A stretch of DNA of 64,000 nt from the NCBI GenBank assembly GCA_016787225.1, contig JAEUUY010000005.1, positions 1 through 64,000 of the forward strand, written 5' to 3'. A program made the position numbers and the translations under genes. The notes below the pieces were generated by a model. That model was not told the origin of the DNA. It made no database searches and saw nothing but the letters and a program-made list of their open reading frames with translations. This DNA is from Chitinophagales bacterium (lineage in GTDB: Bacteria; Bacteroidota; Bacteroidia; Chitinophagales; JADJOU01). Positions 1-64,000 of this stretch are shown piece after piece; the first letter of the stretch is position 1, and every line of letters starts with the position of its first letter.

Positions 1-126
1 CTGCATTAGAAAATGCAGAATCGATTAAGAATTTGTATTTCAATATTTTATAAATCTTGAAACAAATTCTAAATCGGGATAACCCCAACTAAATCATTTA
101 GTTCGCCACGTTGTGGCTTCTAATGA
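1..126. other. Intergenic edge, no gene seen
   Basis: No coding frame is supported here. Bases 1-18 form a perfect 7-bp hairpin (CTGCATT, loop AGAA, AATGCAG), and a second short stem (GCCAC/GTGGC) lies near 110-117. Neither is followed by a clear T-tract on the minus strand, so I do not call a terminator for the gene ending at 127. Confidence 0.4.
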
Positions 127-468
127 TTAATTTGGGTTAAATGGTTCAAACTCTAATTTTTCAAATAAATTGAGTGCATTTTCCCAATCACCTGCATACT
201 GATAAACGATAGCTAGTCGGAGTTCAGTTAAAAATACTAACTTTTCATCTGAAGAATCTTCCAAATCCAATAAAACTGATTTTAAGATATCCTCTGCAGC
301 TTGATAATTGCCATCTAAGCGATAAAGTTCTCCAAGTTTAGAACAGTATGATAAATGATTATCCTTCCTCAATTGACACCTAGACAAAGATTCTGAAACT
401 TCTTTTTCAAAGGTCGTTCGATCTACTATCTCATCTCGTAAAGTGTGAGGATTTATTCTAGTATACAT
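127..468 (-). CDS. Small TPR-like protein
   Basis: A 113-residue protein with two helix-turn-helix units typical of tetratricopeptide repeats: the segments around LGELYRLDGNYQAAEDIL and LRLAIVYQYAGDWENALNLF carry the small and aromatic residues of the TPR consensus. No signal peptide or membrane segment is seen, so a cytoplasmic protein-protein interaction role is likely. Its ATG (466-468) directly abuts the TAG stop (469-471) of the arginase-family gene, which suggests translational coupling at the end of the operon. The partner is unknown. Confidence 0.6.
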   Translation of the reverse strand: MYTRINPHTLRDEIVDRTTFEKEVSESLSRCQLRKDNHLSYCSKLGELYRLDGNYQAAEDILKSVLLDLEDSSDEKLVFLTELRLAIVYQYAGDWENALNLFEKLEFEPFNPN

Positions 469-1458
469 CTACTTTGTCTTAATAATTGAGGTAACAAGAT
501 AAGTTAGAAATTTCCCGACGATATAAGCATTTGCCTCATCTGGACTTCCTTCTGTCAAATGATAATATAATACTATTTTAGAAGTTGAAATTTTATAAAC
601 GAAATAGATGACTTCCTCTTCTGCAAAACCAACAGGTGTTTTTGCGGAGGTAGGCATATTTTTTACAGCATCTAAATCCAATTCTAAGCCAATCTCATTT
701 GAAAATTGATTTAAAAATTGATCTAGAGAAATTGAGGAATTTCTCAGCATATTATCAAAACTCTCAAAGAATAGATTTGGGTTTTGAGAAAAACTATCAA
801 GGATGGATTGATTATTATAATTTTCATGTAAACCCCAAACCCCATATCTTTCGATATAGTTTTCAGAGAAAGCGTAGCGAAACCCATTACCACTATGTCT
901 TCCCTCCTCTACCCTAAAATCAGCATGAGGATCAATATTTAACACATCAATTTTTTTATCTAAAGCTAGAGCTGTACCTTTTATATTTCCATAAGCATTA
1001 TTATGTCCTCCACCGATTATAATAGGTATTTTACCAGACATAACTATAGACTCAATAACAGGAACTACACGCTCATCTATTTTAGCGCAAAGTTCTCTGA
1101 GCTTATCTATGTTATTTACTTCCTTGGAAGCATTCTGTATATCAGTAACGAATATTTCACCCAATAAAAAAATAGCATCGCTAGCAATAAATTGATTGTT
1201 TTGAACATTGACAAAGTATGACAAAAAAGTATCATACGCTTTGTTTGCACCAGCCTTACCATAATTTGCTCTCACACCTACATCTTCACAAATTCCGAGG
1301 ATAATATACTTTGACTTCAGATTTTTTAGAACAGACAATAACTCTCGGCGATTCAATATGTCATTCTTGTTTATATCTAGACTTTGTCCTAGTTTATTCT
1401 CTCCAGAACGAACTGAAGTATACTTTTTTACCTTTTGAAAACTAGATTGTATAAGCAT
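469..1458 (-). CDS. Arginase/formimidoylglutamase-family hydrolase
   Basis: A ureohydrolase-fold enzyme with the binuclear manganese motifs in order: GGGHNN, NIDPHADFR and ELDLDAV. Family members hydrolyse guanidino or formimino groups (arginine, agmatine, formiminoglutamate). The open frame extends to 1503, but I prefer the ATG at 1456-1458, giving 329 residues (MLIQSSF...), because the longer form would overlap the upstream methyltransferase by 62 bases instead of 17. Formimidoylglutamase (histidine degradation) is the best guess, but no other hut gene is nearby, so the substrate is uncertain. Confidence 0.7.
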   Translation of the reverse strand: MLIQSSFQKVKKYTSVRSGENKLGQSLDINKNDILNRRELLSVLKNLKSKYIILGICEDVGVRANYGKAGANKAYDTFLSYFVNVQNNQFIASDAIFLLGEIFVTDIQNASKEVNNIDKLRELCAKIDERVVPVIESIVMSGKIPIIIGGGHNNAYGNIKGTALALDKKIDVLNIDPHADFRVEEGRHSGNGFRYAFSENYIERYGVWGLHENYNNQSILDSFSQNPNLFFESFDNMLRNSSISLDQFLNQFSNEIGLELDLDAVKNMPTSAKTPVGFAEEEVIYFVYKISTSKIVLYYHLTEGSPDEANAYIVGKFLTYLVTSIIKTK

Positions 1459-1993
1459 TATTTCTCGATTTAAAGTATTCCCAAAGGACAATAGTAGCTG
1501 CATTCGCTACATTTAAGGAATGTTTTGCGCCTACTTGTGGAATCTCTATACAAGCATCGACTATACGAAGAACTTCTTCTGATACTCCTTCGACTTCATT
1601 GCCTACTATTATAGCATATTTCCTATTCGTTTCAAACAAGTTGTTCTGCAATGTTTTGCTATCATGAGTTTGTTCTAGAGCCAAGATCATATAACCCTCA
1701 TTTTTTAAAAGGGTTATAGCTTCTCTAGCAGATTCTAAATAAACGGAAGGTACGGATAACTCTGCACCTAATGCTGTTTTTTGTAATTCTCTATTGTTTA
1801 TTTGACAAGTAATACCGCATAGATAAATAAAAGACACACCCATACCATCACCAGTTCGAAAGATTGATCCGACATTGAAAGCACTACGGACATTATCCAG
1901 AATCAAGACCAATCCACCTTGATGTTTCAAGGTATATTCTTCTTTTGAAATTCTATTTAATTCAGGCATCGTTTTCTTAATACTTCCATCCAT
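1442..1993 (-). CDS. TrmH/SpoU-family RNA methyltransferase
   Basis: A 183-residue SPOUT-class enzyme that transfers methyl from S-adenosylmethionine to RNA, probably a ribose 2'-O position in tRNA or rRNA. The three SpoU motifs are present: NVRSAFNVGSIFRTGDG near residue 34, IIVGNEVEGVS near 128, and IPQVGAKHSLNVANAATI near 151, which forms the trefoil-knot cofactor pocket. It lacks an N-terminal substrate-binding domain, so it is a minimal TrmH-type protein. It starts 10 bases after the glycosyltransferase stop and its end overlaps the hydrolase start, consistent with an operon. The target nucleotide cannot be read from sequence. Confidence 0.85.
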   Translation of the reverse strand: MDGSIKKTMPELNRISKEEYTLKHQGGLVLILDNVRSAFNVGSIFRTGDGMGVSFIYLCGITCQINNRELQKTALGAELSVPSVYLESAREAITLLKNEGYMILALEQTHDSKTLQNNLFETNRKYAIIVGNEVEGVSEEVLRIVDACIEIPQVGAKHSLNVANAATIVLWEYFKSRNNAYTI

Positions 1994-2003
1994 AATTCCT
2001 TAT

Positions 2004-3020
2004 TTAATGCAATAACTCACTAAAGTATCTACATTTAAAAATATAGTAATCAAGTAAGATATATTTTTTCATGGTGGTCTTTGGATAACCTTTATATTTT
2101 ATTTTAATTCGCTTCTCAATGAGTGTAGATAATGATAAGTAAAAAGAGCTATGAGCATGTATTATTGAACGAAATGTCAGTAAATTTTTGGTCTTAATGA
2201 TAGAATGAATAGCTGCTACTCCATCTAAGATCATGCGGGTAGGAAGTACAAATATCAAGTGTCGTTTTTTTAGATTTTTGAACAGATTAAACAAACTATT
2301 TCTAAAATTGAGATAAGATTTAAAATAGCTGCCATAGGGTAAGCTGCCTCCACCATAATGATAAACTACCGATTGGGGTATTACTTGTATCTTATAACCA
2401 TAGTTGTTAATTCGCCAGCACAAGTCTATTTCTTCTTGGTGCGCAAAATAATCTGAATCAAAACAACCTACTTCTCTAAAAACAGAATTCCTTACAAAAA
2501 AACAACAACCACTAGCCCAGAATATATCTACGACATCGTCATATTGACCCATATCTTCTTCTACATGATCGAAATATCTGCCGCGACAGACTGCATAGCC
2601 AAAGTGATCATAAAAACCTCCACTGCCGCCAGCATACTCAAACTTAGTTTTATTTTTATAATCCAAAACCTTGGGCTGAATCGCAGCTACATTCTCATGT
2701 TCATTGAAATGGTTCAAAATAGGTTGCAGCCAATGACCAGTTACTTCAATATCAGAATTGAGTAGGCACAATATTGGTTCTTTAATTTCTTTTAATCCAT
2801 GATTATAACCGCCGGCGAAGCCATAATTGTTTTTATTCTGTATAATTCCAACTTTAGCGAAATTTTCTCGCAAAAATGATACAGAATCATCGCTTGAATC
2901 ATTATCTATGACATAAATATTAGCTAAAGCCTCTGGTGTTCTATCTATTAATAATTGCAGAAACTGCTTTAAGAAAGCAATTCCATTCCAATTTAAAATG
3001 ACAATAGCACAAGGTTTCAT
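2004..3020 (-). CDS. Family 2 glycosyltransferase
   Basis: A 338-residue GT-A fold glycosyltransferase resembling rhamnosyltransferases. The N-terminus carries the nucleotide-sugar binding strand (AIVILNWNGIAFL) and the YVIDNDSSDDS segment. A DxD-like metal site lies in LCLLNSDIEV near residue 89, and FAHQEEIDLCWRI near 193 is the usual ED-type catalytic region. The C-terminal part is basic and hydrophobic, consistent with membrane association. It probably adds a sugar to an envelope polysaccharide or glycolipid. It lies in a tight minus-strand operon with a VOC protein and an RNA methyltransferase, which does not reveal the acceptor. Confidence 0.85.
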   Translation of the reverse strand: MKPCAIVILNWNGIAFLKQFLQLLIDRTPEALANIYVIDNDSSDDSVSFLRENFAKVGIIQNKNNYGFAGGYNHGLKEIKEPILCLLNSDIEVTGHWLQPILNHFNEHENVAAIQPKVLDYKNKTKFEYAGGSGGFYDHFGYAVCRGRYFDHVEEDMGQYDDVVDIFWASGCCFFVRNSVFREVGCFDSDYFAHQEEIDLCWRINNYGYKIQVIPQSVVYHYGGGSLPYGSYFKSYLNFRNSLFNLFKNLKKRHLIFVLPTRMILDGVAAIHSIIKTKNLLTFRSIIHAHSSFYLSLSTLIEKRIKIKYKGYPKTTMKKYILLDYYIFKCRYFSELLH

Positions 3021-3039
3021 TAATATTTCGAGCTATGAG

Positions 3040-3417
3040 CTATTTTGAATTGATTTTAGGTGGCTCCCAGAGCTCCAATTTATTCCCATCACAATCATCG
3101 AGCCATGCGAATTTACCATACTCACTTTCTTCACCCATATTGATTTCAATATTTTTCACTTTTAATTTTTCTATTAATTTCTCTAAATCATCCACCATCC
3201 AATTTATCATATACGACTGGTGCGAATGACAATAATTGGTTGATTCTGGAAAAACCGAAAATACTTGACTCTCATTTGAATCTATCTGTGCTATAGGCAA
3301 AATCGTTCCCCAATCCTCCATTTTAGTATCTAAGACATCTGCGTACCATTTTAGCAAACGAGGTTTATCTTGTGATTTTATAAATACTCCACCCAAGCCA
3401 ATAATTTTACCACTCAT
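3040..3417 (-). CDS. VOC-superfamily (glyoxalase-like) protein
   Basis: A 125-residue protein with the paired beta-alpha-beta-beta-beta modules of the vicinal oxygen chelate superfamily. It starts IGLGGVFIKSQDKPRLLKWYADVL and ends with the typical FAWLDDCDGNKLELWEPP, whose Glu is usually a metal ligand. Members include glyoxalase I, dioxygenases and antibiotic-resistance proteins; the substrate cannot be inferred. It is probably the first gene of the minus-strand operon running down to 127, since a -7 element lies just upstream. Confidence 0.75.
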   Translation of the reverse strand: MSGKIIGLGGVFIKSQDKPRLLKWYADVLDTKMEDWGTILPIAQIDSNESQVFSVFPESTNYCHSHQSYMINWMVDDLEKLIEKLKVKNIEINMGEESEYGKFAWLDDCDGNKLELWEPPKINSK

Positions 3418-3433
3418 AGAAATAATTGAATGA

Positions 3434-3441
3434 CAAAGCTA
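3434..3441 (-). promoter_or_regulatory. -7 promoter element for the VOC-to-TPR operon
   Basis: The minus strand reads TAGCTTTG, matching the Bacteroidota -7 consensus TAnnTTTG. It would start transcription near 3427, about 10 bases before the ATG at 3417. No convincing -33 TTG is seen. Confidence 0.45.
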
Positions 3442-3451
3442 GAAATATTTA

Positions 3452-3481
3452 TTGAAATTATGATGGATTAACGTATATTTG
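3452..3481 (+). promoter_or_regulatory. Promoter of the candidate ncRNA
   Basis: TTG at 3452-3454, then 19 bases, then TATATTTG at 3474-3481. This fits the Bacteroidota primary sigma consensus (TTG, 17-23 bases, TAnnTTTG). The expected start is about 3485-3488, exactly where the left arm of the closing helix of the RNA begins. Confidence 0.65.
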
Positions 3482-3485
3482 CACT

Positions 3486-3697
3486 AGCCATATAGATTTA
3501 TCGCGCTTGATCTCTATAAATTAAACACATGACGGGTCAAATGTCTAAAGGTGCAATGGCGGACTGACGGTTCGTGACTTGTCCGAACTTCCTACGATAA
3601 ATGTAGGAACTACAGTCAGATATACAAAGTGCCTAACTAGACGACCTAAATCTTGTAAACTCGGGTTGATCATAGCCCTGCTATATGGCTATTTTTT
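3486..3697 (+). ncRNA. Candidate structured non-coding RNA, about 210 nt
   Basis: The region has its own promoter and ends in a helix plus U-tract. The ends pair perfectly over 11 bp (3485-3495 with 3681-3691), followed by six T. Nested inside are 3508-3512 with 3668-3672, a 9-bp helix with a bulge (3535-3538 plus 3543-3547 with 3638-3646), 3564-3568 with 3615-3619, and two hairpins: 3570-3574/3584-3588 and a perfect 7-bp one at 3589-3595/3603-3609. No open frame fits. The closed-rod shape and size recall 6S RNA, but the branched middle differs and I do not recognise the family. It has no hallmark of tmRNA, RNase P or SRP RNA. The next gene is an FAH-family enzyme, then metK. Confidence 0.65.
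3681..3697 (+). terminator. Terminator formed by the ncRNA closing helix
   Basis: The right arm CTATATGGCTA is followed by TTTTTT (3692-3697). Its pairing partner is the 5' end of the RNA about 190 bases upstream. A nearby alternative stem was not found, so intrinsic termination would depend on the long-range closing helix. Confidence 0.5.
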
Positions 3698-3723
3698 AAC
3701 AATTACTTTTCTTCACATTCTAA

Positions 3724-4332
3724 ATGAAAATTTTCTGTATAGGTAGGAATTATGTTGACCATATTCACGAATTGAAAAATGAAATTCCTGAATCAATGGT
3801 TATATTTATGAAACCTGCTTCATCATTGCATGATATTTCAAAGTCTTGGTCACTGCCAAACTTCTCCAAGGATATTCACTATGAGTGCGAACTCGTCCTA
3901 AAGATAAGCAAACAGGGTAAAAATATTCCATTAGAAGAGGCTTTCAATTATTATGAAGAACTAAGTTTAGGTATCGATTTTACAGCTAGAGATATTCAAT
4001 CCAATCTAAAAGCCAAAGGACTACCATGGGAAAAAGCTAAAGCTTTTGATGGTTCTGCACTATTAGGTCACTTCGTTGCTAAAACTAAATTTGATTTAAA
4101 AAATTTGAGCTTTTCGTTGATAAAAAATGGAATGATGGTTCAGCATGGTAATACCAAGCAAATGATTCATTCATTTTCAAGTATCATATCTGAGTTATCT
4201 AGGTATTTCACATTGGAAACAAGCGACCTCATATTTACTGGAACCCCAGCGGGAGTAGGACCCATTCAATCCGGCGATGCATTTATCGGTAAAATGGAAG
4301 ATTTGGAAATCTTTCATTTTGATGTAAAATGA
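3724..4332 (+). CDS. Fumarylacetoacetate hydrolase-family protein
   Basis: A 202-residue single-domain FAH-fold protein of the YcgM/FAHD1 type. It begins KIFCIGRNYVDHIHEL and contains MVIFMKPASSLHD, HYECELVLKISK (the E-x-E metal ligands), ARDIQSNLKAKGLPWEKAKAFDGSALLG and LIFTGTPAGVGPIQSGD. Related enzymes are Mg-dependent acylpyruvate hydrolases or oxaloacetate decarboxylases of aromatic or central catabolism. The protein is near the minimum family length and looks intact. It begins 26 bases after the end of the ncRNA, and metK follows after 70 bases with its own -7 element. Confidence 0.8.
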   Translation: MKIFCIGRNYVDHIHELKNEIPESMVIFMKPASSLHDISKSWSLPNFSKDIHYECELVLKISKQGKNIPLEEAFNYYEELSLGIDFTARDIQSNLKAKGLPWEKAKAFDGSALLGHFVAKTKFDLKNLSFSLIKNGMMVQHGNTKQMIHSFSSIISELSRYFTLETSDLIFTGTPAGVGPIQSGDAFIGKMEDLEIFHFDVK

Positions 4333-4368
4333 GCTAAAATTTCAATCTAATATCTAAGTCAATTTTAT

Positions 4369-4376
4369 TAGATTTG
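4369..4376 (+). promoter_or_regulatory. -7 element upstream of metK
   Basis: TAGATTTG matches TAnnTTTG and would give a start near 4383, leaving a leader of about 20 bases. There is no room for a SAM riboswitch between this start and the metK ATG at 4403. Confidence 0.45.
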
Positions 4377-4402
4377 CGCCTTATTTTTATAATTAGAATA
4401 TT

Positions 4403-5656
4403 ATGCCATATTTATTTACTTCCGAATCCGTTTCCGAAGGACACCCCGATAAAGTATCTGACCAGATTTCAGATGCACTGATAGATCATTTTCTAGCTTA
4501 TGATGCTAACTCTAAGGTGGCTTGTGAAACTTTAGTAACAACAGGTCAAGTAGTATTAGCTGGCGAAGTTAAATCGAATGCTTACCTCGATGTACAATCT
4601 ATCGCAAGAGATGTAATCACTAAGATAGGCTATACTAAGAGTGAATATATGTTTGATGCTAGTTCATGTGGAGTGCTCTCAGCTATCCACGAGCAGTCAG
4701 CAGATATCAACCAAGGTGTAGAGCGCAAAAACCCTGAAGAACAAGGAGCTGGTGACCAAGGAATGATGTTTGGCTATGCGACCAACGAAACAGACAATTA
4801 TATGCCTTTAGCACTAGATATAGCGCATAAATTGCTTGAAGAGTTGGCTGTTTTACGCAGAGAAAATAACGAAATTAAGTATTTGAGACCTGATGCTAAA
4901 TCTCAGGTAACTATAGAATACTCAGATGATCATAAGCCAGTACGAATAGATACTATCGTGATATCGACACAGCATGACGACTTTGATGCTGACGAGAAAA
5001 TGCTCGCAAAAATCAAAGAGGATATGATAAATATACTCATTCCAAGAGTAAAAAAACAATTAAAACCTGAAATACAAGCGCTATTCAATGATAAAATTAC
5101 TTATCATATCAATCCAACTGGAAAATTTGTTATCGGTGGACCGCATGGCGATACAGGATTGACAGGTCGAAAAATCATCGTAGATACCTATGGCGGCAAA
5201 GGTGCGCATGGAGGTGGTGCATTTTCAGGTAAAGATCCAAGCAAGGTAGATAGAAGTGCGGCCTATGCTACTAGACATATCGCCAAGAATATGGTTGCTG
5301 CTGGGTTATGTGATGAGGTATTGGTTCAGGTATCTTATGCAATAGGTGTAGCCAAGCCATGTGGATTGTATATCAATACCTATGGTACTAGCAAGGTACA
5401 AATGAATGATGGTGAAATTGCAAGAAAAATAGAAGAGATTTTTGATTTAAGACCATATGCTATAGAGCAAAGATTGAAACTCAGAAACCCAATGTACCTC
5501 GAGTCTGCTGCATATGGACATATGGGTCGTAAAAACGAAGTAATTAAAAAGACATTCAATAAAGGTAAAGATAACGAAAAAACCATTGAAGTAGAGTTAT
5601 TTACATGGGAAAAGTTAGACTTTGTAGATAAAATCAAGTCTGCATTTTATTTATAA
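4403..5656 (+). CDS. metK: S-adenosylmethionine synthetase
   Basis: A 417-residue cytosolic enzyme that makes S-adenosylmethionine from methionine and ATP. It begins [22 protein letters not shown], with the catalytic His in GHPDK. It carries the two family signatures: [12 protein letters not shown] near residue 115 and [20 protein letters not shown] near 272, the P-loop-like glycine segment. The C-terminal half shows [11 protein letters not shown] and the family's terminal strand region. Length is slightly above the E. coli enzyme (384) owing to insertions typical of Bacteroidota. It is flanked by its own -7 element and a strong terminator, so it is probably monocistronic. Confidence 0.97.
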
Positions 5657-5682
5657 GTACTAATAAAGTATACAATCTATTT

Positions 5683-5711
5683 AAAACCGCTCTACCTTGA
5701 GCGGTTTTTTT
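5683..5711 (+). terminator. metK terminator
   Basis: A perfect 10-bp stem (AAAACCGCTC / GAGCGGTTTT) with loop TACCTT and a continuing T-run through 5711, starting 27 bases after the metK stop. Confidence 0.9.
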
Positions 5712-5733
5712 ATGCAATATTCAAATAGAAGCC

Positions 5734-5741
5734 TATATTTG
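5734..5741 (+). promoter_or_regulatory. -7 element upstream of the GlsB-like gene
   Basis: TATATTTG lies just after the metK terminator and 29 bases before the ATG at 5770, giving a predicted start near 5748. This makes the small membrane protein a separate transcription unit. Confidence 0.5.
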
Positions 5742-5769
5742 TAATATTAACCCTTAAATTTAAAAAATT

Positions 5770-6051
5770 ATGATTGATTTTCATCTTATCTCAACACCTT
5801 TGTTAGGCTTAGTCGCTGGATTTATTGCTGGAAAAATTATGCCAGGAGAAGAACCAGGTGGTATATGGGGAACATTGACTTTCGGTATTATAGGCTCTTT
5901 TGTAGGTAGATTTGCCTTTAACAAATTAGGACTCTATGAGGATAATAATATTATGAGTCTCATAGCTAGTGTGGTCGGTGCATGTTTGATTATTTTTATC
6001 TGGAAAAAACTAATTGCTCCCAGACTAGGTGGAGGCAACGATGCGGCTTAG
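5770..6051 (+). CDS. GlsB/YeaQ/YmgE-family membrane protein
   Basis: A 93-residue inner-membrane protein with three hydrophobic segments and the family pattern: LVAGFIAGKIMPGEEPGGIWGTLTFGIIGSFVGR, then a central loop, then IASVVGACLIIFIWKKL. The family is called transglycosylase-associated or stress-response membrane protein, but its biochemical role is not settled. Glycine-rich helices suggest close packing in the membrane. It has its own -7 element and is followed by a strong terminator. Confidence 0.85.
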   Translation: MIDFHLISTPLLGLVAGFIAGKIMPGEEPGGIWGTLTFGIIGSFVGRFAFNKLGLYEDNNIMSLIASVVGACLIIFIWKKLIAPRLGGGNDAA

Positions 6052-6060
6052 CATTTATAA

Positions 6061-6097
6061 AAAAAATGGCTTCTCAATGAGAAGCCATTTTTTTTAT
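6061..6097. terminator. Bidirectional terminator between convergent genes
   Basis: A very strong stem: AAAAAATGGCTTCTC (6061-6075), loop AAT, GAGAAGCCATTTTTT (6079 onward). The A and T runs make it symmetrical, so it can stop transcription from both the GlsB-like gene and the minus-strand gene ending at 6124. Confidence 0.9.
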
Positions 6098-6123
6098 AAA
6101 TGTGTAATACAGAAATATATTAT

Positions 6124-6741
6124 TTAAAAACGTACTTTTAAATACATCCCTGCACTCATATTTCTCAATTGGTAGTCGCTAATGTCTCCATTTACTGAAT
6201 GCGGTATTAGGTAGGAAAAACTTAGACCTGGTTCGATATTCCTACCTATCAAGAATCCACAATTTAATCGAGGTGTAACCATAATAAGACTCCTCTTTAA
6301 CTTGAAACTATTATTTAAATTCGCATTGATTTCATCAACTTGAAAATAACCTAATCCAACTTTAAGGTCTGGTGTTACATTAAATCTACCTTCTCGCCAA
6401 ATAGTATATCCCGCAGCGACTCCAAAAAACGCTAATTGAGAGGTTGTAAAATTAAATACTTTATCACCGACAATAAAAAATCGATCCTTGGTAGCCATAT
6501 CACTGGCATACCCCCCGTAAATACCTACAAAAGCCTGATCCGTTAGGTTGTAATCGAACTGTCCGCTGGCATTAAACCCTACACCATTAAATCCAGTACG
6601 ACCCGTTACGTTCATAAAATTAACATCCGTTCGAACCGAATACCGAGTACCTCCATAATAGTTCTTCTTAATAACTGAATCACCTGAAGCTTTAACAGTT
6701 AAACTAAAGCCAAGTATTAATAAGAAAATTACATTTTTCAT
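6124..6741 (-). CDS. Small outer-membrane beta-barrel protein
   Basis: A 205-residue exported protein. It has an N-terminal signal peptide (MKNVIFLLILGFSLTVKA, cleaved near A18), then alternating amphipathic strands such as GVGFNASGQFDYNLTDQAFVGIYGGYASD and PRLNCGFLIGRNIEPGLSFSYLIP, and ends with an aromatic-terminated strand (MYLKVRF), the usual outer-membrane barrel ending. This resembles the porin-like or OmpW/OprF-like barrels common in Bacteroidota. No ligand can be inferred. It shares the terminator at 6061-6097 with the convergent GlsB-like gene. Confidence 0.7.
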   Translation of the reverse strand: MKNVIFLLILGFSLTVKASGDSVIKKNYYGGTRYSVRTDVNFMNVTGRTGFNGVGFNASGQFDYNLTDQAFVGIYGGYASDMATKDRFFIVGDKVFNFTTSQLAFFGVAAGYTIWREGRFNVTPDLKVGLGYFQVDEINANLNNSFKLKRSLIMVTPRLNCGFLIGRNIEPGLSFSYLIPHSVNGDISDYQLRNMSAGMYLKVRF

Positions 6742-6870
6742 GTGTTTATATTTTGATTTTTATTAATCACTTTCGATCTCCAAAAAATTAATGTTTCTTA
6801 GGTAGAAAGAAAATACATTAATTTGATGCTCATTTCATTATTGAATTTAAGTTTACGCTGATAACTAGAT

Positions 6871-6910
6871 AAAAAAAAGGCTTATTAAAGTTAAATAGAA
6901 TAAGCCTTTT
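6871..6910 (-). terminator. Terminator of the T9SS gene ending at 6919
   Basis: On the minus strand a 12-bp stem (AAAAGGCTTATT / AATAAGCCTTTT, 6899-6910 and 6875-6886) with a 12-base loop is followed by a T-run complementary to 6871-6878. It starts 9 bases after the stop codon. Confidence 0.85.
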
Positions 6911-6918
6911 ACAACATA

Positions 6919-9000
6919 TTACTCTTTGACAATTTTAGTATAATACATATTCTTATCCTTTTTATCAAATACTATCTGAATAAAATAGCTTCCATTCGCA
7001 AGGGTTGATAGATTCAACCTTGTCTCTGAAACTCCAGTTACTCTTTTCGTATGCACCACACGACCATTCATATCTACAATTTGAATATAGGCACTAACTG
7101 GATCCTTATCTAAATGTACTGTTATATTATCGGTAAAAGGATTAGGATAAACAGCTATACCTTCAAAAATATTAGGAGAGGCTATAGCAGATGTAGAATT
7201 AGACATACAAGGAGACTTCGCTGAACAAAGCCCATTTGACACCTCTACAGAATAATTACCTATGGTAGTAATATTAAGAATTCGAGACGTACCATTCTCA
7301 ATAGGGGTAAAAGAACCATCTGGTCTACATGAATACCATTGATAAGATTTACAATCCATACAGGTAGAAGCGAGTTTGCCATTTTCCATAGCTATACCCA
7401 CATTCACTGCATTCGAAACAAAATTCAAAAGGAATATAGTATCTACGCTTGAAGCAGTAATAGTATCTCCATAGGTCCCTGTCTTCGCAATAGTGCGATT
7501 TCTCCAGGTTATATTCGTACAAGAGCTAAGATTTTCTGTTTTTACTATAAATGCACGTACTTCAACAGAGGAGGTATTCTTGCAACCGTTATTATCAGTA
7601 CCTGTTACATTATAAGTAATATGGTTTGCAGGGGTTGCTATCAAGGTAGCGCTATTTATACCCGTATTGACAAAAGTAGATGGAGACCAAGCGTAGCTTG
7701 TAGCTCCTGTAGCTATTAGTTCAATCGGGTTATCCTTTGGCCAAATATTCAAAGGAACACCATTATAAACTAATGGATTCTTTATAGCAGCAGTTACAAT
7801 TGGTAATTGATTGACTACAAGGTTGAAATTCACTATACCCATTAAGTTATTTTGGTCTGTACCAGTCAATGTAAATTGTGTAGTGGTACTTGGGAATAGT
7901 TTAAATGTCGTATCATTAACCTTAATGACTGCACTTAATGGACTCATAGTAAAGGTAGTCGAAGTCGGAAATTCGTTGATGCCAAGAACTCTGCGAGCTA
8001 TAATGGTCAAGGTATCCTTATTACAAATACTGGTCTTTCCACTAGGGTTAAAGATAGAAACCATTATATCCTTTTTCACAATACCTAATGTAAAATCACC
8101 ATCTAAATTACTACTCAAACTTTCAACAGTAGCCGAAGAAATTGATCCCGTTGCCACACCACCTTGATTTAGCCATTGTGAGCCATCTTTTCTACCCACT
8201 CTTACATCTGCTAAAGCTGGAATGGTGAGTGCATTATGCGCATCGTGTGTCATTACAACTGTACCCTGTGCTCCACCACTCGACATTTGCCAATATTCAG
8301 CTGTATTGTATGATTGTAATGGAGTAGTTTGCGGACCAGTGATACCGAAAAGAGCAGAACCTGCATCTCCTGTTTTATAACCTACTTGAATGGCAGAAGG
8401 ATTAGAAGAAGCATTAATAGATATATCCTGCAACTTAACACCTGTTCCAACAGGGTAATTGAAACTACCTGTCCCTTCCTTAGCTACCACCCCTTTTACA
8501 TGGCTAGTATCAGAACTATTAAAGTGACTAGCACTTGGTCCGAATCTCATTTTAGTAGCATTGAGCATTTCTAGTATCCCACGTGCAAAATTAGAGGCAT
8601 TTGTTACCTTGATATCATTCATTACACTAATTTTAAAACCGCTAGGATTTGAGAAAAATATATCCTTAGCTATAAATGCAGAATCAGACGTAATCTCTTG
8701 AGAAGCAGTACCGTTGAATGCCCATGAACCAAAGAGAGGATTGTCAATCTTTGTTGTACTCCAAATATTTCCATACAAATCGATATGACCATCATTGGAG
8801 ATCTTGCCTTGATTATTTATGTTACCAGTTACTACAATATTGGATGTTTGTTTCACATCCAGCATACCCTTATTTAGCACAGAACCATTTACCTGAACGC
8901 TAGCACCATTAATAGTTATATTGGCACCATTAGAGAACAATGTCTGGGCAACTAAATGCCCAGATATTGCTGTTGTGAGTATAATAATTAATTTTTTCAT
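6919..9000 (-). CDS. T9SS type A sorting-domain surface protein
   Basis: A 693-residue exported protein. The signal peptide (MKKLIIILTTAISGHLVAQ) is followed by a beta-strand-rich segment (ITINGASVQVNGSVLNKGML and similar) reminiscent of surface beta-solenoid proteins. Then comes an Ig/PKD-like middle (GATSYAWSPSTFVNTGINSATLIATPANHITYNVTG-type), and two cysteine-containing strands (SCMDCKSYQWYSC region). The last 80 residues form the T9SS type A signal: VYPNPFTDNITV, IVDMNGRVV, LANGSYFIQI, KIVKE. The protein is therefore predicted to cross the outer membrane by T9SS and attach to the surface or be released. It lies 58 bases downstream of the giant repeat gene and is probably co-transcribed with it. 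Confidence 0.85.
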   Translation of the reverse strand: MKKLIIILTTAISGHLVAQTLFSNGANITINGASVQVNGSVLNKGMLDVKQTSNIVVTGNINNQGKISNDGHIDLYGNIWSTTKIDNPLFGSWAFNGTASQEITSDSAFIAKDIFFSNPSGFKISVMNDIKVTNASNFARGILEMLNATKMRFGPSASHFNSSDTSHVKGVVAKEGTGSFNYPVGTGVKLQDISINASSNPSAIQVGYKTGDAGSALFGITGPQTTPLQSYNTAEYWQMSSGGAQGTVVMTHDAHNALTIPALADVRVGRKDGSQWLNQGGVATGSISSATVESLSSNLDGDFTLGIVKKDIMVSIFNPSGKTSICNKDTLTIIARRVLGINEFPTSTTFTMSPLSAVIKVNDTTFKLFPSTTTQFTLTGTDQNNLMGIVNFNLVVNQLPIVTAAIKNPLVYNGVPLNIWPKDNPIELIATGATSYAWSPSTFVNTGINSATLIATPANHITYNVTGTDNNGCKNTSSVEVRAFIVKTENLSSCTNITWRNRTIAKTGTYGDTITASSVDTIFLLNFVSNAVNVGIAMENGKLASTCMDCKSYQWYSCRPDGSFTPIENGTSRILNITTIGNYSVEVSNGLCSAKSPCMSNSTSAIASPNIFEGIAVYPNPFTDNITVHLDKDPVSAYIQIVDMNGRVVHTKRVTGVSETRLNLSTLANGSYFIQIVFDKKDKNMYYTKIVKE

Positions 9001-9058
9001 TTTCTTTAAATTAGAATGATTAACAAGAATTTTTATTCGTCTTTCTTTTCTAATTTAA

Positions 9059-12000
9059 TTAAGGAGTAACGCCAACTAATATCCAACCTGTTCCACTACT
9101 TATAAAGGTACCTGTTTTACCTACAAGAATTCCATAAAGACCATTTACAGTAGTTGTTCCGCCAGAGGTATTAACAACCTGCACAATCAAGTAATTCGAA
9201 GCACTAGCTGAAATAGTATAAGTAGCTCCTGTTGCAGTTTCTTGTGGAGCAAATCTCTCAACCCAAGTAGTTGTGCCACTAGTAGAAACTAGTATTTTAT
9301 TCGCATCCCCTTTAATATGAACTGGATTGACAGCGTTTGCAGCGATTTTGGCAGAGTCAACAGCGCCATTTTTCAATTTAGCATTTGTTACACTTGAATC
9401 TGTCAAATGAATAGTTTTAACTGCACTCGAAGCTATCTTGGCAGAGTCTACTCCACCATTCTTTATTTTTAATGAATCTCCTACAGCACCTGTACCAGTT
9501 ATAGTTATATTATCGCTAACTGAAGTTCCTACAGCTGTCTTATCAATCCAACGTACAACACCGGTACCATCAGTTGCTAGCACTTTATTATTTCCATTTG
9601 CAGCTATTTTGGTAGTATCTACGGCAGCATTAGCTATTTTGGATGTGGTTACATTGGCATTCAGAATCTTTAAAGTAGTTATGGCATCATCAGCAATCTT
9701 TGCAGTGGTCACATTCGCATCCAAAATCTTGGCGGTGGTAACGGCATTGTCTGCAATCTTTGCAGTGGTCACATTCGCATCTAATATTTTTACTGTGGTC
9801 ACGGCATCGTTTGCAATTTTTGCGGTGGTTACATTCGCATCAGCTAGTTTAGTTGTAGTTACATTAGCATCGGCTAGTTTAGCTGTAGTCACATTGGCAT
9901 CTAATATCTTAACTGTAGTCACAGCATTATCTGCAATTTTTGCAGTGGTTACATTCGCATCTAATATCTTTACTGTAGTCACGGCATCATTTGCAATTTT
10001 TGCGGTGGTTACATTCGCATCAGCTAATTTAGCTGTAGTCACATTGGCATCAGCTATTTTAGCTGTGGTGACAGCATTATCTGCAATTTTTGCAGTAGTT
10101 ACATTCGCATCTAATATTTTTACCGTTGTTACAGCATCATTTGCTAGTTTAGCCGTAGTTACATTCGCATCGGCTATCTTTGCAGTTGTAATATTGGCAT
10201 CAGCAATTTTTATTGTTGTCACCGCAGCATCTGCCAACTTCGCTGTAGATACACCTAAATCTTTTACCTTCAATGAATCACCTACTATACCAGTACCTTG
10301 TACAGAAATATTGTCAGAGATTACTGGTAAGCTACCTTTGTTCAACCATGTTACAACTCCTGAGCTATTCGTAGTCAATATTTTATCATTACCGCCACTT
10401 AGAATCTTGCTAGTATCAACTGCGGAATTTGCAATTTTTGCGGTGGTTACATTCGCATCAGCTAGTTTAGCTGTGGTCACATTCGCATCCAAAATCTTGG
10501 CAGTGGTAACGGCGTTGTCTGCAATCTTTGCAGTGGTCACATTCGCATCTAATATCTTTACTGTGGTCACAGCATCGTTTGCAATTTTTGCGGTGGTTAC
10601 ATTCGCATCAGCTATTTTAGCTGTAGTCACATTGGCATCAGCTATTTTAGCTGTAGTCACATTCGCATCCAATATCTTGGCAGTGGTAACGGCGTTGTCT
10701 GCAATCTTTGCAGTGGTCACATTCGCATCTAATATCTTTACGGTTGTCACGGCATCATTTGCAAGTTTAGCCGTGGTTACATTCGCATCAGCTATTTTTG
10801 CTGTAGTCACATTCGCATCCAAAATCTTGGCTGTAGTAACGGCATTGTCTGCAATTTTAGCCGTGGTTACATTCGCATCAGCTATTTTAGCAGTGGTCAC
10901 ATTCGCATCAGCTATTTTAGCAGTGGTGACAGCATTATCTGCAATTTTTGCAGTAGTTACATTCGCATCTAATATTTTTACGGTTGTTACAGCATCATTT
11001 GCTAGTTTAGCTGTAGTAACATTCGCATCGGCTATCTTTGCAGTTGTAATATTGGCATCAGCAATTTTTATTGTTGTCACTGAGGCATCTGCCAACTTCG
11101 CTGTAGATACACCTAAATCTTTTACCTTCAATGAATCACCTACTACACCAGTACCTTGTAAAGAAATATTGTCAGAGATTACTGGTAAGCTACCTTTATT
11201 TAACCACGTTACGACTCCTGAGTTATTTGTAGTCAATATCTTATCATTACCGCCACTTTGAATCTTACTTGTATCAACTGCCGAATTTGCAATCTTCGGT
11301 CTCGTTACATTTGCATCAGCTATTTTTGTGACTGTAACTGCAGCATCAACAATTTTTGCAGAAGTTATCGCATCATCAGCAATCTTTGTAGTAGTAACCG
11401 AACCATTTTGAAGTTTATCATTAGAGACACTTAAGTCAGCTAATTTCGATGTTGTTACTGCTGCAGTAGCAATATGAGAAGTTCTAATTGCTCCAGCATT
11501 GATATCTGCTGAGTCTACTGTCTGATCTAATATCTTAATTCCTGTTACCGCATTATCTGCAATTTTAGCTGTAGTCACATTGGCATCTAATATTTTAACT
11601 GTAGTTACGGCGTTATCTGCAATCTTAGCTGTGGTTACATTCGCATCTGCAATCTTTGCAGTTGTAATATTGGCATCAGCAATTTTTATTGTTGTCACTG
11701 CGGCATCTGCCAACTTCGCTGTAGATACACCTAAATCTTTTACCTTCAATGAATCACCTACTACACCAGTACCTTGTACAGAAATATTGTCAGAGATTAC
11801 TGGTAAGCTACCTTTATTTAACCACGTTACGACTCCTGAGCTATTCGTAGTCAATATTTTATCATTACCGCCACTTTGAATCTTGCTTGTATCAACCGCG
11901 GAATTTGCAATCTTCGGTCTCGTTACATTTGCATCAGCTATTTTTGCTGTAGTCACATTCGCATCCAGTATCTTGGCGGTAGTAACGGCATTGTCTGCAA

Positions 12001-15000
12001 TCTTTGCAGTGGTCACATTCGCATCTAATATCTTAACGGTTGTCACGGCATCATTTGCAAGTTTAGCTGTGGTTACATTCGCATCAGCTATTTTTGCTGT
12101 AGTCACATTCGCATCCAAAATCTTGGCTGTAGTAACGGCGTTGTCTGCAATTTTAGCCGTGGTTACATTCGCATCTAATATCTTGGCTGTAGTCACAGCG
12201 TTATCTGCAATTTTAGCGGTGGTTACATTCGCATCAGCTAATTTAGCTGTAGTCACATTTGCATCAGCTATTTTAGCTGTGGTGACAGCATTATCAGCAA
12301 TTTTAGCTGTTGTTACATTCGCATCTAAGATTTTTGCAGTAGTTACTGCATTATCTGCAATTTTTGCTGTCGTTATATTCGCATCTAGGATTTTTGCAGT
12401 TGTAATATTGGCATCTGCAATTTTTATTGTAGTTACCGCAGCATCTGCCAACTTCGCTGTAGATACACCTAAATCTTTTACCTTCAATGAATCACCTACT
12501 ATACCAGTACCTTGTACAGAAATATTGTCAGAGATTACTGGTAAGCTACCTTTATTTAACCATGTTACGACTCCTGAGCTATTTGTAGTCAATATCTTAT
12601 CATTACCGCCACTTTGAATCTTGCTTGTATCAACCGCGGAATTTGCAATCTTCGGTCTCGTTACATTTGCATCAGCAATTTTAGCTGTAGTCACATTGGC
12701 ATCTAAAATCTTGGCGGTGGTAACGGCGTTGTCTGCAATCTTTGCAGTGGTCACATTCGCATCTAATATCTTTACTGTAGTCACAGCATCATTTGCTAGT
12801 TTAACAGTGGTTACATTCGCATCAGCTATTTTAGCTGTAGTCACATTGGCATCGGCTATTTTAGCTGTAGTCACATTGGCATCCAGTATCTTGGCGGTGG
12901 TAACGGCGTTGTCTGCAATCTTTGCAGTGGTCACATTCGCATCTAATATCTTTACTGTAGTCACGGCATCATTTGCAAGTTTAGCCGTGGTTACATTCGC
13001 ATCAGCAATTTTTGCTGTAGTCACATTCGCATCCAAAATCTTGGCTGTAGTAACGGCATTGTCTGCAATTTTAGCCGTGGTTACATTCGCATCTAATATC
13101 TTGGCTGTAGTCACAGCGTTATCTGCAATTTTAGCAGTGGTCACATTCGCATCAGCAATTTTAGCAGTGGTCACATTCGCATCAGCAATTTTTATTGTAG
13201 TCACCGCAGCATCTGCCAACTTCGCTGTGGATATTCCTAAATCTTTTACTTTAAATGAATCCGCTGCAGTACCTTTCCCTTGAATTGTAATCTGATCGGC
13301 TATGGCACCTAAACTATCTTTACTTAACCAAGTTACAGTCCCTGATGCATTCGTAGACAATAACTTATTATTACCTCCACTCTGAATTTTGCTTGTATCA
13401 ACCGCAGAGTTTACAATTTTCACTCTTGTGACATTGTCATCTGCTATTTTACCAGTAGTCACGGCTCCGTCTGCTATTTTACCTGTTGTTACATTCAAAT
13501 CAGCAATCTTTGCGGTAGTAACGGCTAAATTATCAATCTTACCTGTAGTAACAGCTAAATCATCGATTTTAGCAGTTCTCACTTGAAGGTCACCTATTTT
13601 AGATACTGTTACAGCTCCGTCTTGAATTTTAGGATTTGTTATAGCATTATTTGCTATTTTTACTTCCGTTACACTTGAGTTTCTAAGTTTGTTCGTCGTA
13701 ATAGCAGTATCAGTAATCACTGGAGCAGCGGCTGTAGTACCTACACCGCCTAAATCACCAGCTAATTGAACCATACCTAATGTAGTGGTTGTAGCAGGTA
13801 GAGGAATCACTTTCGTTTCCCAAACCACATTTCCTGAACCATCTGTACTCAATACTTTATTAATACCACCACTTCTAATTTTAGAAGTATCAATAGCATT
13901 CGCAGCTATATGTAAATTACGAATAGAACCAGCAGCGATTTTTGCAGAGTCGACAGAACCATTAGCTAATTTAGCATTGGTTACATTGGCATCTACTATT
14001 TTAGCAGTTTCTACTGAATTGCTTGCTAAATCAGCTGCCACAATCGTTGCATCTGCTATTTTGGCACTATTAACCGCATTGTTTGAGATAGTGACAGCAC
14101 CTGCATTATTTATGGTAACATCTCCACTTAAATCTACTGCTGTAGCCACATTTGACCCATTACCTACCCAAACACGAGCTGAATTTAAGATTGTACCTAA
14201 TTTATTATTAAACGTTGTCCAATCTGCTGATGTCAATGCTCCTCTAGAGGTAGCTGAAGCATTCGGAATATTTAATGTTGTAGAACTTCCGAGTGCTGTA
14301 GTGGCTGAAGAATAAGTAATATCTGTTCCGCCAGTGCCAATGGTTTGTCCTACCGTAGAGTTAGCAAGTTTAACGTTCGTCACCTGTCCATCAGGAATTT
14401 TAGAAGTAACAACTGCATTGTCGGCAATTTTACCACTTGTTATCGCATTATTACTAATTGTAAGTGCTCCGGTATTCGCCATAGTAGCATCTCCTGACAT
14501 AGCTACAGGAGTAGCTACAGCTGAGGCATTACCTACCCATATATTAGCAGATGGAAGCGTTGTTCCCAATTTATTATTGAATGTTGTCCAATCCGTAGAA
14601 GTCAAAGCACCCCTAGAAGTCGCTGACGCGTTTGGTACATTTAATGTAGTAGAGCTACCAAGTGTAGTAGTAGCAGAAGAATAATTAAGATCAGTTCCCG
14701 CAGTTCCTAAAGTTTGACCAACAGAAGAATTTGCAAGTTTAACATTCGTCACTTGACCATCTTGAATTTTCGCAGTATTAATAGCGTTGTTTGATATTGT
14801 TAATGCACCTGTATTGGTCATAGTAGCATCACCTGATAAAGTTACTGGTGTAGCTATTGCTGAAGCATTACCTACCCAGATATTAGCTGAAGCTAATGCT
14901 GTACCTAACTTATTATTGAATGTATTCCAATCTGCTGATGTCAAAGCACCACGCTGCGTACCAGAAGCATTTGGTATATTAATAGTAGTAGTTCCTCCAA

Positions 15001-16576
15001 GTGCTGTACTCGCGTTTACAGTAATGTCTGCTGCGTTTGCACTAGTCACAGCATTACTGATTGTAGAATTTGCCAATTTAACATTAGTTACTTGTCCATC
15101 TAAAATTTTAGGAGTCGTCACTGCATTATTAGAAATAGTCAACAAACCTGTATTTGAAATAGTAGCATCACCTGCCATACTCACAGCTGTAGCCACACTA
15201 GAAGCATTACCCACCCATATATTTGTTGATGGGAGTGTCGTTCCTAATTTGTTGTTAAAGGTTGTCCAATCTGAAGAAGTTAAAGCTCCTCTGTTTGTAG
15301 CTGAGGCATTAGGAATATTTAATGTGGTAGATCCACCGAGAGTAGTGGTAGTTGACGAATAGTTTACATCTGTACCTAGTGTCCCGACAGCATGACCAAC
15401 AGTTGGATTTGCTATTTTAGCATTTGTTACTGCTCCATTGTTAATATGACTAGTTCTTATAGCATTAGCCGCAATATCAGCTGAATCTACTTGTCCGTCT
15501 TGAATCTTGTTGCCAGTTATGGCATTATCAGCTATCTTTGCATTGGTAACAGCATTAGCTGCTAACTTAGCAGTTACAATGCCTAAATCTTTCACTCTGT
15601 ATGGATTTGCAGTCGTGCCATCACCCTCCACAGAAATATTATCTGAAATACCAGCAAAATCACTTCTATTTAACCAAGCTACGTTACCAATATTATCTGT
15701 TACAAGAACCTTACTATTACCCCCACTTGCTATTTTAGCAGTTGTAATAGCATTATCAGCTATCTTAGGAGTTGTTACATTCGCATCCGCTATCTTAATA
15801 GTAGTCACATTTCCATCGGCTATTTTTGCAGTGGTTACATTTGCATCGGCTATCTTTGCAGTGGTTACAGCACTATTTGCTATCTTTGCCGTAACGATTC
15901 CTAAATCATTTACTCTATATGGATTAGCCGTAGTACCCTCACCAATTATTGTAGCAAGATCTGCCACACCAGCTAAGTCTGTTCTATTTAACCAAACTAC
16001 ATTTCCTGTTCCATCTGTAACCAAAACTCTATTATTACCACCACTTCTAATCTTAGTTGTATTGATTGATCCATTTAAAATCTTAAATGAATCCACTGCA
16101 TTATTAGCTATTTTAGCATTTGTAACAGAACCATCAGCCAATTTCACTGTAGTAACACTTGCATCCATCATTTTTATGGTTGTGACTGCATTATCAGATA
16201 ACTTAACAGTTGTTACTGCTCCATTAGCTATAGTAGGCGAACCTGCCGTTCCTGTCAAATCGCCAGCTAATTGAACAATACCTTTGACACTCGTTGTCGC
16301 ATCGATTTCCTTTAGCTTGATCCAGGCTAAACCATCGTAAAAGTAAAACCCACTAATACCATCTGTCTGCCATATCAAGAGACCTGTAGCTGGAGTAGGA
16401 ATTGCATTCCTTTGCATCATTGTCATTCGAGGGAAGAGCACCCCTTTTGCTGTATCTACGACATCTAAAGCTGCCGAAGCATGTGGTGTAGAGGTGTTGA
16501 TACCTACATTTTTGTCTTGAGCCATTAAAGAGACAACCGATGTCAGACAAAAGAAGCTGAGTAAGAGTTTTTTCAT
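9059..16576 (-). CDS. Giant 10-residue-repeat exported protein
   Basis: A 2505-residue protein with a signal peptide (MKKLLLSFFCLTSVVSLMAQ). An N-terminal region resembles Bacteroidota tail-fibre-like exported proteins (NVGINTSTPHASAALDV, then LLIWQTDGISGFYFYDG). The bulk is 10-residue units of the type VTTAKIADAN, interrupted by a non-repeat core of the form SGGNDKILTTNSSGVVTWL...SDNISVQGTG...DSLKVKDLG. The first half also contains repeats of the type NIWVGNAS and TLNIPNASATSRGALTS. The C-terminus (about 80 residues, ending TGWILVGVTP) does not look like a T9SS signal. The function is unknown; a fibrous, surface-exposed beta structure is my inference. The repeat DNA leaves long open frames on the other strand, which I treat as artefacts. 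Confidence 0.8.
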   Translation of the reverse strand: MKKLLLSFFCLTSVVSLMAQDKNVGINTSTPHASAALDVVDTAKGVLFPRMTMMQRNAIPTPATGLLIWQTDGISGFYFYDGLAWIKLKEIDATTSVKGIVQLAGDLTGTAGSPTIANGAVTTVKLSDNAVTTIKMMDASVTTVKLADGSVTNAKIANNAVDSFKILNGSINTTKIRSGGNNRVLVTDGTGNVVWLNRTDLAGVADLATIIGEGTTANPYRVNDLGIVTAKIANSAVTTAKIADANVTTAKIADGNVTTIKIADANVTTPKIADNAITTAKIASGGNSKVLVTDNIGNVAWLNRSDFAGISDNISVEGDGTTANPYRVKDLGIVTAKLAANAVTNAKIADNAITGNKIQDGQVDSADIAANAIRTSHINNGAVTNAKIANPTVGHAVGTLGTDVNYSSTTTTLGGSTTLNIPNASATNRGALTSSDWTTFNNKLGTTLPSTNIWVGNASSVATAVSMAGDATISNTGLLTISNNAVTTPKILDGQVTNVKLANSTISNAVTSANAADITVNASTALGGTTTINIPNASGTQRGALTSADWNTFNNKLGTALASANIWVGNASAIATPVTLSGDATMTNTGALTISNNAINTAKIQDGQVTNVKLANSSVGQTLGTAGTDLNYSSATTTLGSSTTLNVPNASATSRGALTSTDWTTFNNKLGTTLPSANIWVGNASAVATPVAMSGDATMANTGALTISNNAITSGKIADNAVVTSKIPDGQVTNVKLANSTVGQTIGTGGTDITYSSATTALGSSTTLNIPNASATSRGALTSADWTTFNNKLGTILNSARVWVGNGSNVATAVDLSGDVTINNAGAVTISNNAVNSAKIADATIVAADLASNSVETAKIVDANVTNAKLANGSVDSAKIAAGSIRNLHIAANAIDTSKIRSGGINKVLSTDGSGNVVWETKVIPLPATTTTLGMVQLAGDLGGVGTTAAAPVITDTAITTNKLRNSSVTEVKIANNAITNPKIQDGAVTVSKIGDLQVRTAKIDDLAVTTGKIDNLAVTTAKIADLNVTTGKIADGAVTTGKIADDNVTRVKIVNSAVDTSKIQSGGNNKLLSTNASGTVTWLSKDSLGAIADQITIQGKGTAADSFKVKDLGISTAKLADAAVTTIKIADANVTTAKIADANVTTAKIADNAVTTAKILDANVTTAKIADNAVTTAKILDANVTTAKIADANVTTAKLANDAVTTVKILDANVTTAKIADNAVTTAKILDANVTTAKIADANVTTAKIADANVTTVKLANDAVTTVKILDANVTTAKIADNAVTTAKILDANVTTAKIADANVTRPKIANSAVDTSKIQSGGNDKILTTNSSGVVTWLNKGSLPVISDNISVQGTGIVGDSLKVKDLGVSTAKLADAAVTTIKIADANITTAKILDANITTAKIADNAVTTAKILDANVTTAKIADNAVTTAKIADANVTTAKLADANVTTAKIADNAVTTAKILDANVTTAKIADNAVTTAKILDANVTTAKIADANVTTAKLANDAVTTVKILDANVTTAKIADNAVTTAKILDANVTTAKIADANVTRPKIANSAVDTSKIQSGGNDKILTTNSSGVVTWLNKGSLPVISDNISVQGTGVVGDSLKVKDLGVSTAKLADAAVTTIKIADANITTAKIADANVTTAKIADNAVTTVKILDANVTTAKIADNAVTGIKILDQTVDSADINAGAIRTSHIATAAVTTSKLADLSVSNDKLQNGSVTTTKIADDAITSAKIVDAAVTVTKIADANVTRPKIANSAVDTSKIQSGGNDKILTTNNSGVVTWLNKGSLPVISDNISLQGTGVVGDSLKVKDLGVSTAKLADASVTTIKIADANITTAKIADANVTTAKLANDAVTTVKILDANVTTAKIADNAVTTAKIADANVTTAKIADANVTTAKIADNAVTTAKILDANVTTAKIADANVTTAKLANDAVTTVKILDANVTTAKIADNAVTTAKILDANVTTAKIADANVTTAKIADANVTTAKIANDAVTTVKILDANVTTAKIADNAVTTAKILDANVTTAKLADANVTTAKIANSAVDTSKILSGGNDKILTTNSSGVVTWLNKGSLPVISDNISVQGTGIVGDSLKVKDLGVSTAKLADAAVTTIKIADANITTAKIADANVTTAKLANDAVTTVKILDANVTTAKIADNAVTTAKIADANVTTAKLADANVTTAKIANDAVTTVKILDANVTTAKIADNAVTTVKILDANVTTAKLADANVTTTKLADANVTTAKIANDAVTTVKILDANVTTAKIADNAVTTAKILDANVTTAKIADDAITTLKILNANVTTSKIANAAVDTTKIAANGNNKVLATDGTGVVRWIDKTAVGTSVSDNITITGTGAVGDSLKIKNGGVDSAKIASSAVKTIHLTDSSVTNAKLKNGAVDSAKIAANAVNPVHIKGDANKILVSTSGTTTWVERFAPQETATGATYTISASASNYLIVQVVNTSGGTTTVNGLYGILVGKTGTFISSGTGWILVGVTP
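9640..13220 (-). repeat. 30-bp tandem coding repeats with interspersed cores
   Basis: Within the giant gene, 30-bp units encoding VTTxK(I/L)xDxx follow each other without spacers. The marker CTGCCAACTTCG in the conserved core occurs at 10231, 11089, 11707, 12445 and 13213, so the spacings are 858, 618, 738 and 768 bases. Each equals 18 plus a whole number of 30-bp units (28, 20, 24, 25). The modules therefore differ by gain or loss of complete units, as expected from in-frame recombination or slippage. Confidence 0.9.
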
Positions 16577-17043
16577 AAGAAATTATTTAAATGAATTGAT
16601 TTTATCTTTGAAAATGAGTTAATAAAATTGAAATGCAAATATATATTATTTTTTTTACTACCGGTATTTAATTACCTTAGATTTTAACTTGAATGTGAAA
16701 ACGAAAAATCTATAATAAAAATCATCCATCCTGCATAATGGACGAGCACTATCTCATTGAATATCTAATATTTAGGCTGAAAATGAAGGATGTATTAGTT
16801 ATACCAAGTAATTAACAAGAGATTTTAAACTCTAGTTTTAAAAAACAAATGTAAGTTGAACTAGGTGAGCATTTAGCTAATATAAATATCATTTAATCAA
16901 CTATTTAGAATAAAAAAGAATTAGGAGGCACTTTTGTGCCACTTAGTCGTATGGGAATCAATAATTAGAGATTAAACATATCTTAAACAGCTGTAAATCT
17001 ACAGGTTAATTGACGTTTAAACTTAGATTAAATTTACATTAAC
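16577..17043. other. Intergenic region of 467 bases
   Basis: It holds the -7 element of the giant repeat gene near 16636, and a short stem (GGCAC, TTTT, GTGCC) near 16927-16940 that could be a weak terminator for the YegP-like gene on the minus strand. The rest is AT-rich with no open frame or recognisable RNA. Confidence 0.5.
16636..16643 (-). promoter_or_regulatory. -7 element for the giant repeat gene
   Basis: The minus strand reads TATATTTG, giving a start near 16629 and a leader of about 53 bases before the ATG at 16576. No -33 TTG is evident at the right distance. Confidence 0.45.
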
Positions 17044-17376
17044 TTATTCCAAGTCCTCTTTAATTGTTGCTTCAGGGGCATTTTTCTTGACAGATTCTAT
17101 GCCATTTTCCATCGAAGCAGAAGACTCGTACAATTCACTCTTTCCTATGACTTGACCATTGGAGGCTTTCAAATTGAAGAAAGGTTTGCCATTCGAACTT
17201 TCTTTTCTTTCAAATCTGCCATCATCTTGCGAATTTTTCTTGACACTTTCGATGCCATTATCGCACGCAGCTCTGGAAGAATAGCCTTCACTGGTTAGGA
17301 TTACCTGACCATTACCAGCCTTTAGATTAAACTGAAAATCTCCATCTTTTCTTTTTGTAATTACAAATGTACCCAT
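17044..17376 (-). CDS. YegP-like protein, two DUF1508 repeats
   Basis: A 110-residue protein made of two copies of the YegP motif: FQFNLKAGNGQVILTSEGYSS with NGIESVKKN in residues 1-48, and FFNLKASNGQVIGKSELYES with NGIESVKKN in residues 60-100. Each repeat forms a short beta-sheet and helix. No enzymatic residues are known for the family and its function is not established. No signal peptide is seen. The duplication is intact and the two copies are well conserved with each other. Confidence 0.9.
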   Translation of the reverse strand: MGTFVITKRKDGDFQFNLKAGNGQVILTSEGYSSRAACDNGIESVKKNSQDDGRFERKESSNGKPFFNLKASNGQVIGKSELYESSASMENGIESVKKNAPEATIKEDLE

Positions 17377-17503
17377 TATTTATTGATTTTTTAATACTTG
17401 CGAACATAAAGAACTTTACTGAAATCAATAAAAAAAATTACATACTCCATTTCTAAATTCTCTTAAAAGATTAAATTGAAGGAATTTTAGTAGCTAAATC
17501 AAA

Positions 17504-18049
17504 TTAATATCTCACAGTGCCTTCTGTAATTACTACAGAGTCATTCGCATTATTATTTTTATAGATTACACCTGAAAAATCGAATTCAACTGATTTACCG
17601 GTAACACCTGCTGGATTATCAAAAATTCGAATGATTTTATAAGTAAACCTAGATTTAGCGTTTCCAGTTAAAGCAGCCACTGTGTAAGCATTACTTGTAG
17701 AAGTTGTATTTGCTTTTTTATAAATAGCTGAATTGAGCGCACCAGTTAAAGGGGTAGCACTTTTGAAGGTAAATACAACTCCAGGAGTAACCTCCGAACC
17801 AGATTGTAATTCTATGGATTCCTCGTTCACTTCTGCATTGTGCCCAAATCCAACTGACTTAATTATCGTACCTGTTATTGTATTTTCGTTATAAATACCG
17901 AAACCCTTATTTGAGGTAAATAACCTGCCATCAACTCGCATGCTGAGATTAGCATTTGGTATGCCAGTTGAACCTGAAGAATTATTACTACTACAAGACC
18001 CCAATGTGAGAAAAACACTCACTACTAATATTAAGAAAAGATTGTGCAT
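17504..18049 (-). CDS. Predicted lipoprotein of unknown function
   Basis: A 181-residue protein with a lipoprotein signal peptide: hydrophobic stretch FLILVVSVFLTLGS and lipobox LGSC with the acylated Cys at residue 19, followed by a Ser/Asn/Gly linker. The mature part is beta-rich (LSMRVDGRLFTSNKGFGIYN, VEFDFSGVIYKNN, SVVITEGTVRY) and resembles small DUF-type lipoproteins of Bacteroidota. It is probably attached to the outer membrane. I do not recognise a specific family. Confidence 0.7.
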   Translation of the reverse strand: MHNLFLILVVSVFLTLGSCSSNNSSGSTGIPNANLSMRVDGRLFTSNKGFGIYNENTITGTIIKSVGFGHNAEVNEESIELQSGSEVTPGVVFTFKSATPLTGALNSAIYKKANTTSTSNAYTVAALTGNAKSRFTYKIIRIFDNPAGVTGKSVEFDFSGVIYKNNNANDSVVITEGTVRY

Positions 18050-18126
18050 AATTAAACGATTTAAATTATGAAAGAAAAAAGAAATTCAAGAACAAATTTA
18101 ATAATTTAACTAAGCTCAATATAAAT

Positions 18127-18621
18127 TTAATTTGCCTCCATAATTAAATCCATAAACTCTCGTACAGCGCCATACCCAGCCTCCTTTTCTGTAATATAAT
18201 CTGCCACCGCTAAAGCTGATTTGTGCGCAGACTTTGGTGCACAGGCTAATCCACACCATTGCATGACCTCTGCATCAATGATATCGTCTCCCATATATGC
18301 GACTTCCTCAGGAAGTAAATTTAGTTCCGTAGCCCACTTCTTGGCTACTTCTACCTTGCTACTTCTTTCTGCATGAACTCGAGTTATGTTCAAAATTTTG
18401 GCTCTTTGTTGTATTATATCTTTAGCCAATCCTGCAGCACTGATAATACCTACTTCAAATCCAGCTTCTATCGCTCGGCGTATACCCTCGCCATCTTGAG
18501 CAAAAAAGCGCTTGATTTGCGAACCATCGGGCAATACATAAATACCGCCATCGGTCATAGTCCCATCGACATCCAATAGTATGAGTTTAATTTTTTCAAG
18601 TTTCTCTTGTAAATGATTCAT
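18127..18621 (-). CDS. kdsC: 3-deoxy-D-manno-octulosonate 8-phosphate phosphatase (KdsC-like)
   Basis: A 164-residue HAD phosphatase of the cap-less C0 type. Motif I is LLDVDGTMTDG (residues 15-25), motif II lies in GIISAAG near 60, the motif III Lys is in SSKVEVAKKW, and motif IV is YMGDDIIDAEVM near 112. The C-terminal tail (EKEAGYGAVREFMDLIM) is the KdsC pattern that closes the active site of the neighbouring subunit in the tetramer. It releases phosphate from KDO-8-phosphate during synthesis of the inner core of lipopolysaccharide. It is encoded in a minus-strand cluster with no other kds gene. Confidence 0.9.
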   Translation of the reverse strand: MNHLQEKLEKIKLILLDVDGTMTDGGIYVLPDGSQIKRFFAQDGEGIRRAIEAGFEVGIISAAGLAKDIIQQRAKILNITRVHAERSSKVEVAKKWATELNLLPEEVAYMGDDIIDAEVMQWCGLACAPKSAHKSALAVADYITEKEAGYGAVREFMDLIMEAN

Positions 18622-18657
18622 TAGTTATTAGAAGTTGAGGGGTTGAGGGGTTGAGAT
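18622..18657. repeat. Period-7/8 short repeat between kdsC and the MORN-like gene
   Basis: TAGTTAT and TAGAAGT are followed by three period-8 units of GTTGAGGG type (18634-18657, the last one GTTGAGAT). It lies directly upstream of the kdsC start. The TAGTTAT unit is shared with the arrays at 20666 and 21061. Confidence 0.7.
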
Positions 18658-18692
18658 GTTATGAAACTATAAATCTCAATAAAGTGATTCAT

Positions 18693-19604
18693 TTAAAATT
18701 TTATTTTGGTTTTATTGCCATTTTTATCATAGCTAAACCACTTCCCAATTTTATTGCCCATATTGTATTCGCCTTCTTCCATAACCCTTCCATCATCATA
18801 AAATTTTTTATATTTACCATGCAATTTAGCTTGGGAGTAGTATCCGTTTTCCATCACCTTGCCATTGGGGTAATAGTTTTCAAAACTGCCAGCTTCTGTA
18901 CCATAGCGAAAGGTAACTCTTTTTACTGGTGTACCTAGCGAATCAAACTCCATACGCTGTCCTTCTTGCTTTCCATTGAGAAAATAGGTTTTCACATGAA
19001 CTTGTCCATTTTCGAAATAATCAGTATAAGGACCTTCGTACTCGCCATTCTTGAAATAAGCAGCCAACCTAGGTTTACCATTATTAAAAAAATCTTGCCA
19101 ATAGCCATGACGTTTTCCATTTTTATATGCACCATCAACTAACTTAACTCCAGTAGAGTCAAACATAGCTATTCCACCTTCGTCAGCACCCATTTTATAC
19201 TCTTTGATAGCTTGTTTGTTTCCATTAGAAAAATAGTAGGTAAATACACCATCCTCTTTGTCCTCTTTATAGTAACCAGCGATAATTAGCTTGCCATTCT
19301 CAAAAAAACTTTTGTAAATTCCATCCTTCTTACCAAGCCTGTAGTAAATGACTTCCCTAGGTTTACCATTACTAAAATAATAGACACACATACCATCTTT
19401 TATGGTGTCTTTAAATTGTTCCTCTTGAATTTTATTCTTTGAAATTCTATCTATAATTGTTACTTGAATATTACCATTAGTCAAAGAATCAATCTTTCGA
19501 AAAGTGGGAGAAAGAAGTTCTAATTTTTTATTTATTTTTTTCGACTTCTGAGCAAAGCATTGGGAGCTTATTATTAGAGCTAAAATAAAAATCAAATAAC
19601 GCAT
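18693..19604 (-). CDS. Exported MORN-like repeat protein (YwqK-type)
   Basis: A 303-residue protein with a signal peptide (MRYLIFILALIISSQCFAQ) and about ten repeats of the form YxxNGKxxxxxYYKxGxxxGxxxxYxxNG, the MORN-repeat variant of the so-called YwqK antitoxin family. Examples are YFSNGKPREVIYYRLGKKDG and FFENGKLIIAGYYKEDKEDG. The family forms an extended beta-meander. The antitoxin name comes from a Bacillus protein and should not be carried over, because no toxin gene is adjacent. A periplasmic or surface binding role is more plausible but unproven. Confidence 0.8.
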   Translation of the reverse strand: MRYLIFILALIISSQCFAQKSKKINKKLELLSPTFRKIDSLTNGNIQVTIIDRISKNKIQEEQFKDTIKDGMCVYYFSNGKPREVIYYRLGKKDGIYKSFFENGKLIIAGYYKEDKEDGVFTYYFSNGNKQAIKEYKMGADEGGIAMFDSTGVKLVDGAYKNGKRHGYWQDFFNNGKPRLAAYFKNGEYEGPYTDYFENGQVHVKTYFLNGKQEGQRMEFDSLGTPVKRVTFRYGTEAGSFENYYPNGKVMENGYYSQAKLHGKYKKFYDDGRVMEEGEYNMGNKIGKWFSYDKNGNKTKIKF

Positions 19605-19642
19605 ACTTTTTATTTATTTAGATACTCTTAAAAACTAGGAGT

Positions 19643-20659
19643 TTAATCTGCTATCCATGTGCCTATCATTCTATATAAAACTCTAGCTCCTACATTAGCA
19701 TCCCACACGTCATTGCCCACCTCATTGAGATCCATACCAATAATGTTTTTACCCGCTTTTTTTACATGGTTGAAGAGATAGAAAACTTGATCGACTTCTA
19801 GCCCACCTGCTACGGGCGTCCCAGTATTCGGGCAATATTTTTGCTGCAAACCATCGATATCGAAACTGATATAAATATTTTTAGGTAAAGTCTTGACTAT
19901 TTCATCGCAAATCGTTCTCCAACCTTTGCCTTCGAACATATGATAATTGATATCTCTATCATAAAAAATATTGACTTTTTTCTTTGATTTTTTAGCAAAA
20001 TCTTTTTCTTCTTCACAAAAATCTCGAATACCTACTTGTGTCAAGCTCTTTACATTTTCGAATTTCAACGCATTATACATAATAGATGCATGTGAATAGG
20101 TAAATCCTTCATAAGCCTCCCGCAAATCACAATGTGCATCTATTTGTAATATCCCGAAATCTTTAAATTTTTCACTCAAAGCCTTTAAATAGCCTAATGG
20201 CGTAGAATGATCGCCTCCAAGTAATACCAATTTTTTACCTTCGTTCAGTATCTTTGAACATTCCTTATAAACCCAGTCTACCATTTCCTCACAGGCTTGG
20301 TTAATGAGTTCCGTATTATTTTTGAGCGTAAAACTGTCTTCGACGGTTCTCCCTTTTTCTTGCAGTTTAATAGCTTCTACTGCGTATTGTCTATGTTTAA
20401 TGCATTTTTCAAGTAGTACTGGAGATGACTTTAAATAAAAAATTCCCTTCTCCCAAAAATTTCCAAATTCTAAATCATAAAGATCTACTTGCATAGACTC
20501 TTCACGAATAAGTTCAGGTGCCAAGCTAGTGCCATCGCCATAACTCACTGTCACATCCCACGGAACTGGGAATACTATAACCTCTGCATCTTTGAAAGTA
20601 GATGGAAGTCCATATAAATTACCATTATCTAGGCCGAGAGCATTAGGGTCGAATGACAT
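19643..20659 (-). CDS. Agmatinase-family ureohydrolase
   Basis: A 338-residue arginase-fold enzyme with all metal-binding motifs: LLGGDHSTPLGY (His ligand, near 147), QIDAHCDLREAYEGFTYSHAS (Asp-His-Asp ligands and substrate loop, near 174), and SFDIDGLQQKYCPNTGTPVAGG (Asp pair, near 266). The last motif and the early segment EVIVFPVPWDVTVSYGDGTSLAPELI match Bacteroidota agmatinase-type proteins, which would convert agmatine to putrescine and urea. No arginine decarboxylase gene is in the window, so the substrate stays an inference. It is more complete than the second arginase-family gene at 469. Confidence 0.8.
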   Translation of the reverse strand: MSFDPNALGLDNGNLYGLPSTFKDAEVIVFPVPWDVTVSYGDGTSLAPELIREESMQVDLYDLEFGNFWEKGIFYLKSSPVLLEKCIKHRQYAVEAIKLQEKGRTVEDSFTLKNNTELINQACEEMVDWVYKECSKILNEGKKLVLLGGDHSTPLGYLKALSEKFKDFGILQIDAHCDLREAYEGFTYSHASIMYNALKFENVKSLTQVGIRDFCEEEKDFAKKSKKKVNIFYDRDINYHMFEGKGWRTICDEIVKTLPKNIYISFDIDGLQQKYCPNTGTPVAGGLEVDQVFYLFNHVKKAGKNIIGMDLNEVGNDVWDANVGARVLYRMIGTWIAD

Positions 20660-20665
20660 TATTTT

Positions 20666-20700
20666 TAGTTTCTAGTTATTAGTTATAAGTTTTTAGTTTT
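20666..20700 (+). repeat. Period-7 array, left flank of the four-helix-bundle gene
   Basis: Five consecutive heptamers on the plus strand: TAGTTTC, TAGTTAT, TAGTTAT, AAGTTTT, TAGTTTT. The last codons and stop of the four-helix-bundle gene (20683 onward, minus strand) lie inside the array. Confidence 0.85.
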
Positions 20701-21048
20701 ATTCAAAGTCTTTTGAAAAGAAACAATCATTTTTTGAATCTCTCCTAGTTTTTCATTTAGAGCCGAATGAGTGTGTTCATTTATAAACTCCAAATTAAAG
20801 GCAATAATTAACTGTGTTTCTAATTCAAACGATGAACCTAATGCGATACACAAAAATCTATCAAATTCTTTGACGGAGCGATTACTGGAACCTTCTGCTA
20901 TATTTGAAGGAATTGATATTGCACTTTTTTTAATTTGACTTGTCAATCCATATAACTCACTTTGTGGAAATTCTGATAAAACTTTATAAATTACTATTAC
21001 AAAACTAACAGCCTTGCTCCAAACTAATAATTTTTTAAAATTACTCAT
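20683..21048 (-). CDS. Four-helix-bundle protein (S23/IVP family)
   Basis: A small helical protein of the family first found encoded in intervening sequences of 23S rRNA genes and also including Avd of diversity-generating retroelements. Diagnostic segments are LLVWSKAVSFVIVIYKV, LTSQIKKSAISIPSNIAEGSSN and FLCIALGSSFELETQLIIA. I choose the ATG at 21046-21048 (121 residues, MSNFKKLLVW) over the upstream one at 21069, because family members start just before this motif. The family forms pentamers and binds nucleic acid in studied cases. No reverse transcriptase or rRNA is nearby. Period-7 repeats flank both ends. Confidence 0.85.
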   Translation of the reverse strand: MSNFKKLLVWSKAVSFVIVIYKVLSEFPQSELYGLTSQIKKSAISIPSNIAEGSSNRSVKEFDRFLCIALGSSFELETQLIIAFNLEFINEHTHSALNEKLGEIQKMIVSFQKTLNKTKNL

Positions 21049-21060
21049 ATTTTTTATTTT

Positions 21061-21102
21061 AAGTAACAAATCTAGTAACTAGCAACTAGAAACTCGCAAT
21101 TT
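21061..21102 (-). repeat. Period-7 array, right flank of the four-helix-bundle gene
   Basis: Read on the minus strand, successive heptamers are AAATTGC, GAGTTTC, TAGTTGC, TAGTTAC, TAGATTT, GTTACTT. They share the TAGTT core with the array at 20666 but in opposite orientation, so the two form an imperfect inverted pair around the gene. It begins at the crotonase stop codon. Confidence 0.8.
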
Positions 21103-21883
21103 ACTTACCAGTAAAAACAGCTTTTCGCTTCTCCATAAAAGCAGCTACCCCCTCTTTGAAATCTTCGGTTTCAAAACATTCTGCAAAGCAATTCGTCTCC
21201 GTAGTAAAGCCAACAGGTCCATCTTTAAAATAAGACTGTACACATTCGACTATTTTCCCTATGGCAAATGGAGCTTTAGAATTTATTTTAGTTGCTAGTT
21301 CAATACATTTAGTCATCAACTCATCTTTGCTTACTACATAATTAACCAAACCTAGTCTATGTGCTTCGTCCGCCTTCATATTGTCAGCTGTCATGAGATA
21401 TTCCATGGCTTTGCCTTTGCCTATGAGTTGCACTAATCGCTGAGTACCTGCGTAGCCTGGTATCAAACCCAAATTAACTTCTGGTTGACCGAAAAGGGCG
21501 CTGTCGCTAGCTACTCGTATATGACAACACATAGCTAATTCACATCCACCACCCAAAGCGAAACCATTGACAGCTGCAATAATAGGTTTAGGGCAGTTCT
21601 CCATTCTATTCATTACGTTCTGTCCGTCACGACTCAACTTTTTAGCTTGATTTTCGTTGAAACTAGAAAACTCTTTGATATCAGCACCCGCAGCGAAAGC
21701 CTTATCTCCGCTACCAGTGAGTATGACCGATTTTATTTTTTCATTGGAATATATGTCATCGAGGATAGAGTCCATAGCGTCGAAAAACGCCTTATTCAAA
21801 GCATTGTATGCATCAGGACGATTGATGGTTAATATCAAAATTCCATCTTCTCTTAATTCTTGTAGGATTGCCGACATATTCAT
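21101..21883 (-). CDS. Enoyl-CoA hydratase/isomerase (crotonase family)
   Basis: A 260-residue crotonase-fold enzyme. The first oxyanion-hole segment is AFAAGADIKEF near residue 68, the second is NGFALGGGCELAMCC near 109, and the catalytic Glu lies in FGQPEVNLGLIPGYAGTQRL near 140. This set, with both Glu positions (GGGCE and PE), matches a true enoyl-CoA hydratase of fatty-acid oxidation or amino-acid catabolism. It follows glyS by 33 bases and may be co-transcribed with it. An alternative start two codons downstream (MSAILQ) is possible. Confidence 0.88.
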   Translation of the reverse strand: MNMSAILQELREDGILILTINRPDAYNALNKAFFDAMDSILDDIYSNEKIKSVILTGSGDKAFAAGADIKEFSSFNENQAKKLSRDGQNVMNRMENCPKPIIAAVNGFALGGGCELAMCCHIRVASDSALFGQPEVNLGLIPGYAGTQRLVQLIGKGKAMEYLMTADNMKADEAHRLGLVNYVVSKDELMTKCIELATKINSKAPFAIGKIVECVQSYFKDGPVGFTTETNCFAECFETEDFKEGVAAFMEKRKAVFTGK

Positions 21884-21916
21884 AATTTTATTGTTGTGAT
21901 TAAATAATGTTAGATG

Positions 21917-23443
21917 TTAAAACAGTAATGTTTTCCATGACAATTTATCTGCCAAATAAGATTCTATATCAGTAATTGAAATTCGCTCCTGCTGCATTGA
22001 ATCCCTTTCACGTATAGTAACCATATTGTCCTCAAAGGTTTCATAGTCTATAGTTATACAGTATGGTGTACCTATTGCATCTTGTCGTCTATATCTTCTT
22101 CCTACGGCATCTTTTTCATCATATGAGACATGATAAGATATTCTCAGTATATTGAATATTTCCCTTGCCTTTTCTGGCAGTCCGTCTTTCTTCACCAATG
22201 GTAAAATTGCCACCTTATTTGGAGCTAAGACAGGTGGGATTTTTAAAACGATACGCGTATCATTTTCTAATTTTTCTTCACAATAAGCTGCAGAAAGAAC
22301 CGCTAAGAATAAACGATCTAGGCCTATAGAGGTTTCCACCACATAAGGAATATAACTCTCATTCAGTTCTGGATCGAAATACTGCAATTTCTTTCCAGAC
22401 AGTTCTTGATGTTGTTTTAAGTCGAAATCTGTTCTTGAATGAATACCTTCTAACTCTTTAATTCCAAATGGAAATTCAAACTCAATGTCCACGGCAGCAT
22501 TCGCGTAGTGAGCAGTCTTAAGATGGTCATGGAAACGATATTTTCCTTCTCCTAATCCTAATTTTTTATGCCAATTTATTCTCGTACTTTTCCAATATTC
22601 ATATGCTTCCATTTCTGTGCCTGGTCTTACAAAAAATTGCATTTCCATCTGTTCAAATTCTCGCATACGGAAGATGAACTGACGCGCCACTATTTCATTT
22701 CGAAATGCCTTACCTATTTGGGCTATACCGAATGGAACACGTTGACGTGAAGTGTTGAGGACATTGAGAAAGTTGACAAAAATTCCTTGGGCAGTTTCTG
22801 GTCTCAAATAAATGGTGTCTGCACCTTCGGCAACCGAACCCATTTGCGTCGAAAACATCAAATTAAACTGACGAACCTCCGTCCAATTTCTACTACCACT
22901 GACAGGGCAAACGATCTCACAATCTTCGATAATCTTCTTGACTTCTGCAAAATCCGCATCTTCTAATGCCTTTTTAAATCTGCTCTCTACTGCTTCTCGT
23001 TTTGTCTTATTTTCTAGAACTCGAGGATTGGTTTCTCGAAACAATTTTTCATCAAAACTATCGCCGAATCGCTTTTTTGACTTCTCGACTTCTTTTTCAA
23101 TTTTCTCATCGAGCTTAGCCATATAATCTTCAATCAAGACATCGGCTCGATATCTTTTTTTAGAGTCTTTATTATCAATCAATGGATCATTAAAAGCATC
23201 CACGTGCCCACTAGCCTTCCATGTGCTAGGATGCATAAATATCGCAGCATCTATCCCTACAATATTCTCATGCATCTGCACCATAGACTTCCACCAATAT
23301 TCTTTCAAATTATTTTTCAGTAATACTCCATTCTGACCATAGTCATATACTGCACTCAAACCGTCATAAATATCACTAGACGGAAAAATGAAACCATACT
23401 CTTTGGAGTGGGAAATTATATTTTTAAACAAATCTTCGCTCAT
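21917..23443 (-). CDS. glyS: Glycyl-tRNA synthetase
   Basis: A 508-residue class II aminoacyl-tRNA synthetase of the dimeric type that charges tRNA-Gly. Motif 1/2 features are present: YDYGQNGVLLKNNLKEYWW near the N-terminus, YLRPETAQGIFVNFLNV, FGIAQIGKAFRNEI and RMREFEQMEMQFF. Motif 3 is in VVETSIGLDRLFLAVL. The anticodon-binding domain occupies the end (VAILPLVKKDGL to ITIDYETFEDNMVTIRERDSM). The ATG lies only about 7 bases from the -7 element, so the mRNA may be leaderless. Confidence 0.96.
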   Translation of the reverse strand: MSEDLFKNIISHSKEYGFIFPSSDIYDGLSAVYDYGQNGVLLKNNLKEYWWKSMVQMHENIVGIDAAIFMHPSTWKASGHVDAFNDPLIDNKDSKKRYRADVLIEDYMAKLDEKIEKEVEKSKKRFGDSFDEKLFRETNPRVLENKTKREAVESRFKKALEDADFAEVKKIIEDCEIVCPVSGSRNWTEVRQFNLMFSTQMGSVAEGADTIYLRPETAQGIFVNFLNVLNTSRQRVPFGIAQIGKAFRNEIVARQFIFRMREFEQMEMQFFVRPGTEMEAYEYWKSTRINWHKKLGLGEGKYRFHDHLKTAHYANAAVDIEFEFPFGIKELEGIHSRTDFDLKQHQELSGKKLQYFDPELNESYIPYVVETSIGLDRLFLAVLSAAYCEEKLENDTRIVLKIPPVLAPNKVAILPLVKKDGLPEKAREIFNILRISYHVSYDEKDAVGRRYRRQDAIGTPYCITIDYETFEDNMVTIRERDSMQQERISITDIESYLADKLSWKTLLF

Positions 23444-23450
23444 ATGTTGG

Positions 23451-23458
23451 CAAATATA
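23451..23458 (-). promoter_or_regulatory. -7 element for glyS
   Basis: The minus strand reads TATATTTG. The expected start is near 23444, immediately before or at the glyS ATG (23441-23443). It lies back to back with the plus-strand element at 23476. Confidence 0.55.
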
Positions 23459-23475
23459 GTATGAATTAATTTTAG

Positions 23476-23483
23476 TATATTTG
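23476..23483 (+). promoter_or_regulatory. -7 element for the toxin-antitoxin operon
   Basis: TATATTTG would start transcription near 23490. It overlaps the upstream in-frame TTG (23481) and so argues for the GTG at 23499 as the antitoxin start. Confidence 0.55.
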
Positions 23484-23498
23484 CAAGAAAGTCAAAAA

Positions 23499-23705
23499 GT
23501 GAAAATTTTAGAAAAACAGCTTGTTACAAACGCCGAAGGGAAACCAATTTCGGTCATATTGTCCATTAAAGATTATAATTGGATATTGGAAGAACTTGAA
23601 GAATTGGATGATATTAGAGATTATGATAAGGCAAAGAAAAGAAAGCAACAATTTGTGAGTGCAGAAGAGGCTTTTTCTAAAATTGAAAAAACTCGAAACA
23701 AATAA
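23499..23705 (+). CDS. Type II antitoxin (YefM/RelB-like)
   Basis: A 68-residue protein starting at GTG 23499 (KILEKQLVTNAEGKPISVIL). An in-frame TTG at 23481 lies inside the promoter and is not used. The N-terminal strand-turn-strand followed by ILSIKDYNWILEELEELDD fits the DNA-binding and dimerising domain of YefM/Phd-type antitoxins. The charged C-terminal part (DKAKKRKQQFVSAEEAFSKI) would wrap the toxin. It overlaps the toxin start by one base (TAATG), the usual coupling for such pairs, and probably represses its own promoter. Confidence 0.8.
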   Translation: MKILEKQLVTNAEGKPISVILSIKDYNWILEELEELDDIRDYDKAKKRKQQFVSAEEAFSKIEKTRNK

Positions 23706-23956
23706 TGTATCAAGTCAAAATTGAAAAGGCAGCTGTTAAAGCGCTTGAAAAAATTGATGATCCACACTATTCCAAGCTAAAAAAATCAATTTTAGGTTTG
23801 TCTAAGAATCCTAGACCTTTGGGTTATAAGAAATTGAAAGGCAGAGAGGGTTACCGAATTCGTGCGGGTGATTACAGAATATTATATGATATAATAGATG
23901 AAGTGCTAATAGTTTTAGTATTAGAGCTTGGTCATCGAAAAGATATTTACAAATAA
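23705..23956 (+). CDS. RelE/ParE-superfamily toxin
   Basis: An 83-residue protein with the RelE fold: a first strand (YQVKIEKAAVKALEKI), a helical pair (YSKLKKSILGLSKNP), and the core strands GYKKLKGREGYRIRAGDYRILYDI, ending in LELGHRKDIY. The basic residues and the Arg, Tyr and His positions expected of mRNA-cleaving RelE toxins (GDYRILY and GHRKDIY) are present, so an active ribosome-dependent endoribonuclease is likely. It pairs with the antitoxin encoded immediately upstream. Confidence 0.88.
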   Translation: MYQVKIEKAAVKALEKIDDPHYSKLKKSILGLSKNPRPLGYKKLKGREGYRIRAGDYRILYDIIDEVLIVLVLELGHRKDIYK

Positions 23957-23979
23957 TTTTTAACTTTTAAAATACCAAA

Positions 23980-25608
23980 ATGTCTCCAAGTGAAAATTTC
24001 AATCAATTTGAAAATAAGTCCACCAATTACCCAGCCCTCACTACCCTCATCACCGTATTCTTCTTTTGGGGATTCATAGCGGCAGGCAATAGTATTTTCA
24101 TACCATTTTGTAAGCATAAATTTCATCTTGACCAGTTCCAAAGTCAGTTGGTAGATACTGCATTTTATTTTGCTTATTATATAGGTGCTTTGTTATTGTT
24201 TATATTTAGTAGTTTATTGAAAAGAGATATCGTGGGGTCATGGGGATATAAGAAAAGTATAATTTATGGTCTGCTTTTTTCTGCCCTTGGAGCTGCCACG
24301 ATGATTTTTGCAGTCCATCAAAATTCATTTCCGCAAATGTTATTTGGATTATTTATGGTAGCGCTAGGATTTTCTCTCCAGCAAACTAGTGCCAATCCCT
24401 TTGCTATTATACTCGGCGACCCCTCTACAGGCAACACGAGAATTAATCTCGGCGGAGGCATCAACTCTTTGGGCACTACTATTGGGCCTTTGGTCGTAGG
24501 ACTTGCATTATTTGGTACAGCCAAGGCAGTAGGTGATGAACAGATACAAAGTTTACCGCTATCAAAAGTTATGATATTGTATTCCTTTGTAGGGGCATTA
24601 TTCCTTGGTGCAGCTGCACTTTTTGGATTTTCGTCTAAAGTGCCAAATCAAGTCAATTCCGAAGTACCTGAAAATTCGAATAAGGCTATGATAAGTTTAA
24701 TTCTAATTACAGTTCTTTTAGCAGCATGCTTTATCCCTATTTTCTCCACCTATCAGTCCAGTTCAGTTATAATAGACAAAGCTGTTTTGGAGAAAACACG
24801 TTTTATATGGTTATTAATCGCTTTAGCTATTGTGATACTAGGACTGCCTTTTATTAATTTCCTTGCGTCTCGGAAAAAGGAAGGCTGGGGAGCCATGCAA
24901 TTTCCACAATTGACCTTTGGGATGATAGCCATTTTTATTTATGTGGGAGTAGAAGTCGCCATTGGCTCCAATCTAGGAGAATTATTGAAGCAGCCTGAAT
25001 TTGGAGGATATGAGGCTTCTGCTATCGCACCATTTATAGCTATGTATTGGGGGAGCTTGATGATAGGAAGATGGACAGGTGCAATAGCCGCACTTTCATT
25101 CTCCGATATAATAAAAAATCGTTTGAAACTCTTTGTTCCATTTATCGCATTTGGAGTGGTTTTAATCTTAACCTTCCTTGCAGGTCACAAGATAGAAATG
25201 CTCTACTGGTATGTGGTTTGTGTAGCAGCTCAGATGTTGGTCGCTTATTTTAGTCAAGATAAGGCTGCAAAAACGCTGATATTTTTTAGTTTTTTTGGCG
25301 TAGTAGCCATGCTGATAGGATTGCATACTACTGGACAAGTAGCTATCTATGCTTTTCTCAGCGGAGGCCTCGCCTGCTCTATCATGTGGCCGAGTATTTT
25401 TTCTATGGCTATTTCTGGTTTGGGAAAATATACCACTCAGGGCTCCGCCTTTCTTATCATGATGATACTTGGCGGTGCTATAATTCCTCCTATTCAAGGC
25501 AAATTAGCTGATATGAAAGGTATTCACCCTTCATTCTGGGTGGCAGTAGCTTGCTTTTTGATTCTAGGATGGTATGGTTTGTATGTGGGGCGGATATTGA
25601 GAAAATAG
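23980..25608 (+). CDS. Sugar MFS permease (FucP-like)
   Basis: A 542-residue inner-membrane transporter of the fucose/glucose/galactose:H+ symporter branch. The signature FFFWGFIAAGNSIFIPFCKHKF with YFAYYIGALLLF near the N-terminus matches FucP-type proteins, where an Asn/Glu in these helices is central to proton coupling. LGFSLQQTSANPFAIILGD and GGGINSLGTTIGPLVVG are the family's helix 4-5 motif. The extra length compared with FucP (about 440) comes from a larger central region around residues 220-300. The sugar cannot be told from sequence. It follows the toxin gene by 23 bases. Confidence 0.88.
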   Translation: MSPSENFNQFENKSTNYPALTTLITVFFFWGFIAAGNSIFIPFCKHKFHLDQFQSQLVDTAFYFAYYIGALLLFIFSSLLKRDIVGSWGYKKSIIYGLLFSALGAATMIFAVHQNSFPQMLFGLFMVALGFSLQQTSANPFAIILGDPSTGNTRINLGGGINSLGTTIGPLVVGLALFGTAKAVGDEQIQSLPLSKVMILYSFVGALFLGAAALFGFSSKVPNQVNSEVPENSNKAMISLILITVLLAACFIPIFSTYQSSSVIIDKAVLEKTRFIWLLIALAIVILGLPFINFLASRKKEGWGAMQFPQLTFGMIAIFIYVGVEVAIGSNLGELLKQPEFGGYEASAIAPFIAMYWGSLMIGRWTGAIAALSFSDIIKNRLKLFVPFIAFGVVLILTFLAGHKIEMLYWYVVCVAAQMLVAYFSQDKAAKTLIFFSFFGVVAMLIGLHTTGQVAIYAFLSGGLACSIMWPSIFSMAISGLGKYTTQGSAFLIMMILGGAIIPPIQGKLADMKGIHPSFWVAVACFLILGWYGLYVGRILRK

Positions 25609-25633
25609 ATCATACAAAGAAAGAATCCAACCA

Positions 25634-25972
25634 ATGACAAAAAAATCGCTAGACAGAAAAGCCGCCAAACAATTCATTGTTTCTAATAGAGATAATGGAA
25701 AAACTGACCAAGAAATTTATCATGAATTGACTGAGCAATATTTCGACAAAAAATCGGTAGCACTTTTAATTAATGAGACAATTACCAAAGAAAATAAGAA
25801 TAAGTATAGAGTATACAATAACATCTTGATTGGAATATTAATATTATTAGCCTTATATAAGCTTCTGGTAGTATTTTATTTAACGAAAGAGTCTGGTGAG
25901 CTTTGGGTACTTTTATTTGCATTATTTATTCCTCTATTATCCTTCTATGTTATTTATGAAATTTGGAATTAA
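25634..25972 (+). CDS. Small membrane protein, unknown
   Basis: A 112-residue protein with a soluble, charged N-terminal half (KKSLDRKAAKQFIVSNRDNGKTDQEIYHELTEQYF), which resembles a short helix-turn-helix-like fold, followed by two hydrophobic helices (ILIGILILLALYKLLVVF and WVLLFALFIPLLSFYVIYEI). I do not recognise the family. It begins 25 bases after the permease and may share its transcript. Confidence 0.6.
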   Translation: MTKKSLDRKAAKQFIVSNRDNGKTDQEIYHELTEQYFDKKSVALLINETITKENKNKYRVYNNILIGILILLALYKLLVVFYLTKESGELWVLLFALFIPLLSFYVIYEIWN

Positions 25973-26002
25973 AATAAACCTATTTACAAATTTTGTGGCA
26001 TA

Positions 26003-26188
26003 ATGAGTGGGCTAAGTTTTTTGCAAAACATGCGTAAAATTGAGACCAAAGAAGAATTACTTTTCAATGTAGTTGTCATAGGTACTATTGTAGCTTTGTC
26101 CTTTTTCTTAGATTATAAAATGTTTCCAAATTATAACCCTAATGGTTTAAGGAAAGACATGAATGGTGATTATATTTTCAGCAGATAG
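26003..26188 (+). CDS. Small single-pass membrane protein, unknown
   Basis: A 61-residue predicted protein with one hydrophobic segment (LFNVVVIGTIVALSFFLDYKMF) after a charged N-terminus, and a short polar tail. It lies 30 bases after the previous small membrane gene. Its coding status rests only on the good start, hydrophobic segment and gene order. No family is recognised. Confidence 0.45.
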   Translation: MSGLSFLQNMRKIETKEELLFNVVVIGTIVALSFFLDYKMFPNYNPNGLRKDMNGDYIFSR

Positions 26189-26414
26189 TCGATTTCCATA
26201 ATTTAGAGATTCTGTCTACTTTCAACCAAGTCTCCCATTTTTACCAATATTTAAACCGCAAAAAGGCAGAGATTTAATAAATTTGCCAACTTTGAGACTG
26301 GCTTCGACCTCGTTTTCAGACAATCTGACATATTTCCCAGATAATGAATGAGATTTGAGGTCAGACAATGAAAAAACACACGAAAATAATTATTCATCGT
26401 AAGTAAAATATAGA

Positions 26415-29400
26415 ATGTTAAATCTACTCAGCAAGTCCTTGACTAAAATTATGGGCGGAAGCAAACAAGACAAGGATGTCAAAGCAGCCACTCCATTGGT
26501 TATAAAAATCAACGAAATATATCAGACCTTATCTGGTCTATCAAACGATCAGTTGCGAGCTAAAACAGCTGAGTTTAAGTCGAAAATAGCAGATTATGTT
26601 TCAGATATTGATAGTGCCATTGCCGAATTTAAGCAAAAGGCAAATGAGGAAGAAGAAGTCTTACAAAAAGAAAAATATCTGAATAAAATAGATGAGCTCG
26701 TTAAGGAAAAAGATAAGCACCTCGAAGAGGTCTTAATGGAGATTCTGCCTGAAGCTTTTGCCGTAGTGAAGGAAACTGCTAGAAGATTTACAGAAAATAT
26801 TAACTTAAGTCTCACTGCGAATGAACTTGATCGTGAGCTAGCCGTTTCAAAAGGTCATGTTACTATAAATGGTGATCAAGCGACCTATCAAAACCATTGG
26901 AAAGCGGCTGGCAATGAAGTGCATTGGAATATGATTCATTACGATGTACAGCTTATCGGTGGGATAGCCCTGCACCAAGGTAAGATATCAGAAATGGCTA
27001 CGGGGGAAGGTAAGACCTTAGTAGCTACTCTACCCGTTTACCTCAATGCGCTGACTGGGTTGGGAGTGCATGTAGTTACAGTCAATGATTATCTGGCATT
27101 GAGAGACAGTGAATGGAATGCTCCTATATTTAATTTTTTAGGATTGAGAGTTGACTGTATCGACCAAACCCCTCCGAATAGCGATAGAAGAAAAATGGCT
27201 TACAATTCTGATATCACCTATGGAACGAATAATGAATTTGGTTTTGATTATTTGCGTGACAACATGGTGGAATTTACTGAAGAATTAGTGCAAAAAAAAC
27301 ACCATTATGCTATAGTAGATGAAACAGACTCCGTATTAATAGATGATGCTCGTACTCCATTGATTATCTCTGGTAGAGTCGATATGACGGACAAAGATGA
27401 GGTACTTTTCAATATGCTAAAGCCTCGTATAGCCCGTATTATGGATCAGCAGAAACAAATAGTTAATAAAATATTTAACGAAGCAAAAGCACTCATAGCA
27501 GAAGGGGACTTAACAGATACCGGCGGTGGTATGGCCTTATTAAGAGCTCATAGAGGCTTGCCTCGTTATACTCCATTGATTCGCTATCTGAGCGAGGAAG
27601 GAAGCAAACAAATCCTCTTAAAAACAGAAGGTCGCTATCTACAGGATAATCAAAAAGATATGCCCAAGGTCGATGAACCTTTGCTATTTACCATTGATGA
27701 AAAAAATAACTCTGTGAGTTTGACTGACAAAGGGATAGAATTGATCACGGCTAGCGGAGAAGAAAAAGATTTTTTTGTCATTCCTGACTTAGGTACCGAG
27801 TTTGGTAGAGTCGATAAGTCTGAATTGTCACAGCAAGAAAAACTGAAAAAGAAAAATGATATCATGCAAAATTTCCGTGAAAAATCGGAGCGATTGCATG
27901 TGGTGACTCAATTGTTAAAAGCTTACACACTTTTCGAGAAAGACATACAATATGTAGTCATGGACAATAAGGTAAAAATCGTCGATGAAAATACGGGGCG
28001 AATCATGGAAGGCCGTCGCTACAGCGATGGTCTGCACCAAGCTATCGAAGCCAAAGAAGGGGTCAAAGTAGAAGCTTCTTCTCAAACTGTGGCGACCATC
28101 ACGTTACAAAATTATTTCCGCATGTATCACAAATTAGCGGGAATGACTGGTACAGCAGAAACAGAAGCTAAAGAATTTTGGGATATATATAAGCTAGATG
28201 TGGTAACTGTACCTACAAATAAACCTATAGCTAGAAAGGATAGAAATGACTTGATATACAAAACTAAGCGTGAGAAGTATAATGCTATCATAGATCAAAT
28301 AGTTGCTTATCAGGAAGCAGGTCGACCTGTACTCGTAGGAACCACCAATGTAGAAGTATCCGAACTTTTAAGCAGAATGCTCACCATTCGAAAAATTAAG
28401 CACAATGTCTTAAATGCCAAGCAACATAGTCGTGAAGCAGACATTGTAGCTGAAGCAGGAAAGGCTGGCGCAGTAACTATTGCAACTAACATGGCAGGCC
28501 GAGGTACGGATATCAAGATCAGTGAGGATATCAAAGCGATTGGAGGACTCGCTATCATAGGTTCTGAGAGACATGAATCTAGGAGGATAGATAGACAGCT
28601 CCGCGGTAGAGCTGGTCGTCAAGGAGACCCAGGAGAATCTGTTTTCTATGTGTCCCTAGAAGATGACTTGATGCGTATTTTTGGCTCCGATAGAATCTCT
28701 AAAGTCATGGATACTCTTGGGCTTAAGGAAGGAGAAGTCATTGAAAGCGGACTTATCACTAAACAAATAGAAAAGGCGCAAACCAAGGTAGAGGAAAACC
28801 ACTTTGGCATGCGTAAGAGACTATTGGAATATGATGATGTCATGAACGCTCAGCGCGATGTTATCTATAAACGAAGACGCAATGCCCTTTTTGGAGATAG
28901 ACTACAGATAGATATAGAGAATATAATTTACAATGTCATCGCTGATATTGTAAAACATAATAAGGATACAAAGGATTATGAAAACTTCAATATTGAACTT
29001 TTACAGTATTTCGGCATAGAAAGCCCTATCTCTGAAAGTGATTTTGAAATTAAAACCATACATGAACTGAATAACACGCTTCTGAATCAAATTCACGATT
29101 ATAGAAAAAAGAATGCACAGGATTTGATAGCCAGCATTTATCCTGCATTTGAGAATATAGCTAAAAATCAGCCTCATATCATCAATGTGATTCTACCAAT
29201 AGAAGTTAATGGTCAAGAAATTAATATCTTTTGTAAACTCTCTGAAGCCTTGTCTAGCAAAGGTCAATCGATACCTAAAGATGTAGAAAAATCGATTGTA
29301 TTATCTAATATTGATGACCTGTGGACTAAACATCTGCGAGAGATGGACGAATTGAAACAATCAGTTCAAAATGCTGTATGGGAGCAGAAAGATCCTATTG

Positions 29401-29720
29401 TCATTTACAAAAAAGAAGCTTTTGATCTGTTTCAGAAAATGATTATGAATTCCAACTTTATGCTAGCTCAGCTTCTGGTCAAGTACAAACTCAAGGAAGA
29501 ACAGAAGGAATTCAAAGCAACAAGTCAAGTGCAACATTCCAATAAGGTAAGAGATATCCAATCGAATAGTGGTGCATTTGAAAATGATGACTACGGTGCG
29601 AATGAAAATGACCTCATGAATCCACCTAAGCGTGAACCAATACGAGTGGAAAACCGAGTGGGTAGAAACGACCCCTGTCCATGTGGTAGCGGTAAGAAGT
29701 ATAAGAATTGTCACGGGTAG
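26415..29720 (+). CDS. secA: Preprotein translocase ATPase SecA
   Basis: An 1101-residue motor that drives unfolded preproteins through SecYEG. The nucleotide-binding fold shows MATGEGKTLVATLPVYLNAL (Walker A), VDETDSVLIDDARTPLI (DEAD-type Walker B), and the second ATPase half with VTIATNMAGRGTDIKI and GSERHESRRIDRQLRGRAGR. The end is a zinc-binding tail, CPCGSGKKYKNCHG, whose cysteines and histidine ligate one zinc and which binds SecB or lipids in other bacteria. It is longer than E. coli SecA (901), as is usual for Bacteroidota, with additional sequence in the N-terminal and preprotein cross-linking regions. Confidence 0.97.
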   Translation: MLNLLSKSLTKIMGGSKQDKDVKAATPLVIKINEIYQTLSGLSNDQLRAKTAEFKSKIADYVSDIDSAIAEFKQKANEEEEVLQKEKYLNKIDELVKEKDKHLEEVLMEILPEAFAVVKETARRFTENINLSLTANELDRELAVSKGHVTINGDQATYQNHWKAAGNEVHWNMIHYDVQLIGGIALHQGKISEMATGEGKTLVATLPVYLNALTGLGVHVVTVNDYLALRDSEWNAPIFNFLGLRVDCIDQTPPNSDRRKMAYNSDITYGTNNEFGFDYLRDNMVEFTEELVQKKHHYAIVDETDSVLIDDARTPLIISGRVDMTDKDEVLFNMLKPRIARIMDQQKQIVNKIFNEAKALIAEGDLTDTGGGMALLRAHRGLPRYTPLIRYLSEEGSKQILLKTEGRYLQDNQKDMPKVDEPLLFTIDEKNNSVSLTDKGIELITASGEEKDFFVIPDLGTEFGRVDKSELSQQEKLKKKNDIMQNFREKSERLHVVTQLLKAYTLFEKDIQYVVMDNKVKIVDENTGRIMEGRRYSDGLHQAIEAKEGVKVEASSQTVATITLQNYFRMYHKLAGMTGTAETEAKEFWDIYKLDVVTVPTNKPIARKDRNDLIYKTKREKYNAIIDQIVAYQEAGRPVLVGTTNVEVSELLSRMLTIRKIKHNVLNAKQHSREADIVAEAGKAGAVTIATNMAGRGTDIKISEDIKAIGGLAIIGSERHESRRIDRQLRGRAGRQGDPGESVFYVSLEDDLMRIFGSDRISKVMDTLGLKEGEVIESGLITKQIEKAQTKVEENHFGMRKRLLEYDDVMNAQRDVIYKRRRNALFGDRLQIDIENIIYNVIADIVKHNKDTKDYENFNIELLQYFGIESPISESDFEIKTIHELNNTLLNQIHDYRKKNAQDLIASIYPAFENIAKNQPHIINVILPIEVNGQEINIFCKLSEALSSKGQSIPKDVEKSIVLSNIDDLWTKHLREMDELKQSVQNAVWEQKDPIVIYKKEAFDLFQKMIMNSNFMLAQLLVKYKLKEEQKEFKATSQVQHSNKVRDIQSNSGAFENDDYGANENDLMNPPKREPIRVENRVGRNDPCPCGSGKKYKNCHG

Positions 29721-29805
29721 TTTACCGGAAGAACTTCCCTTTCCTTTTATAAATAAACACTTTAGTAAATCATTTAAGGATTTCATTAAACCTTGAATGA
29801 TTATT

Positions 29806-30384
29806 TCACAAATTTATTTGTAAACCTAGTTGAAATATTGAATTATTAATCCCCCTATTGGGTGATTTTAATTGAGCATTGCTTAGGTGACGAATTCCTG
29901 TACCTAAAAATAGACTTTGATTACTATCACACTTAACTAGAAACCCAAGGACAACATATTCAGAAAAAATAAATCCAGGAGCCTGCCTTGGAAAAGCTTC
30001 GCTTATATAATGTGGACCTGCACTAACAGTAAGATATAAATGAAGATTATCCTTAATTATATTCTTTCGAATCATAACGCCAACATTCAGCCCAATCTCC
30101 TGACCAGTAATAACAATATTATCAGCAGGGTTACTCAGAAATTGACTAACCCCAAACTGTGGATTTACCAGCGCATCGATACCCCAATTCTTTTTAGAAA
30201 TTAATTTCCTAAAATAATATATGTTAGCTATATTCACTTTATAATCATAGCTAACATCCAAGGCTAATTGGCTGCCATGCGTAAAGGAAAATCCTAATTT
30301 GTGCTGAGAACTCAATCCATTCTGCGTGATGGCAGATTGGAAAAAAATAATACTAAAAAGAAAGAATAAAATTTTGGAACCCAC
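29806..30384 (-). CDS. PagL-like lipid A deacylase homologue
   Basis: A 192-residue outer-membrane barrel with a signal peptide (SKILFFLFSIIFFQSAITQ). It has the PagL signature near its C-terminus, RHLSNAQLKSPNRGIN: the catalytic His is residue 166 and Ser is residue 168. At Ser+12, where P. aeruginosa PagL has the catalytic Glu140, this protein has Asn180. PagL removes the 3-O-linked acyl chain of lipid A. The substitution leaves activity doubtful. It lies just upstream (on the minus strand, after rpoD) of no recognisable lipid A gene. Confidence 0.75.
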   Translation of the reverse strand: MGSKILFFLFSIIFFQSAITQNGLSSQHKLGFSFTHGSQLALDVSYDYKVNIANIYYFRKLISKKNWGIDALVNPQFGVSQFLSNPADNIVITGQEIGLNVGVMIRKNIIKDNLHLYLTVSAGPHYISEAFPRQAPGFIFSEYVVLGFLVKCDSNQSLFLGTGIRHLSNAQLKSPNRGINNSIFQLGLQINL

Positions 30385-30425
30385 GATTGAATGTAAGAAC
30401 CAATATTACTCAATTTTTTTAAAAA

Positions 30426-31292
30426 CTATCCTAAATAAGTCTTTAATAACTTGCTGCGAGAAGCTGCACGGAGTTTCACGATAGCTTTATCTTTAATCTG
30501 ACGGACACGCTCACGAGTAATACCTAATTCCTCGCCAATATCTTCTAAGCTCATAGGGTGATCGATACCGATACCATAATATAGTTTTACAATTTCACGT
30601 TGACGGAAAGTCAATGTAGATAAAGAACGTTCTGTTTCTTTTCGCAAAGAATCAATATATTCCATATGACTATCTGCAAAGTCAGCATTGTCATTCTGCA
30701 GAACATCTGATAATGAGCTAGACTCTCCTTCGATTAGTGGAGCATCTAGAGAGGTATGTCTTGACGATAATTTAAGGGTCTGCTCTATCTCTCGTTGAGG
30801 AATTCCTAAATAAATAGAGAGCTCCTCCACACTTGGTTCACGGTCATATTCTTGCTCGAGATGAATAAGTGCTTTTCTGATTTTAGAAAGCGAACCTACT
30901 TTATTTAGTGGCAATCGTACCAATCTCGATTGCTCAGCCAAAGCCTGCATGATTGACTGTCGAATCCACCAAACGGCGTAGGAAATAAACTTGAATCCTC
31001 TCGTTTCATCAAATTTTTGCGCAGCTTTAACTAAACCTACATTCCCTTCATTGATAAGGTCGTTGAGAGTCAATCCTTGATTTTGGTATTGCTTAGCTAC
31101 GGATACTACGAATCTCAGATTGGCATTGACTAATTTTTCTAGAGCTAATTGATCGCCTTTTTTGATTCTTTTTGCCAATTCTACTTCTTCTTCAGCCGTT
31201 ATTAGCTCTACCCTGCCTATCTCTTGCAGATATTTTTCTACTGACTGACTCTCTCTATTAGTGATTGATTTTGAAATCTTTAACTGGCGCAT
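30426..31292 (-). CDS. rpoD: Primary RNA polymerase sigma factor
   Basis: A 288-residue sigma-70 factor without the long region 1.1 and non-conserved region, as is characteristic of Bacteroidota housekeeping sigma factors. Region 1.2 is [20 protein letters not shown]; regions 2.1-2.4 include [38 protein letters not shown] and [19 protein letters not shown]. Region 3 is next, and region 4.2 is [18 protein letters not shown], which contacts the -33 element. It directs transcription from TAnnTTTG promoters like the many seen in this window. No partner gene or anti-sigma factor is adjacent. Confidence 0.95.
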
Positions 31293-31434
31293 TTTCTAGA
31301 CTCTTGATTTTGTTATAACATTGGGTTAAACCCTAATTGTATTAAAAAAGTTCCAAAAGTATTGTTTTTTATGTGAATTAGAGGATATTTGCCGACTATT
31401 TGACTTATTTTGTGGTTAAAATGTGTATTAAAAC

Positions 31435-31983
31435 ATGAAATTGTTACTGATTACTGACAATCCTATCGTTATACAATATCTTGAAAAAGTTCAAAATGGA
31501 TATCAGCTAGGAAGTATTTTTATTGATTTTCTTTTGATTCAAAAATCGGATGAAGTATTTAATTTAGAGAATCAACTTAAACAGCAGAAATATCATTTAA
31601 TTTTGGGTCTCACACAAGGTAAATTTGTAGGCGAATATATCTCAAGTGAGACGGTAGTCAATGCAGTCAACAACTATCTCGACCTACCCTTGCGATTTGA
31701 TGAAAATAAATTCGAGCCCCATGACGTGAAACAACCACCCACAAGTATTGTTAATAGGACTACCTCATATTTTAATGTTTTTCTAGAAATCCCTAAAGCG
31801 GTATCCTTGACCCATGAAGACCAAACCATTGAACTTTCTTTATCCCGACTCGATGTAGATTCTTTACTGAATTATTACCTAGCCTACCCTATGCACAAGC
31901 ATAAAGCGAATTATTATATTTTAAATTATCAAGGAGAATTCCCCACAAATTATTTAATTGATTTATTTCATAAATTGGATTAA
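31435..31983 (+). CDS. Unrecognised 182-residue protein
   Basis: The start, MKLLLITDNPIVIQYLEKVQ, is a beta strand and helix like the beginning of nucleotide-binding or nucleoside phosphorylase folds, but no catalytic motif follows that I can name. The middle (YHLILGLTQGKFVGEYISSETVV) and the end (LNYQGEFPTNYLIDLF) are well formed. No signal peptide or membrane segment is visible. It lies alone between the divergent rpoD and fabH. I assign no function. Confidence 0.6.
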   Translation: MKLLLITDNPIVIQYLEKVQNGYQLGSIFIDFLLIQKSDEVFNLENQLKQQKYHLILGLTQGKFVGEYISSETVVNAVNNYLDLPLRFDENKFEPHDVKQPPTSIVNRTTSYFNVFLEIPKAVSLTHEDQTIELSLSRLDVDSLLNYYLAYPMHKHKANYYILNYQGEFPTNYLIDLFHKLD

Positions 31984-32054
31984 CATATTCAATTGCAATA
32001 GTTTTATATCCAAAAATGAACCTTAAGAATTAAATGCGAATAATTTTTTTCATT

Positions 32055-32062
32055 TACCTTTG
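32055..32062 (+). promoter_or_regulatory. -7 element for fabH
   Basis: TACCTTTG gives a start near 32069, 18 bases before the ATG at 32087. The in-frame TTG at 32060 lies inside this element, so the longer start is unlikely. Confidence 0.5.
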
Positions 32063-32086
32063 TTCTTTGAACTAATAAATCTAAAA

Positions 32087-33070
32087 ATGATTAGAGCAGT
32101 AATCACCGGTGTAGGAGGATATGTTCCTGACTATGTTATGACCAATGAAGAGCTATCTACCATGGTAGATACCAATGATGAGTGGATTATGACTAGAACA
32201 GGTATAAAGGAAAGACGAATATTAAAAGTAGGAGCTACATCAACCATGGCCATTAAGGCTATAGATGAACTTTTGAAAAAAACAAACACCAAACCCGAAG
32301 AGGTTGATTTATTGCTTTTAGCCACCGTAACACCCGACATGCGTGTACCTGCCACCGTAAACATAATTCAGGAAAAAATGGGTTTGATCAATGCATGGGG
32401 ATTTGACTATCAGGCAGGTTGTAGTGGTTTCCTATTTGGTATAGAAATAGTTCAACGATTTGTCGAATCTGGTAGATACAAAAAGGCTGTCTTGGTAGGA
32501 TCAGATATGATGTCTAGCATCACGAATTATAAAGATAGAAATACCTGTATATTATTTGGAGATGGTGCAGCAGCTATTATGGTTGAGCCTATAATAGACA
32601 GCGAATATGGTATTATAGATACTCAAAACTACTGCGATAGTGCTGGTGCTATAGAATGCCTAAATGTAAAGCGCCACGGCTCTGCTTACCCATTGACAGC
32701 GGACAATTATGCACTTGACGAGCATTTTGTTTACCAAGATGGTAAAAGAGTGTTTGTGCGTGCAGTAAAAGGAATGGCTGACGTAGTGGAGGAGGTGATG
32801 GCTCGTAATCAATTAAGCAAAGACAATCTAGCTTGGTTGGTACCACATCAAGCGAATAAGAGAATTATAGATGCTGCTAGAGATCGCGCAGGCTTGACAG
32901 AAGATAAAGTCATGCTCAATATTCATCGCTATGGCAATACAACCAATGCCACAATTCCTCTTTGTCTTTGGGAATATGAAAAGCAACTTAAAAAAGGTGA
33001 CAACATCATGCTATGTGCTTTTGGAGCCGGATATACTTGGGGGTCTGCTTATGTAAAATGGGGATACTAA
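32087..33070 (+). CDS. fabH: Beta-ketoacyl-ACP synthase III
   Basis: A 327-residue thiolase-fold enzyme that condenses acetyl-CoA (or branched acyl-CoA) with malonyl-ACP to start fatty-acid synthesis. The start ATG at 32087 gives the typical MIRAVITGVGGYVPDYVMTN. The catalytic triad is visible: Cys in YQAGCSGFLFG, His in WLVPHQANKRIID, and Asn in YGNTTNATIPL. The early segment TNDEWIMTRTGIKERRI forms the CoA-binding loop. Length is normal for FabH (317-335). The next gene begins 11 bases downstream. Confidence 0.95.
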   Translation: MIRAVITGVGGYVPDYVMTNEELSTMVDTNDEWIMTRTGIKERRILKVGATSTMAIKAIDELLKKTNTKPEEVDLLLLATVTPDMRVPATVNIIQEKMGLINAWGFDYQAGCSGFLFGIEIVQRFVESGRYKKAVLVGSDMMSSITNYKDRNTCILFGDGAAAIMVEPIIDSEYGIIDTQNYCDSAGAIECLNVKRHGSAYPLTADNYALDEHFVYQDGKRVFVRAVKGMADVVEEVMARNQLSKDNLAWLVPHQANKRIIDAARDRAGLTEDKVMLNIHRYGNTTNATIPLCLWEYEKQLKKGDNIMLCAFGAGYTWGSAYVKWGY

Positions 33071-33081
33071 ATAATTTACTC

Positions 33082-33636
33082 ATGTTTAAGCACATTATAT
33101 TAATCGTTCTTATTTTTTCAACACAGGATTTTTTTACACAGAATTCAAAGTCAAGAAAAAGGACTAGTACAACCTTAGTCAGTCTTCAAATTACCCAAAC
33201 TTCCATGTGGTGCGGGGGTGCTAGACCAAGTGAAGAAATGGAAAAAGAATTTAATACACCTAGACCCTATCCCAATCTTACTCTGTATATAAGAAAGGAT
33301 ACCAACGCCATTTCAAGACCAGTTTTATACACTATCACTACTGATGATGCTGGTAAGGCTTCAATCAAATTACCTCCAGGCAAGTATGTAGTAGTGAATA
33401 TTGAGAAAAAGGATGATTCTGTATATAATGCTACCATTTCAAAGTATAAGGATGCTACAGAGACTACAGGTCCTATAGATATCAACTGCTATAAAATATT
33501 TATGGCAGAACCTGATTTTACAATTGTGGTTTCCAAATTAAGACCAAGGAATGTTAGAGTTACCCATAATTATCGAAAACACTGTAATTGGTCTGGCGCA
33601 CCATGCGTTGAATTTAGAGGTCACTATCCACCTTAA
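33082..33636 (+). CDS. Exported protein, unknown
   Basis: A 184-residue protein starting at the ATG 33082 (MFKHIILIVLIFSTQDFFTQ, a signal peptide). A longer frame reaching into fabH is not supported. The mature part has a beta-sandwich look with a SIKLPPGKYVVVNIEKKDD segment that recalls carboxypeptidase-regulatory or transthyretin-like domains, and four cysteines (MWCGG, NCYK, HCNW, PCVEF). It probably sits in the periplasm or at the surface. Function unknown. Confidence 0.6.
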   Translation: MFKHIILIVLIFSTQDFFTQNSKSRKRTSTTLVSLQITQTSMWCGGARPSEEMEKEFNTPRPYPNLTLYIRKDTNAISRPVLYTITTDDAGKASIKLPPGKYVVVNIEKKDDSVYNATISKYKDATETTGPIDINCYKIFMAEPDFTIVVSKLRPRNVRVTHNYRKHCNWSGAPCVEFRGHYPP

Positions 33637-33806
33637 GGATAAATAGAAAAATTTTGCTGATTTTAAATGCATCTCACTTATCTTTGTGAGTTATAGCATA
33701 CGTGTTAATATGAAATAAGTATAAAGATAATCAAACATTTTCACCCCAAGTGATGATTACTTTCTATACGAGTTGCGTGTGACCTTTGAAGAATAAAAAT
33801 AAACAC

Positions 33807-35642
33807 ATGAAAAAAATATTACTAATCGGACTTTTGGTACTAGGAGAAAAAGCATTTTCCTGCAATGTATTTGATACCATAAACAGAATTATTTGCCCCG
33901 AAGATAGCTTCCTTTTCAATGGTGTATATCTCAAGACAGCTGGAACTTACTACGACACCTTCAATATTTCTCCTGGTTGCGATACATTCAGAACCTTAAA
34001 CTTATCTGTGCATACTAGTATCCCCATTACACTAATATCTGATAGCTTTTGTCCCGGTTATTCTTATACTTATAACACTAAAACGTTTACCATAGCTGGC
34101 TTACATAATGATACCTTGAATAGTGTAAATGGCTGTGATAGCATCATTTTACTAAACTTAAGCTATAAATATAGTCCTACGGTGGTATATCCTACTATTG
34201 ATTCATTTTGTATAAGAGACACTGTTTATTTTCAAGGGAAACCTTTTAAATATTCTACTCCTGGCATTAAAACCATAAGGGATACTATGTTTGGTGTTGT
34301 AGCCAACGGATGTGATAGCATCAATATACGAGTGGTCTTTATAAGAAATAACAATGGCTCTAGCTTTGTAGGTACAAAATATGGGTGTACCAATGTCCCA
34401 TTTGTCATAGGGGATTCTGTCTTCACAACCAATGGTTTTAAAACTTGTGTTTTAAGAAATAGATTTGGTTGTGATAGTACCATTTGGTTTACTCTGCAAA
34501 GACGTCCGCCTAGTTTTACTACCTTAAATAGAACTACTTGCTCTAATCAACCTTTTTTCTTTAAAGGTCAAAATTGGGGTAATATTTTATCTACAAAAAT
34601 TGATACTTTTGTTGTTATCGATACCCAGCAACAGAAAGCCAACGCTTTTGGATTTGGAACACAAAAATGTGATAGTATTATTACCTTAAATCTAATTGTC
34701 TATCCTATTAAGTATACCAACATTGATACTTCTCTCTGCGAAAATCATTTCTTTTTCTTCAAAGGACAGGATAGAAATATTCCGGGAGTCTATAAGGATA
34801 CACTGAAAACTATTCATAATTGCGATAGTTTTGTTACGTTGACCTTACGCAACCCAAGAAGAACTAGTAGTTATACTTACTACCGAAAATTCTGCTCAAA
34901 TGAGACTGTCTTTTTTAATAATACCAATATAGATCTACCTGGAACCTATAAAGACACTTTGGTTAATGCAGTTGGCTGTGATAGTTTTCTCACAATGGTT
35001 TTGACGAAGGATACAGCGCATAATATCATTTTAAACAAATCTATATGTAGCTACGATAGTTTCTACTTTGATGGTAAGTACTTAGATTCAGCAGGCACCT
35101 ATATGGCCACATTTAAAAATAAACATGGGTGCGATAGCATGGTTACTTTGAATCTTAGTGTTTACCCATTCCGAACAGTCACCCTTGTTCGCTCTACCCT
35201 TAACAATATAAAGACAGACTCAGGATATGTGGCATATTACTGGTATTTCAATGATTGGAAACAACTAAATGTAACTGGGCATATATTAGCCGCTAATACG
35301 ACAGGGTCCTATTTTGTCATTGCCCAGGATTCCAATAATTGTAGATTTAAATCTAATGTCTATATGCATAACCCTGCAGGAATCGCCAGTGACAAGCTGA
35401 ATGAAATTAAAATCTACCCCATACCAGCAAGTCAGATACTATACTTGGAGCATAGCCACGGTTTTGACAAGGGAACAATGATATCCATCTACAACCTTGA
35501 AGGTAAACTGGTGTTCTCACGATCTTTCTTAGTAAAATCTCCTACTCATACCCTCGATATTTCGAGTTTAGCCGGCGGGCAGTATATTCTAAAGTTCGAA
35601 TCGGATCAAAGGATTTCAGAGTTTAGGATTGAAAAACAATAA
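33807..35642 (+). CDS. T9SS protein with cysteine-containing repeats
   Basis: A 611-residue exported protein. I start it at ATG 33807 (KKILLIGLLVLGEKAFSC, signal peptide) rather than the TTG at 33786. It contains about eight repeats of roughly 60 residues with the pattern CxxDSFxFxGxxL...GTYxDTxxxxxGCDSxxxLxL, each with two cysteines that may form a disulfide. The C-terminus is the T9SS type A signal: IYPIPASQILYLE, ISIYNLEGKLVF, SLAGGQYILKF. It is predicted to be displayed on or released from the cell surface. The next gene begins immediately after its stop. Confidence 0.8.
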   Translation: MKKILLIGLLVLGEKAFSCNVFDTINRIICPEDSFLFNGVYLKTAGTYYDTFNISPGCDTFRTLNLSVHTSIPITLISDSFCPGYSYTYNTKTFTIAGLHNDTLNSVNGCDSIILLNLSYKYSPTVVYPTIDSFCIRDTVYFQGKPFKYSTPGIKTIRDTMFGVVANGCDSINIRVVFIRNNNGSSFVGTKYGCTNVPFVIGDSVFTTNGFKTCVLRNRFGCDSTIWFTLQRRPPSFTTLNRTTCSNQPFFFKGQNWGNILSTKIDTFVVIDTQQQKANAFGFGTQKCDSIITLNLIVYPIKYTNIDTSLCENHFFFFKGQDRNIPGVYKDTLKTIHNCDSFVTLTLRNPRRTSSYTYYRKFCSNETVFFNNTNIDLPGTYKDTLVNAVGCDSFLTMVLTKDTAHNIILNKSICSYDSFYFDGKYLDSAGTYMATFKNKHGCDSMVTLNLSVYPFRTVTLVRSTLNNIKTDSGYVAYYWYFNDWKQLNVTGHILAANTTGSYFVIAQDSNNCRFKSNVYMHNPAGIASDKLNEIKIYPIPASQILYLEHSHGFDKGTMISIYNLEGKLVFSRSFLVKSPTHTLDISSLAGGQYILKFESDQRISEFRIEKQ

Positions 35643-36020
35643 ATGTCTATAGAAATATTCTTGGGCACTGGAATTGCGGTTCTTGTGTTTGTTATTTTTC
35701 TCATAGCGGGTTTAATATCTTATTGTTTCCCATCAAAGAATATAAATTCATACTATGGCTATAGAACCCCACGCTCTCAGAAGAATCAGACAAACTGGGA
35801 TTTTGCTCAGAAAATGAGTGGGAAAGTGGTAATTGTTTTTGCCTTTATTCAGCTAATACTGCTATCATTGCTATCACTCATACTTATTCATTTCCAGATA
35901 GCTATTGATAGTATTATCCCTTTTCAAATGATACTGATGGTGATGCTAGCAATTGTGATGCTAATAATTTGTGAGCGAAAATTGGAGAATTTTGACAAAG
36001 TAAACACTATTCCTTTATAA
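35643..36020 (+). CDS. SdpI-family membrane protein
   Basis: A 125-residue inner-membrane protein with three hydrophobic helices. The family hallmark is SYYGYRTPRSQKNQTNWDFAQK (residues 37-58), recognised here by YRTPRS and NWDFA. SdpI in Bacillus confers immunity to the SDP toxin, but most relatives are not characterised. The ATG follows the TAA of the T9SS gene with no gap, and the last 14 bases overlap the convergent protease-like gene. Confidence 0.8.
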   Translation: MSIEIFLGTGIAVLVFVIFLIAGLISYCFPSKNINSYYGYRTPRSQKNQTNWDFAQKMSGKVVIVFAFIQLILLSLLSLILIHFQIAIDSIIPFQMILMVMLAIVMLIICERKLENFDKVNTIPL

Positions 36021-37920
36021 ACTTACTTTGAAAATTTCCAGCTTGAAAGATATACAGTCCTCTAGGTAAATTTTCTACAAATATTTCAGATTCTTCATTT
36101 GCCAATTTACCTTGTTTTATTATTTTACCTATAGTGTTGTAAATATTATATTCAAGTTTAAGATTCAGCGGTATCACTATTCTAATTCTATCGCTTGCAG
36201 GATTAGGGAACAAATTAAAACTTAAGATATTATCCTTGCTAATATTCAGTTTTGCATTTTCGCATTTCAATGCAGCCTCCAATACGACATCTTTTCCCAA
36301 TCGTATATCACTTATACTAGGCCTTTTAAAACTATCGATCGGTACTCCAATACTATAATATGATTTTTTTGCTTTGTTCTGTGCTCCTTCAAAGGTGTAG
36401 GTAGTATAAATATTTCCAGGCAGATATACATGTGCAAGTTTATTGGAACCTGAGCCATCAGTCGTACTTCCTGTGACCATGACATTCTCCCGTACCAATA
36501 AGCTCATAGCATCATACTCTGCTCTTCCTTTAGTATATTCGTCCACCAGTAGAATTATTTTTCCATTAAATCGTGGTCTAGGTGGTTTAGTATAACCATC
36601 ATAATACACTTTTTCTGAAAAGAATTCACCTGGTATACTTAAATTAGGTATTCGATAAAAGTAATATTCTTTGTAGTCGTTAAAAATATAATGAATCAAA
36701 AAATCTTCAACACCTGTATATGTACTGCCTCTCAAATCTATTATCCAAGCATCTTTATGCCAAATTCTTTCTAAATTTTCAGTATTTAAATCTCTTCTTT
36801 GTATGTTTCTATAATCTATTATTCCAAATGTACAACCATCTATCAAGTTGGTGTCATAAATGGGTCTTGTAATTGGAATATTAAGATTATAAATCCAATT
36901 ATCCTTTGTTCTATTAGCTTGGATATAGACGCTTTGACCCTTATCATCTTTAAAAGTTAAATAGGTAAATCCTGCATTTCCACGACTTAAATACTCATCG
37001 ATATTTCGTTCATTGGCTGCAGCATTAGCACCTATTGTGTAGGTCCTATAATACTCCCGTAGCATGTTTATTGGTTGCTCTTCAATCATCACTAACTCAT
37101 CCCCGATTTGTAATTTACTTATGGAATCTGGCTTATTGATGAGTATAGTTTTCCCTTCTATATACCGAAACTTAAAAGGTAAATAGGCATCTCCAACAAA
37201 TCTATTAAAATCAGGTTGCTCGAAAAGAGCTTTAGAGTCGTTAATAGCAGTGGTGAGCCTTTTCATTATCAGTATATATTGTAAATGTGATTTAGCTTCT
37301 AATATTTCTGTTATATATTGCTTCAATGTTTGATTCCAGCTAGGATTCAATAAAGGCTTGTATTGATAGGTATATTCTATCAAATTCCAATAACGAAAAA
37401 GAGCTAGCAGCCGCAATCTTTCATTTGGATTAGAATCATTATAAAATTTTTTATCGAATCTTATAAAGGGAGTAAATGGACTAAAGTAGAAATAACCTAT
37501 AGCTTGATTTTTAAATTGACTTTTAGTTTCTTCTAGCTTTGATTTACAGATGCTAGATATAAAAGGATCTTGAAACCAGCTAAAATCTTTTGTACTAAAG
37601 GAATCTCCTCGGAATCCCCAATAATCAATAAACGGCAGAAAACTTCCCGCTTTGTTTACTAAAATATTTAATGAATCGTGAAAGCTAGCATGAGATGTCG
37701 CATTCATGATGCCATCCAAACTAGCTATTAAGGCATCATCCCAATCCACAGGGGGATAATTAGAATTAAACGCCGTTATATTGCTATGATGATATTTTAG
37801 ATATCCCCAAACTTTACAGGTATAATATAGCCTTTCGACAACCTCTTCCTGAGTAGGTGCTGCTCTATATACCACATTCAAAAACAGGCATAAAATAAAA
37901 ACCAATTTCTTAGCCACCAT
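36007..37920 (-). CDS. S41-like protease homologue with T9SS domain
   Basis: A 637-residue exported protein. The signal (VFILCLFLNVVYRAA) is followed by an N-terminal helical domain (TQEEVVERLYYTCKVWGYLKYHH). A PDZ-like part (LQIGDELVMIEEQPI) follows, then the S41 catalytic core (DAWIIDLRGSTYTG, NGKIILLVDEYTKGRAEYDAM, VTGSTTDGSGS). At the position of the usual nucleophile (QSQAE in relatives) it has KGRAE, Gly465 in place of Ser, so catalysis may be lost. The T9SS type A tail begins near LFPNPASDRIRI and ends LYIFQAGNFQSKFIKE. It is therefore surface-targeted. Confidence 0.75.
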   Translation of the reverse strand: MVAKKLVFILCLFLNVVYRAAPTQEEVVERLYYTCKVWGYLKYHHSNITAFNSNYPPVDWDDALIASLDGIMNATSHASFHDSLNILVNKAGSFLPFIDYWGFRGDSFSTKDFSWFQDPFISSICKSKLEETKSQFKNQAIGYFYFSPFTPFIRFDKKFYNDSNPNERLRLLALFRYWNLIEYTYQYKPLLNPSWNQTLKQYITEILEAKSHLQYILIMKRLTTAINDSKALFEQPDFNRFVGDAYLPFKFRYIEGKTILINKPDSISKLQIGDELVMIEEQPINMLREYYRTYTIGANAAANERNIDEYLSRGNAGFTYLTFKDDKGQSVYIQANRTKDNWIYNLNIPITRPIYDTNLIDGCTFGIIDYRNIQRRDLNTENLERIWHKDAWIIDLRGSTYTGVEDFLIHYIFNDYKEYYFYRIPNLSIPGEFFSEKVYYDGYTKPPRPRFNGKIILLVDEYTKGRAEYDAMSLLVRENVMVTGSTTDGSGSNKLAHVYLPGNIYTTYTFEGAQNKAKKSYYSIGVPIDSFKRPSISDIRLGKDVVLEAALKCENAKLNISKDNILSFNLFPNPASDRIRIVIPLNLKLEYNIYNTIGKIIKQGKLANEESEIFVENLPRGLYIFQAGNFQSKFIKE

Positions 37921-37938
37921 ACCAATATAAATTTATAG

Positions 37939-37946
37939 CAAAACTA
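37939..37946 (-). promoter_or_regulatory. -7 element for the S41-like gene
   Basis: The minus strand reads TAGTTTTG, giving a start near 37932 and a leader of about 12 bases before the ATG at 37920. Confidence 0.4.
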
Positions 37947-38009
37947 ATTGGATAGGCATAGAATTAGTTTATAGTTTTTTTCAAATTAATGAAAAAAAGT
38001 TGCAAAAAG

Positions 38010-39200
38010 CTAGCTAATAACTTTGAGTTCTTTTCCCACCTTGGTAAATGCTGCTACACATTTATCAATATCCTCTAAAGAATGACTCGCTGATATTTGA
38101 ACACGGATTCGAGCCTTTCCCTTAGGTACTACAGGAAAGAAAAATCCGATGACATAGATACCTTCGTCCATCAATTTAGCTGCAAAGTCTTGGGCTAGTT
38201 TAGCATCATAAAGCATGACAGGGGTTATGGGATGCACGCCTTCCAGAATATCAAAGCCTGCTTCTTTCATTTTGGAGCGGAAATGCTTGGTATTGACTTC
38301 CAGTTTATCCCTCAACTCGGTCGTTTTTGAAAGTAAATCTAAAACTTTGATCGAAGCATAAACTATGGAAGGCATTAAGGTATTGGAGAATAAATAAGGT
38401 CTCGAGCGCTGGCGAAGAATTTCAATGATTTCTTTTTTTCCAGATGTAAAACCTCCTGAAGCTCCACCCAAAGCTTTGCCTAGAGTTCCAGTGATAATAT
38501 CCATTTTACCAATGACATTGCAATGTTCTATAGTTCCACGCCCCGTTTTTCCTATAAAACCAGTGGCATGACATTCATCTACCATAACCATAGCATTGTG
38601 CTTCACTGCGAGTTCATGTATCTTATCAAGCTGAGCGATATAGCCATCCATAGAGAATACACCATCGGTCACTATTAATTTATTTCTACAATCCTTGGCA
38701 GCGATTAATTGCTTTTCAAGGTCTTCCATATTGTTATTTTCATAGCGGAAACGCTGCGCCTTGCAGAGTCGCACACCATCTATGATAGAAGCATGGTTTA
38801 AACTATCTGAGATAATAGCATCCTGCTCATTTAAGAGTGGCTCGAAAACTCCACCATTGGCATCAAAAGCAGCAGCATATAAAATAGTATCTTCCGTGCC
38901 TAAAAACTCTGATATTTTCTTTTCTAATTCCTTATGAATATCTTGTGTACCACAGATAAAGCGAACCGAACTCATGCCAAATCCAAACTTATCAATACCT
39001 TCCTTAGCTGCTGCTACCACCTCAGGGTGAGAGGATAAGCCCAGATAATTATTTGCACAGAAATTAAGAACTTCTTTGCCATTGGCTATAATTTTAGCAC
39101 CCTGTGGCGTAGAAATAATGCGTTCAGTTTTATACAAACCTTCACTTTTTATATTCTCAAGTTCTGTACTTAGTTGATTTTTAAAATTATCAGGATACAT
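38010..39200 (-). CDS. kbl: Glycine C-acetyltransferase
   Basis: A 396-residue PLP enzyme of the alpha-oxoamine synthase family that makes 2-amino-3-ketobutyrate from glycine and acetyl-CoA (threonine degradation). Features: [16 protein letters not shown] at the start, [50 protein letters not shown] and the PLP lysine in [17 protein letters not shown] near residue 240. Length is identical in kind to E. coli Kbl (398). No threonine dehydrogenase gene is seen in the window. Related 8-amino-7-oxononanoate synthases are similar but this one fits Kbl better. Confidence 0.92.
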
Positions 39201-39223
39201 ATTTTAATTTTGATTTAGAACTT

Positions 39224-39231
39224 CAAAAATA
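39224..39231 (-). promoter_or_regulatory. -7 element for kbl
   Basis: The minus strand reads TATTTTTG; the start would be near 39217, 17 bases before the kbl ATG. It is divergent with, and only 12 bases away from, the plus-strand element at 39244. Confidence 0.4.
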
Positions 39232-39243
39232 AGGAATATGCTA

Positions 39244-39251
39244 TAAATTTG
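39244..39251 (+). promoter_or_regulatory. -7 element for the isochorismate synthase gene
   Basis: TAAATTTG gives a start near 39257-39258, just before the ATG at 39263. The in-frame TTG at 39257 is therefore unlikely as the start codon. Confidence 0.4.
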
Positions 39252-39262
39252 TAGTATTGAGT

Positions 39263-40204
39263 ATGGAATCTTTTGCAGCCATTTATTTACCACAGTTAGA
39301 TGTTATATTTCTATTTGATGAATCAGAGCAAAATGAGGCATCGCTTTATATTGAAAATTTCGGAACCTCTAAAAGAATTTGTTTCAAATCGAGACAGGAA
39401 GAAACTTTTCCCAATTTTAAATTAAAGAATTCTCGTTTAGAATCAGTATCGGAAGATATCTATCTCCATTGGGTTCAAGAATGCATAGCGCAAATCCAAA
39501 TTGGTGAATTTACAAAACTCGTAGCCGCACAATATCAAGTTGAATCCATTCATGGTGAAATAGACGATTATCTCCAACTCATGCGAAAGCTAATATGGCA
39601 TCTCCCAGATACCTTTGTGTATTTATTTTTTATAGATGGTGAAATATGGCTGGGTGCTAGCCCAGAAATGATAGGAATTTATGAAAATAAAATATTCAAA
39701 ACCATATCGATAGCGGGTACTAAGAAAGAAGAAGATTTTACTGAAAAAGAAATCGAAGAACAAGCTATCGTTTCAAAATATATTTCCTCTCATTTTGCAG
39801 CAGCTAGTTTAAAGCAAGATTCAACCACCAAAGTACAGCACTTTGGTGATATTCGACATCTCATAAATGAATATGAATATAATGTAGGGGATGAATTTGA
39901 ATTCGAAAAAGCGATACATACTATCCACCCTAGCCCAGCATTGGCAGGCTATCCTAAAGAAATAAGTATTGATTTTATCAATAAAAATGAACCTATCCAA
40001 AGAGATTTTTATTGTGGTTTAGCTTCTCTATCTATTCAGGAAAATAAATATAGCTTCGCCACGATTAGATGCGCACGTATTTCTGCCAATCAAATAGCTT
40101 ATTATGCTGGAGCAGGCATCACAAAAGACAGCGACCCTGCAAGTGAATGGCGTGAAACATTGGAAAAAATAGGCGTATTGAAAAGAGCGATTTTTTCTTT
40201 ATAG
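39263..40204 (+). CDS. Isochorismate synthase-like chorismate-binding enzyme
   Basis: A 313-residue protein with the chorismate-binding fold. Key segments are QIGEFTKLVAAQYQVES (catalytic Lys region), IWLGASPEMIG, KTISIAGTKKEEDFTEKEIEEQAIV, IHPSPALAGYPKE and FYCGLASL with the final YAGAGITKDSDPASEW that binds Mg and substrate. It converts chorismate to isochorismate for menaquinone or siderophore synthesis. It lacks roughly 70 N-terminal residues present in EntC/MenF, as many Bacteroidota versions do. No menD gene follows. The start is set at ATG 39263. Confidence 0.85.
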   Translation: MESFAAIYLPQLDVIFLFDESEQNEASLYIENFGTSKRICFKSRQEETFPNFKLKNSRLESVSEDIYLHWVQECIAQIQIGEFTKLVAAQYQVESIHGEIDDYLQLMRKLIWHLPDTFVYLFFIDGEIWLGASPEMIGIYENKIFKTISIAGTKKEEDFTEKEIEEQAIVSKYISSHFAAASLKQDSTTKVQHFGDIRHLINEYEYNVGDEFEFEKAIHTIHPSPALAGYPKEISIDFINKNEPIQRDFYCGLASLSIQENKYSFATIRCARISANQIAYYAGAGITKDSDPASEWRETLEKIGVLKRAIFSL

Positions 40205-40248
40205 GAACGCGCCTTGTAGGAACGCGCCTCGAGGCCCGTTCCTACAAG
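40202..40248. repeat. GC-rich REP-like palindrome
   Basis: TAGGAACGCGCC occurs twice (40202 and 40217), and the second copy begins a 12-bp inverted repeat: CTTGTAGGAACG at 40213-40224 and CGTTCCTACAAG at 40237-40248, with GCCTCGAGGC at its centre. It sits between convergent genes (isochorismate synthase end and GAPDH stop), and differs sharply in base composition from its surroundings. It could act as a bidirectional terminator or be a member of a dispersed family. Confidence 0.75.
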
Positions 40249-41216
40249 ATTAATCGCACCAACTGATGGGAATACCCTGCTTCGTTATCATAAAAAGCAG
40301 TCAATTTTATTTTGTTATCCAGAATTTCGATGCTATTCACGTCTATCAAAGCCGCAAGAGGACAATTGATAACATCTGTGGATACTATCTTATCTGTGGT
40401 AAGGTCTATGATTCCTTGATAGCGTGCCTTGATTTCATTTTGAAACAAGTCTATTACTTCCTCTTTTGAAATTATCTTATTCACTTCTAGGATAAACTCT
40501 GTAATAGATCCATTAATTACGGGGACACGAAACGAAGATCCTGTTATCTTGTCTCGCAACTGAGGAAAAATGGAGCGAATCACTTTCGTAGCACTCGTTG
40601 TCGTAGGGATAATATTGACACCTGCAGCTCGTGAACGACGAAAATCATGATGAAATGCATCTTGTAAATTCTGATCCGCAGTATAGCAATGCACTGTCGT
40701 GAAATTGGCGTATTGGATACCTAAATGTCTATGGACAATATCCAAAACTGGGGCTACGCAGTATGTCGTACAACTCGCATTGGATACTATGGAACTGGTA
40801 CTATAAATCTCCTCATTATACCCTCGGATGATAATCGGAATATCTTCTGTATCCGGCTGTGATGATAAAACCACTTTTTTAACGCCCAATTCTAAGTATT
40901 CATTTAACTTGGGTTTGGTTTTGTTCGTACCACTACAATTGATGGTTATATCTATATTCATATTAGCCCAAGGTAGGTCTAAAATATGTTCGAAACTAGT
41001 ATATAAAACTCGTTGACCATTGATAATGATAGCGCTTGCATCATGGCTAATATCGAGCGATGACAATCCATAGGTAGAGTCATATTTCAGAAAATAAACA
41101 GCCTTATCTATAGGCATGATGTCATTGATAGCTATTAACTCTAGCTGCGTGGTATCAAATAAATTTTTGACAACCTTTCGTCCTATTCTTCCTAAGCCGT
41201 TTATTGCTATTCTCAT
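40242..41216 (-). CDS. Divergent glyceraldehyde-3-phosphate dehydrogenase
   Basis: A 324-residue Rossmann-fold dehydrogenase, starting at ATG 41216 (MRIAINGLGRIGRKVVKNL); an upstream ATG at 41231 is possible. The NAD-type Asp is in IAINDIM. The catalytic Cys is in SNASCTTYC, where the canonical motif is SCTTN, and the His is in TTVHCYTADQ. FYDNEAGYSHQ replaces the usual WYDNEWGYS. The enzyme normally makes 1,3-bisphosphoglycerate in glycolysis. These departures suggest a paralogue or an altered substrate rather than the main glycolytic enzyme. Confidence 0.8.
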   Translation of the reverse strand: MRIAINGLGRIGRKVVKNLFDTTQLELIAINDIMPIDKAVYFLKYDSTYGLSSLDISHDASAIIINGQRVLYTSFEHILDLPWANMNIDITINCSGTNKTKPKLNEYLELGVKKVVLSSQPDTEDIPIIIRGYNEEIYSTSSIVSNASCTTYCVAPVLDIVHRHLGIQYANFTTVHCYTADQNLQDAFHHDFRRSRAAGVNIIPTTTSATKVIRSIFPQLRDKITGSSFRVPVINGSITEFILEVNKIISKEEVIDLFQNEIKARYQGIIDLTTDKIVSTDVINCPLAALIDVNSIEILDNKIKLTAFYDNEAGYSHQLVRLIL

Positions 41217-41520
41217 TCTATTTTTTGCCACGAATTCACGAATTATTTTTTCTACTTAATTTTTGTCACTTACCGCAAAGGAAAGGTCATTATCTAAATA
41301 GTTTATCTTTTTCAAATTTAAAAAACTCCAACTACACCATTTCAGCCCCATTAATATGCATCTTGTCTCTGTGAATCTCTGTATTTTCTCTGTGAATCTC
41401 TGTGTAATAGTCACAAATACTCTAAGGTCAGTCAAACCAATTTCAATACAGATAACTATCGGGATAAATTTTATATTAAGTTACTAAATAAGCATATCTT
41501 CTCATCTCCACATCATCACA
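41217..41520. other. Intergenic region with low-complexity repeats
   Basis: No gene is seen. It contains the motif ACGAATTCACGAATT (41230-41244), an ACCGCAAAGG string near 41272, and the 21-bp tandem repeats at 41367-41408. Similar short strings occur upstream of secA (ACCGCAAAAAGGCAGAGA near 26253). No promoter matching TAnnTTTG was found next to the GAPDH start. Confidence 0.5.
41367..41408. repeat. Two 21-bp tandem repeats
   Basis: CTCTGTGAATCTCTGTATTTT (41367-41387) is followed by CTCTGTGAATCTCTGTGTAAT (41388-41408), with an inner CTCTGTG repeat. It lies in the 300-base gap between the GAPDH and LD-carboxypeptidase genes. Confidence 0.8.
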
Positions 41521-42420
41521 TTAAATATATCCTAATCTCATTATTTCAGCACTTTCTATCTTCACTTTTGCGTTCAAAATCAAAGGTCGATTATCATCTA
41601 TATGTCCTGCTGGGAAATCAAAATAAACAGGATAATCTCCATCGGCGGTATGTTCCAAAATAATTTCTTGATACGATTTTCCAAAAGGAATTTCATTATC
41701 TTTCATATCTGTAAATCCCCCGACTAATAAACCCTTTAGCCCAGATAATTTTCCAGCTAGTTTAAGTGACATCATCATTCTATCTATATGATAAAGATAT
41801 TCATCTATTTCTTCGATAAATAAAATTTTTCCATTCGTGTTGAAACCTGATTTCGTGCCTAAAAGGGAATACAGAATAGATAAATTACCTCCAATAATTT
41901 CTCCTTCTATAGCTTGATTTCCTCTATTATAGTTGCTAGCAGACCATCGTATGTCAGGGAAATTTCCAGTCAAATTCTGAGCTAACAAATTTTTCGCCTC
42001 TTCACTAGCCTTAGGAAAAGTCAATGGCATCAATGCATGCAGCGTCTGAATACCGTAAAACTGATTTACAAGATTATGCCATATCGTGATATCACTAAAA
42101 CCAATCAACCACTTAGGGTTCTTGATAAACTGATCCCAATTGATTTTTTCTAAGACTCTTATCGAGCCATAGCCACCACGTGCAAACCATATAGCCTTTA
42201 TTTCATGATCATCTAAGGCTGCTTGAAAATCTTCTGCCCTTTCCACATCATTACCTCCATACTGATGATCTTCTAAACCCAAGCTATCTCCCAAACTTAC
42301 TCGATATCCCAAAACTTCTAGCCATTTTTTTGCCTCTTGAATTTCTTCTAGACTCACTTTTCTAGCAGTAGTCAGTATTCGAATTTCATCATTCGCTTTC
42401 AAAAGAGGAGGACGCAGCAT
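41521..42420 (-). CDS. LD-carboxypeptidase (S66 family)
   Basis: A 299-residue cytosolic peptidase of the LdcA/MccF type that removes the terminal D-Ala from tetrapeptides of recycled cell wall, or cleaves related substrates. The catalytic Ser is in WLIGFSDITIWHN near residue 105, within the nucleophile-elbow. The Glu lies in LFIEEIDEYLYHIDRM and the His in DFPAGHIDDNRP. GGYGSIRVLEKINW precedes the Ser as in the family. The start MLRPPLLKANDEIRILTTARKVS is typical. Confidence 0.9.
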   Translation of the reverse strand: MLRPPLLKANDEIRILTTARKVSLEEIQEAKKWLEVLGYRVSLGDSLGLEDHQYGGNDVERAEDFQAALDDHEIKAIWFARGGYGSIRVLEKINWDQFIKNPKWLIGFSDITIWHNLVNQFYGIQTLHALMPLTFPKASEEAKNLLAQNLTGNFPDIRWSASNYNRGNQAIEGEIIGGNLSILYSLLGTKSGFNTNGKILFIEEIDEYLYHIDRMMMSLKLAGKLSGLKGLLVGGFTDMKDNEIPFGKSYQEIILEHTADGDYPVYFDFPAGHIDDNRPLILNAKVKIESAEIMRLGYI

Positions 42421-42531
42421 ACACTATTTTCTAGCGCAATATTACAATAAATTTAAAGAAATGCTTTTTAGATTTGAGACAAAAATGGAATCTCGTATGA
42501 AATAAAAAAGGAAAATACAATGAGCTAAATT

Positions 42532-42837
42532 CTACCCCGCATTCACGAAAACGACTTTCGAAGTCTTTTTTTCATTGGTTTTTTTATTGGTAACAGAGAC
42601 GATAACCGTACCTGTACCACCTTTGATAGTTATTCTACCAGTCATAGGATCGATAATATATTCCAAATTTAGTTTTTTACCAGTTATGTCATAGAATTCT
42701 ACACAAAAATCATCAACCACTTCTTCTTTTCCTGGTGTACCATATGGATTCATTATTACCAAATCACTAGGACCTTCATTAGCTTTGCTAATAAAATACA
42801 CACAACAAAATATAAATAAAAAAACTAACTTCTTCAT
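42532..42837 (-). CDS. Small exported protein, unknown
   Basis: A 101-residue protein with a signal peptide (KKLVFLFIFCCVYFISKA) and a beta-rich mature part, including FCVEFYDITGKKLNLEYIID and GTGTVIVSVTNKK. The mature domain may be a small Ig-like fold. I do not recognise it. It is followed by the divergent regulator gene 122 bases away. Confidence 0.6.
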   Translation of the reverse strand: MKKLVFLFIFCCVYFISKANEGPSDLVIMNPYGTPGKEEVVDDFCVEFYDITGKKLNLEYIIDPMTGRITIKGGTGTVIVSVTNKKTNEKKTSKVVFVNAG

Positions 42838-42958
42838 ATCTCAATTGGTTTGATAACTCTAAAACCAAAAATTTATTGCAACAAAGATAATAAAAAAAAA
42901 TTATATTTACACAAGAAAATAATGATAATATTTTAGAAATCTTAACAAATTTAATTGA

Positions 42959-45625
42959 GTGAGGACAAAAATAGAGAAATTCGAACAGCTATACAATAAA
43001 TATAAGTCTTTAAATATCAAAGATTTAGATTTAACATCGGTCTTAGAAATATATAATCATTTTAAAGGATTTGAAACCTGTGACAACAATGAGTTAATAA
43101 TCCGAATTACTTCATTATTCTATTCTTCTTTTAGGGAGAATTCTGAGTTCAAAGAAGCTTTTGAAGAATTAATAGAAATTGTTCTTCCAATCAGTTTAGA
43201 TAATAAGGATTATAATAAAATTGGAACATGCTATAAAGATTTAAGCTACATAAAACGATTGCAAGGAAATTACGAAGCTTCATTTGACTATATTTTCAAA
43301 TCATTAGAAAATTATAATAAGTTTGGTGAACCAATAAGAATTGCTGTTGCCCTTAATTCAGTTGGTAATTTCTACCTAGATACTGGTGAATTAAATCATG
43401 CTTTAGAATATTACCATAAGGCTTATGAAAATATTAAAATTTTTGTTGAACATGGCTCCTATTTTGGCATAAAATATAATCTAGCCAATGTATATTTAAC
43501 CCTGAACTATTTTAATAAAGCTAAACAGCTATATGTCGAGGATTTAGACAGGTTAAAAGAAAATAATTTACACGGCAGATACGCAACGGCTTTACTAGGC
43601 ATTTCTCAGATTTATAAAGAAGAAAATCGACCTAAATTGGCATTTAAGTATGCTCGTCAGTCGGTTGAAAATTATGAGAAGTCGAACGACCAAGTGGGCT
43701 ATGCCACCGCTATCTCCACCCTCGGCAGTATCTATGGTGATTTTGAAAAATACGATGAAGCGCTGGCACATTATAAAAAAGCGAAAGAGATTCTCGAAAA
43801 AATTCAATATAAGCTAGAACTAGCCAAGCTACATAATATGATGGGGGAAACCTATCTGAAAATGGGAGAAACCAAGCAGTCCCTCGAAAATCTAGAACTA
43901 GCCAAGTCGATAGCTCAAGAAATCAAGCAGAATTTTGAACTGCGAAAAATTCTAGATAATCTCTATCAAGCTTATGATCAAAATAAAGAAAAACTCAAGG
44001 CTTATGAAGTCTTAAAGGAACTCACTCAACTGAATAGTAACTTATTTAACTTTTCGTTGCAGGCTAAGGTCAATGAGGTACAGGTGAATTTCGAACTAGA
44101 GAAGAAAGAACTAGAATATACCAAAGAGCGCGAAATCAATGAATATAAGAATAATTTATTCTCCTACCTGACGCATGAGTTCCGTACACCACTGACCCTC
44201 ATCAATACTCCTCTCGAAATGATGAAAAATGAGACGGATGTCGATATCATTCACGCACGTATGGCGAATGTATCCACCCATGTGCAGCATATGCAGCATC
44301 TCCTCAATCAGCTGCTTGATATCAATAAAATCGAAGAGGGCAAAATGCCCGTAATGAAAAAAGCCGGTACCATCAATCCGCTGCTTTGGCATATGATTCA
44401 CCTTTTCGAACCAGAAATCCATGATAAAGGGATTCAGTTTATCTATCATTTGCCTAAGAAAAATGTGCAAGGCTATTTCGATACGGATAAAATAGAAAAA
44501 ATTATCAGTAATCTATTATCCAATGCTTTGAAATTTACGGAAGAAGGCGGCACGATAGAGTTTAAAGCCGAAATAGATCACGATCAATTGTGCATTATGA
44601 TCAAGGACAATGGACTGGGAATAGCGAAGGAACACCAAGAAAATATTTTCAATAAGTTTTATAGAATACCGACTAGTAAAAATGTGAAAGGAAGTGGTCT
44701 AGGTTTGAGCTTTGTAAAGGAACTGGTTCAGCTCCTGCATGGGGATATTCAGCTGGAAAGTGATATCAATAAAGGTGCTAAATTTACGATAACACTGCCA
44801 ATAGAACGAATTGAAAAAATAAAGAAACAAGAGAAATCACCTGAGGAAATAGCCGAGGCGAGTCTGCATAAAAAGAACTCCATACTCATAGTCGAAGACA
44901 ATTTAGAAATTCAGAAGCTATTGCGTGAGGTGTTTCAAGAAAACTATAAAGTCTATACGGCAGATCATGGAAGAGATGCGGTGGCCAAAATTAAAAAGCA
45001 TATCCCAGATTTGGTGGTAAGTGATATCATGATGCCATTGATGAATGGAATAGAGCTCTGCAATTTTATAAAGCAAGATGAAAATCTCAATCATACCCCA
45101 GTTATTTTATTGACAGCAAAAACTCAGGTCAATGACAAGCTTTTAGGCCTAGAATCTGGAGCAGACGCCTATATCACAAAGCCCTTCAATATAGAGGAGC
45201 TAACTAAAACAGTGACAAATATGCTGGATCAGCGTAGGAAAATTTTGGATAAATTTTCGAGTAATGTTCTAAAAATGAATGATGAGGAATTAGTTTCGTC
45301 AGATAGAGTTTTTCTGCATCAAGCTAAGGAATTTGTTTTGGACAATATTGAAAATGAAAATTTATCTGTCAATGATTTGGCGAAACACTTGAATGTAAGC
45401 AGATTTACGCTGATTCGTAAATTTAAAAAAGTCAATAACTCGACACCGAATTTCTATATTCAAAAAATACGATTGGAGAAAGCAAAAGAATTAATAAAAA
45501 ACAAGGTGGCTAGTGTTACTGAAATAGCATTCAAAGTAGGATTTAGCTCCACAACCTATTTCTCTTATAGCTTTAAGAAGGAATTTGGCGTGAGCCCTAA
45601 GGAATTTTTCAATCAATCCGAGTAA
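42959..45625 (+). CDS. Cytoplasmic hybrid two-component regulator (TPR-HK-REC-AraC)
   Basis: An 888-residue one-protein signalling system starting at GTG 42959. Residues 1-350 are TPR repeats (for example ALNSVGNFYLDTGELNHALEYYHKAYE and AISTLGSIYGDFEKYDEAL), followed by a coiled-coil linker. The kinase has H-box FSYLTHEFRTPLTLINTPLE, N-box NLLSNALKFTEEGG and G-box GSGLGLSFVKEL. The receiver is ILIVEDNLEI with the phospho-Asp in VVSDIMMPLMNG. The AraC DNA-binding domain ends at EFGVSPKEF. No membrane segment is evident, so it senses a cytoplasmic signal. It lies just upstream of the polysaccharide genes and may control them. Confidence 0.88.
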   Translation: MRTKIEKFEQLYNKYKSLNIKDLDLTSVLEIYNHFKGFETCDNNELIIRITSLFYSSFRENSEFKEAFEELIEIVLPISLDNKDYNKIGTCYKDLSYIKRLQGNYEASFDYIFKSLENYNKFGEPIRIAVALNSVGNFYLDTGELNHALEYYHKAYENIKIFVEHGSYFGIKYNLANVYLTLNYFNKAKQLYVEDLDRLKENNLHGRYATALLGISQIYKEENRPKLAFKYARQSVENYEKSNDQVGYATAISTLGSIYGDFEKYDEALAHYKKAKEILEKIQYKLELAKLHNMMGETYLKMGETKQSLENLELAKSIAQEIKQNFELRKILDNLYQAYDQNKEKLKAYEVLKELTQLNSNLFNFSLQAKVNEVQVNFELEKKELEYTKEREINEYKNNLFSYLTHEFRTPLTLINTPLEMMKNETDVDIIHARMANVSTHVQHMQHLLNQLLDINKIEEGKMPVMKKAGTINPLLWHMIHLFEPEIHDKGIQFIYHLPKKNVQGYFDTDKIEKIISNLLSNALKFTEEGGTIEFKAEIDHDQLCIMIKDNGLGIAKEHQENIFNKFYRIPTSKNVKGSGLGLSFVKELVQLLHGDIQLESDINKGAKFTITLPIERIEKIKKQEKSPEEIAEASLHKKNSILIVEDNLEIQKLLREVFQENYKVYTADHGRDAVAKIKKHIPDLVVSDIMMPLMNGIELCNFIKQDENLNHTPVILLTAKTQVNDKLLGLESGADAYITKPFNIEELTKTVTNMLDQRRKILDKFSSNVLKMNDEELVSSDRVFLHQAKEFVLDNIENENLSVNDLAKHLNVSRFTLIRKFKKVNNSTPNFYIQKIRLEKAKELIKNKVASVTEIAFKVGFSSTTYFSYSFKKEFGVSPKEFFNQSE

Positions 45626-45660
45626 AAATTCTTATTTTTGGGTTTTAGTTAAATCTAACT

Positions 45661-46440
45661 TTGAGTCCGTTAAAAACTATTTTCGCATTCTCTTTTTGCA
45701 TATTGTGGCTGAGTTCTTGTAAAACTTATCAGAATGCCATGTTTCAAGATGCTAATTCGATGCAGATAAGTCAAGCTATCGATAAGTTAAATAGTGAATA
45801 TTTGATTCAACCAGGAGATGAAATCACCATCAAGCTTTATACTAGACAAGGTGCTCAACTAATAGAGGCTATTCGTTCGAGTGTTACTAGTTCACCAGAG
45901 ACTAGCACGCAAAGTGGTCAAGCGGTCTATGTGGTATCTAATGAAGGTAAAATTGTGCTGCCACTTCTAGGTGAAATGAAGGTAGATAAAATGACCGAGT
46001 CAAAGTTGAAGGAGTTGCTTGAAAAAAAATTCGAACGAGATTATATTCAGCCATTTGTCATGCTACGAATAGAAAATAGACGTGTATTTCTTTTCAAGGG
46101 CAATACCGCTGCGGTAGTAAACCTCAATAAAACCCCTACAAATATCTTTGAAGTCATAGCTAAATCTGGGGGACTAGAAAGACAAATGAGTAGTTCAGAT
46201 ATTTTAATTATTCGAGGTGATTTAAAAAAACCTACGATCTATAAAGTGAATTTGCAGACCTTTCAAGGTATCCAGAATTCAGAAATAATACTTCAGTCAA
46301 AAGATATTGTATATATACCAGAAAAACAGAGAAAACTATATCATGCTATGAATGACATTACCCCTATAGTTACTACACCACTTTTAGTTTTATCTGGAAT
46401 ATTGTCCACAGTAGTGCTTATCGTTACTGTGACTAAATAA
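45661..46440 (+). CDS. Polysaccharide export lipoprotein (Wza-like)
   Basis: A 259-residue outer-membrane lipoprotein that starts with TTG at 45661. The signal and lipobox LSSC (acylated Cys20) are followed by the poly-export domain (YLIQPGDEITIKLYTRQGAQLIEAI) and the SLBB-type beta-grasp part (VVSNEGKIVLPLLGEMKVDKMTESKLKELLEKKF, VFLFKGNTAAVVNLNKTPTN). Near the end, a hydrophobic segment (VTTPLLVLSGILSTVVLIVTVTK) suggests the octamer's final helix. It forms the channel for capsule or exopolysaccharide. The next gene starts 11 bases later. Confidence 0.88.
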   Translation: MSPLKTIFAFSFCILWLSSCKTYQNAMFQDANSMQISQAIDKLNSEYLIQPGDEITIKLYTRQGAQLIEAIRSSVTSSPETSTQSGQAVYVVSNEGKIVLPLLGEMKVDKMTESKLKELLEKKFERDYIQPFVMLRIENRRVFLFKGNTAAVVNLNKTPTNIFEVIAKSGGLERQMSSSDILIIRGDLKKPTIYKVNLQTFQGIQNSEIILQSKDIVYIPEKQRKLYHAMNDITPIVTTPLLVLSGILSTVVLIVTVTK

Positions 46441-46451
46441 ATATTTATACA

Positions 46452-48911
46452 TTGAATCAAGAATCACAACAATTTAGAAAAGATTTCATTCAAGATTTTT
46501 TTGAAAATTTTGACTTGAAATTCTTGTTATATGTTGCTAAGAAATCATTTATATTCATAGCTATATTGCTCATACTTTGCACTATAATTCCTTTCCTATA
46601 TCTTAGATACACCACTCCTATATTTGAGACTACCGCTACACTTATAAAAAAGAAGGAAAATAACAATTCTCTCATCGATGGGAAAAGTACAGAATTACTA
46701 AAACCAAATGAAGAGGATAAAATCAATCGAGATATACAAGTAATAAAATCCGACCTATTAATAACTAAATTAATCGATTCTCTCAATTTAAGAATACAAT
46801 ATTTTAAGAAAGGGAGGATGTTTTACAAAAAATTCGAGTTAAATTCGAGTTCAAGTTTTAAAATAAATTCAGATTATGAGATTTACAATAAGTCCCTTCT
46901 AAATTCTGAAATAGATATTGATTTTGACAATAACAAAACTTATGACTTGAGCTATATGGTAGACGGTGAAACTAAAACTATTAAACAACTAAAAACAAAC
47001 AAGCTTTATTCTAATGAAGATATTAAATTAAATGTAATAGCTGAGGATCCAGCGATAGAGGGAGATTATATATTTGTCATAAATTCGGATGAAAACATTC
47101 GAAACTATATGATCTCTCATATTCAGGTGACAAGTGCCAATCCTAATATTCTTTTTTCCATTGAGAGTCCTAACCCTTCGAAGGCCGAAAGTTTACTTAA
47201 TAATTTAATTAGTGGCTTTTTACTTTATGATAAGGAAGAAAATGCTGAAAAACTTGATAACTCTATTCGTTATATTAAAGATTATCTCGATACGATTAAT
47301 AGTCAAGTGAAAACGAGCCAAAATCAAAAACTAAACTATGTGAGGTCGAATTCAGTTTATGAGCCAGAAGCGCAGTTATCTTCGAGTATTTCTGAAATGG
47401 AAACTTATAAGAAAGAAATAAGTGCGTTAGAATTAAAATTAAGCCTTTTAGAAAGAATAAATTATGAAATTAATAAAAACTCTTCTAGTGCTATAGATGT
47501 GTTTCTCCTTAATGATGAAAAAGAACTGCTACCATTAATCAAGGAGCGTAATCGTTTGTTAATCGATTATAAACCTAATCACCCAACAATAATCTTATTG
47601 GACAAGCAGATTCAGGATCAGGTAAAGCTCATACAAAGAGGTATTCATAGGCAAATTGAAGAAGAAAGACAACGATTAAAAATTTTTAGGGGTAAAGAGA
47701 GTGAAGCGTTATCGAATATTACAGGACTACCAGAGAAAAATATGGAGTTGTCGAAAATACAGAAAGAACTGGATATAAAAGAAAAATATGTTTTTGATCT
47801 CATAGAAAAGCAGATTCAATATTTAATCTTAAAATCTACAATAGGTTCGGATTATTTGCTTATTCAACCACCTAAAACTAAAAATGAACAAATATACCCT
47901 CGTAATGGACTAGTCTATTTTGCTAGTTATATTGTATTCTTCTTTGTAAGTTTAACTCTCGTCCTTATTAGATATATTCGTTTTGACAAAGTGATTTCTT
48001 TAGACGAAATTAAACGCAAAACCCATGTGCCAATACTAGGGTATGTACCGTTCGTACCAGAAGCTATAGACAAGGAAACTCTTAAACAAAATTCACCTGA
48101 GTCTCGATTAGTAGTAATGTCAAACTTTAAATCGAGGGTATCAGAGGTATTCAAAAAAATGCGTGCTAGCATGAAATATACTTCTGCTGGCGATTATAAA
48201 ACGATTTGTTCTACAAGTACAATGCCTGGAGAAGGTAAAACTTTTATATTAATCAACTTGGCAGCGGTACATGCACTTCTTGATAAAAAAGTGTTGATTA
48301 TCGATTTAGACTTGAGAAAACCGAGAATCTCTAAATCATTTAAGATTCAGAATACAAAAGGGATGAGTAATCTTCTCTCTGATAAAGATTTAGCTATAGA
48401 CGATTGTATCCAAAAAGGAATAGATATCGTAAACCTTGATGTCATCACTTCTGGACCAATTCCTCCTAATCCTTCAGAATTGATTACTAGCAAGCGATTT
48501 GAAGAAATACTCAATGAATTGAAAAAAAGATATGACTATATATTTATTGATACTCCTCCTATAGGGCTTGTGAATGAATCAATAGAGATAGTAAATAAGG
48601 TAGATATTTCTCTATATTTGGTTAAAATGAATCATTCTCATAAAGATTTTGTACAGATGTTAAATGAGACAGACAGATTAAAGAAAAACGCAAATCTGTT
48701 CCTGATTGTTAATCACTTTGGCGATGGTCCATCTAGTTATGTAAATTCAAGCTATGGTTATGGCTACGGATATGGCTACGGATATGGATATCACCAAAGT
48801 GGATACCATGACAAAGCTGACAAACAAGAGGGATACTATACCGATACTATAAAGTTTGAAAAACCTGAATTGCTAAAAAGAATTCTTAATTATTTTGACT
48901 GGAAGCTGTAA
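46452..48911 (+). CDS. Polysaccharide co-polymerase with BY-kinase (Wzc-like)
   Basis: An 819-residue inner-membrane protein starting at TTG 46452. The N-terminal Wzz-type domain has one membrane segment near residue 35 (FIAILLILCTIIPFLYL), a long periplasmic coiled coil and a second membrane segment near 500. The cytoplasmic tyrosine kinase shows Walker A TMPGEGKTFILINLA, Walker A' VLIIDLDLRKPRI and Walker B YDYIFIDTPPIGL. The C-terminus has six Tyr-Gly pairs (SYGYGYG...), then more Tyr, the expected autophosphorylation cluster. It works with the Wza-like lipoprotein to control export length. Confidence 0.92.
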   Translation: MNQESQQFRKDFIQDFFENFDLKFLLYVAKKSFIFIAILLILCTIIPFLYLRYTTPIFETTATLIKKKENNNSLIDGKSTELLKPNEEDKINRDIQVIKSDLLITKLIDSLNLRIQYFKKGRMFYKKFELNSSSSFKINSDYEIYNKSLLNSEIDIDFDNNKTYDLSYMVDGETKTIKQLKTNKLYSNEDIKLNVIAEDPAIEGDYIFVINSDENIRNYMISHIQVTSANPNILFSIESPNPSKAESLLNNLISGFLLYDKEENAEKLDNSIRYIKDYLDTINSQVKTSQNQKLNYVRSNSVYEPEAQLSSSISEMETYKKEISALELKLSLLERINYEINKNSSSAIDVFLLNDEKELLPLIKERNRLLIDYKPNHPTIILLDKQIQDQVKLIQRGIHRQIEEERQRLKIFRGKESEALSNITGLPEKNMELSKIQKELDIKEKYVFDLIEKQIQYLILKSTIGSDYLLIQPPKTKNEQIYPRNGLVYFASYIVFFFVSLTLVLIRYIRFDKVISLDEIKRKTHVPILGYVPFVPEAIDKETLKQNSPESRLVVMSNFKSRVSEVFKKMRASMKYTSAGDYKTICSTSTMPGEGKTFILINLAAVHALLDKKVLIIDLDLRKPRISKSFKIQNTKGMSNLLSDKDLAIDDCIQKGIDIVNLDVITSGPIPPNPSELITSKRFEEILNELKKRYDYIFIDTPPIGLVNESIEIVNKVDISLYLVKMNHSHKDFVQMLNETDRLKKNANLFLIVNHFGDGPSSYVNSSYGYGYGYGYGYGYHQSGYHDKADKQEGYYTDTIKFEKPELLKRILNYFDWKL
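48753..48791 (+). repeat. Hexanucleotide Tyr-Gly coding repeat
   Basis: Six TAYGGN units in a row followed by TAT within the kinase gene. Slippage here would change the number of Tyr-Gly pairs without a frameshift. Confidence 0.8.
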
Positions 48912-49967
48912 ATGATAAATCTCTTAATTCTCGCTACTAGTTCTATACTATCTGGATTCATTAATTGGATATTAATTAAATATTCTATCAATCTCGGTGT
49001 ACGTAATTTGTCAAGAAAAGAAGAGATTCGTTGGCAGAAAAGAAAGCCTTCTGTAGGTGGTCTTTCGTTTTATTTAGTCTTTCTAATTTTCTATGCTATC
49101 ATTTCAAATTTAGTTTTCTTAGGAGTTATCTATGACTTTGAATTTGAGTTCAATAATGATATGAGTCTCGTATTGGTAGCTACTGTAGGATTCTTTATTG
49201 GCTTAATTGATGATGCAAAAAATACCAATCCATTATTAAAGCTATTAGGGCAAATAATATGCGGAGTCATACTTGTTTCTTTTGGATTACTTATTCCTAT
49301 ATCTCCAAACTTTATATGGAATAGTCTGTTTACTATTCTATGGACTGTATTTTTGATGAACTCAATTAATATGTTAGACAATATGGATGGGCTAACAGCT
49401 TCCATATCGATAGTAATTCTAATGGGTTGTACATTATATGCTAATATGCACCATAGCAGTCTTTCTAGCCTAATGATAGTAACTATTATAGGATCACTTA
49501 TTGGCTTTTTAGTTTATAATTGGAATCCATCTCGCATTTATATGGGTGATTCTGGGTCGCAATTTCTGGGAATTATTTTAGCTCACTTATCTATTCTTTT
49601 AATATGGAAAAATAGGACAGTGGAAGGAGGTTATTTTCAAATTAATCAATTCTTCTTACCCTTTATGTTGTTTGCAATACCTATTTTCGATACAACTACT
49701 GTCACCATTCATCGTTTACTTCGAAGACAATCTCCTTTTGTAGGTGGTAAAGATCATTTATCACACCATCTTGTTTTTTTGGGTATGAAAGACTGGCAAT
49801 CCGTAAGCCTCCTCATTGTGATAAATCTTGTATTTGTCATTCTTGGTTGTTTTTTTAATCAACCTGAACACTACCCTATTCTATTTACTATTTGGATTCT
49901 TGTGTTTATTATTCTGCAATTCTTCTATATCAAAGCAGAGAAAAAAAAGCCTATGGTTGATGATTAA
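48912..49967 (+). CDS. WecA/MraY-type glycosyl-1-phosphate transferase
   Basis: A 351-residue multi-pass membrane enzyme that transfers a sugar-1-phosphate to undecaprenyl phosphate, starting a surface glycan. Motifs: GLIDDAKNTNPLLKLLGQ (first Asp pair), NSINMLDNMDGLTASIS, YMGDSGSQFLGIIL and the His motif GGKDHLSHHLV near residue 276. Pattern and length fit GlcNAc-1-phosphate transferases (WecA/TagO) more than MraY. Its ATG abuts the kinase stop (TAAATG), showing an operon of export and initiation genes. The last 17 bases overlap the convergent GH3-like gene. Confidence 0.9.
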   Translation: MINLLILATSSILSGFINWILIKYSINLGVRNLSRKEEIRWQKRKPSVGGLSFYLVFLIFYAIISNLVFLGVIYDFEFEFNNDMSLVLVATVGFFIGLIDDAKNTNPLLKLLGQIICGVILVSFGLLIPISPNFIWNSLFTILWTVFLMNSINMLDNMDGLTASISIVILMGCTLYANMHHSSLSSLMIVTIIGSLIGFLVYNWNPSRIYMGDSGSQFLGIILAHLSILLIWKNRTVEGGYFQINQFFLPFMLFAIPIFDTTTVTIHRLLRRQSPFVGGKDHLSHHLVFLGMKDWQSVSLLIVINLVFVILGCFFNQPEHYPILFTIWILVFIILQFFYIKAEKKKPMVDD

Positions 49968-51426
49968 TATCCTTCAACTGCCTCTGAATAGAATCATCCT
50001 CCCATAACTTAGGAACCTTAGCTTGAACAGTTTTCCTTTTGTTTTTATCTAACCAGCGCTCTATGGTGTTCAATTCAAGCACTTCAATTGTTAAAGGTTT
50101 CATGATAATATCATTGTAGCGTTTGGCATCGTAGTCAGAATTTAAAGTTCGAAGAATTTGATCTAGTCTCCATTGAAATTGAGCTATATCATCTGGTTTT
50201 GTATTAAATTCAATTAGCCAATGATGATACCCCGTATTCCCTTCTACCACTGGAGCTACTGTATAATCTTTGATCATAAAGTTCATTTCTTTATTAAGCT
50301 CTGCAATTGCCTGCTCTGTATTATTCACCATCAACTCTTCTCCGAAAATATTGATACTGTTTTTTGTTCTTCCAACGATTTCAAATCGCAAGGGATTTAG
50401 ATTAACTATCTTTAATAAATCACCCATTCGATAGCGATATAAGCCGGATAAATTAGTAATCACTAATTCATAAACACCGCCTAATTCAATTTCATTCAAC
50501 CCAATAATATCAGGCTTTTGAGCATTCACATCACTATAACGTATAAATTCAAAATAGTTGTCTAAATGATATAACAAGCTCATACCATCAGCATAGTTCT
50601 CAGTTTGTAATCCGAAAAAACCCTCGCTCGCATTGTAGGTTTGCCACAGCTTTAAATCCCCGTTAAATTTTTCTTTAAAGTATGATTCATAAGGCTTGAT
50701 ACTAACACCGCCGTAAAAATAAACTTCTAAATTATGCCAAAGCTTGTGTATAGGTTTCTGAGTATAATCCTCAACCTTATCTATCACGATACTCATCCAA
50801 GAAGGCACTCCAGCTATCCATCGAATATCAGATTTTGCAAGAATAGGTACAATGGTATCTAGTTTTTCATTCCAGTCTGCTAGGGTAGCGAGTTGCATTT
50901 TGGGGACTCTAAATGGTCTATACCATGGAGATAAGAAATAGGTAAATAAAGCAGAAACGTCTCCTACAATATAGTTCCCTATTTTTGAATAGGTACCAGT
51001 AAGTGAGAAATTTTGACCTTCAAAAATTTTAGAACGTGTATTCTCAGCAATATAATAACTCAGCATGGACTTACCAGCTGTAAAATTAGCCTGAATAGCT
51101 TGTTTGGTCAAAGGAATAAACTTACTTCTGCTGGTAGTTCCGCTTGACTTAGAGAATGCAACTACCTTATCAGAACATAGGTGATTGACATTTAAGTCCT
51201 TGATCTGAAGAATTAAAGGTTCAAGATCATCATATCCTATTGCTGGGCAGTTTTTTATAAAATCGGTCTCTTCAAGGATGGAGAGTTTTTTCAAATACTC
51301 AGTTTGACTATTCTTAGCTATAATTTTTTCCAATAACACCTTTTGATGTAGTATAATATCAACTTGAGAATCTGATATTCTCTGCCGATTCCATTTAAAA
51401 ACTGGATTGATTAGATGGCTATACAC
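49951..51426 (-). CDS. GH3-family protein
   Basis: A 491-residue protein of the adenylate-forming GH3 fold, named from plant auxin-amino acid synthetases. The phosphate-binding loop is SKSSGTTSRSKFIPLT near residue 90; YNASEGFFGLQ near 265 and LYRYRMGDLLKI near 330 are the ATP-binding motifs, and the small C-terminal domain follows. Bacterial relatives are not well characterised; an acyl acid-amide ligase is likely but the substrates are unknown. A -7 element is present upstream (51448-51455). Confidence 0.85.
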   Translation of the reverse strand: MYSHLINPVFKWNRQRISDSQVDIILHQKVLLEKIIAKNSQTEYLKKLSILEETDFIKNCPAIGYDDLEPLILQIKDLNVNHLCSDKVVAFSKSSGTTSRSKFIPLTKQAIQANFTAGKSMLSYYIAENTRSKIFEGQNFSLTGTYSKIGNYIVGDVSALFTYFLSPWYRPFRVPKMQLATLADWNEKLDTIVPILAKSDIRWIAGVPSWMSIVIDKVEDYTQKPIHKLWHNLEVYFYGGVSIKPYESYFKEKFNGDLKLWQTYNASEGFFGLQTENYADGMSLLYHLDNYFEFIRYSDVNAQKPDIIGLNEIELGGVYELVITNLSGLYRYRMGDLLKIVNLNPLRFEIVGRTKNSINIFGEELMVNNTEQAIAELNKEMNFMIKDYTVAPVVEGNTGYHHWLIEFNTKPDDIAQFQWRLDQILRTLNSDYDAKRYNDIIMKPLTIEVLELNTIERWLDKNKRKTVQAKVPKLWEDDSIQRQLKDINHQP

Positions 51427-51447
51427 TTTCTATAACTTAGAACTCAC

Positions 51448-51455
51448 CAAAACTA
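51448..51455 (-). promoter_or_regulatory. -7 element for the GH3-like gene
   Basis: The minus strand reads TAGTTTTG, giving a start near 51441, 15 bases before the ATG at 51426. Confidence 0.4.
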
Positions 51456-51481
51456 TCCAATTTTATTTACTCTAATCTAAA

Positions 51482-51489
51482 TATATTTG
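51482..51489 (+). promoter_or_regulatory. -7 element for purB, predicted leaderless
   Basis: TATATTTG is followed by CAAT and the ATG at 51494-51496. The expected transcription start 5-7 bases after the element coincides with the start codon. Confidence 0.6.
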
Positions 51490-51493
51490 CAAT

Positions 51494-52840
51494 ATGAGTG
51501 CAAATAATAGTATACATAATATTTCCCCTATAGATGGACGTTATCAATCAAAAACAGAATCTATTTCACAGTTTTTCTCTGAATATGCTTTAATAAGAAC
51601 AAGGATAGAAATTGAGATAGAGTATTTAATTCAACTTTCTATGCTCTCTCTGAAAGGTTTCAACAACTTTAATAATACCGAAATTGACAAGCTAAGAACA
51701 ATTTACACTGATTTTAATGAAGACTGTGCAATTCAAGTGAAAGAAATAGAATCTACTACGAATCATGACGTTAAGGCAGTTGAGTATTTCATTAAAAAGA
51801 GGGCACAAGATTTAGGTGTCGAGTTTAATACAGAGTTTATTCATTTTGGTCTCACATCTCAGGACATCAATAATACTTCCTTCCCTCTGATGTTAATGCG
51901 CTATTTAAAGGTGAGTTATCTACCTCATTTAAAAGAAATCATAAAGGCATTGAGCGATAAAGCTGAGGAATGGAAATCGATAACACTTCTGGCAAGAACT
52001 CATGGACAGCCTGCCTCCCCTACAACATTAGGGAAAGAAATGCGAGTATTTATAGAAAGATTGAAAAAACAAATGAACCTAATTGAACATGCTGAACATG
52101 GAGGCAAATTCGGAGGTGCTACTGGAAATTTTAACGCCCATAAAGTAGCCTATCCTCATGTAAACTGGGTCGAATTTGGCAATAAATTTTTAGCATCAAT
52201 AGGTCTCACTCGTCAGCAGTATACTACGCAAATAGAGCATTATGATAGTATGGCTCATATTTTAGATACTACGAAAAGAATACATACTATTTTGATAGAT
52301 CTAGCTCGCGATATATGGTCATACGTTTCCTTTGATGTCTTCACTCAGAAAATAAATAAACAGGAGACTGGAAGCAGTGCTATGCCTCATAAAGTAAACC
52401 CGATTGATTTCGAAAATGCAGAGGGCAATTTAATGTATGCGAATGCTATTCTTGAATTCCTCTCTGCTAAACTGCCTATCTCGCGATTACAAAGAGATTT
52501 GACTGATAGTACCGTGCTAAGAAATCTAGGAGTTCCTTTCGCACACTTCGAAGTAGCCTTTCATTCTCTACAAAAAGGTATGGGTAAACTCAATGTTAAT
52601 GAATCAGCCATAACGAACGAGCTAGAAAATAACTGGATAATCATAGCGGAAGCTATACAAACGATTTTAAGACGTGAAGGTTTTGAAAAACCATATGAAT
52701 TGTTAAAGGATTTTAGTAGAGATCATAAGAAGCCAAATCATCAAGATTTTAACAATTTTATAGACCAACTTAAGATTAGCGATGAGGTAAAAAGAGAATT
52801 AAAATTGATAACTCCGGTCAATTACATTGGGTACGCCTGA
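51494..52840 (+). CDS. purB: Adenylosuccinate lyase
   Basis: A 448-residue fumarase/aspartase-superfamily enzyme acting twice in purine synthesis, splitting SAICAR and adenylosuccinate with release of fumarate. The start IHNISPIDGRYQSKTESISQFF aligns with the E. coli-type enzyme (SPVDGRY), which fixes the start at ATG 51494. Key segments: ESTTNHDVKAVEYF, FGLTSQDINNTSFPL, LARTHGQPASPTTLGKEM (catalytic His), and the signature loop GSSAMPHKVNPIDFENAEGN near residue 293 with the catalytic Ser. Its -7 element lies 4 bases from the ATG. Confidence 0.96.
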   Translation: MSANNSIHNISPIDGRYQSKTESISQFFSEYALIRTRIEIEIEYLIQLSMLSLKGFNNFNNTEIDKLRTIYTDFNEDCAIQVKEIESTTNHDVKAVEYFIKKRAQDLGVEFNTEFIHFGLTSQDINNTSFPLMLMRYLKVSYLPHLKEIIKALSDKAEEWKSITLLARTHGQPASPTTLGKEMRVFIERLKKQMNLIEHAEHGGKFGGATGNFNAHKVAYPHVNWVEFGNKFLASIGLTRQQYTTQIEHYDSMAHILDTTKRIHTILIDLARDIWSYVSFDVFTQKINKQETGSSAMPHKVNPIDFENAEGNLMYANAILEFLSAKLPISRLQRDLTDSTVLRNLGVPFAHFEVAFHSLQKGMGKLNVNESAITNELENNWIIIAEAIQTILRREGFEKPYELLKDFSRDHKKPNHQDFNNFIDQLKISDEVKRELKLITPVNYIGYA

Positions 52841-52850
52841 TAGATAACAT

Positions 52851-53834
52851 ATGTCTAATGTGCGATTTCAATTATGGATTCTCGTCGCTGGACTTATTAT
52901 AGCTGGTCTCAAGGCCTATCTGTATTTCATTACTAAATCCAATGCTATTTTCTCTGATGCCCTAGAGAGTATTGTCAATGTTTCAGCGAATACCATTACC
53001 TTGTACAGTTTATATCTTTCTTCGAAACCTCGTGATAAAACCCACCCTTATGGTCATGGCAAGATAGAGTTTCTGGCTGCCGGCTTTGAAGGTAGTTTGC
53101 TTTTTGCTTCAGGCATTATTACCATATTTAAGGCTATTGAAGATTATTTTTCTGATACCTTCTTAAATTTGAGTGGTATAAGTTTACTTGGTGTCCTCAT
53201 TCTGGGATTTGCAAATTACTTCTTAGGATATTTATCAGAAAAAAAAGGGAATAAAACGAATTCGCCAGCGCTTATCTCTGGAGGAAGCCATCTGAAAAGT
53301 GATGGCTATACCACGATGGGCATTCTTCTAAGCTTAATACTTGTTTATTTTAGCAATTGGACATGGCTAGATAGCTTCATAGCCATTTTAGCAGGTATTT
53401 TCATTTTATACCAAGGTTTTAAAGTAGTCAAAAGTTCCATTCTAGATATCATGGGGACCGCAGATGAGTCCATATTAGAAAAAATTGTTACACATTTAGA
53501 TCAAACAAGGAAACCTGCTTGGATAGATATTCATAATTTAAGAATATTAAAATTTGGTTCAGAATATCATGTTGATGCCCATGTAACACTTCCATACTTT
53601 TACAGCAATAAAATAGTACATGAGGAAATGAAAGAGATGCACAAATTGATAAATCAGCATTTCAATTCTGATGTTGAACTTTTTATTCACCCAGATCCAT
53701 GTGAACCTTTTTGCTGCCATTATTGTGAAATGCCTAACTGCTCTGAGAGAAACCAAAGTTTTGACAAAAAAATTACTTGGACATTGGATAATGTATTGAA
53801 AGATGAAAAACATGGTAGCAAAACAAGTTTATAA
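52851..53834 (+). CDS. Cation diffusion facilitator transporter
   Basis: A 327-residue inner-membrane metal-efflux protein. Six membrane helices are predicted: the first near residues 6-26, then ILVYFSNWTWLDSFIAILAGIFILY near 165-190. The helix 2 metal-site motif reads SDALESIVN rather than the classical HxxxD; helix 5 has SGGSHLKSDGYTTMG with His and Asp. Between helices, DKTHPYGHGKIEFLAAGFEG is the family signature. The cytoplasmic domain ends with a cysteine-rich tail (CEPFCCHYCEMPNC), probably an extra metal site. Metal identity (Zn, Fe, Cd) is uncertain. Confidence 0.88.
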   Translation: MSNVRFQLWILVAGLIIAGLKAYLYFITKSNAIFSDALESIVNVSANTITLYSLYLSSKPRDKTHPYGHGKIEFLAAGFEGSLLFASGIITIFKAIEDYFSDTFLNLSGISLLGVLILGFANYFLGYLSEKKGNKTNSPALISGGSHLKSDGYTTMGILLSLILVYFSNWTWLDSFIAILAGIFILYQGFKVVKSSILDIMGTADESILEKIVTHLDQTRKPAWIDIHNLRILKFGSEYHVDAHVTLPYFYSNKIVHEEMKEMHKLINQHFNSDVELFIHPDPCEPFCCHYCEMPNCSERNQSFDKKITWTLDNVLKDEKHGSKTSL

Positions 53835-53872
53835 GATGATAAGAAACATTATTTAAATTAACAAATCCTGTG

Positions 53873-54886
53873 ATGCATAATCCTATTATACTTCTAGCTA
53901 TTGAGTCTTCTTGCGATGACACCTCTGCTGCCGTATGCATAGATGGAGTCATCGCATCAAATGTAGTCTACTCACAAAAAATACATGAAGAATTTGGCGG
54001 AGTAGTTCCTGAGTTGGCATCGCGCAGCCATGAACTCAAGGTAGTTTCGGTGGTAGAAAAAGCTTTACATGACGCCAAAGTAAATAAAAATGAATTATCA
54101 GCGATAGCTTTTACCCGTGGTCCAGGACTTGTAGGTTCTTTACTTGTAGGGGTTTGTTTTGCCAAAGCCATGGCCATGGCATTAAACATTCCTATTATTG
54201 AGGTGCATCATATTCATGCTCATGTTTTATCTAATTTTATCGAGAAAAAAGATTTAGCATTTCCCTACCTTAGTTTCGTAGTATCCGGTGGTCATACACA
54301 GTTAATTCTTGTCAAGGATTATCTAGATATGGAAGTTTTAGGCAGTACTATCGATGACGCAGCTGGAGAGGCTTTTGACAAAGCAGCAAAAATGCTCAAA
54401 TTGGATTATCCCGGTGGTCCCCAGATTGACAAACTAGCTCAGATAGGAAACGAAAATGCATTTAGTTTCGCAAAACCGAAAATGGAAGGTTACAATTTCA
54501 GCTTTAGCGGAGTTAAAACATCTATTTTATACTTCATTCAAAAGAAAGAAAAAGAAAACAATAACTTCATTCAGGAAAATATCTTCGACTTGGCAGCATC
54601 CATTCAAAAAAATATAGTCGATATCCTCATGGATAAATTAGATAAAGCTGTGAAAGATTACTCCATAAAACAAATAGCCATAGCAGGCGGAGTTTCGGCG
54701 AATTCTAAGTTTAGAAGCAGTGTTATAGAATATAGAGAGAAAAATAATGTAAATGTTCACATCCCTTCATTTCAGTATTGTACAGATAATGCTGGTATGA
54801 TAGCCATGGTAGGACATCATAAATATCTAAAGGGATTATTTACTTCATTAGAGGTAGAACCTATGGTTAGAGCCTACAATATTTAG
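53873..54886 (+). CDS. tsaD: tRNA N6-threonylcarbamoyladenosine synthase subunit TsaD
   Basis: A 337-residue ASKHA-fold enzyme that transfers the threonylcarbamoyl group to A37 of tRNAs decoding ANN codons. The start is ATG 53873 (MHNPIILLAIESSCDDTSAAV), with the adjacent GTG 53870 less likely. Metal and substrate motifs: GGVVPELASRSHELKV, FTRGPGLVGSLLVG, IIEVHHIHAHVLSNF (metal His pair) and VVSGGHTQLIL. AAGEAFDKAAKMLKLDYPGGP and IAIAGGVSANSKFR complete the family. Length is typical. Confidence 0.95.
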   Translation: MHNPIILLAIESSCDDTSAAVCIDGVIASNVVYSQKIHEEFGGVVPELASRSHELKVVSVVEKALHDAKVNKNELSAIAFTRGPGLVGSLLVGVCFAKAMAMALNIPIIEVHHIHAHVLSNFIEKKDLAFPYLSFVVSGGHTQLILVKDYLDMEVLGSTIDDAAGEAFDKAAKMLKLDYPGGPQIDKLAQIGNENAFSFAKPKMEGYNFSFSGVKTSILYFIQKKEKENNNFIQENIFDLAASIQKNIVDILMDKLDKAVKDYSIKQIAIAGGVSANSKFRSSVIEYREKNNVNVHIPSFQYCTDNAGMIAMVGHHKYLKGLFTSLEVEPMVRAYNI

Positions 54887-54946
54887 ATATATTTTATCCT
54901 AATTTAAAACAGTGTAGCTTATCAACTTATAACATCTTTCGACATA

Positions 54947-56353
54947 ATGTTTTTTATAAAAAATTCCATTTACCAAAAAATTACAACTGACTATAGTTGG
55001 CTTGTGATTCTATTTTTTATTCTTAGACTTTATGGCATTACAGATCCACCGTTAGAAATTCAGCACAACTGGAGGCAGTGCACTGGGTTAATGATAGCTC
55101 GAAATTTTCTAACTATTGATCCAAATATTTTCTTTCCAAGATTAGATGACACCTGCTTAAATAGTAATATAGTGGCTGGTGAATTCCCATTAATGAGCTA
55201 CCTTCATTATCTAGCCTCCTTATTATTTGGCTACCAACATTGGTATGGTAGGCTAATTAACTTAATTATAAGTTCGCTGGGCATTCTTAGCTTCGGGGCT
55301 ATATTGCAATTCTTTTTTAACAAAAGGATAGTATGGTATTCAGTCCTAAGCCTCTTAGTATCGCCCTGGCTAATCTATTCCAGAAAAATGATGCCAGATA
55401 CATTTAGTATTTCTCTTGTATTTATTGGCTTCTGGTTTGCTCTCAACTTTTATAAATCGAAAAAATGGTACAATCTAGTTTTTTTCTTCATTTTTTCAAC
55501 TTTAGGTTGTTTAGCAAAAATTCCAGCAGCTCTCTATTTTGCATTCTTTATTTTACTTTTTTATCAATTAAGAAAAAATCAAATACGTCCATATTTCATA
55601 ACTATAAGTCTATCCATATCCGTATCTTTTTTTTGGTACTTTGTTTGGGGAAGATACTTGTCTCAGCATTATGGAAATTGGTTCAATCTAGGAAAGCCAT
55701 TTGTAGGAGGTATTATAGATATCATTACTCACCCCAGCCAAGTTTTTTACAATTTTATCTTTAACTCATTTAATTCATACTTTCTTTTCGGGTTACTCCT
55801 ATATGGAATGTTTAGATTGTTTCGCGATAGAAATTTTAATTTAATAAAATACATCATAATTTTTTATCTCGTATTTACATTATATATTTTTAAAGCTGGG
55901 TATTTCTTTTATCATCACAATTATTATATGATACCTATCATTCCAGTATTTGCATTTGTTATTGGCTATGGTCTAGCTAATTCAAATAATAAGTTTATAT
56001 TACTCATTTTTATTGCCGGAATCATAGAGAGTATCGCGAATCAGCAGCATGATTTCAGAATAAAACCTGACCAAATTTATAAGTTAGAGTTGGAATCTAT
56101 ATTGAACAGGCTAGATAACGGCGAACCTAAGAGCCCCGTTCTTATCAATACACAATCAAATCCTCAGCAACTATATCTTGCAAATAGAAGGGGATGCTAC
56201 ATCTCCCCTGATCAAATGCAGGACTCCAATATGCTTAATAGTTACAAAGAAAAAGGATATCGTTGGATGGTCATTGACAAGTATTACGAAAATGCCAATT
56301 CTAAAAAAGAAATTATCTATCAGGATAAGCATTTCATTGTCTATAAACTTTAA
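54947..56353 (+). CDS. Polytopic membrane glycosyltransferase-like protein
   Basis: A 468-residue protein with about ten hydrophobic helices and a GT-C-like N-terminus: LRLYGITDPPLEIQHNWRQCTGLMIARNF contains the first-loop acidic residues (here Glu and Asp near residues 30-60) expected to bind the sugar-lipid donor. It probably uses a polyprenyl-phosphate sugar to modify a glycan or protein at the periplasmic face. The C-terminal soluble part (ILNRLDNGEPKSPVLINTQSN and following) is small. No specific acceptor can be named. Its end overlaps the next, convergent gene by four bases. Confidence 0.65.
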   Translation: MFFIKNSIYQKITTDYSWLVILFFILRLYGITDPPLEIQHNWRQCTGLMIARNFLTIDPNIFFPRLDDTCLNSNIVAGEFPLMSYLHYLASLLFGYQHWYGRLINLIISSLGILSFGAILQFFFNKRIVWYSVLSLLVSPWLIYSRKMMPDTFSISLVFIGFWFALNFYKSKKWYNLVFFFIFSTLGCLAKIPAALYFAFFILLFYQLRKNQIRPYFITISLSISVSFFWYFVWGRYLSQHYGNWFNLGKPFVGGIIDIITHPSQVFYNFIFNSFNSYFLFGLLLYGMFRLFRDRNFNLIKYIIIFYLVFTLYIFKAGYFFYHHNYYMIPIIPVFAFVIGYGLANSNNKFILLIFIAGIIESIANQQHDFRIKPDQIYKLELESILNRLDNGEPKSPVLINTQSNPQQLYLANRRGCYISPDQMQDSNMLNSYKEKGYRWMVIDKYYENANSKKEIIYQDKHFIVYKL

Positions 56354-57987
56354 TAAGGGTTTATACGAATGAGATAATGTTTATCACAGGTACTTTCACG
56401 AGTTTTTTTATTTATGAAACTCATTTTTAAAACTGTGGTTCTATAATCTAAAAACTCTTCCAAAATAATATAATTTACCTTGCTCATTTTGAGAAAATCC
56501 AAACCATAATCATTTGTCACTAATAACTGATTTTTCTTATTTAAAAGTGCTTCCATATTATGAATCTTCGTATTTCTAATGGGAACAGAACTATAAAAAT
56601 TCAGTAATGATATATTAACATAAAACTCCTCAACAGATTCAGTATTGTCTAGTTTAGAAACAAAATTACTTGCGTTCCTTCCGGATTGATATTTTAGTAT
56701 TTCAGGATAAAATAAAAGATTAAGATAAAGTCCAGTATAAATGGCAATAGCTATAAAAAGTATGAATACTCTTTGAACAACATGATAATAGCTCCATAAA
56801 GTCAAAATAACTGCCGGAATCAAAGCAATAACTATCTTAGATGGAACCAAAGCGCCGAATAGTATATATGTTAGGTATAAACTAGCTATAAGTATACTAA
56901 AAAATATGAGAAATATAAAAGCAATGGATAATCTACCTTGCCATCTCCAAAACGTGGCACGAAAAATAACTGCGGCAATCATACTAAGAAAGGGCAATAA
57001 AATCAAAGAATGGTGAGAAAGTTGTGTTTTAGAAATAGAAATAACCACGAGCATGACTGCCAAACATGTAATCGAAATGTATTCCTTTAATGGATTCTTT
57101 TTAATAAAAAAAGCCAGGAAAATAAAAAAACTCCATGGTGCAAATGCCCACAGTAGTGTATGTAGATAAAAGCTAGGATCGCCATGAGACTGTACCTGCC
57201 CCAGATTGGAATGAAAGCGCCCAAACTGACTATCCCAGAAAAAAAACTGCAAAAAATTACTCGCTTTCTGACCTAGGATTAAGGAGTTATCAAAATGATC
57301 AAATTGAATTTTAAGCGCATACAGAGCAGGGGATATTCCTATCAAAAGCAATACCAATGCTAGAAGCCAATGATAATATACCATCTTTCTATAATTTTTT
57401 TCGCTAATGAATGGTATTATAAAAGATAATCCTATAGGTATCAATACATATATACCCTTGGTCATAACGGCCAATGCACTAAAAAATATCCCAATGAGCA
57501 TTTGATAAATTCGAATGTCCTCCCAATATTTTTGCAAATGATAGATGGCAGCCATCATAAAAGAAATAAGAAATATATCTATTCGGACATCGTTCGTTGC
57601 AATCATTATATGCAATGAGGAACTCAAAATTAATACGGCGGTCCATGCTGTTATATCCCCATAAAATTTCTTTGTGAATAAGAACAAATACCGCAGTAAG
57701 ATCAATAATGCAATAAAACTAGGCAATTTGAACGAGAAACTAGTATTCCCGAAAATTTTTATAAATACTGCCCAAATCCAAAAAGCCAAATGCGGTTTAT
57801 CAATCCAATTTTCCTGCATAATAGAATTCAGAATCAACCAATCGCCCGATTGAGCCATATTTTTAGCTATACTAGCGTATAATGCAGAATCTCCATTGAA
57901 TATATCACAGTTTAGGCCTAACGCATGCACTGCAAGGATAATAAATAAGAGTATTTGATAACTGTATTTTTTTATAACCAAAAACAT
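56350..57987 (-). CDS. ArnT-like (GT39/GT83) membrane glycosyltransferase
   Basis: A 545-residue polytopic inner-membrane protein with a cytoplasmic N-terminus and the PMT/ArnT first-loop motif: NGDSALYASIAKNMAQSGDW with the acidic residue in GDSA, then NWIDKPHLAFWIWAVFIKIFG, matching the KPPL-W region of ArnT. It would transfer a sugar from a lipid carrier to lipid A or another envelope acceptor. The start codon lies directly after the T-run of a terminator belonging to the preceding minus-strand gene. No other initiation site is plausible because the first helix begins at residue 10. Confidence 0.82.
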   Translation of the reverse strand: MFLVIKKYSYQILLFIILAVHALGLNCDIFNGDSALYASIAKNMAQSGDWLILNSIMQENWIDKPHLAFWIWAVFIKIFGNTSFSFKLPSFIALLILLRYLFLFTKKFYGDITAWTAVLILSSSLHIMIATNDVRIDIFLISFMMAAIYHLQKYWEDIRIYQMLIGIFFSALAVMTKGIYVLIPIGLSFIIPFISEKNYRKMVYYHWLLALVLLLIGISPALYALKIQFDHFDNSLILGQKASNFLQFFFWDSQFGRFHSNLGQVQSHGDPSFYLHTLLWAFAPWSFFIFLAFFIKKNPLKEYISITCLAVMLVVISISKTQLSHHSLILLPFLSMIAAVIFRATFWRWQGRLSIAFIFLIFFSILIASLYLTYILFGALVPSKIVIALIPAVILTLWSYYHVVQRVFILFIAIAIYTGLYLNLLFYPEILKYQSGRNASNFVSKLDNTESVEEFYVNISLLNFYSSVPIRNTKIHNMEALLNKKNQLLVTNDYGLDFLKMSKVNYIILEEFLDYRTTVLKMSFINKKTRESTCDKHYLIRINPY

Positions 57988-58023
57988 AAAAAGAGGCTGC
58001 CAAATTTAGGCAACCTCTTTGAA
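57988..58023 (-). terminator. Terminator of the giant T9SS gene
   Basis: On the minus strand, AAAGAGGTTGCC (58009-58020), loop TAAATTT, GGCAGCCTCTTT (57990-58001) forms an 11-of-12 bp stem with a T-run (57992-57988) that runs straight into the ATG at 57987-57985. Confidence 0.8.
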
Positions 58024-58140
58024 AAAATGTAAAATAATTTTTTATGACTAATGACAAAAATCAACTTCGAAGGTATTCTAAGCAACTATACTTGCCGAAG
58101 TAACATTAGCTTTAATTAAAATGAGTAATATCTGATAGTC

Positions 58141-61100
58141 TTATTCTTTAAACAACTTGATCGAGGTTTCCCTGTCATTTACTTTTAAATTTAGAATATA
58201 TACTCCACTTGGTAAGTATTCAAGATTCAACTCATCGGAATACTGACCTTGATGTCTTTCAATCCGTTTTTCATTAAGAACTGTTCTGCCGTGTATATCA
58301 AACAGTGAATATGAAATACTGCTTTGTCTATCGAGGTCTATTTTCAAATGGGCAACATTCTTAGTAGGATTTGGATAGAGAATAACTTTCATTCCTTTCT
58401 CATATAGATTAAGTGATCCACTTGATTTCAATGTAATCGTATTCACAGTAGTATTTGTAATAACTGGCTCATTAAAATCAAAATAAATCTCTGCAGTATT
58501 CATCAATTTGGTTCCGACTGCTAAGCCTTTTTTCAAGTGAATCGTATAGGTAACAAAACCTTGACTGGCCTCATAGTCTGTTCCACTATCTGGCAGCATG
58601 ATATTAGGAAATTCGAAATACAACTTCCCATTATCATCAAAATAGTGATTCATTTTATGTGAATAATCCAATACTTTTAAACTAGCCTTTTCAAAATTAT
58701 TATCTATTTTGTCTTCTATACGCACATTATGAGCAGGGGCTGTACCCGTATTTTGAAAACGAATATGATAGTCTATGACCTTAACTCCTGTATCGATATT
58801 ATTAGCTGGTGTTGCAGCTTTGTCATTAGGATCCCAGCTACCTACGCAGGTATCATGAAAAATTGCATGATTATTAGCCGTATTACAATCACCTGAAACA
58901 GGCTCAATCCATACACTATCTATTACCGTAGTACCCAATGGGAGGCTCACTGGCACATCAAACTCTGCTATTTTACTTCCATTTGAATATGGAGGAAGAC
59001 TACCTAAATTCCATGTTAGTATATTTCCAGAAACCGAGTATGTAGGTGTAGTGAATGACCTTACGGTTAAAGAAGATAAGAATCTATACTTTAACACCAC
59101 TCCAGGAATCGTAGTAGCTCCTCTGTTTCTGTATGAAATGATTTTTCTACTCCAAAACCCAGGTGTTATATTGGTAAATCGACCTATACTGACACTTAGG
59201 TCTGGACAAGTATTCGTCGTATCATAAAAATTATTATTACAATAAGTCATCCCTCCAGTAGTTGCATTAACTGTGATAGATGCATTTGAAGACGGGCAGA
59301 GTTGAGCAATGGCAGGATTTGTAAATCCTAATTGCTGAGTAAGTGTATAGGTACCTTTACGTAAATAAATCTGGTAATAGCCACTAGAGTTTGTATAAGC
59401 GTAGCTTGGAGGTGTCGTGTTAATCCTAATGGCAATATTATTAATTCCAATGTCCGTAGTATCATGTGAGCAGTTTCGATTGATATCATTTATCACATAT
59501 CCACAAATTTTGACGAAACTTGTATCGTTTTTACATGGGCCATTCGTATATAGTTTAACTCCTTTTTTACCTGCCTCACAATAATTAGAATAGGTGATGG
59601 AATCACAACCACAAACTGGATTTATAAATGGTGGACAGTTGTAATTAAAATAAACTGCATAACCTGAATCTTTACAAGGGTGATTGGATGTAACTTGCAA
59701 TATTCGAACAAACGAATCTATGCAGGTATTTCCGTTTTTCGTTCGACTGATGTACATCACTGTTCTGTATAGTCCTGGCAGTGGGTAGGTATATGTAGGA
59801 TTTGGGTTTGAAGATGTATCACCATTACCGAATTTATACAAATACTTCGTATTGGTATCTACACATACAGAGGTATTGGTGAAGTTGGCAACCCTATTGA
59901 AAACAGTGGTATTGTTAAAGGCTTTGAAGCAGCCACATAGGCTTGGATTGACAAAAAGAGTCATAGACGTAGATCGGGTACAATTCATACCACTTAAAAC
60001 ATCAAAAGCAGTTATGGTGAATACAACATTATAAGTACCAATCGTCGTAAAAGTATGGGTCGCATTTGGTGTGCTATAGGTAGTACCTGTAGGGAAAATT
60101 TGGTAGGAGGCACTTACTAGCGTAAAATTAGACATGTTGGTTTGATTTTGGAAACTATATTGTCCCATTCCTAAACTTTGAAAACTAAATTTAGGCGTCA
60201 ATCGATTGCATGGGACTACATTAGTTACATTGATAGTTTTACAAACAGTATCTTCACAATGCAAATTATTCCCATTTAGCCATCTGCGAATTCTAAGACA
60301 AACTAACTTATTTCCATTCGTGCTATAAACTTTAGTAGGATTTTTTTGTGTGGAGGTAGTTCCATCACCAAAAGTCCAATGATAGGTGTACATCTGACCT
60401 ATATTGGGATGCGTAGAGTCTTGAAAATTTATAGTACCATCATTCAGTGATGTCCATGAAAAATTAGGGGTAATATTGCATGGTATACCAGAATTAGGAT
60501 TTGGAGTCACAACCATTTTAACTATACTATCACAGCAAATGATGTTCATGCTAGTATCGCGCAAACAATAAACTAGCTTTACTTGATAGGTACTACTTGC
60601 ATTTAGAGTGACTGTCGGTTGCGCTTGTGTGCTGGTCTGACCATTACCAAAATTCCATGAGTAGGTCGGATTTAATCCCGAAGGAATATTAGGAACATTG
60701 AAGAAATTATATTGGTTTCCTCCTATGTTTAACCAATTAAAGTTTTTGTAATTTGTGCATAATGTAGATATACCTTGAACATTGAAGCTGGATTGTGCAA
60801 TACAGCCTATACTATCTGTTACAAAAGAAAAATAAGTACCTGTAGCGTTAGTAATTATAGTTTTACCTGCACCACCATTACTCCACAAATAGCTATAAGG
60901 GGGGATTCCACCAATAGGATTTGCTTTTAACGTATCTAGATTTCTTGTTATAAAAGAATTCATCAAACAATTATCAATTGAATCTATTCGACTACTATCG
61001 CAGCAAATGGTCTTAGTGCCGCTGTCGACACAGACTACTAATTTTGCCCAATGCAATTTGCCATGTGGCAAAGAATCGAGAATTGGATTTTTGACTGTAC

Positions 61101-63105
61101 TGGTGGATCCATTGCTAAATGTCCAATTATAGCGCACTGTATATGGAGCAATTACATTGGCTGGACCAGAGGAAACAAAGTGAAATTTCTTCCCAATTTT
61201 GGTATAATTCACTTGTTTATAAATCTTACAATCTCCAAAATTTTCTATAATTTCAATTTCATAATCTTCGGTTTCGCCTTGATTCATACTAGAGTTTAAA
61301 CTAGGTCCACAAGGTATAAGATTAGAAGATGGGGTATCCATTCTAGTCACGATTCGCATTTTAGTTAATCCTAATGGTGTATTGGATGGAATCGTAATAT
61401 TAATATTTTCTGTTGGTGTATTAAATGGCGATGCACTGATATTATAGCGCTCACCTGCATCTGTAAAGTCATTATTTTTATTCCAATCTATAAATGCCAC
61501 CTTCGTATAATAGTGAATTCCTGTCATACAAGCTGTATCTTTAATTTCCAAATTAAAGGTAGAACTTTTGATGAGTTTGGTCTTAGGAACGGTAGAAGTT
61601 ATAAAATTAGAATATCTGCCAGCTATTCCTGTACCTGTTCCTTGTGTGCCTAAATGCGAATTGCATGGAGTCTCATTATTTAAATTATCTAGTCCTCCAG
61701 ATATCGTTACTCTGCGAATATTGAGATTAGAAAAAATAGGTGTATCTCCTACACTGGCACATGAACCATTTCTAGACTGTATTTTTACATTGTAAAACTG
61801 ACTTTGTTTTGTTCCATTTGCAGCACAATGATATAATTCAAGTACAAATTGATCTTCTCCTGCTCTAAGCACAGAATCAATCTTTATACTCCCAACAATA
61901 GTATCTACCCCTCCGCCTGAAGTCTTTACCTGAGAGTATTGTACTTTTTGAAATAAGGCGTTCGATGGCATAAGGTGAACTCTCGAGAAAAGCGAATTAT
62001 TGGCTGCACCAATAAACTTAACACTAATATTTATATTTTTTCGACCGACTTCTGTAGTTAATGTTGACGAAGAGGTAAACACTGCATTTCTAGTAGAATC
62101 TGGAATTGCTCCAAGAATACTAATCGGTGGGCATGTGTTTCTAATAGCAAACTGGACTTCACGGCAAACATATCCTACCAATACTCTTGTGTATCCATTA
62201 CCATTAGGGATAGCTCGCCACTCCTGCACAGCCATAGCCATGATAGCATCCTGCTCCATAGAAGGTATACAAGAGACACTTCCCGTTTGAGGATCAAAAT
62301 TGACACCACTGGTGGTAAATACAAAATTATTCTGATTCAGAGAACCTACAAATGTCACGGAAGGATTGCCTAGGTTTACAGCAGAATTGGCATTCGCTGC
62401 TTCCCCAGTAAATGGTGCATACAATCTATAGCTCATAGAATCACGCATAGTACTAACCCCATTAGCTAGGGTAATAAATTTTGGATCAAAACTATCTACA
62501 GCTCCATGATTATAGTTATTCACCATCAGTTTACACCACTGCGGAATGGGAGGTGCTACAAATACTGGTGAGTTATTTCTGTAATTCGTATTAATAACAG
62601 CCTGTATCCAAAGGCCTGAAGAGCTAGGAGATAATATAGTACTGATAAGGGTATTTCTACAGCAAGCCCCGTAGCCGACATACGCCCAGCCTACGTTTTT
62701 CCCCAGGGTGTAATCAGCAGTATATACCCAGCGTTCAACACCTCTATACGAACCTACTGGACCACTAGGGCAATTTGTAACTGGTTTCGAAGCCACATCA
62801 GGAGGCAGACAAATAGGAGTCACCTCTGATACTGCAGCTATCGTGCTCAAAGGAATGCTAGTATTTACTGTAGCAGTTCTCACTTTTAATGTCTCACCAC
62901 CAAACTGTATCCCTGAGCAATCTCTATATAAGGTTAGGGTAAATCTATATCTGCCTATACTGGTATCTATTTCTCTATATGTTAAATCACCTCCCATGAG
63001 ATGGGATGCGTTTGCCCCAGTAATTTGAATTAAAGAAACAAATAGAATGGATAAGACTCGTATCATTCCATAGTAATTTGAGTAAGTTAATTTTGAATTC
63101 TTCAT
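58141..63105 (-). CDS. Giant T9SS multidomain surface protein
   Basis: A 1654-residue exported protein. After the signal region it has SHLMGGDLTYREIDTSIGRY, typical of gliding-type adhesins. Residues about 530-630 form a GEVED domain (VAFIDWNKNNDFTDAGERY ... GETEDYEIEI). PKD-like strands follow near 665 (YNWTFSNGST), 820 (YSWNFGNGQTST), 910 (YHWTFGDGTTST) and 1092 (YKFGNGDTSS). A Kazal-like cysteine module lies at about 1145-1190, then an SdrD-type cell-surface Ig domain, and DUF11-like strands with CVGSWDPNDKAATP. The end is the T9SS type A signal (VILYPNPTKNVAHLKI ... IKLFKE). A cell-surface adhesive or matrix role is likely but unproven. Confidence 0.85.
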   Translation of the reverse strand: MKNSKLTYSNYYGMIRVLSILFVSLIQITGANASHLMGGDLTYREIDTSIGRYRFTLTLYRDCSGIQFGGETLKVRTATVNTSIPLSTIAAVSEVTPICLPPDVASKPVTNCPSGPVGSYRGVERWVYTADYTLGKNVGWAYVGYGACCRNTLISTILSPSSSGLWIQAVINTNYRNNSPVFVAPPIPQWCKLMVNNYNHGAVDSFDPKFITLANGVSTMRDSMSYRLYAPFTGEAANANSAVNLGNPSVTFVGSLNQNNFVFTTSGVNFDPQTGSVSCIPSMEQDAIMAMAVQEWRAIPNGNGYTRVLVGYVCREVQFAIRNTCPPISILGAIPDSTRNAVFTSSSTLTTEVGRKNINISVKFIGAANNSLFSRVHLMPSNALFQKVQYSQVKTSGGGVDTIVGSIKIDSVLRAGEDQFVLELYHCAANGTKQSQFYNVKIQSRNGSCASVGDTPIFSNLNIRRVTISGGLDNLNNETPCNSHLGTQGTGTGIAGRYSNFITSTVPKTKLIKSSTFNLEIKDTACMTGIHYYTKVAFIDWNKNNDFTDAGERYNISASPFNTPTENINITIPSNTPLGLTKMRIVTRMDTPSSNLIPCGPSLNSSMNQGETEDYEIEIIENFGDCKIYKQVNYTKIGKKFHFVSSGPANVIAPYTVRYNWTFSNGSTSTVKNPILDSLPHGKLHWAKLVVCVDSGTKTICCDSSRIDSIDNCLMNSFITRNLDTLKANPIGGIPPYSYLWSNGGAGKTIITNATGTYFSFVTDSIGCIAQSSFNVQGISTLCTNYKNFNWLNIGGNQYNFFNVPNIPSGLNPTYSWNFGNGQTSTQAQPTVTLNASSTYQVKLVYCLRDTSMNIICCDSIVKMVVTPNPNSGIPCNITPNFSWTSLNDGTINFQDSTHPNIGQMYTYHWTFGDGTTSTQKNPTKVYSTNGNKLVCLRIRRWLNGNNLHCEDTVCKTINVTNVVPCNRLTPKFSFQSLGMGQYSFQNQTNMSNFTLVSASYQIFPTGTTYSTPNATHTFTTIGTYNVVFTITAFDVLSGMNCTRSTSMTLFVNPSLCGCFKAFNNTTVFNRVANFTNTSVCVDTNTKYLYKFGNGDTSSNPNPTYTYPLPGLYRTVMYISRTKNGNTCIDSFVRILQVTSNHPCKDSGYAVYFNYNCPPFINPVCGCDSITYSNYCEAGKKGVKLYTNGPCKNDTSFVKICGYVINDINRNCSHDTTDIGINNIAIRINTTPPSYAYTNSSGYYQIYLRKGTYTLTQQLGFTNPAIAQLCPSSNASITVNATTGGMTYCNNNFYDTTNTCPDLSVSIGRFTNITPGFWSRKIISYRNRGATTIPGVVLKYRFLSSLTVRSFTTPTYSVSGNILTWNLGSLPPYSNGSKIAEFDVPVSLPLGTTVIDSVWIEPVSGDCNTANNHAIFHDTCVGSWDPNDKAATPANNIDTGVKVIDYHIRFQNTGTAPAHNVRIEDKIDNNFEKASLKVLDYSHKMNHYFDDNGKLYFEFPNIMLPDSGTDYEASQGFVTYTIHLKKGLAVGTKLMNTAEIYFDFNEPVITNTTVNTITLKSSGSLNLYEKGMKVILYPNPTKNVAHLKIDLDRQSSISYSLFDIHGRTVLNEKRIERHQGQYSDELNLEYLPSGVYILNLKVNDRETSIKLFKE

Positions 63106-63256
63106 AATTGGCTAATTTTAAATTTCCTTACAAAAATAGGTATAAAATTATTAAAAAAAATATCAAATAATACCACTTGTTAATGACAATTTAATACTCT
63201 TTTCAGTGTAAAGGCTATGAATTCTTGATTTAATAGCTTAATTTGTATTCGACTAA
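63106..63256. other. Short leader region of the giant T9SS gene
   Basis: It contains the -7 element TATTTTTG on the minus strand (63132-63139), giving a start near 63125, about 20 bases before the ATG at 63105. No other feature is seen. Confidence 0.4.
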
Positions 63257-63288
63257 GAAAAAATGCCTCCCATAAAAATGAGAGGCAT
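63257..63288 (-). terminator. EF-G gene terminator
   Basis: On the minus strand the stem ATGCCTCTCAT / ATGGGAGGCAT (one mismatch) is closed by TTTT and followed by a T-run complementary to 63257-63262. It lies 34 bases after the EF-G stop. Confidence 0.8.
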
Positions 63289-63321
63289 AGAAATCAAATT
63301 AAAAATTGTATTGCTCTTATT

Positions 63322-64000
63322 CTAAGAGTTTCCTTTTTTACCCTTGGCAGTCTCCATAATTTCTTTGGCTACGTTATTAGGTACTTGAGAATAATGCGAG
63401 AACTCCATAGTGGAACTTGCTCTACCAGAAGTAATGGTACGAAGCTGCGTCACATAACCGAACATTTCAGAAAGTGGCACTTCCGCCTTGATTACGGTAC
63501 CTGTCAATTTCGTTTCTTGACCTTTAGGCAATCCTCTTCTTCTATTCAAGTCACCGATAACACCACCTACATATTCTTCAGGAGTAATAACTTCTAGCTT
63601 CATGATAGGCTCTAGAATCACAGGATTACATTTAGGAGCCGCTTCTCTAAAACCATCTTTTGCACAAAGTTCAAACGCGATAGGTTTGGAGTCAACTGCG
63701 TGCATAGAACCGTCATATACTCTTACCTTCATAGAATCGATAGAGTAGCCTGCTAAAACCCCATTGCCCATCATTTGATTAAATCCTTCGATGATAGGTT
63801 TTTGGTAGTTTCTATCGATAGCACCTCCTACTATATCCCATTTGAATTGAAGTTTCGTTTTTCCTGATTTGAAATCATCGCTATTCAAGAAATCCTCATC
63901 TGCTGGACCCAATTCAAACTCCATATCGGCGAATAAACCCGAACCACCCGTTTGCTTCTTCAATTTCTCTCTATGAGATACTGTTGTATTCAACGCCTCT
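63322..64000 (-). CDS. fusA: Elongation factor G, 3' part
   Basis: The C-terminal 226 codons of a translation elongation factor G gene; the frame continues beyond the window end (EALNTTVSHREKLKKQTGGSG). It includes domain IV (GGAIDRNYQKPIIEGFNQMM, MKVRVYDGSMHAVDSKPIAFELCAKDGFREA, IMKLEVITPEEYVGGVIGDLNRRRG) and domain V (FGYVTQLRTITSGRASSTMEFSHYSQVP, ending VAKEIMETAKG). EF-G promotes tRNA-mRNA translocation with GTP. Whether this is the main EF-G or a paralogue such as fusA2 cannot be decided without the N-terminus; the sequence SGLFADMEFELGPADEDFLNSDD is somewhat diverged. Confidence 0.85.
   Translation of the reverse strand, partial: EALNTTVSHREKLKKQTGGSGLFADMEFELGPADEDFLNSDDFKSGKTKLQFKWDIVGGAIDRNYQKPIIEGFNQMMGNGVLAGYSIDSMKVRVYDGSMHAVDSKPIAFELCAKDGFREAAPKCNPVILEPIMKLEVITPEEYVGGVIGDLNRRRGLPKGQETKLTGTVIKAEVPLSEMFGYVTQLRTITSGRASSTMEFSHYSQVPNNVAKEIMETAKGKKGNS

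Follow-up and report, generated by a model that had tools for sequence, protein, structure and literature searches.

6S RNA traps RNA polymerase by mimicking an open promoter. In Bacteroides, 6S RNA and its pRNAs have been detected by dRNA-seq (PMC7366714), and 6S RNA has also been detected in Flavobacterium psychrophilum (PMC9723704). The Rfam families relevant here are the canonical 6S covariance model (RF00013, including E. coli ssrS and B. subtilis 6S-1), 6S-Flavo (RF01685, gathering cut-off of 85 bits) and Bacteroidales-1 (RF01693, gathering cut-off of 60 bits), the last of which carries the Rfam description '6S-Bacteroidales RNA suggested'. That Bacteroidales-1 is a 6S RNA is accordingly a suggestion, based on this description, on the transcriptome cited above and on homology to 6S-Flavo. 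No literature linking '6S RNA' with 'Chitinophaga' was found. The locus presented here would fill an apparent gap, namely a Bacteroidota genus whose 6S RNA escapes the current Rfam models.

The locus lies in a window of 64,000 nucleotides, which is the whole stretch of Chitinophagales DNA analyzed. We consider it very probable that this is the 6S RNA gene of the Chitinophagales lineage, present in single copy and transcribed on its own into an RNA of about 210 nt, which has diverged beyond the Rfam cut-offs. It is a new diverged relative of a known kind and not a new class. The first-pass annotation, made from the DNA letters, had proposed a free-standing structured RNA of this size between divergent genes, being either a diverged 6S RNA or a member of an undescribed class. 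The structured RNA itself is borne out by its fold and by homologues in four other genomes of the genus, and two-way profile homology supports the first identity while speaking against the second.

The RNA gene is placed at 3486-3696 (+), on the grounds of fold, homologues and profile matches. Its neighbors are divergent, with a VOC/glyoxalase gene at 3040-3417 (-) and a FAA-hydrolase (FAH) gene at 3724-4332 (+), beyond which the S-adenosylmethionine synthetase gene (metK) is located at 4403-5656 (+). The promoter claimed in the first pass can be read directly on the + strand and is kept in the genus: a TTG at 3452-3454, corresponding to the -33 element of a Bacteroidota-type promoter, is followed by a 19-base spacer and by the -7 element TATATTTG at 3474-3481, which is of the TAnnTTTG type. 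Among five genomes of the genus, seven of the eight columns of the -7 element are invariant and the TTG is found in four, the exception being L009 with TCG. The transcript probably begins at 3486 and ends at 3696, judging from the promoter, the closing stem and the T tract TTTTTT at 3692-3697 (+), where termination presumably occurs. In agreement with the earlier reading, no ORF of at least 60 aa overlaps 3452-3697. A standard sigma-70 scan flagged 3452-3479, without useful enrichment, and a terminator scan found nothing at the RNA locus since the closing stem is long-range. At gathering score Rfam gave zero matches in the window, and the tRNA/tmRNA search of the window was equally blank. A match to the snoRNA model snR77, overlapping the promoter (E 4.3), was attributed to chance.

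Folding of 3480-3700 yielded -60.2 kcal/mol, versus -45.1 +/- 3.8 kcal/mol for dinucleotide shuffles (z-score of -4.0), and none of the 200 shuffles was as good. The computed fold is a rod of about 200 nt with the landmarks of 6S RNA, i.e. closing stem, central bubble and apical stem; the bubble is asymmetric and holds a hairpin in its 3' side, while the apical arm is long and leads to a branch with two variable hairpins. All parts described below lie on the + strand. The perfect 11-bp helix that had been reported to join the two ends, followed by six T, is indeed present, pairing TAGCCATATAG at 3485-3495 with CTATATGGCTA at 3681-3691; a perfect helix of at least 11 bp was met in 1/200 mononucleotide shuffles of 3452-3697. 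Positions 3681-3690 of the 3' arm are invariant in five genomes, and across 15 homologues 95% of the cells of the closing stem are paired, with double-sided changes in 5/10 pairs. The 5' side of the central bubble (3496-3533) contains CGCGCUUGAUC(U/A)CUAUAAAUUAA at 3502-3524, in which all but one base are invariant across the genus. The 22 specified bases of CGCGCUUGAUCNCUAUAAAUUAA are invariant and at the same time mostly unpaired, a pattern that would fit a region serving as contact or template. The 3' side of the bubble (3648-3680) begins with AAAUCUUG, kept as AAAUC(C/U)UG in much of the family, and includes the hairpin GGGUUG/UAGCCC (3663-3678), with 97% of the cells paired in the genus.

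The inner helices listed in the first pass were likewise found in place. The apical arm is formed by its 5' strand at 3534-3558 (GGGUC, GUCUA, AGGUGC, UG) and its 3' strand at 3625-3647, and its helices (3-5) show double-sided changes in 14/18 pairs among the 15 homologues. The apical branch (3564-3619) consists of a CUGAC/GUCAG stem around two hairpins, one at 3569-3589 and a variable one at 3589-3609; for its helices (6-8) the corresponding count is 17/18. The latter hairpin is the perfect 7-bp TTCCTAC/GTAGGAA (3589-3595/3603-3609) noted before, and it is the most variable part of the RNA, with 2/17 columns invariant in the genus at 3590-3606. Compared with the genus relatives it is enlarged here (7 bp and a 7-base loop). 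The branched interior had been described as matching nothing that could be named, a statement that we can now correct: it matches the Bacteroidales-1 core AUGGCGG-RCY ... GAU(U)ACA with its variable apical hairpins. Sequence comparison places the AUGGCGG motif at 3556-3562, while GAUAUACA at 3619-3626, which includes an insertion in the window's genus, is the counterpart of the Bacteroidales-1 GAUUACA.

A BLAST search with 3480-3700 recovered the RNA nearly in full, once per genome, from four further genomes of the genus (79-87% identity), and it gave no comparable near-full-length copy in 56 more distant genomes. Within the window's own genome no second copy was detected by BLAST, the other matches covering 14-24 bases only. 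The four copies share the gene neighborhood of the window, with FAH and metK downstream on the same strand in all five genomes. Conservation follows the limits of the RNA, as 137/207 of its columns (66%) are invariant in the five genomes, versus 16/42 (38%) upstream of the promoter and 4/33 (12%) after the T tract. The absence of homologues with compensatory changes had been named beforehand as the outcome that would speak against the RNA, and both were found: in the genus alignment 11 pairs have changed on both sides and are still paired, exceeding all 500 shuffles. In an alignment of 15 sequences 92% of the cells are paired, with double-sided changes in 41/57 pairs, whereas slid controls reach 32-42% paired; this alignment was fitted to the structure, and its covariation count therefore leans toward the structure. 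The same layout nevertheless emerged, independently, when an alignment lacking the window's genus was folded. In G005, a genome of the same family, the RNA (L038, 1501-1690) is flanked by unrelated genes, and the VOC, FAH, metK and glycosyltransferase neighbors seen in the window are absent within 1.5 kb of it. The gene has thus moved within the family.

Regarding the Rfam models, RF01693 at a permissive threshold aligns over its full length (model positions 1-179) to exactly 3486-3696. The score of 14.7 bits lies below the cut-off and is not significant alone. In the five genomes of the genus the RNA locus was never the best RF01693 match and was listed in two of them (E 3.2 and 4.4). Since the best match in the window's genome falls elsewhere, the RF01693 match alone is insufficient. 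Neither RF00013 nor 6S-Flavo gave any match in the window's genome at E <= 10, and the RF01685 cut-off was not reached. Given its RF01693 score, we regard the RNA as a diverged homologue outside that family as now modeled.

The argument for common descent is based on reciprocal profile matches. A covariance model was built from the five sequences of the window's genus only, without Rfam input (R1), and its best match in the whole G005 genome (E 3e-10) was the very locus matched there by RF01693 (51 bits, E 1.6e-7). The window RNA and the G005 locus have in common the closing stem G(C/U)CAUAUAG ... CUAUAUG(G/A)C, the UCAUAGCC stretch preceding the 3' arm of this stem and the AUGGCGG core. R1 also matched 10/21 order-level Bacteroidales-1-like loci at E <= 0.0011, versus 0/15 controls. 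A second model (R2) comprised 15 sequences from the window's genus, G005 and other families of the order; it was trained in part on loci picked by Rfam's model, and only its untrained matches count as a test. Among these are two genuine Bacteroidales-1 genes above the cut-off (L093 and L094, 54.5 and 61 bits), as well as 6/9 above-cut-off 6S-Flavo genes (E 2e-6 to 5e-3), all untrained. These matches in both directions show common descent with Bacteroidales-1, and at the profile level they also show homology to 6S-Flavo.

The two Rfam families are themselves connected. RF01693 and RF01685 match identical loci in G110 (L095/L141), G188 (L096/L140) and G148 (L097/L128), and the G148 locus exceeds the 6S-Flavo cut-off. 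R1 matches L096 in G188, a place also matched by the 6S-Flavo model, and weakly the 6S-Flavo place in G022 (E 5). The common loci and the R1 and R2 matches therefore indicate that Bacteroidales-1, 6S-Flavo and the window RNA are one homologous set. Since they are homologous, the two Rfam families could be merged or placed in one clan; the window's locus supplies intermediates that link them, and with a merged model it could become possible to annotate 6S RNA in a far larger part of the phylum. R2 found at most one match per genome at E <= 0.1, including one in the window's genome, and under strict filters a match was obtained in 25/100 genomes of the order. In families f18, f19, f20 and f21 of the order, most genomes are without a convincing RF01693, RF01685 or R2 match, even at 100% completeness, pointing to loss or to a still more diverged 6S RNA.

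When the RNA is compared with Bacteroidales-1, the two are colinear from start to terminator and share closing stem, bubble and apical branch, as well as the core AUGGCGGRCY ... GAU(U)ACA together with AAAUCYUG and variable apical hairpins. The window RNA differs in that it has GAUAUACA where Bacteroidales-1 has GAUUACA, its apical arm is longer, it carries two hairpins at the apex, and its score is 14.7 bits against the cut-off of 60. With 6S-Flavo it shares the R2 matches to untrained above-cut-off genes and the R1 match to L096 in G188, whereas the 6S-Flavo model itself has no match in the window's genome at E <= 10. Like the members of RF00013, it measures about 200 nt and has a closing stem, central bubble and apical stem, and the hairpin at the 3' side of its bubble is also known from free B. 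subtilis 6S-1 RNA (PMC8876501). In contrast to RF00013, it lacks a covariance-model match, its closing stem is shorter and its apex is branched; relative to E. coli 6S RNA, it has a large bubble and a short closing stem of 11 bp.

The function proposed for this RNA relies on analogy. Holoenzyme binding and release by pRNA synthesis are taken from the 6S RNAs of E. coli and B. subtilis (PMC8876501), and we infer both for the RNA described here. It would mimic an open promoter, with the bubble binding RNA polymerase holoenzyme containing the primary sigma factor and AAAUCUUG on the bubble 3' side serving as a -10-like contact. Once nutrients run out, the RNA would keep the polymerase inactive. 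With NTPs returning, the polymerase would copy a short pRNA from the bubble 5' side (3496-3533) into the closing stem, and pRNA synthesis would open this stem and release the enzyme. As expected for such a role, the RNA is an independent single-copy gene, and searches of the genome by BLAST, RF00013, 6S-Flavo and R2 revealed no second 6S gene. It is the best 6S candidate of the genome because RF00013 and 6S-Flavo are without a match and R2 has a single one, although another, very diverged 6S RNA may exist elsewhere in the genome.

The alternative that survives best, although we regard it as improbable, is that the RNA descends from Bacteroidales-1/6S-Flavo and has lost the 6S role in this genus, for example by binding core polymerase like Ms1 or by acting in some other way as an RNAP-associated RNA or as an sRNA. 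Such a change would fit the strong divergence from the two Rfam families, the short closing stem, the insertion that the genus carries in its core motif, and the enlarged variable hairpin; furthermore, Ms1 provides a precedent for a partner change among 6S-like RNAs (PMC9130861). However, the 6S landmarks have been retained, there is one locus per genome, conservation in the genus is high on both sides of the bubble, and RF00013 and 6S-Flavo have no match elsewhere in the genome. It is still less probable that we are dealing with an undescribed class of structured RNA resembling 6S in outline only: although the score is under every Rfam cut-off, the reciprocal profile matches fall on the same loci and extend to genuine Bacteroidales-1 and 6S-Flavo genes on which no model had been trained. 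The reading with the least to recommend it, and a very unlikely one, is a cis-regulatory leader for FAA-hydrolase and metK downstream. The RNA does stand upstream of both on the same strand in five genomes, with metK hinting at SAM sensing, yet it closes with a stem and T tract of its own before the FAH start, the columns past the T tract are not conserved (4/33 invariant), the G005 homologue adjoins different genes and no SAM riboswitch family in Rfam matches the locus. A SAM-type metK leader was rejected on the own terminator, the non-conserved spacer and the other neighbors in G005.

Returning to the 6S RNA reading, an alternative helix can be drawn across the bubble between GCUUGAUC (3505-3512) and GAUCAUAGC (3668-3676), which excludes the 3' hairpin at 3663-3678. 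Counterparts are seen at about the same place in the Bacteroidales-1 loci L093 and L094 (GAAACUC/GAGUUUC) and in G005. It is conceivable, though rather doubtful, that by means of this helix Bacteroidota 6S RNA switches between two states, throughout the lineage, to let go of the polymerase; such a switch, if true, would be unlike both the extended hairpin of E. coli and the collapse helix of B. subtilis. When the duplex energies were compared with shuffles, most homologues were not above chance (window p = 0.36), the sole cases with p < 0.05 being L058 and L096.
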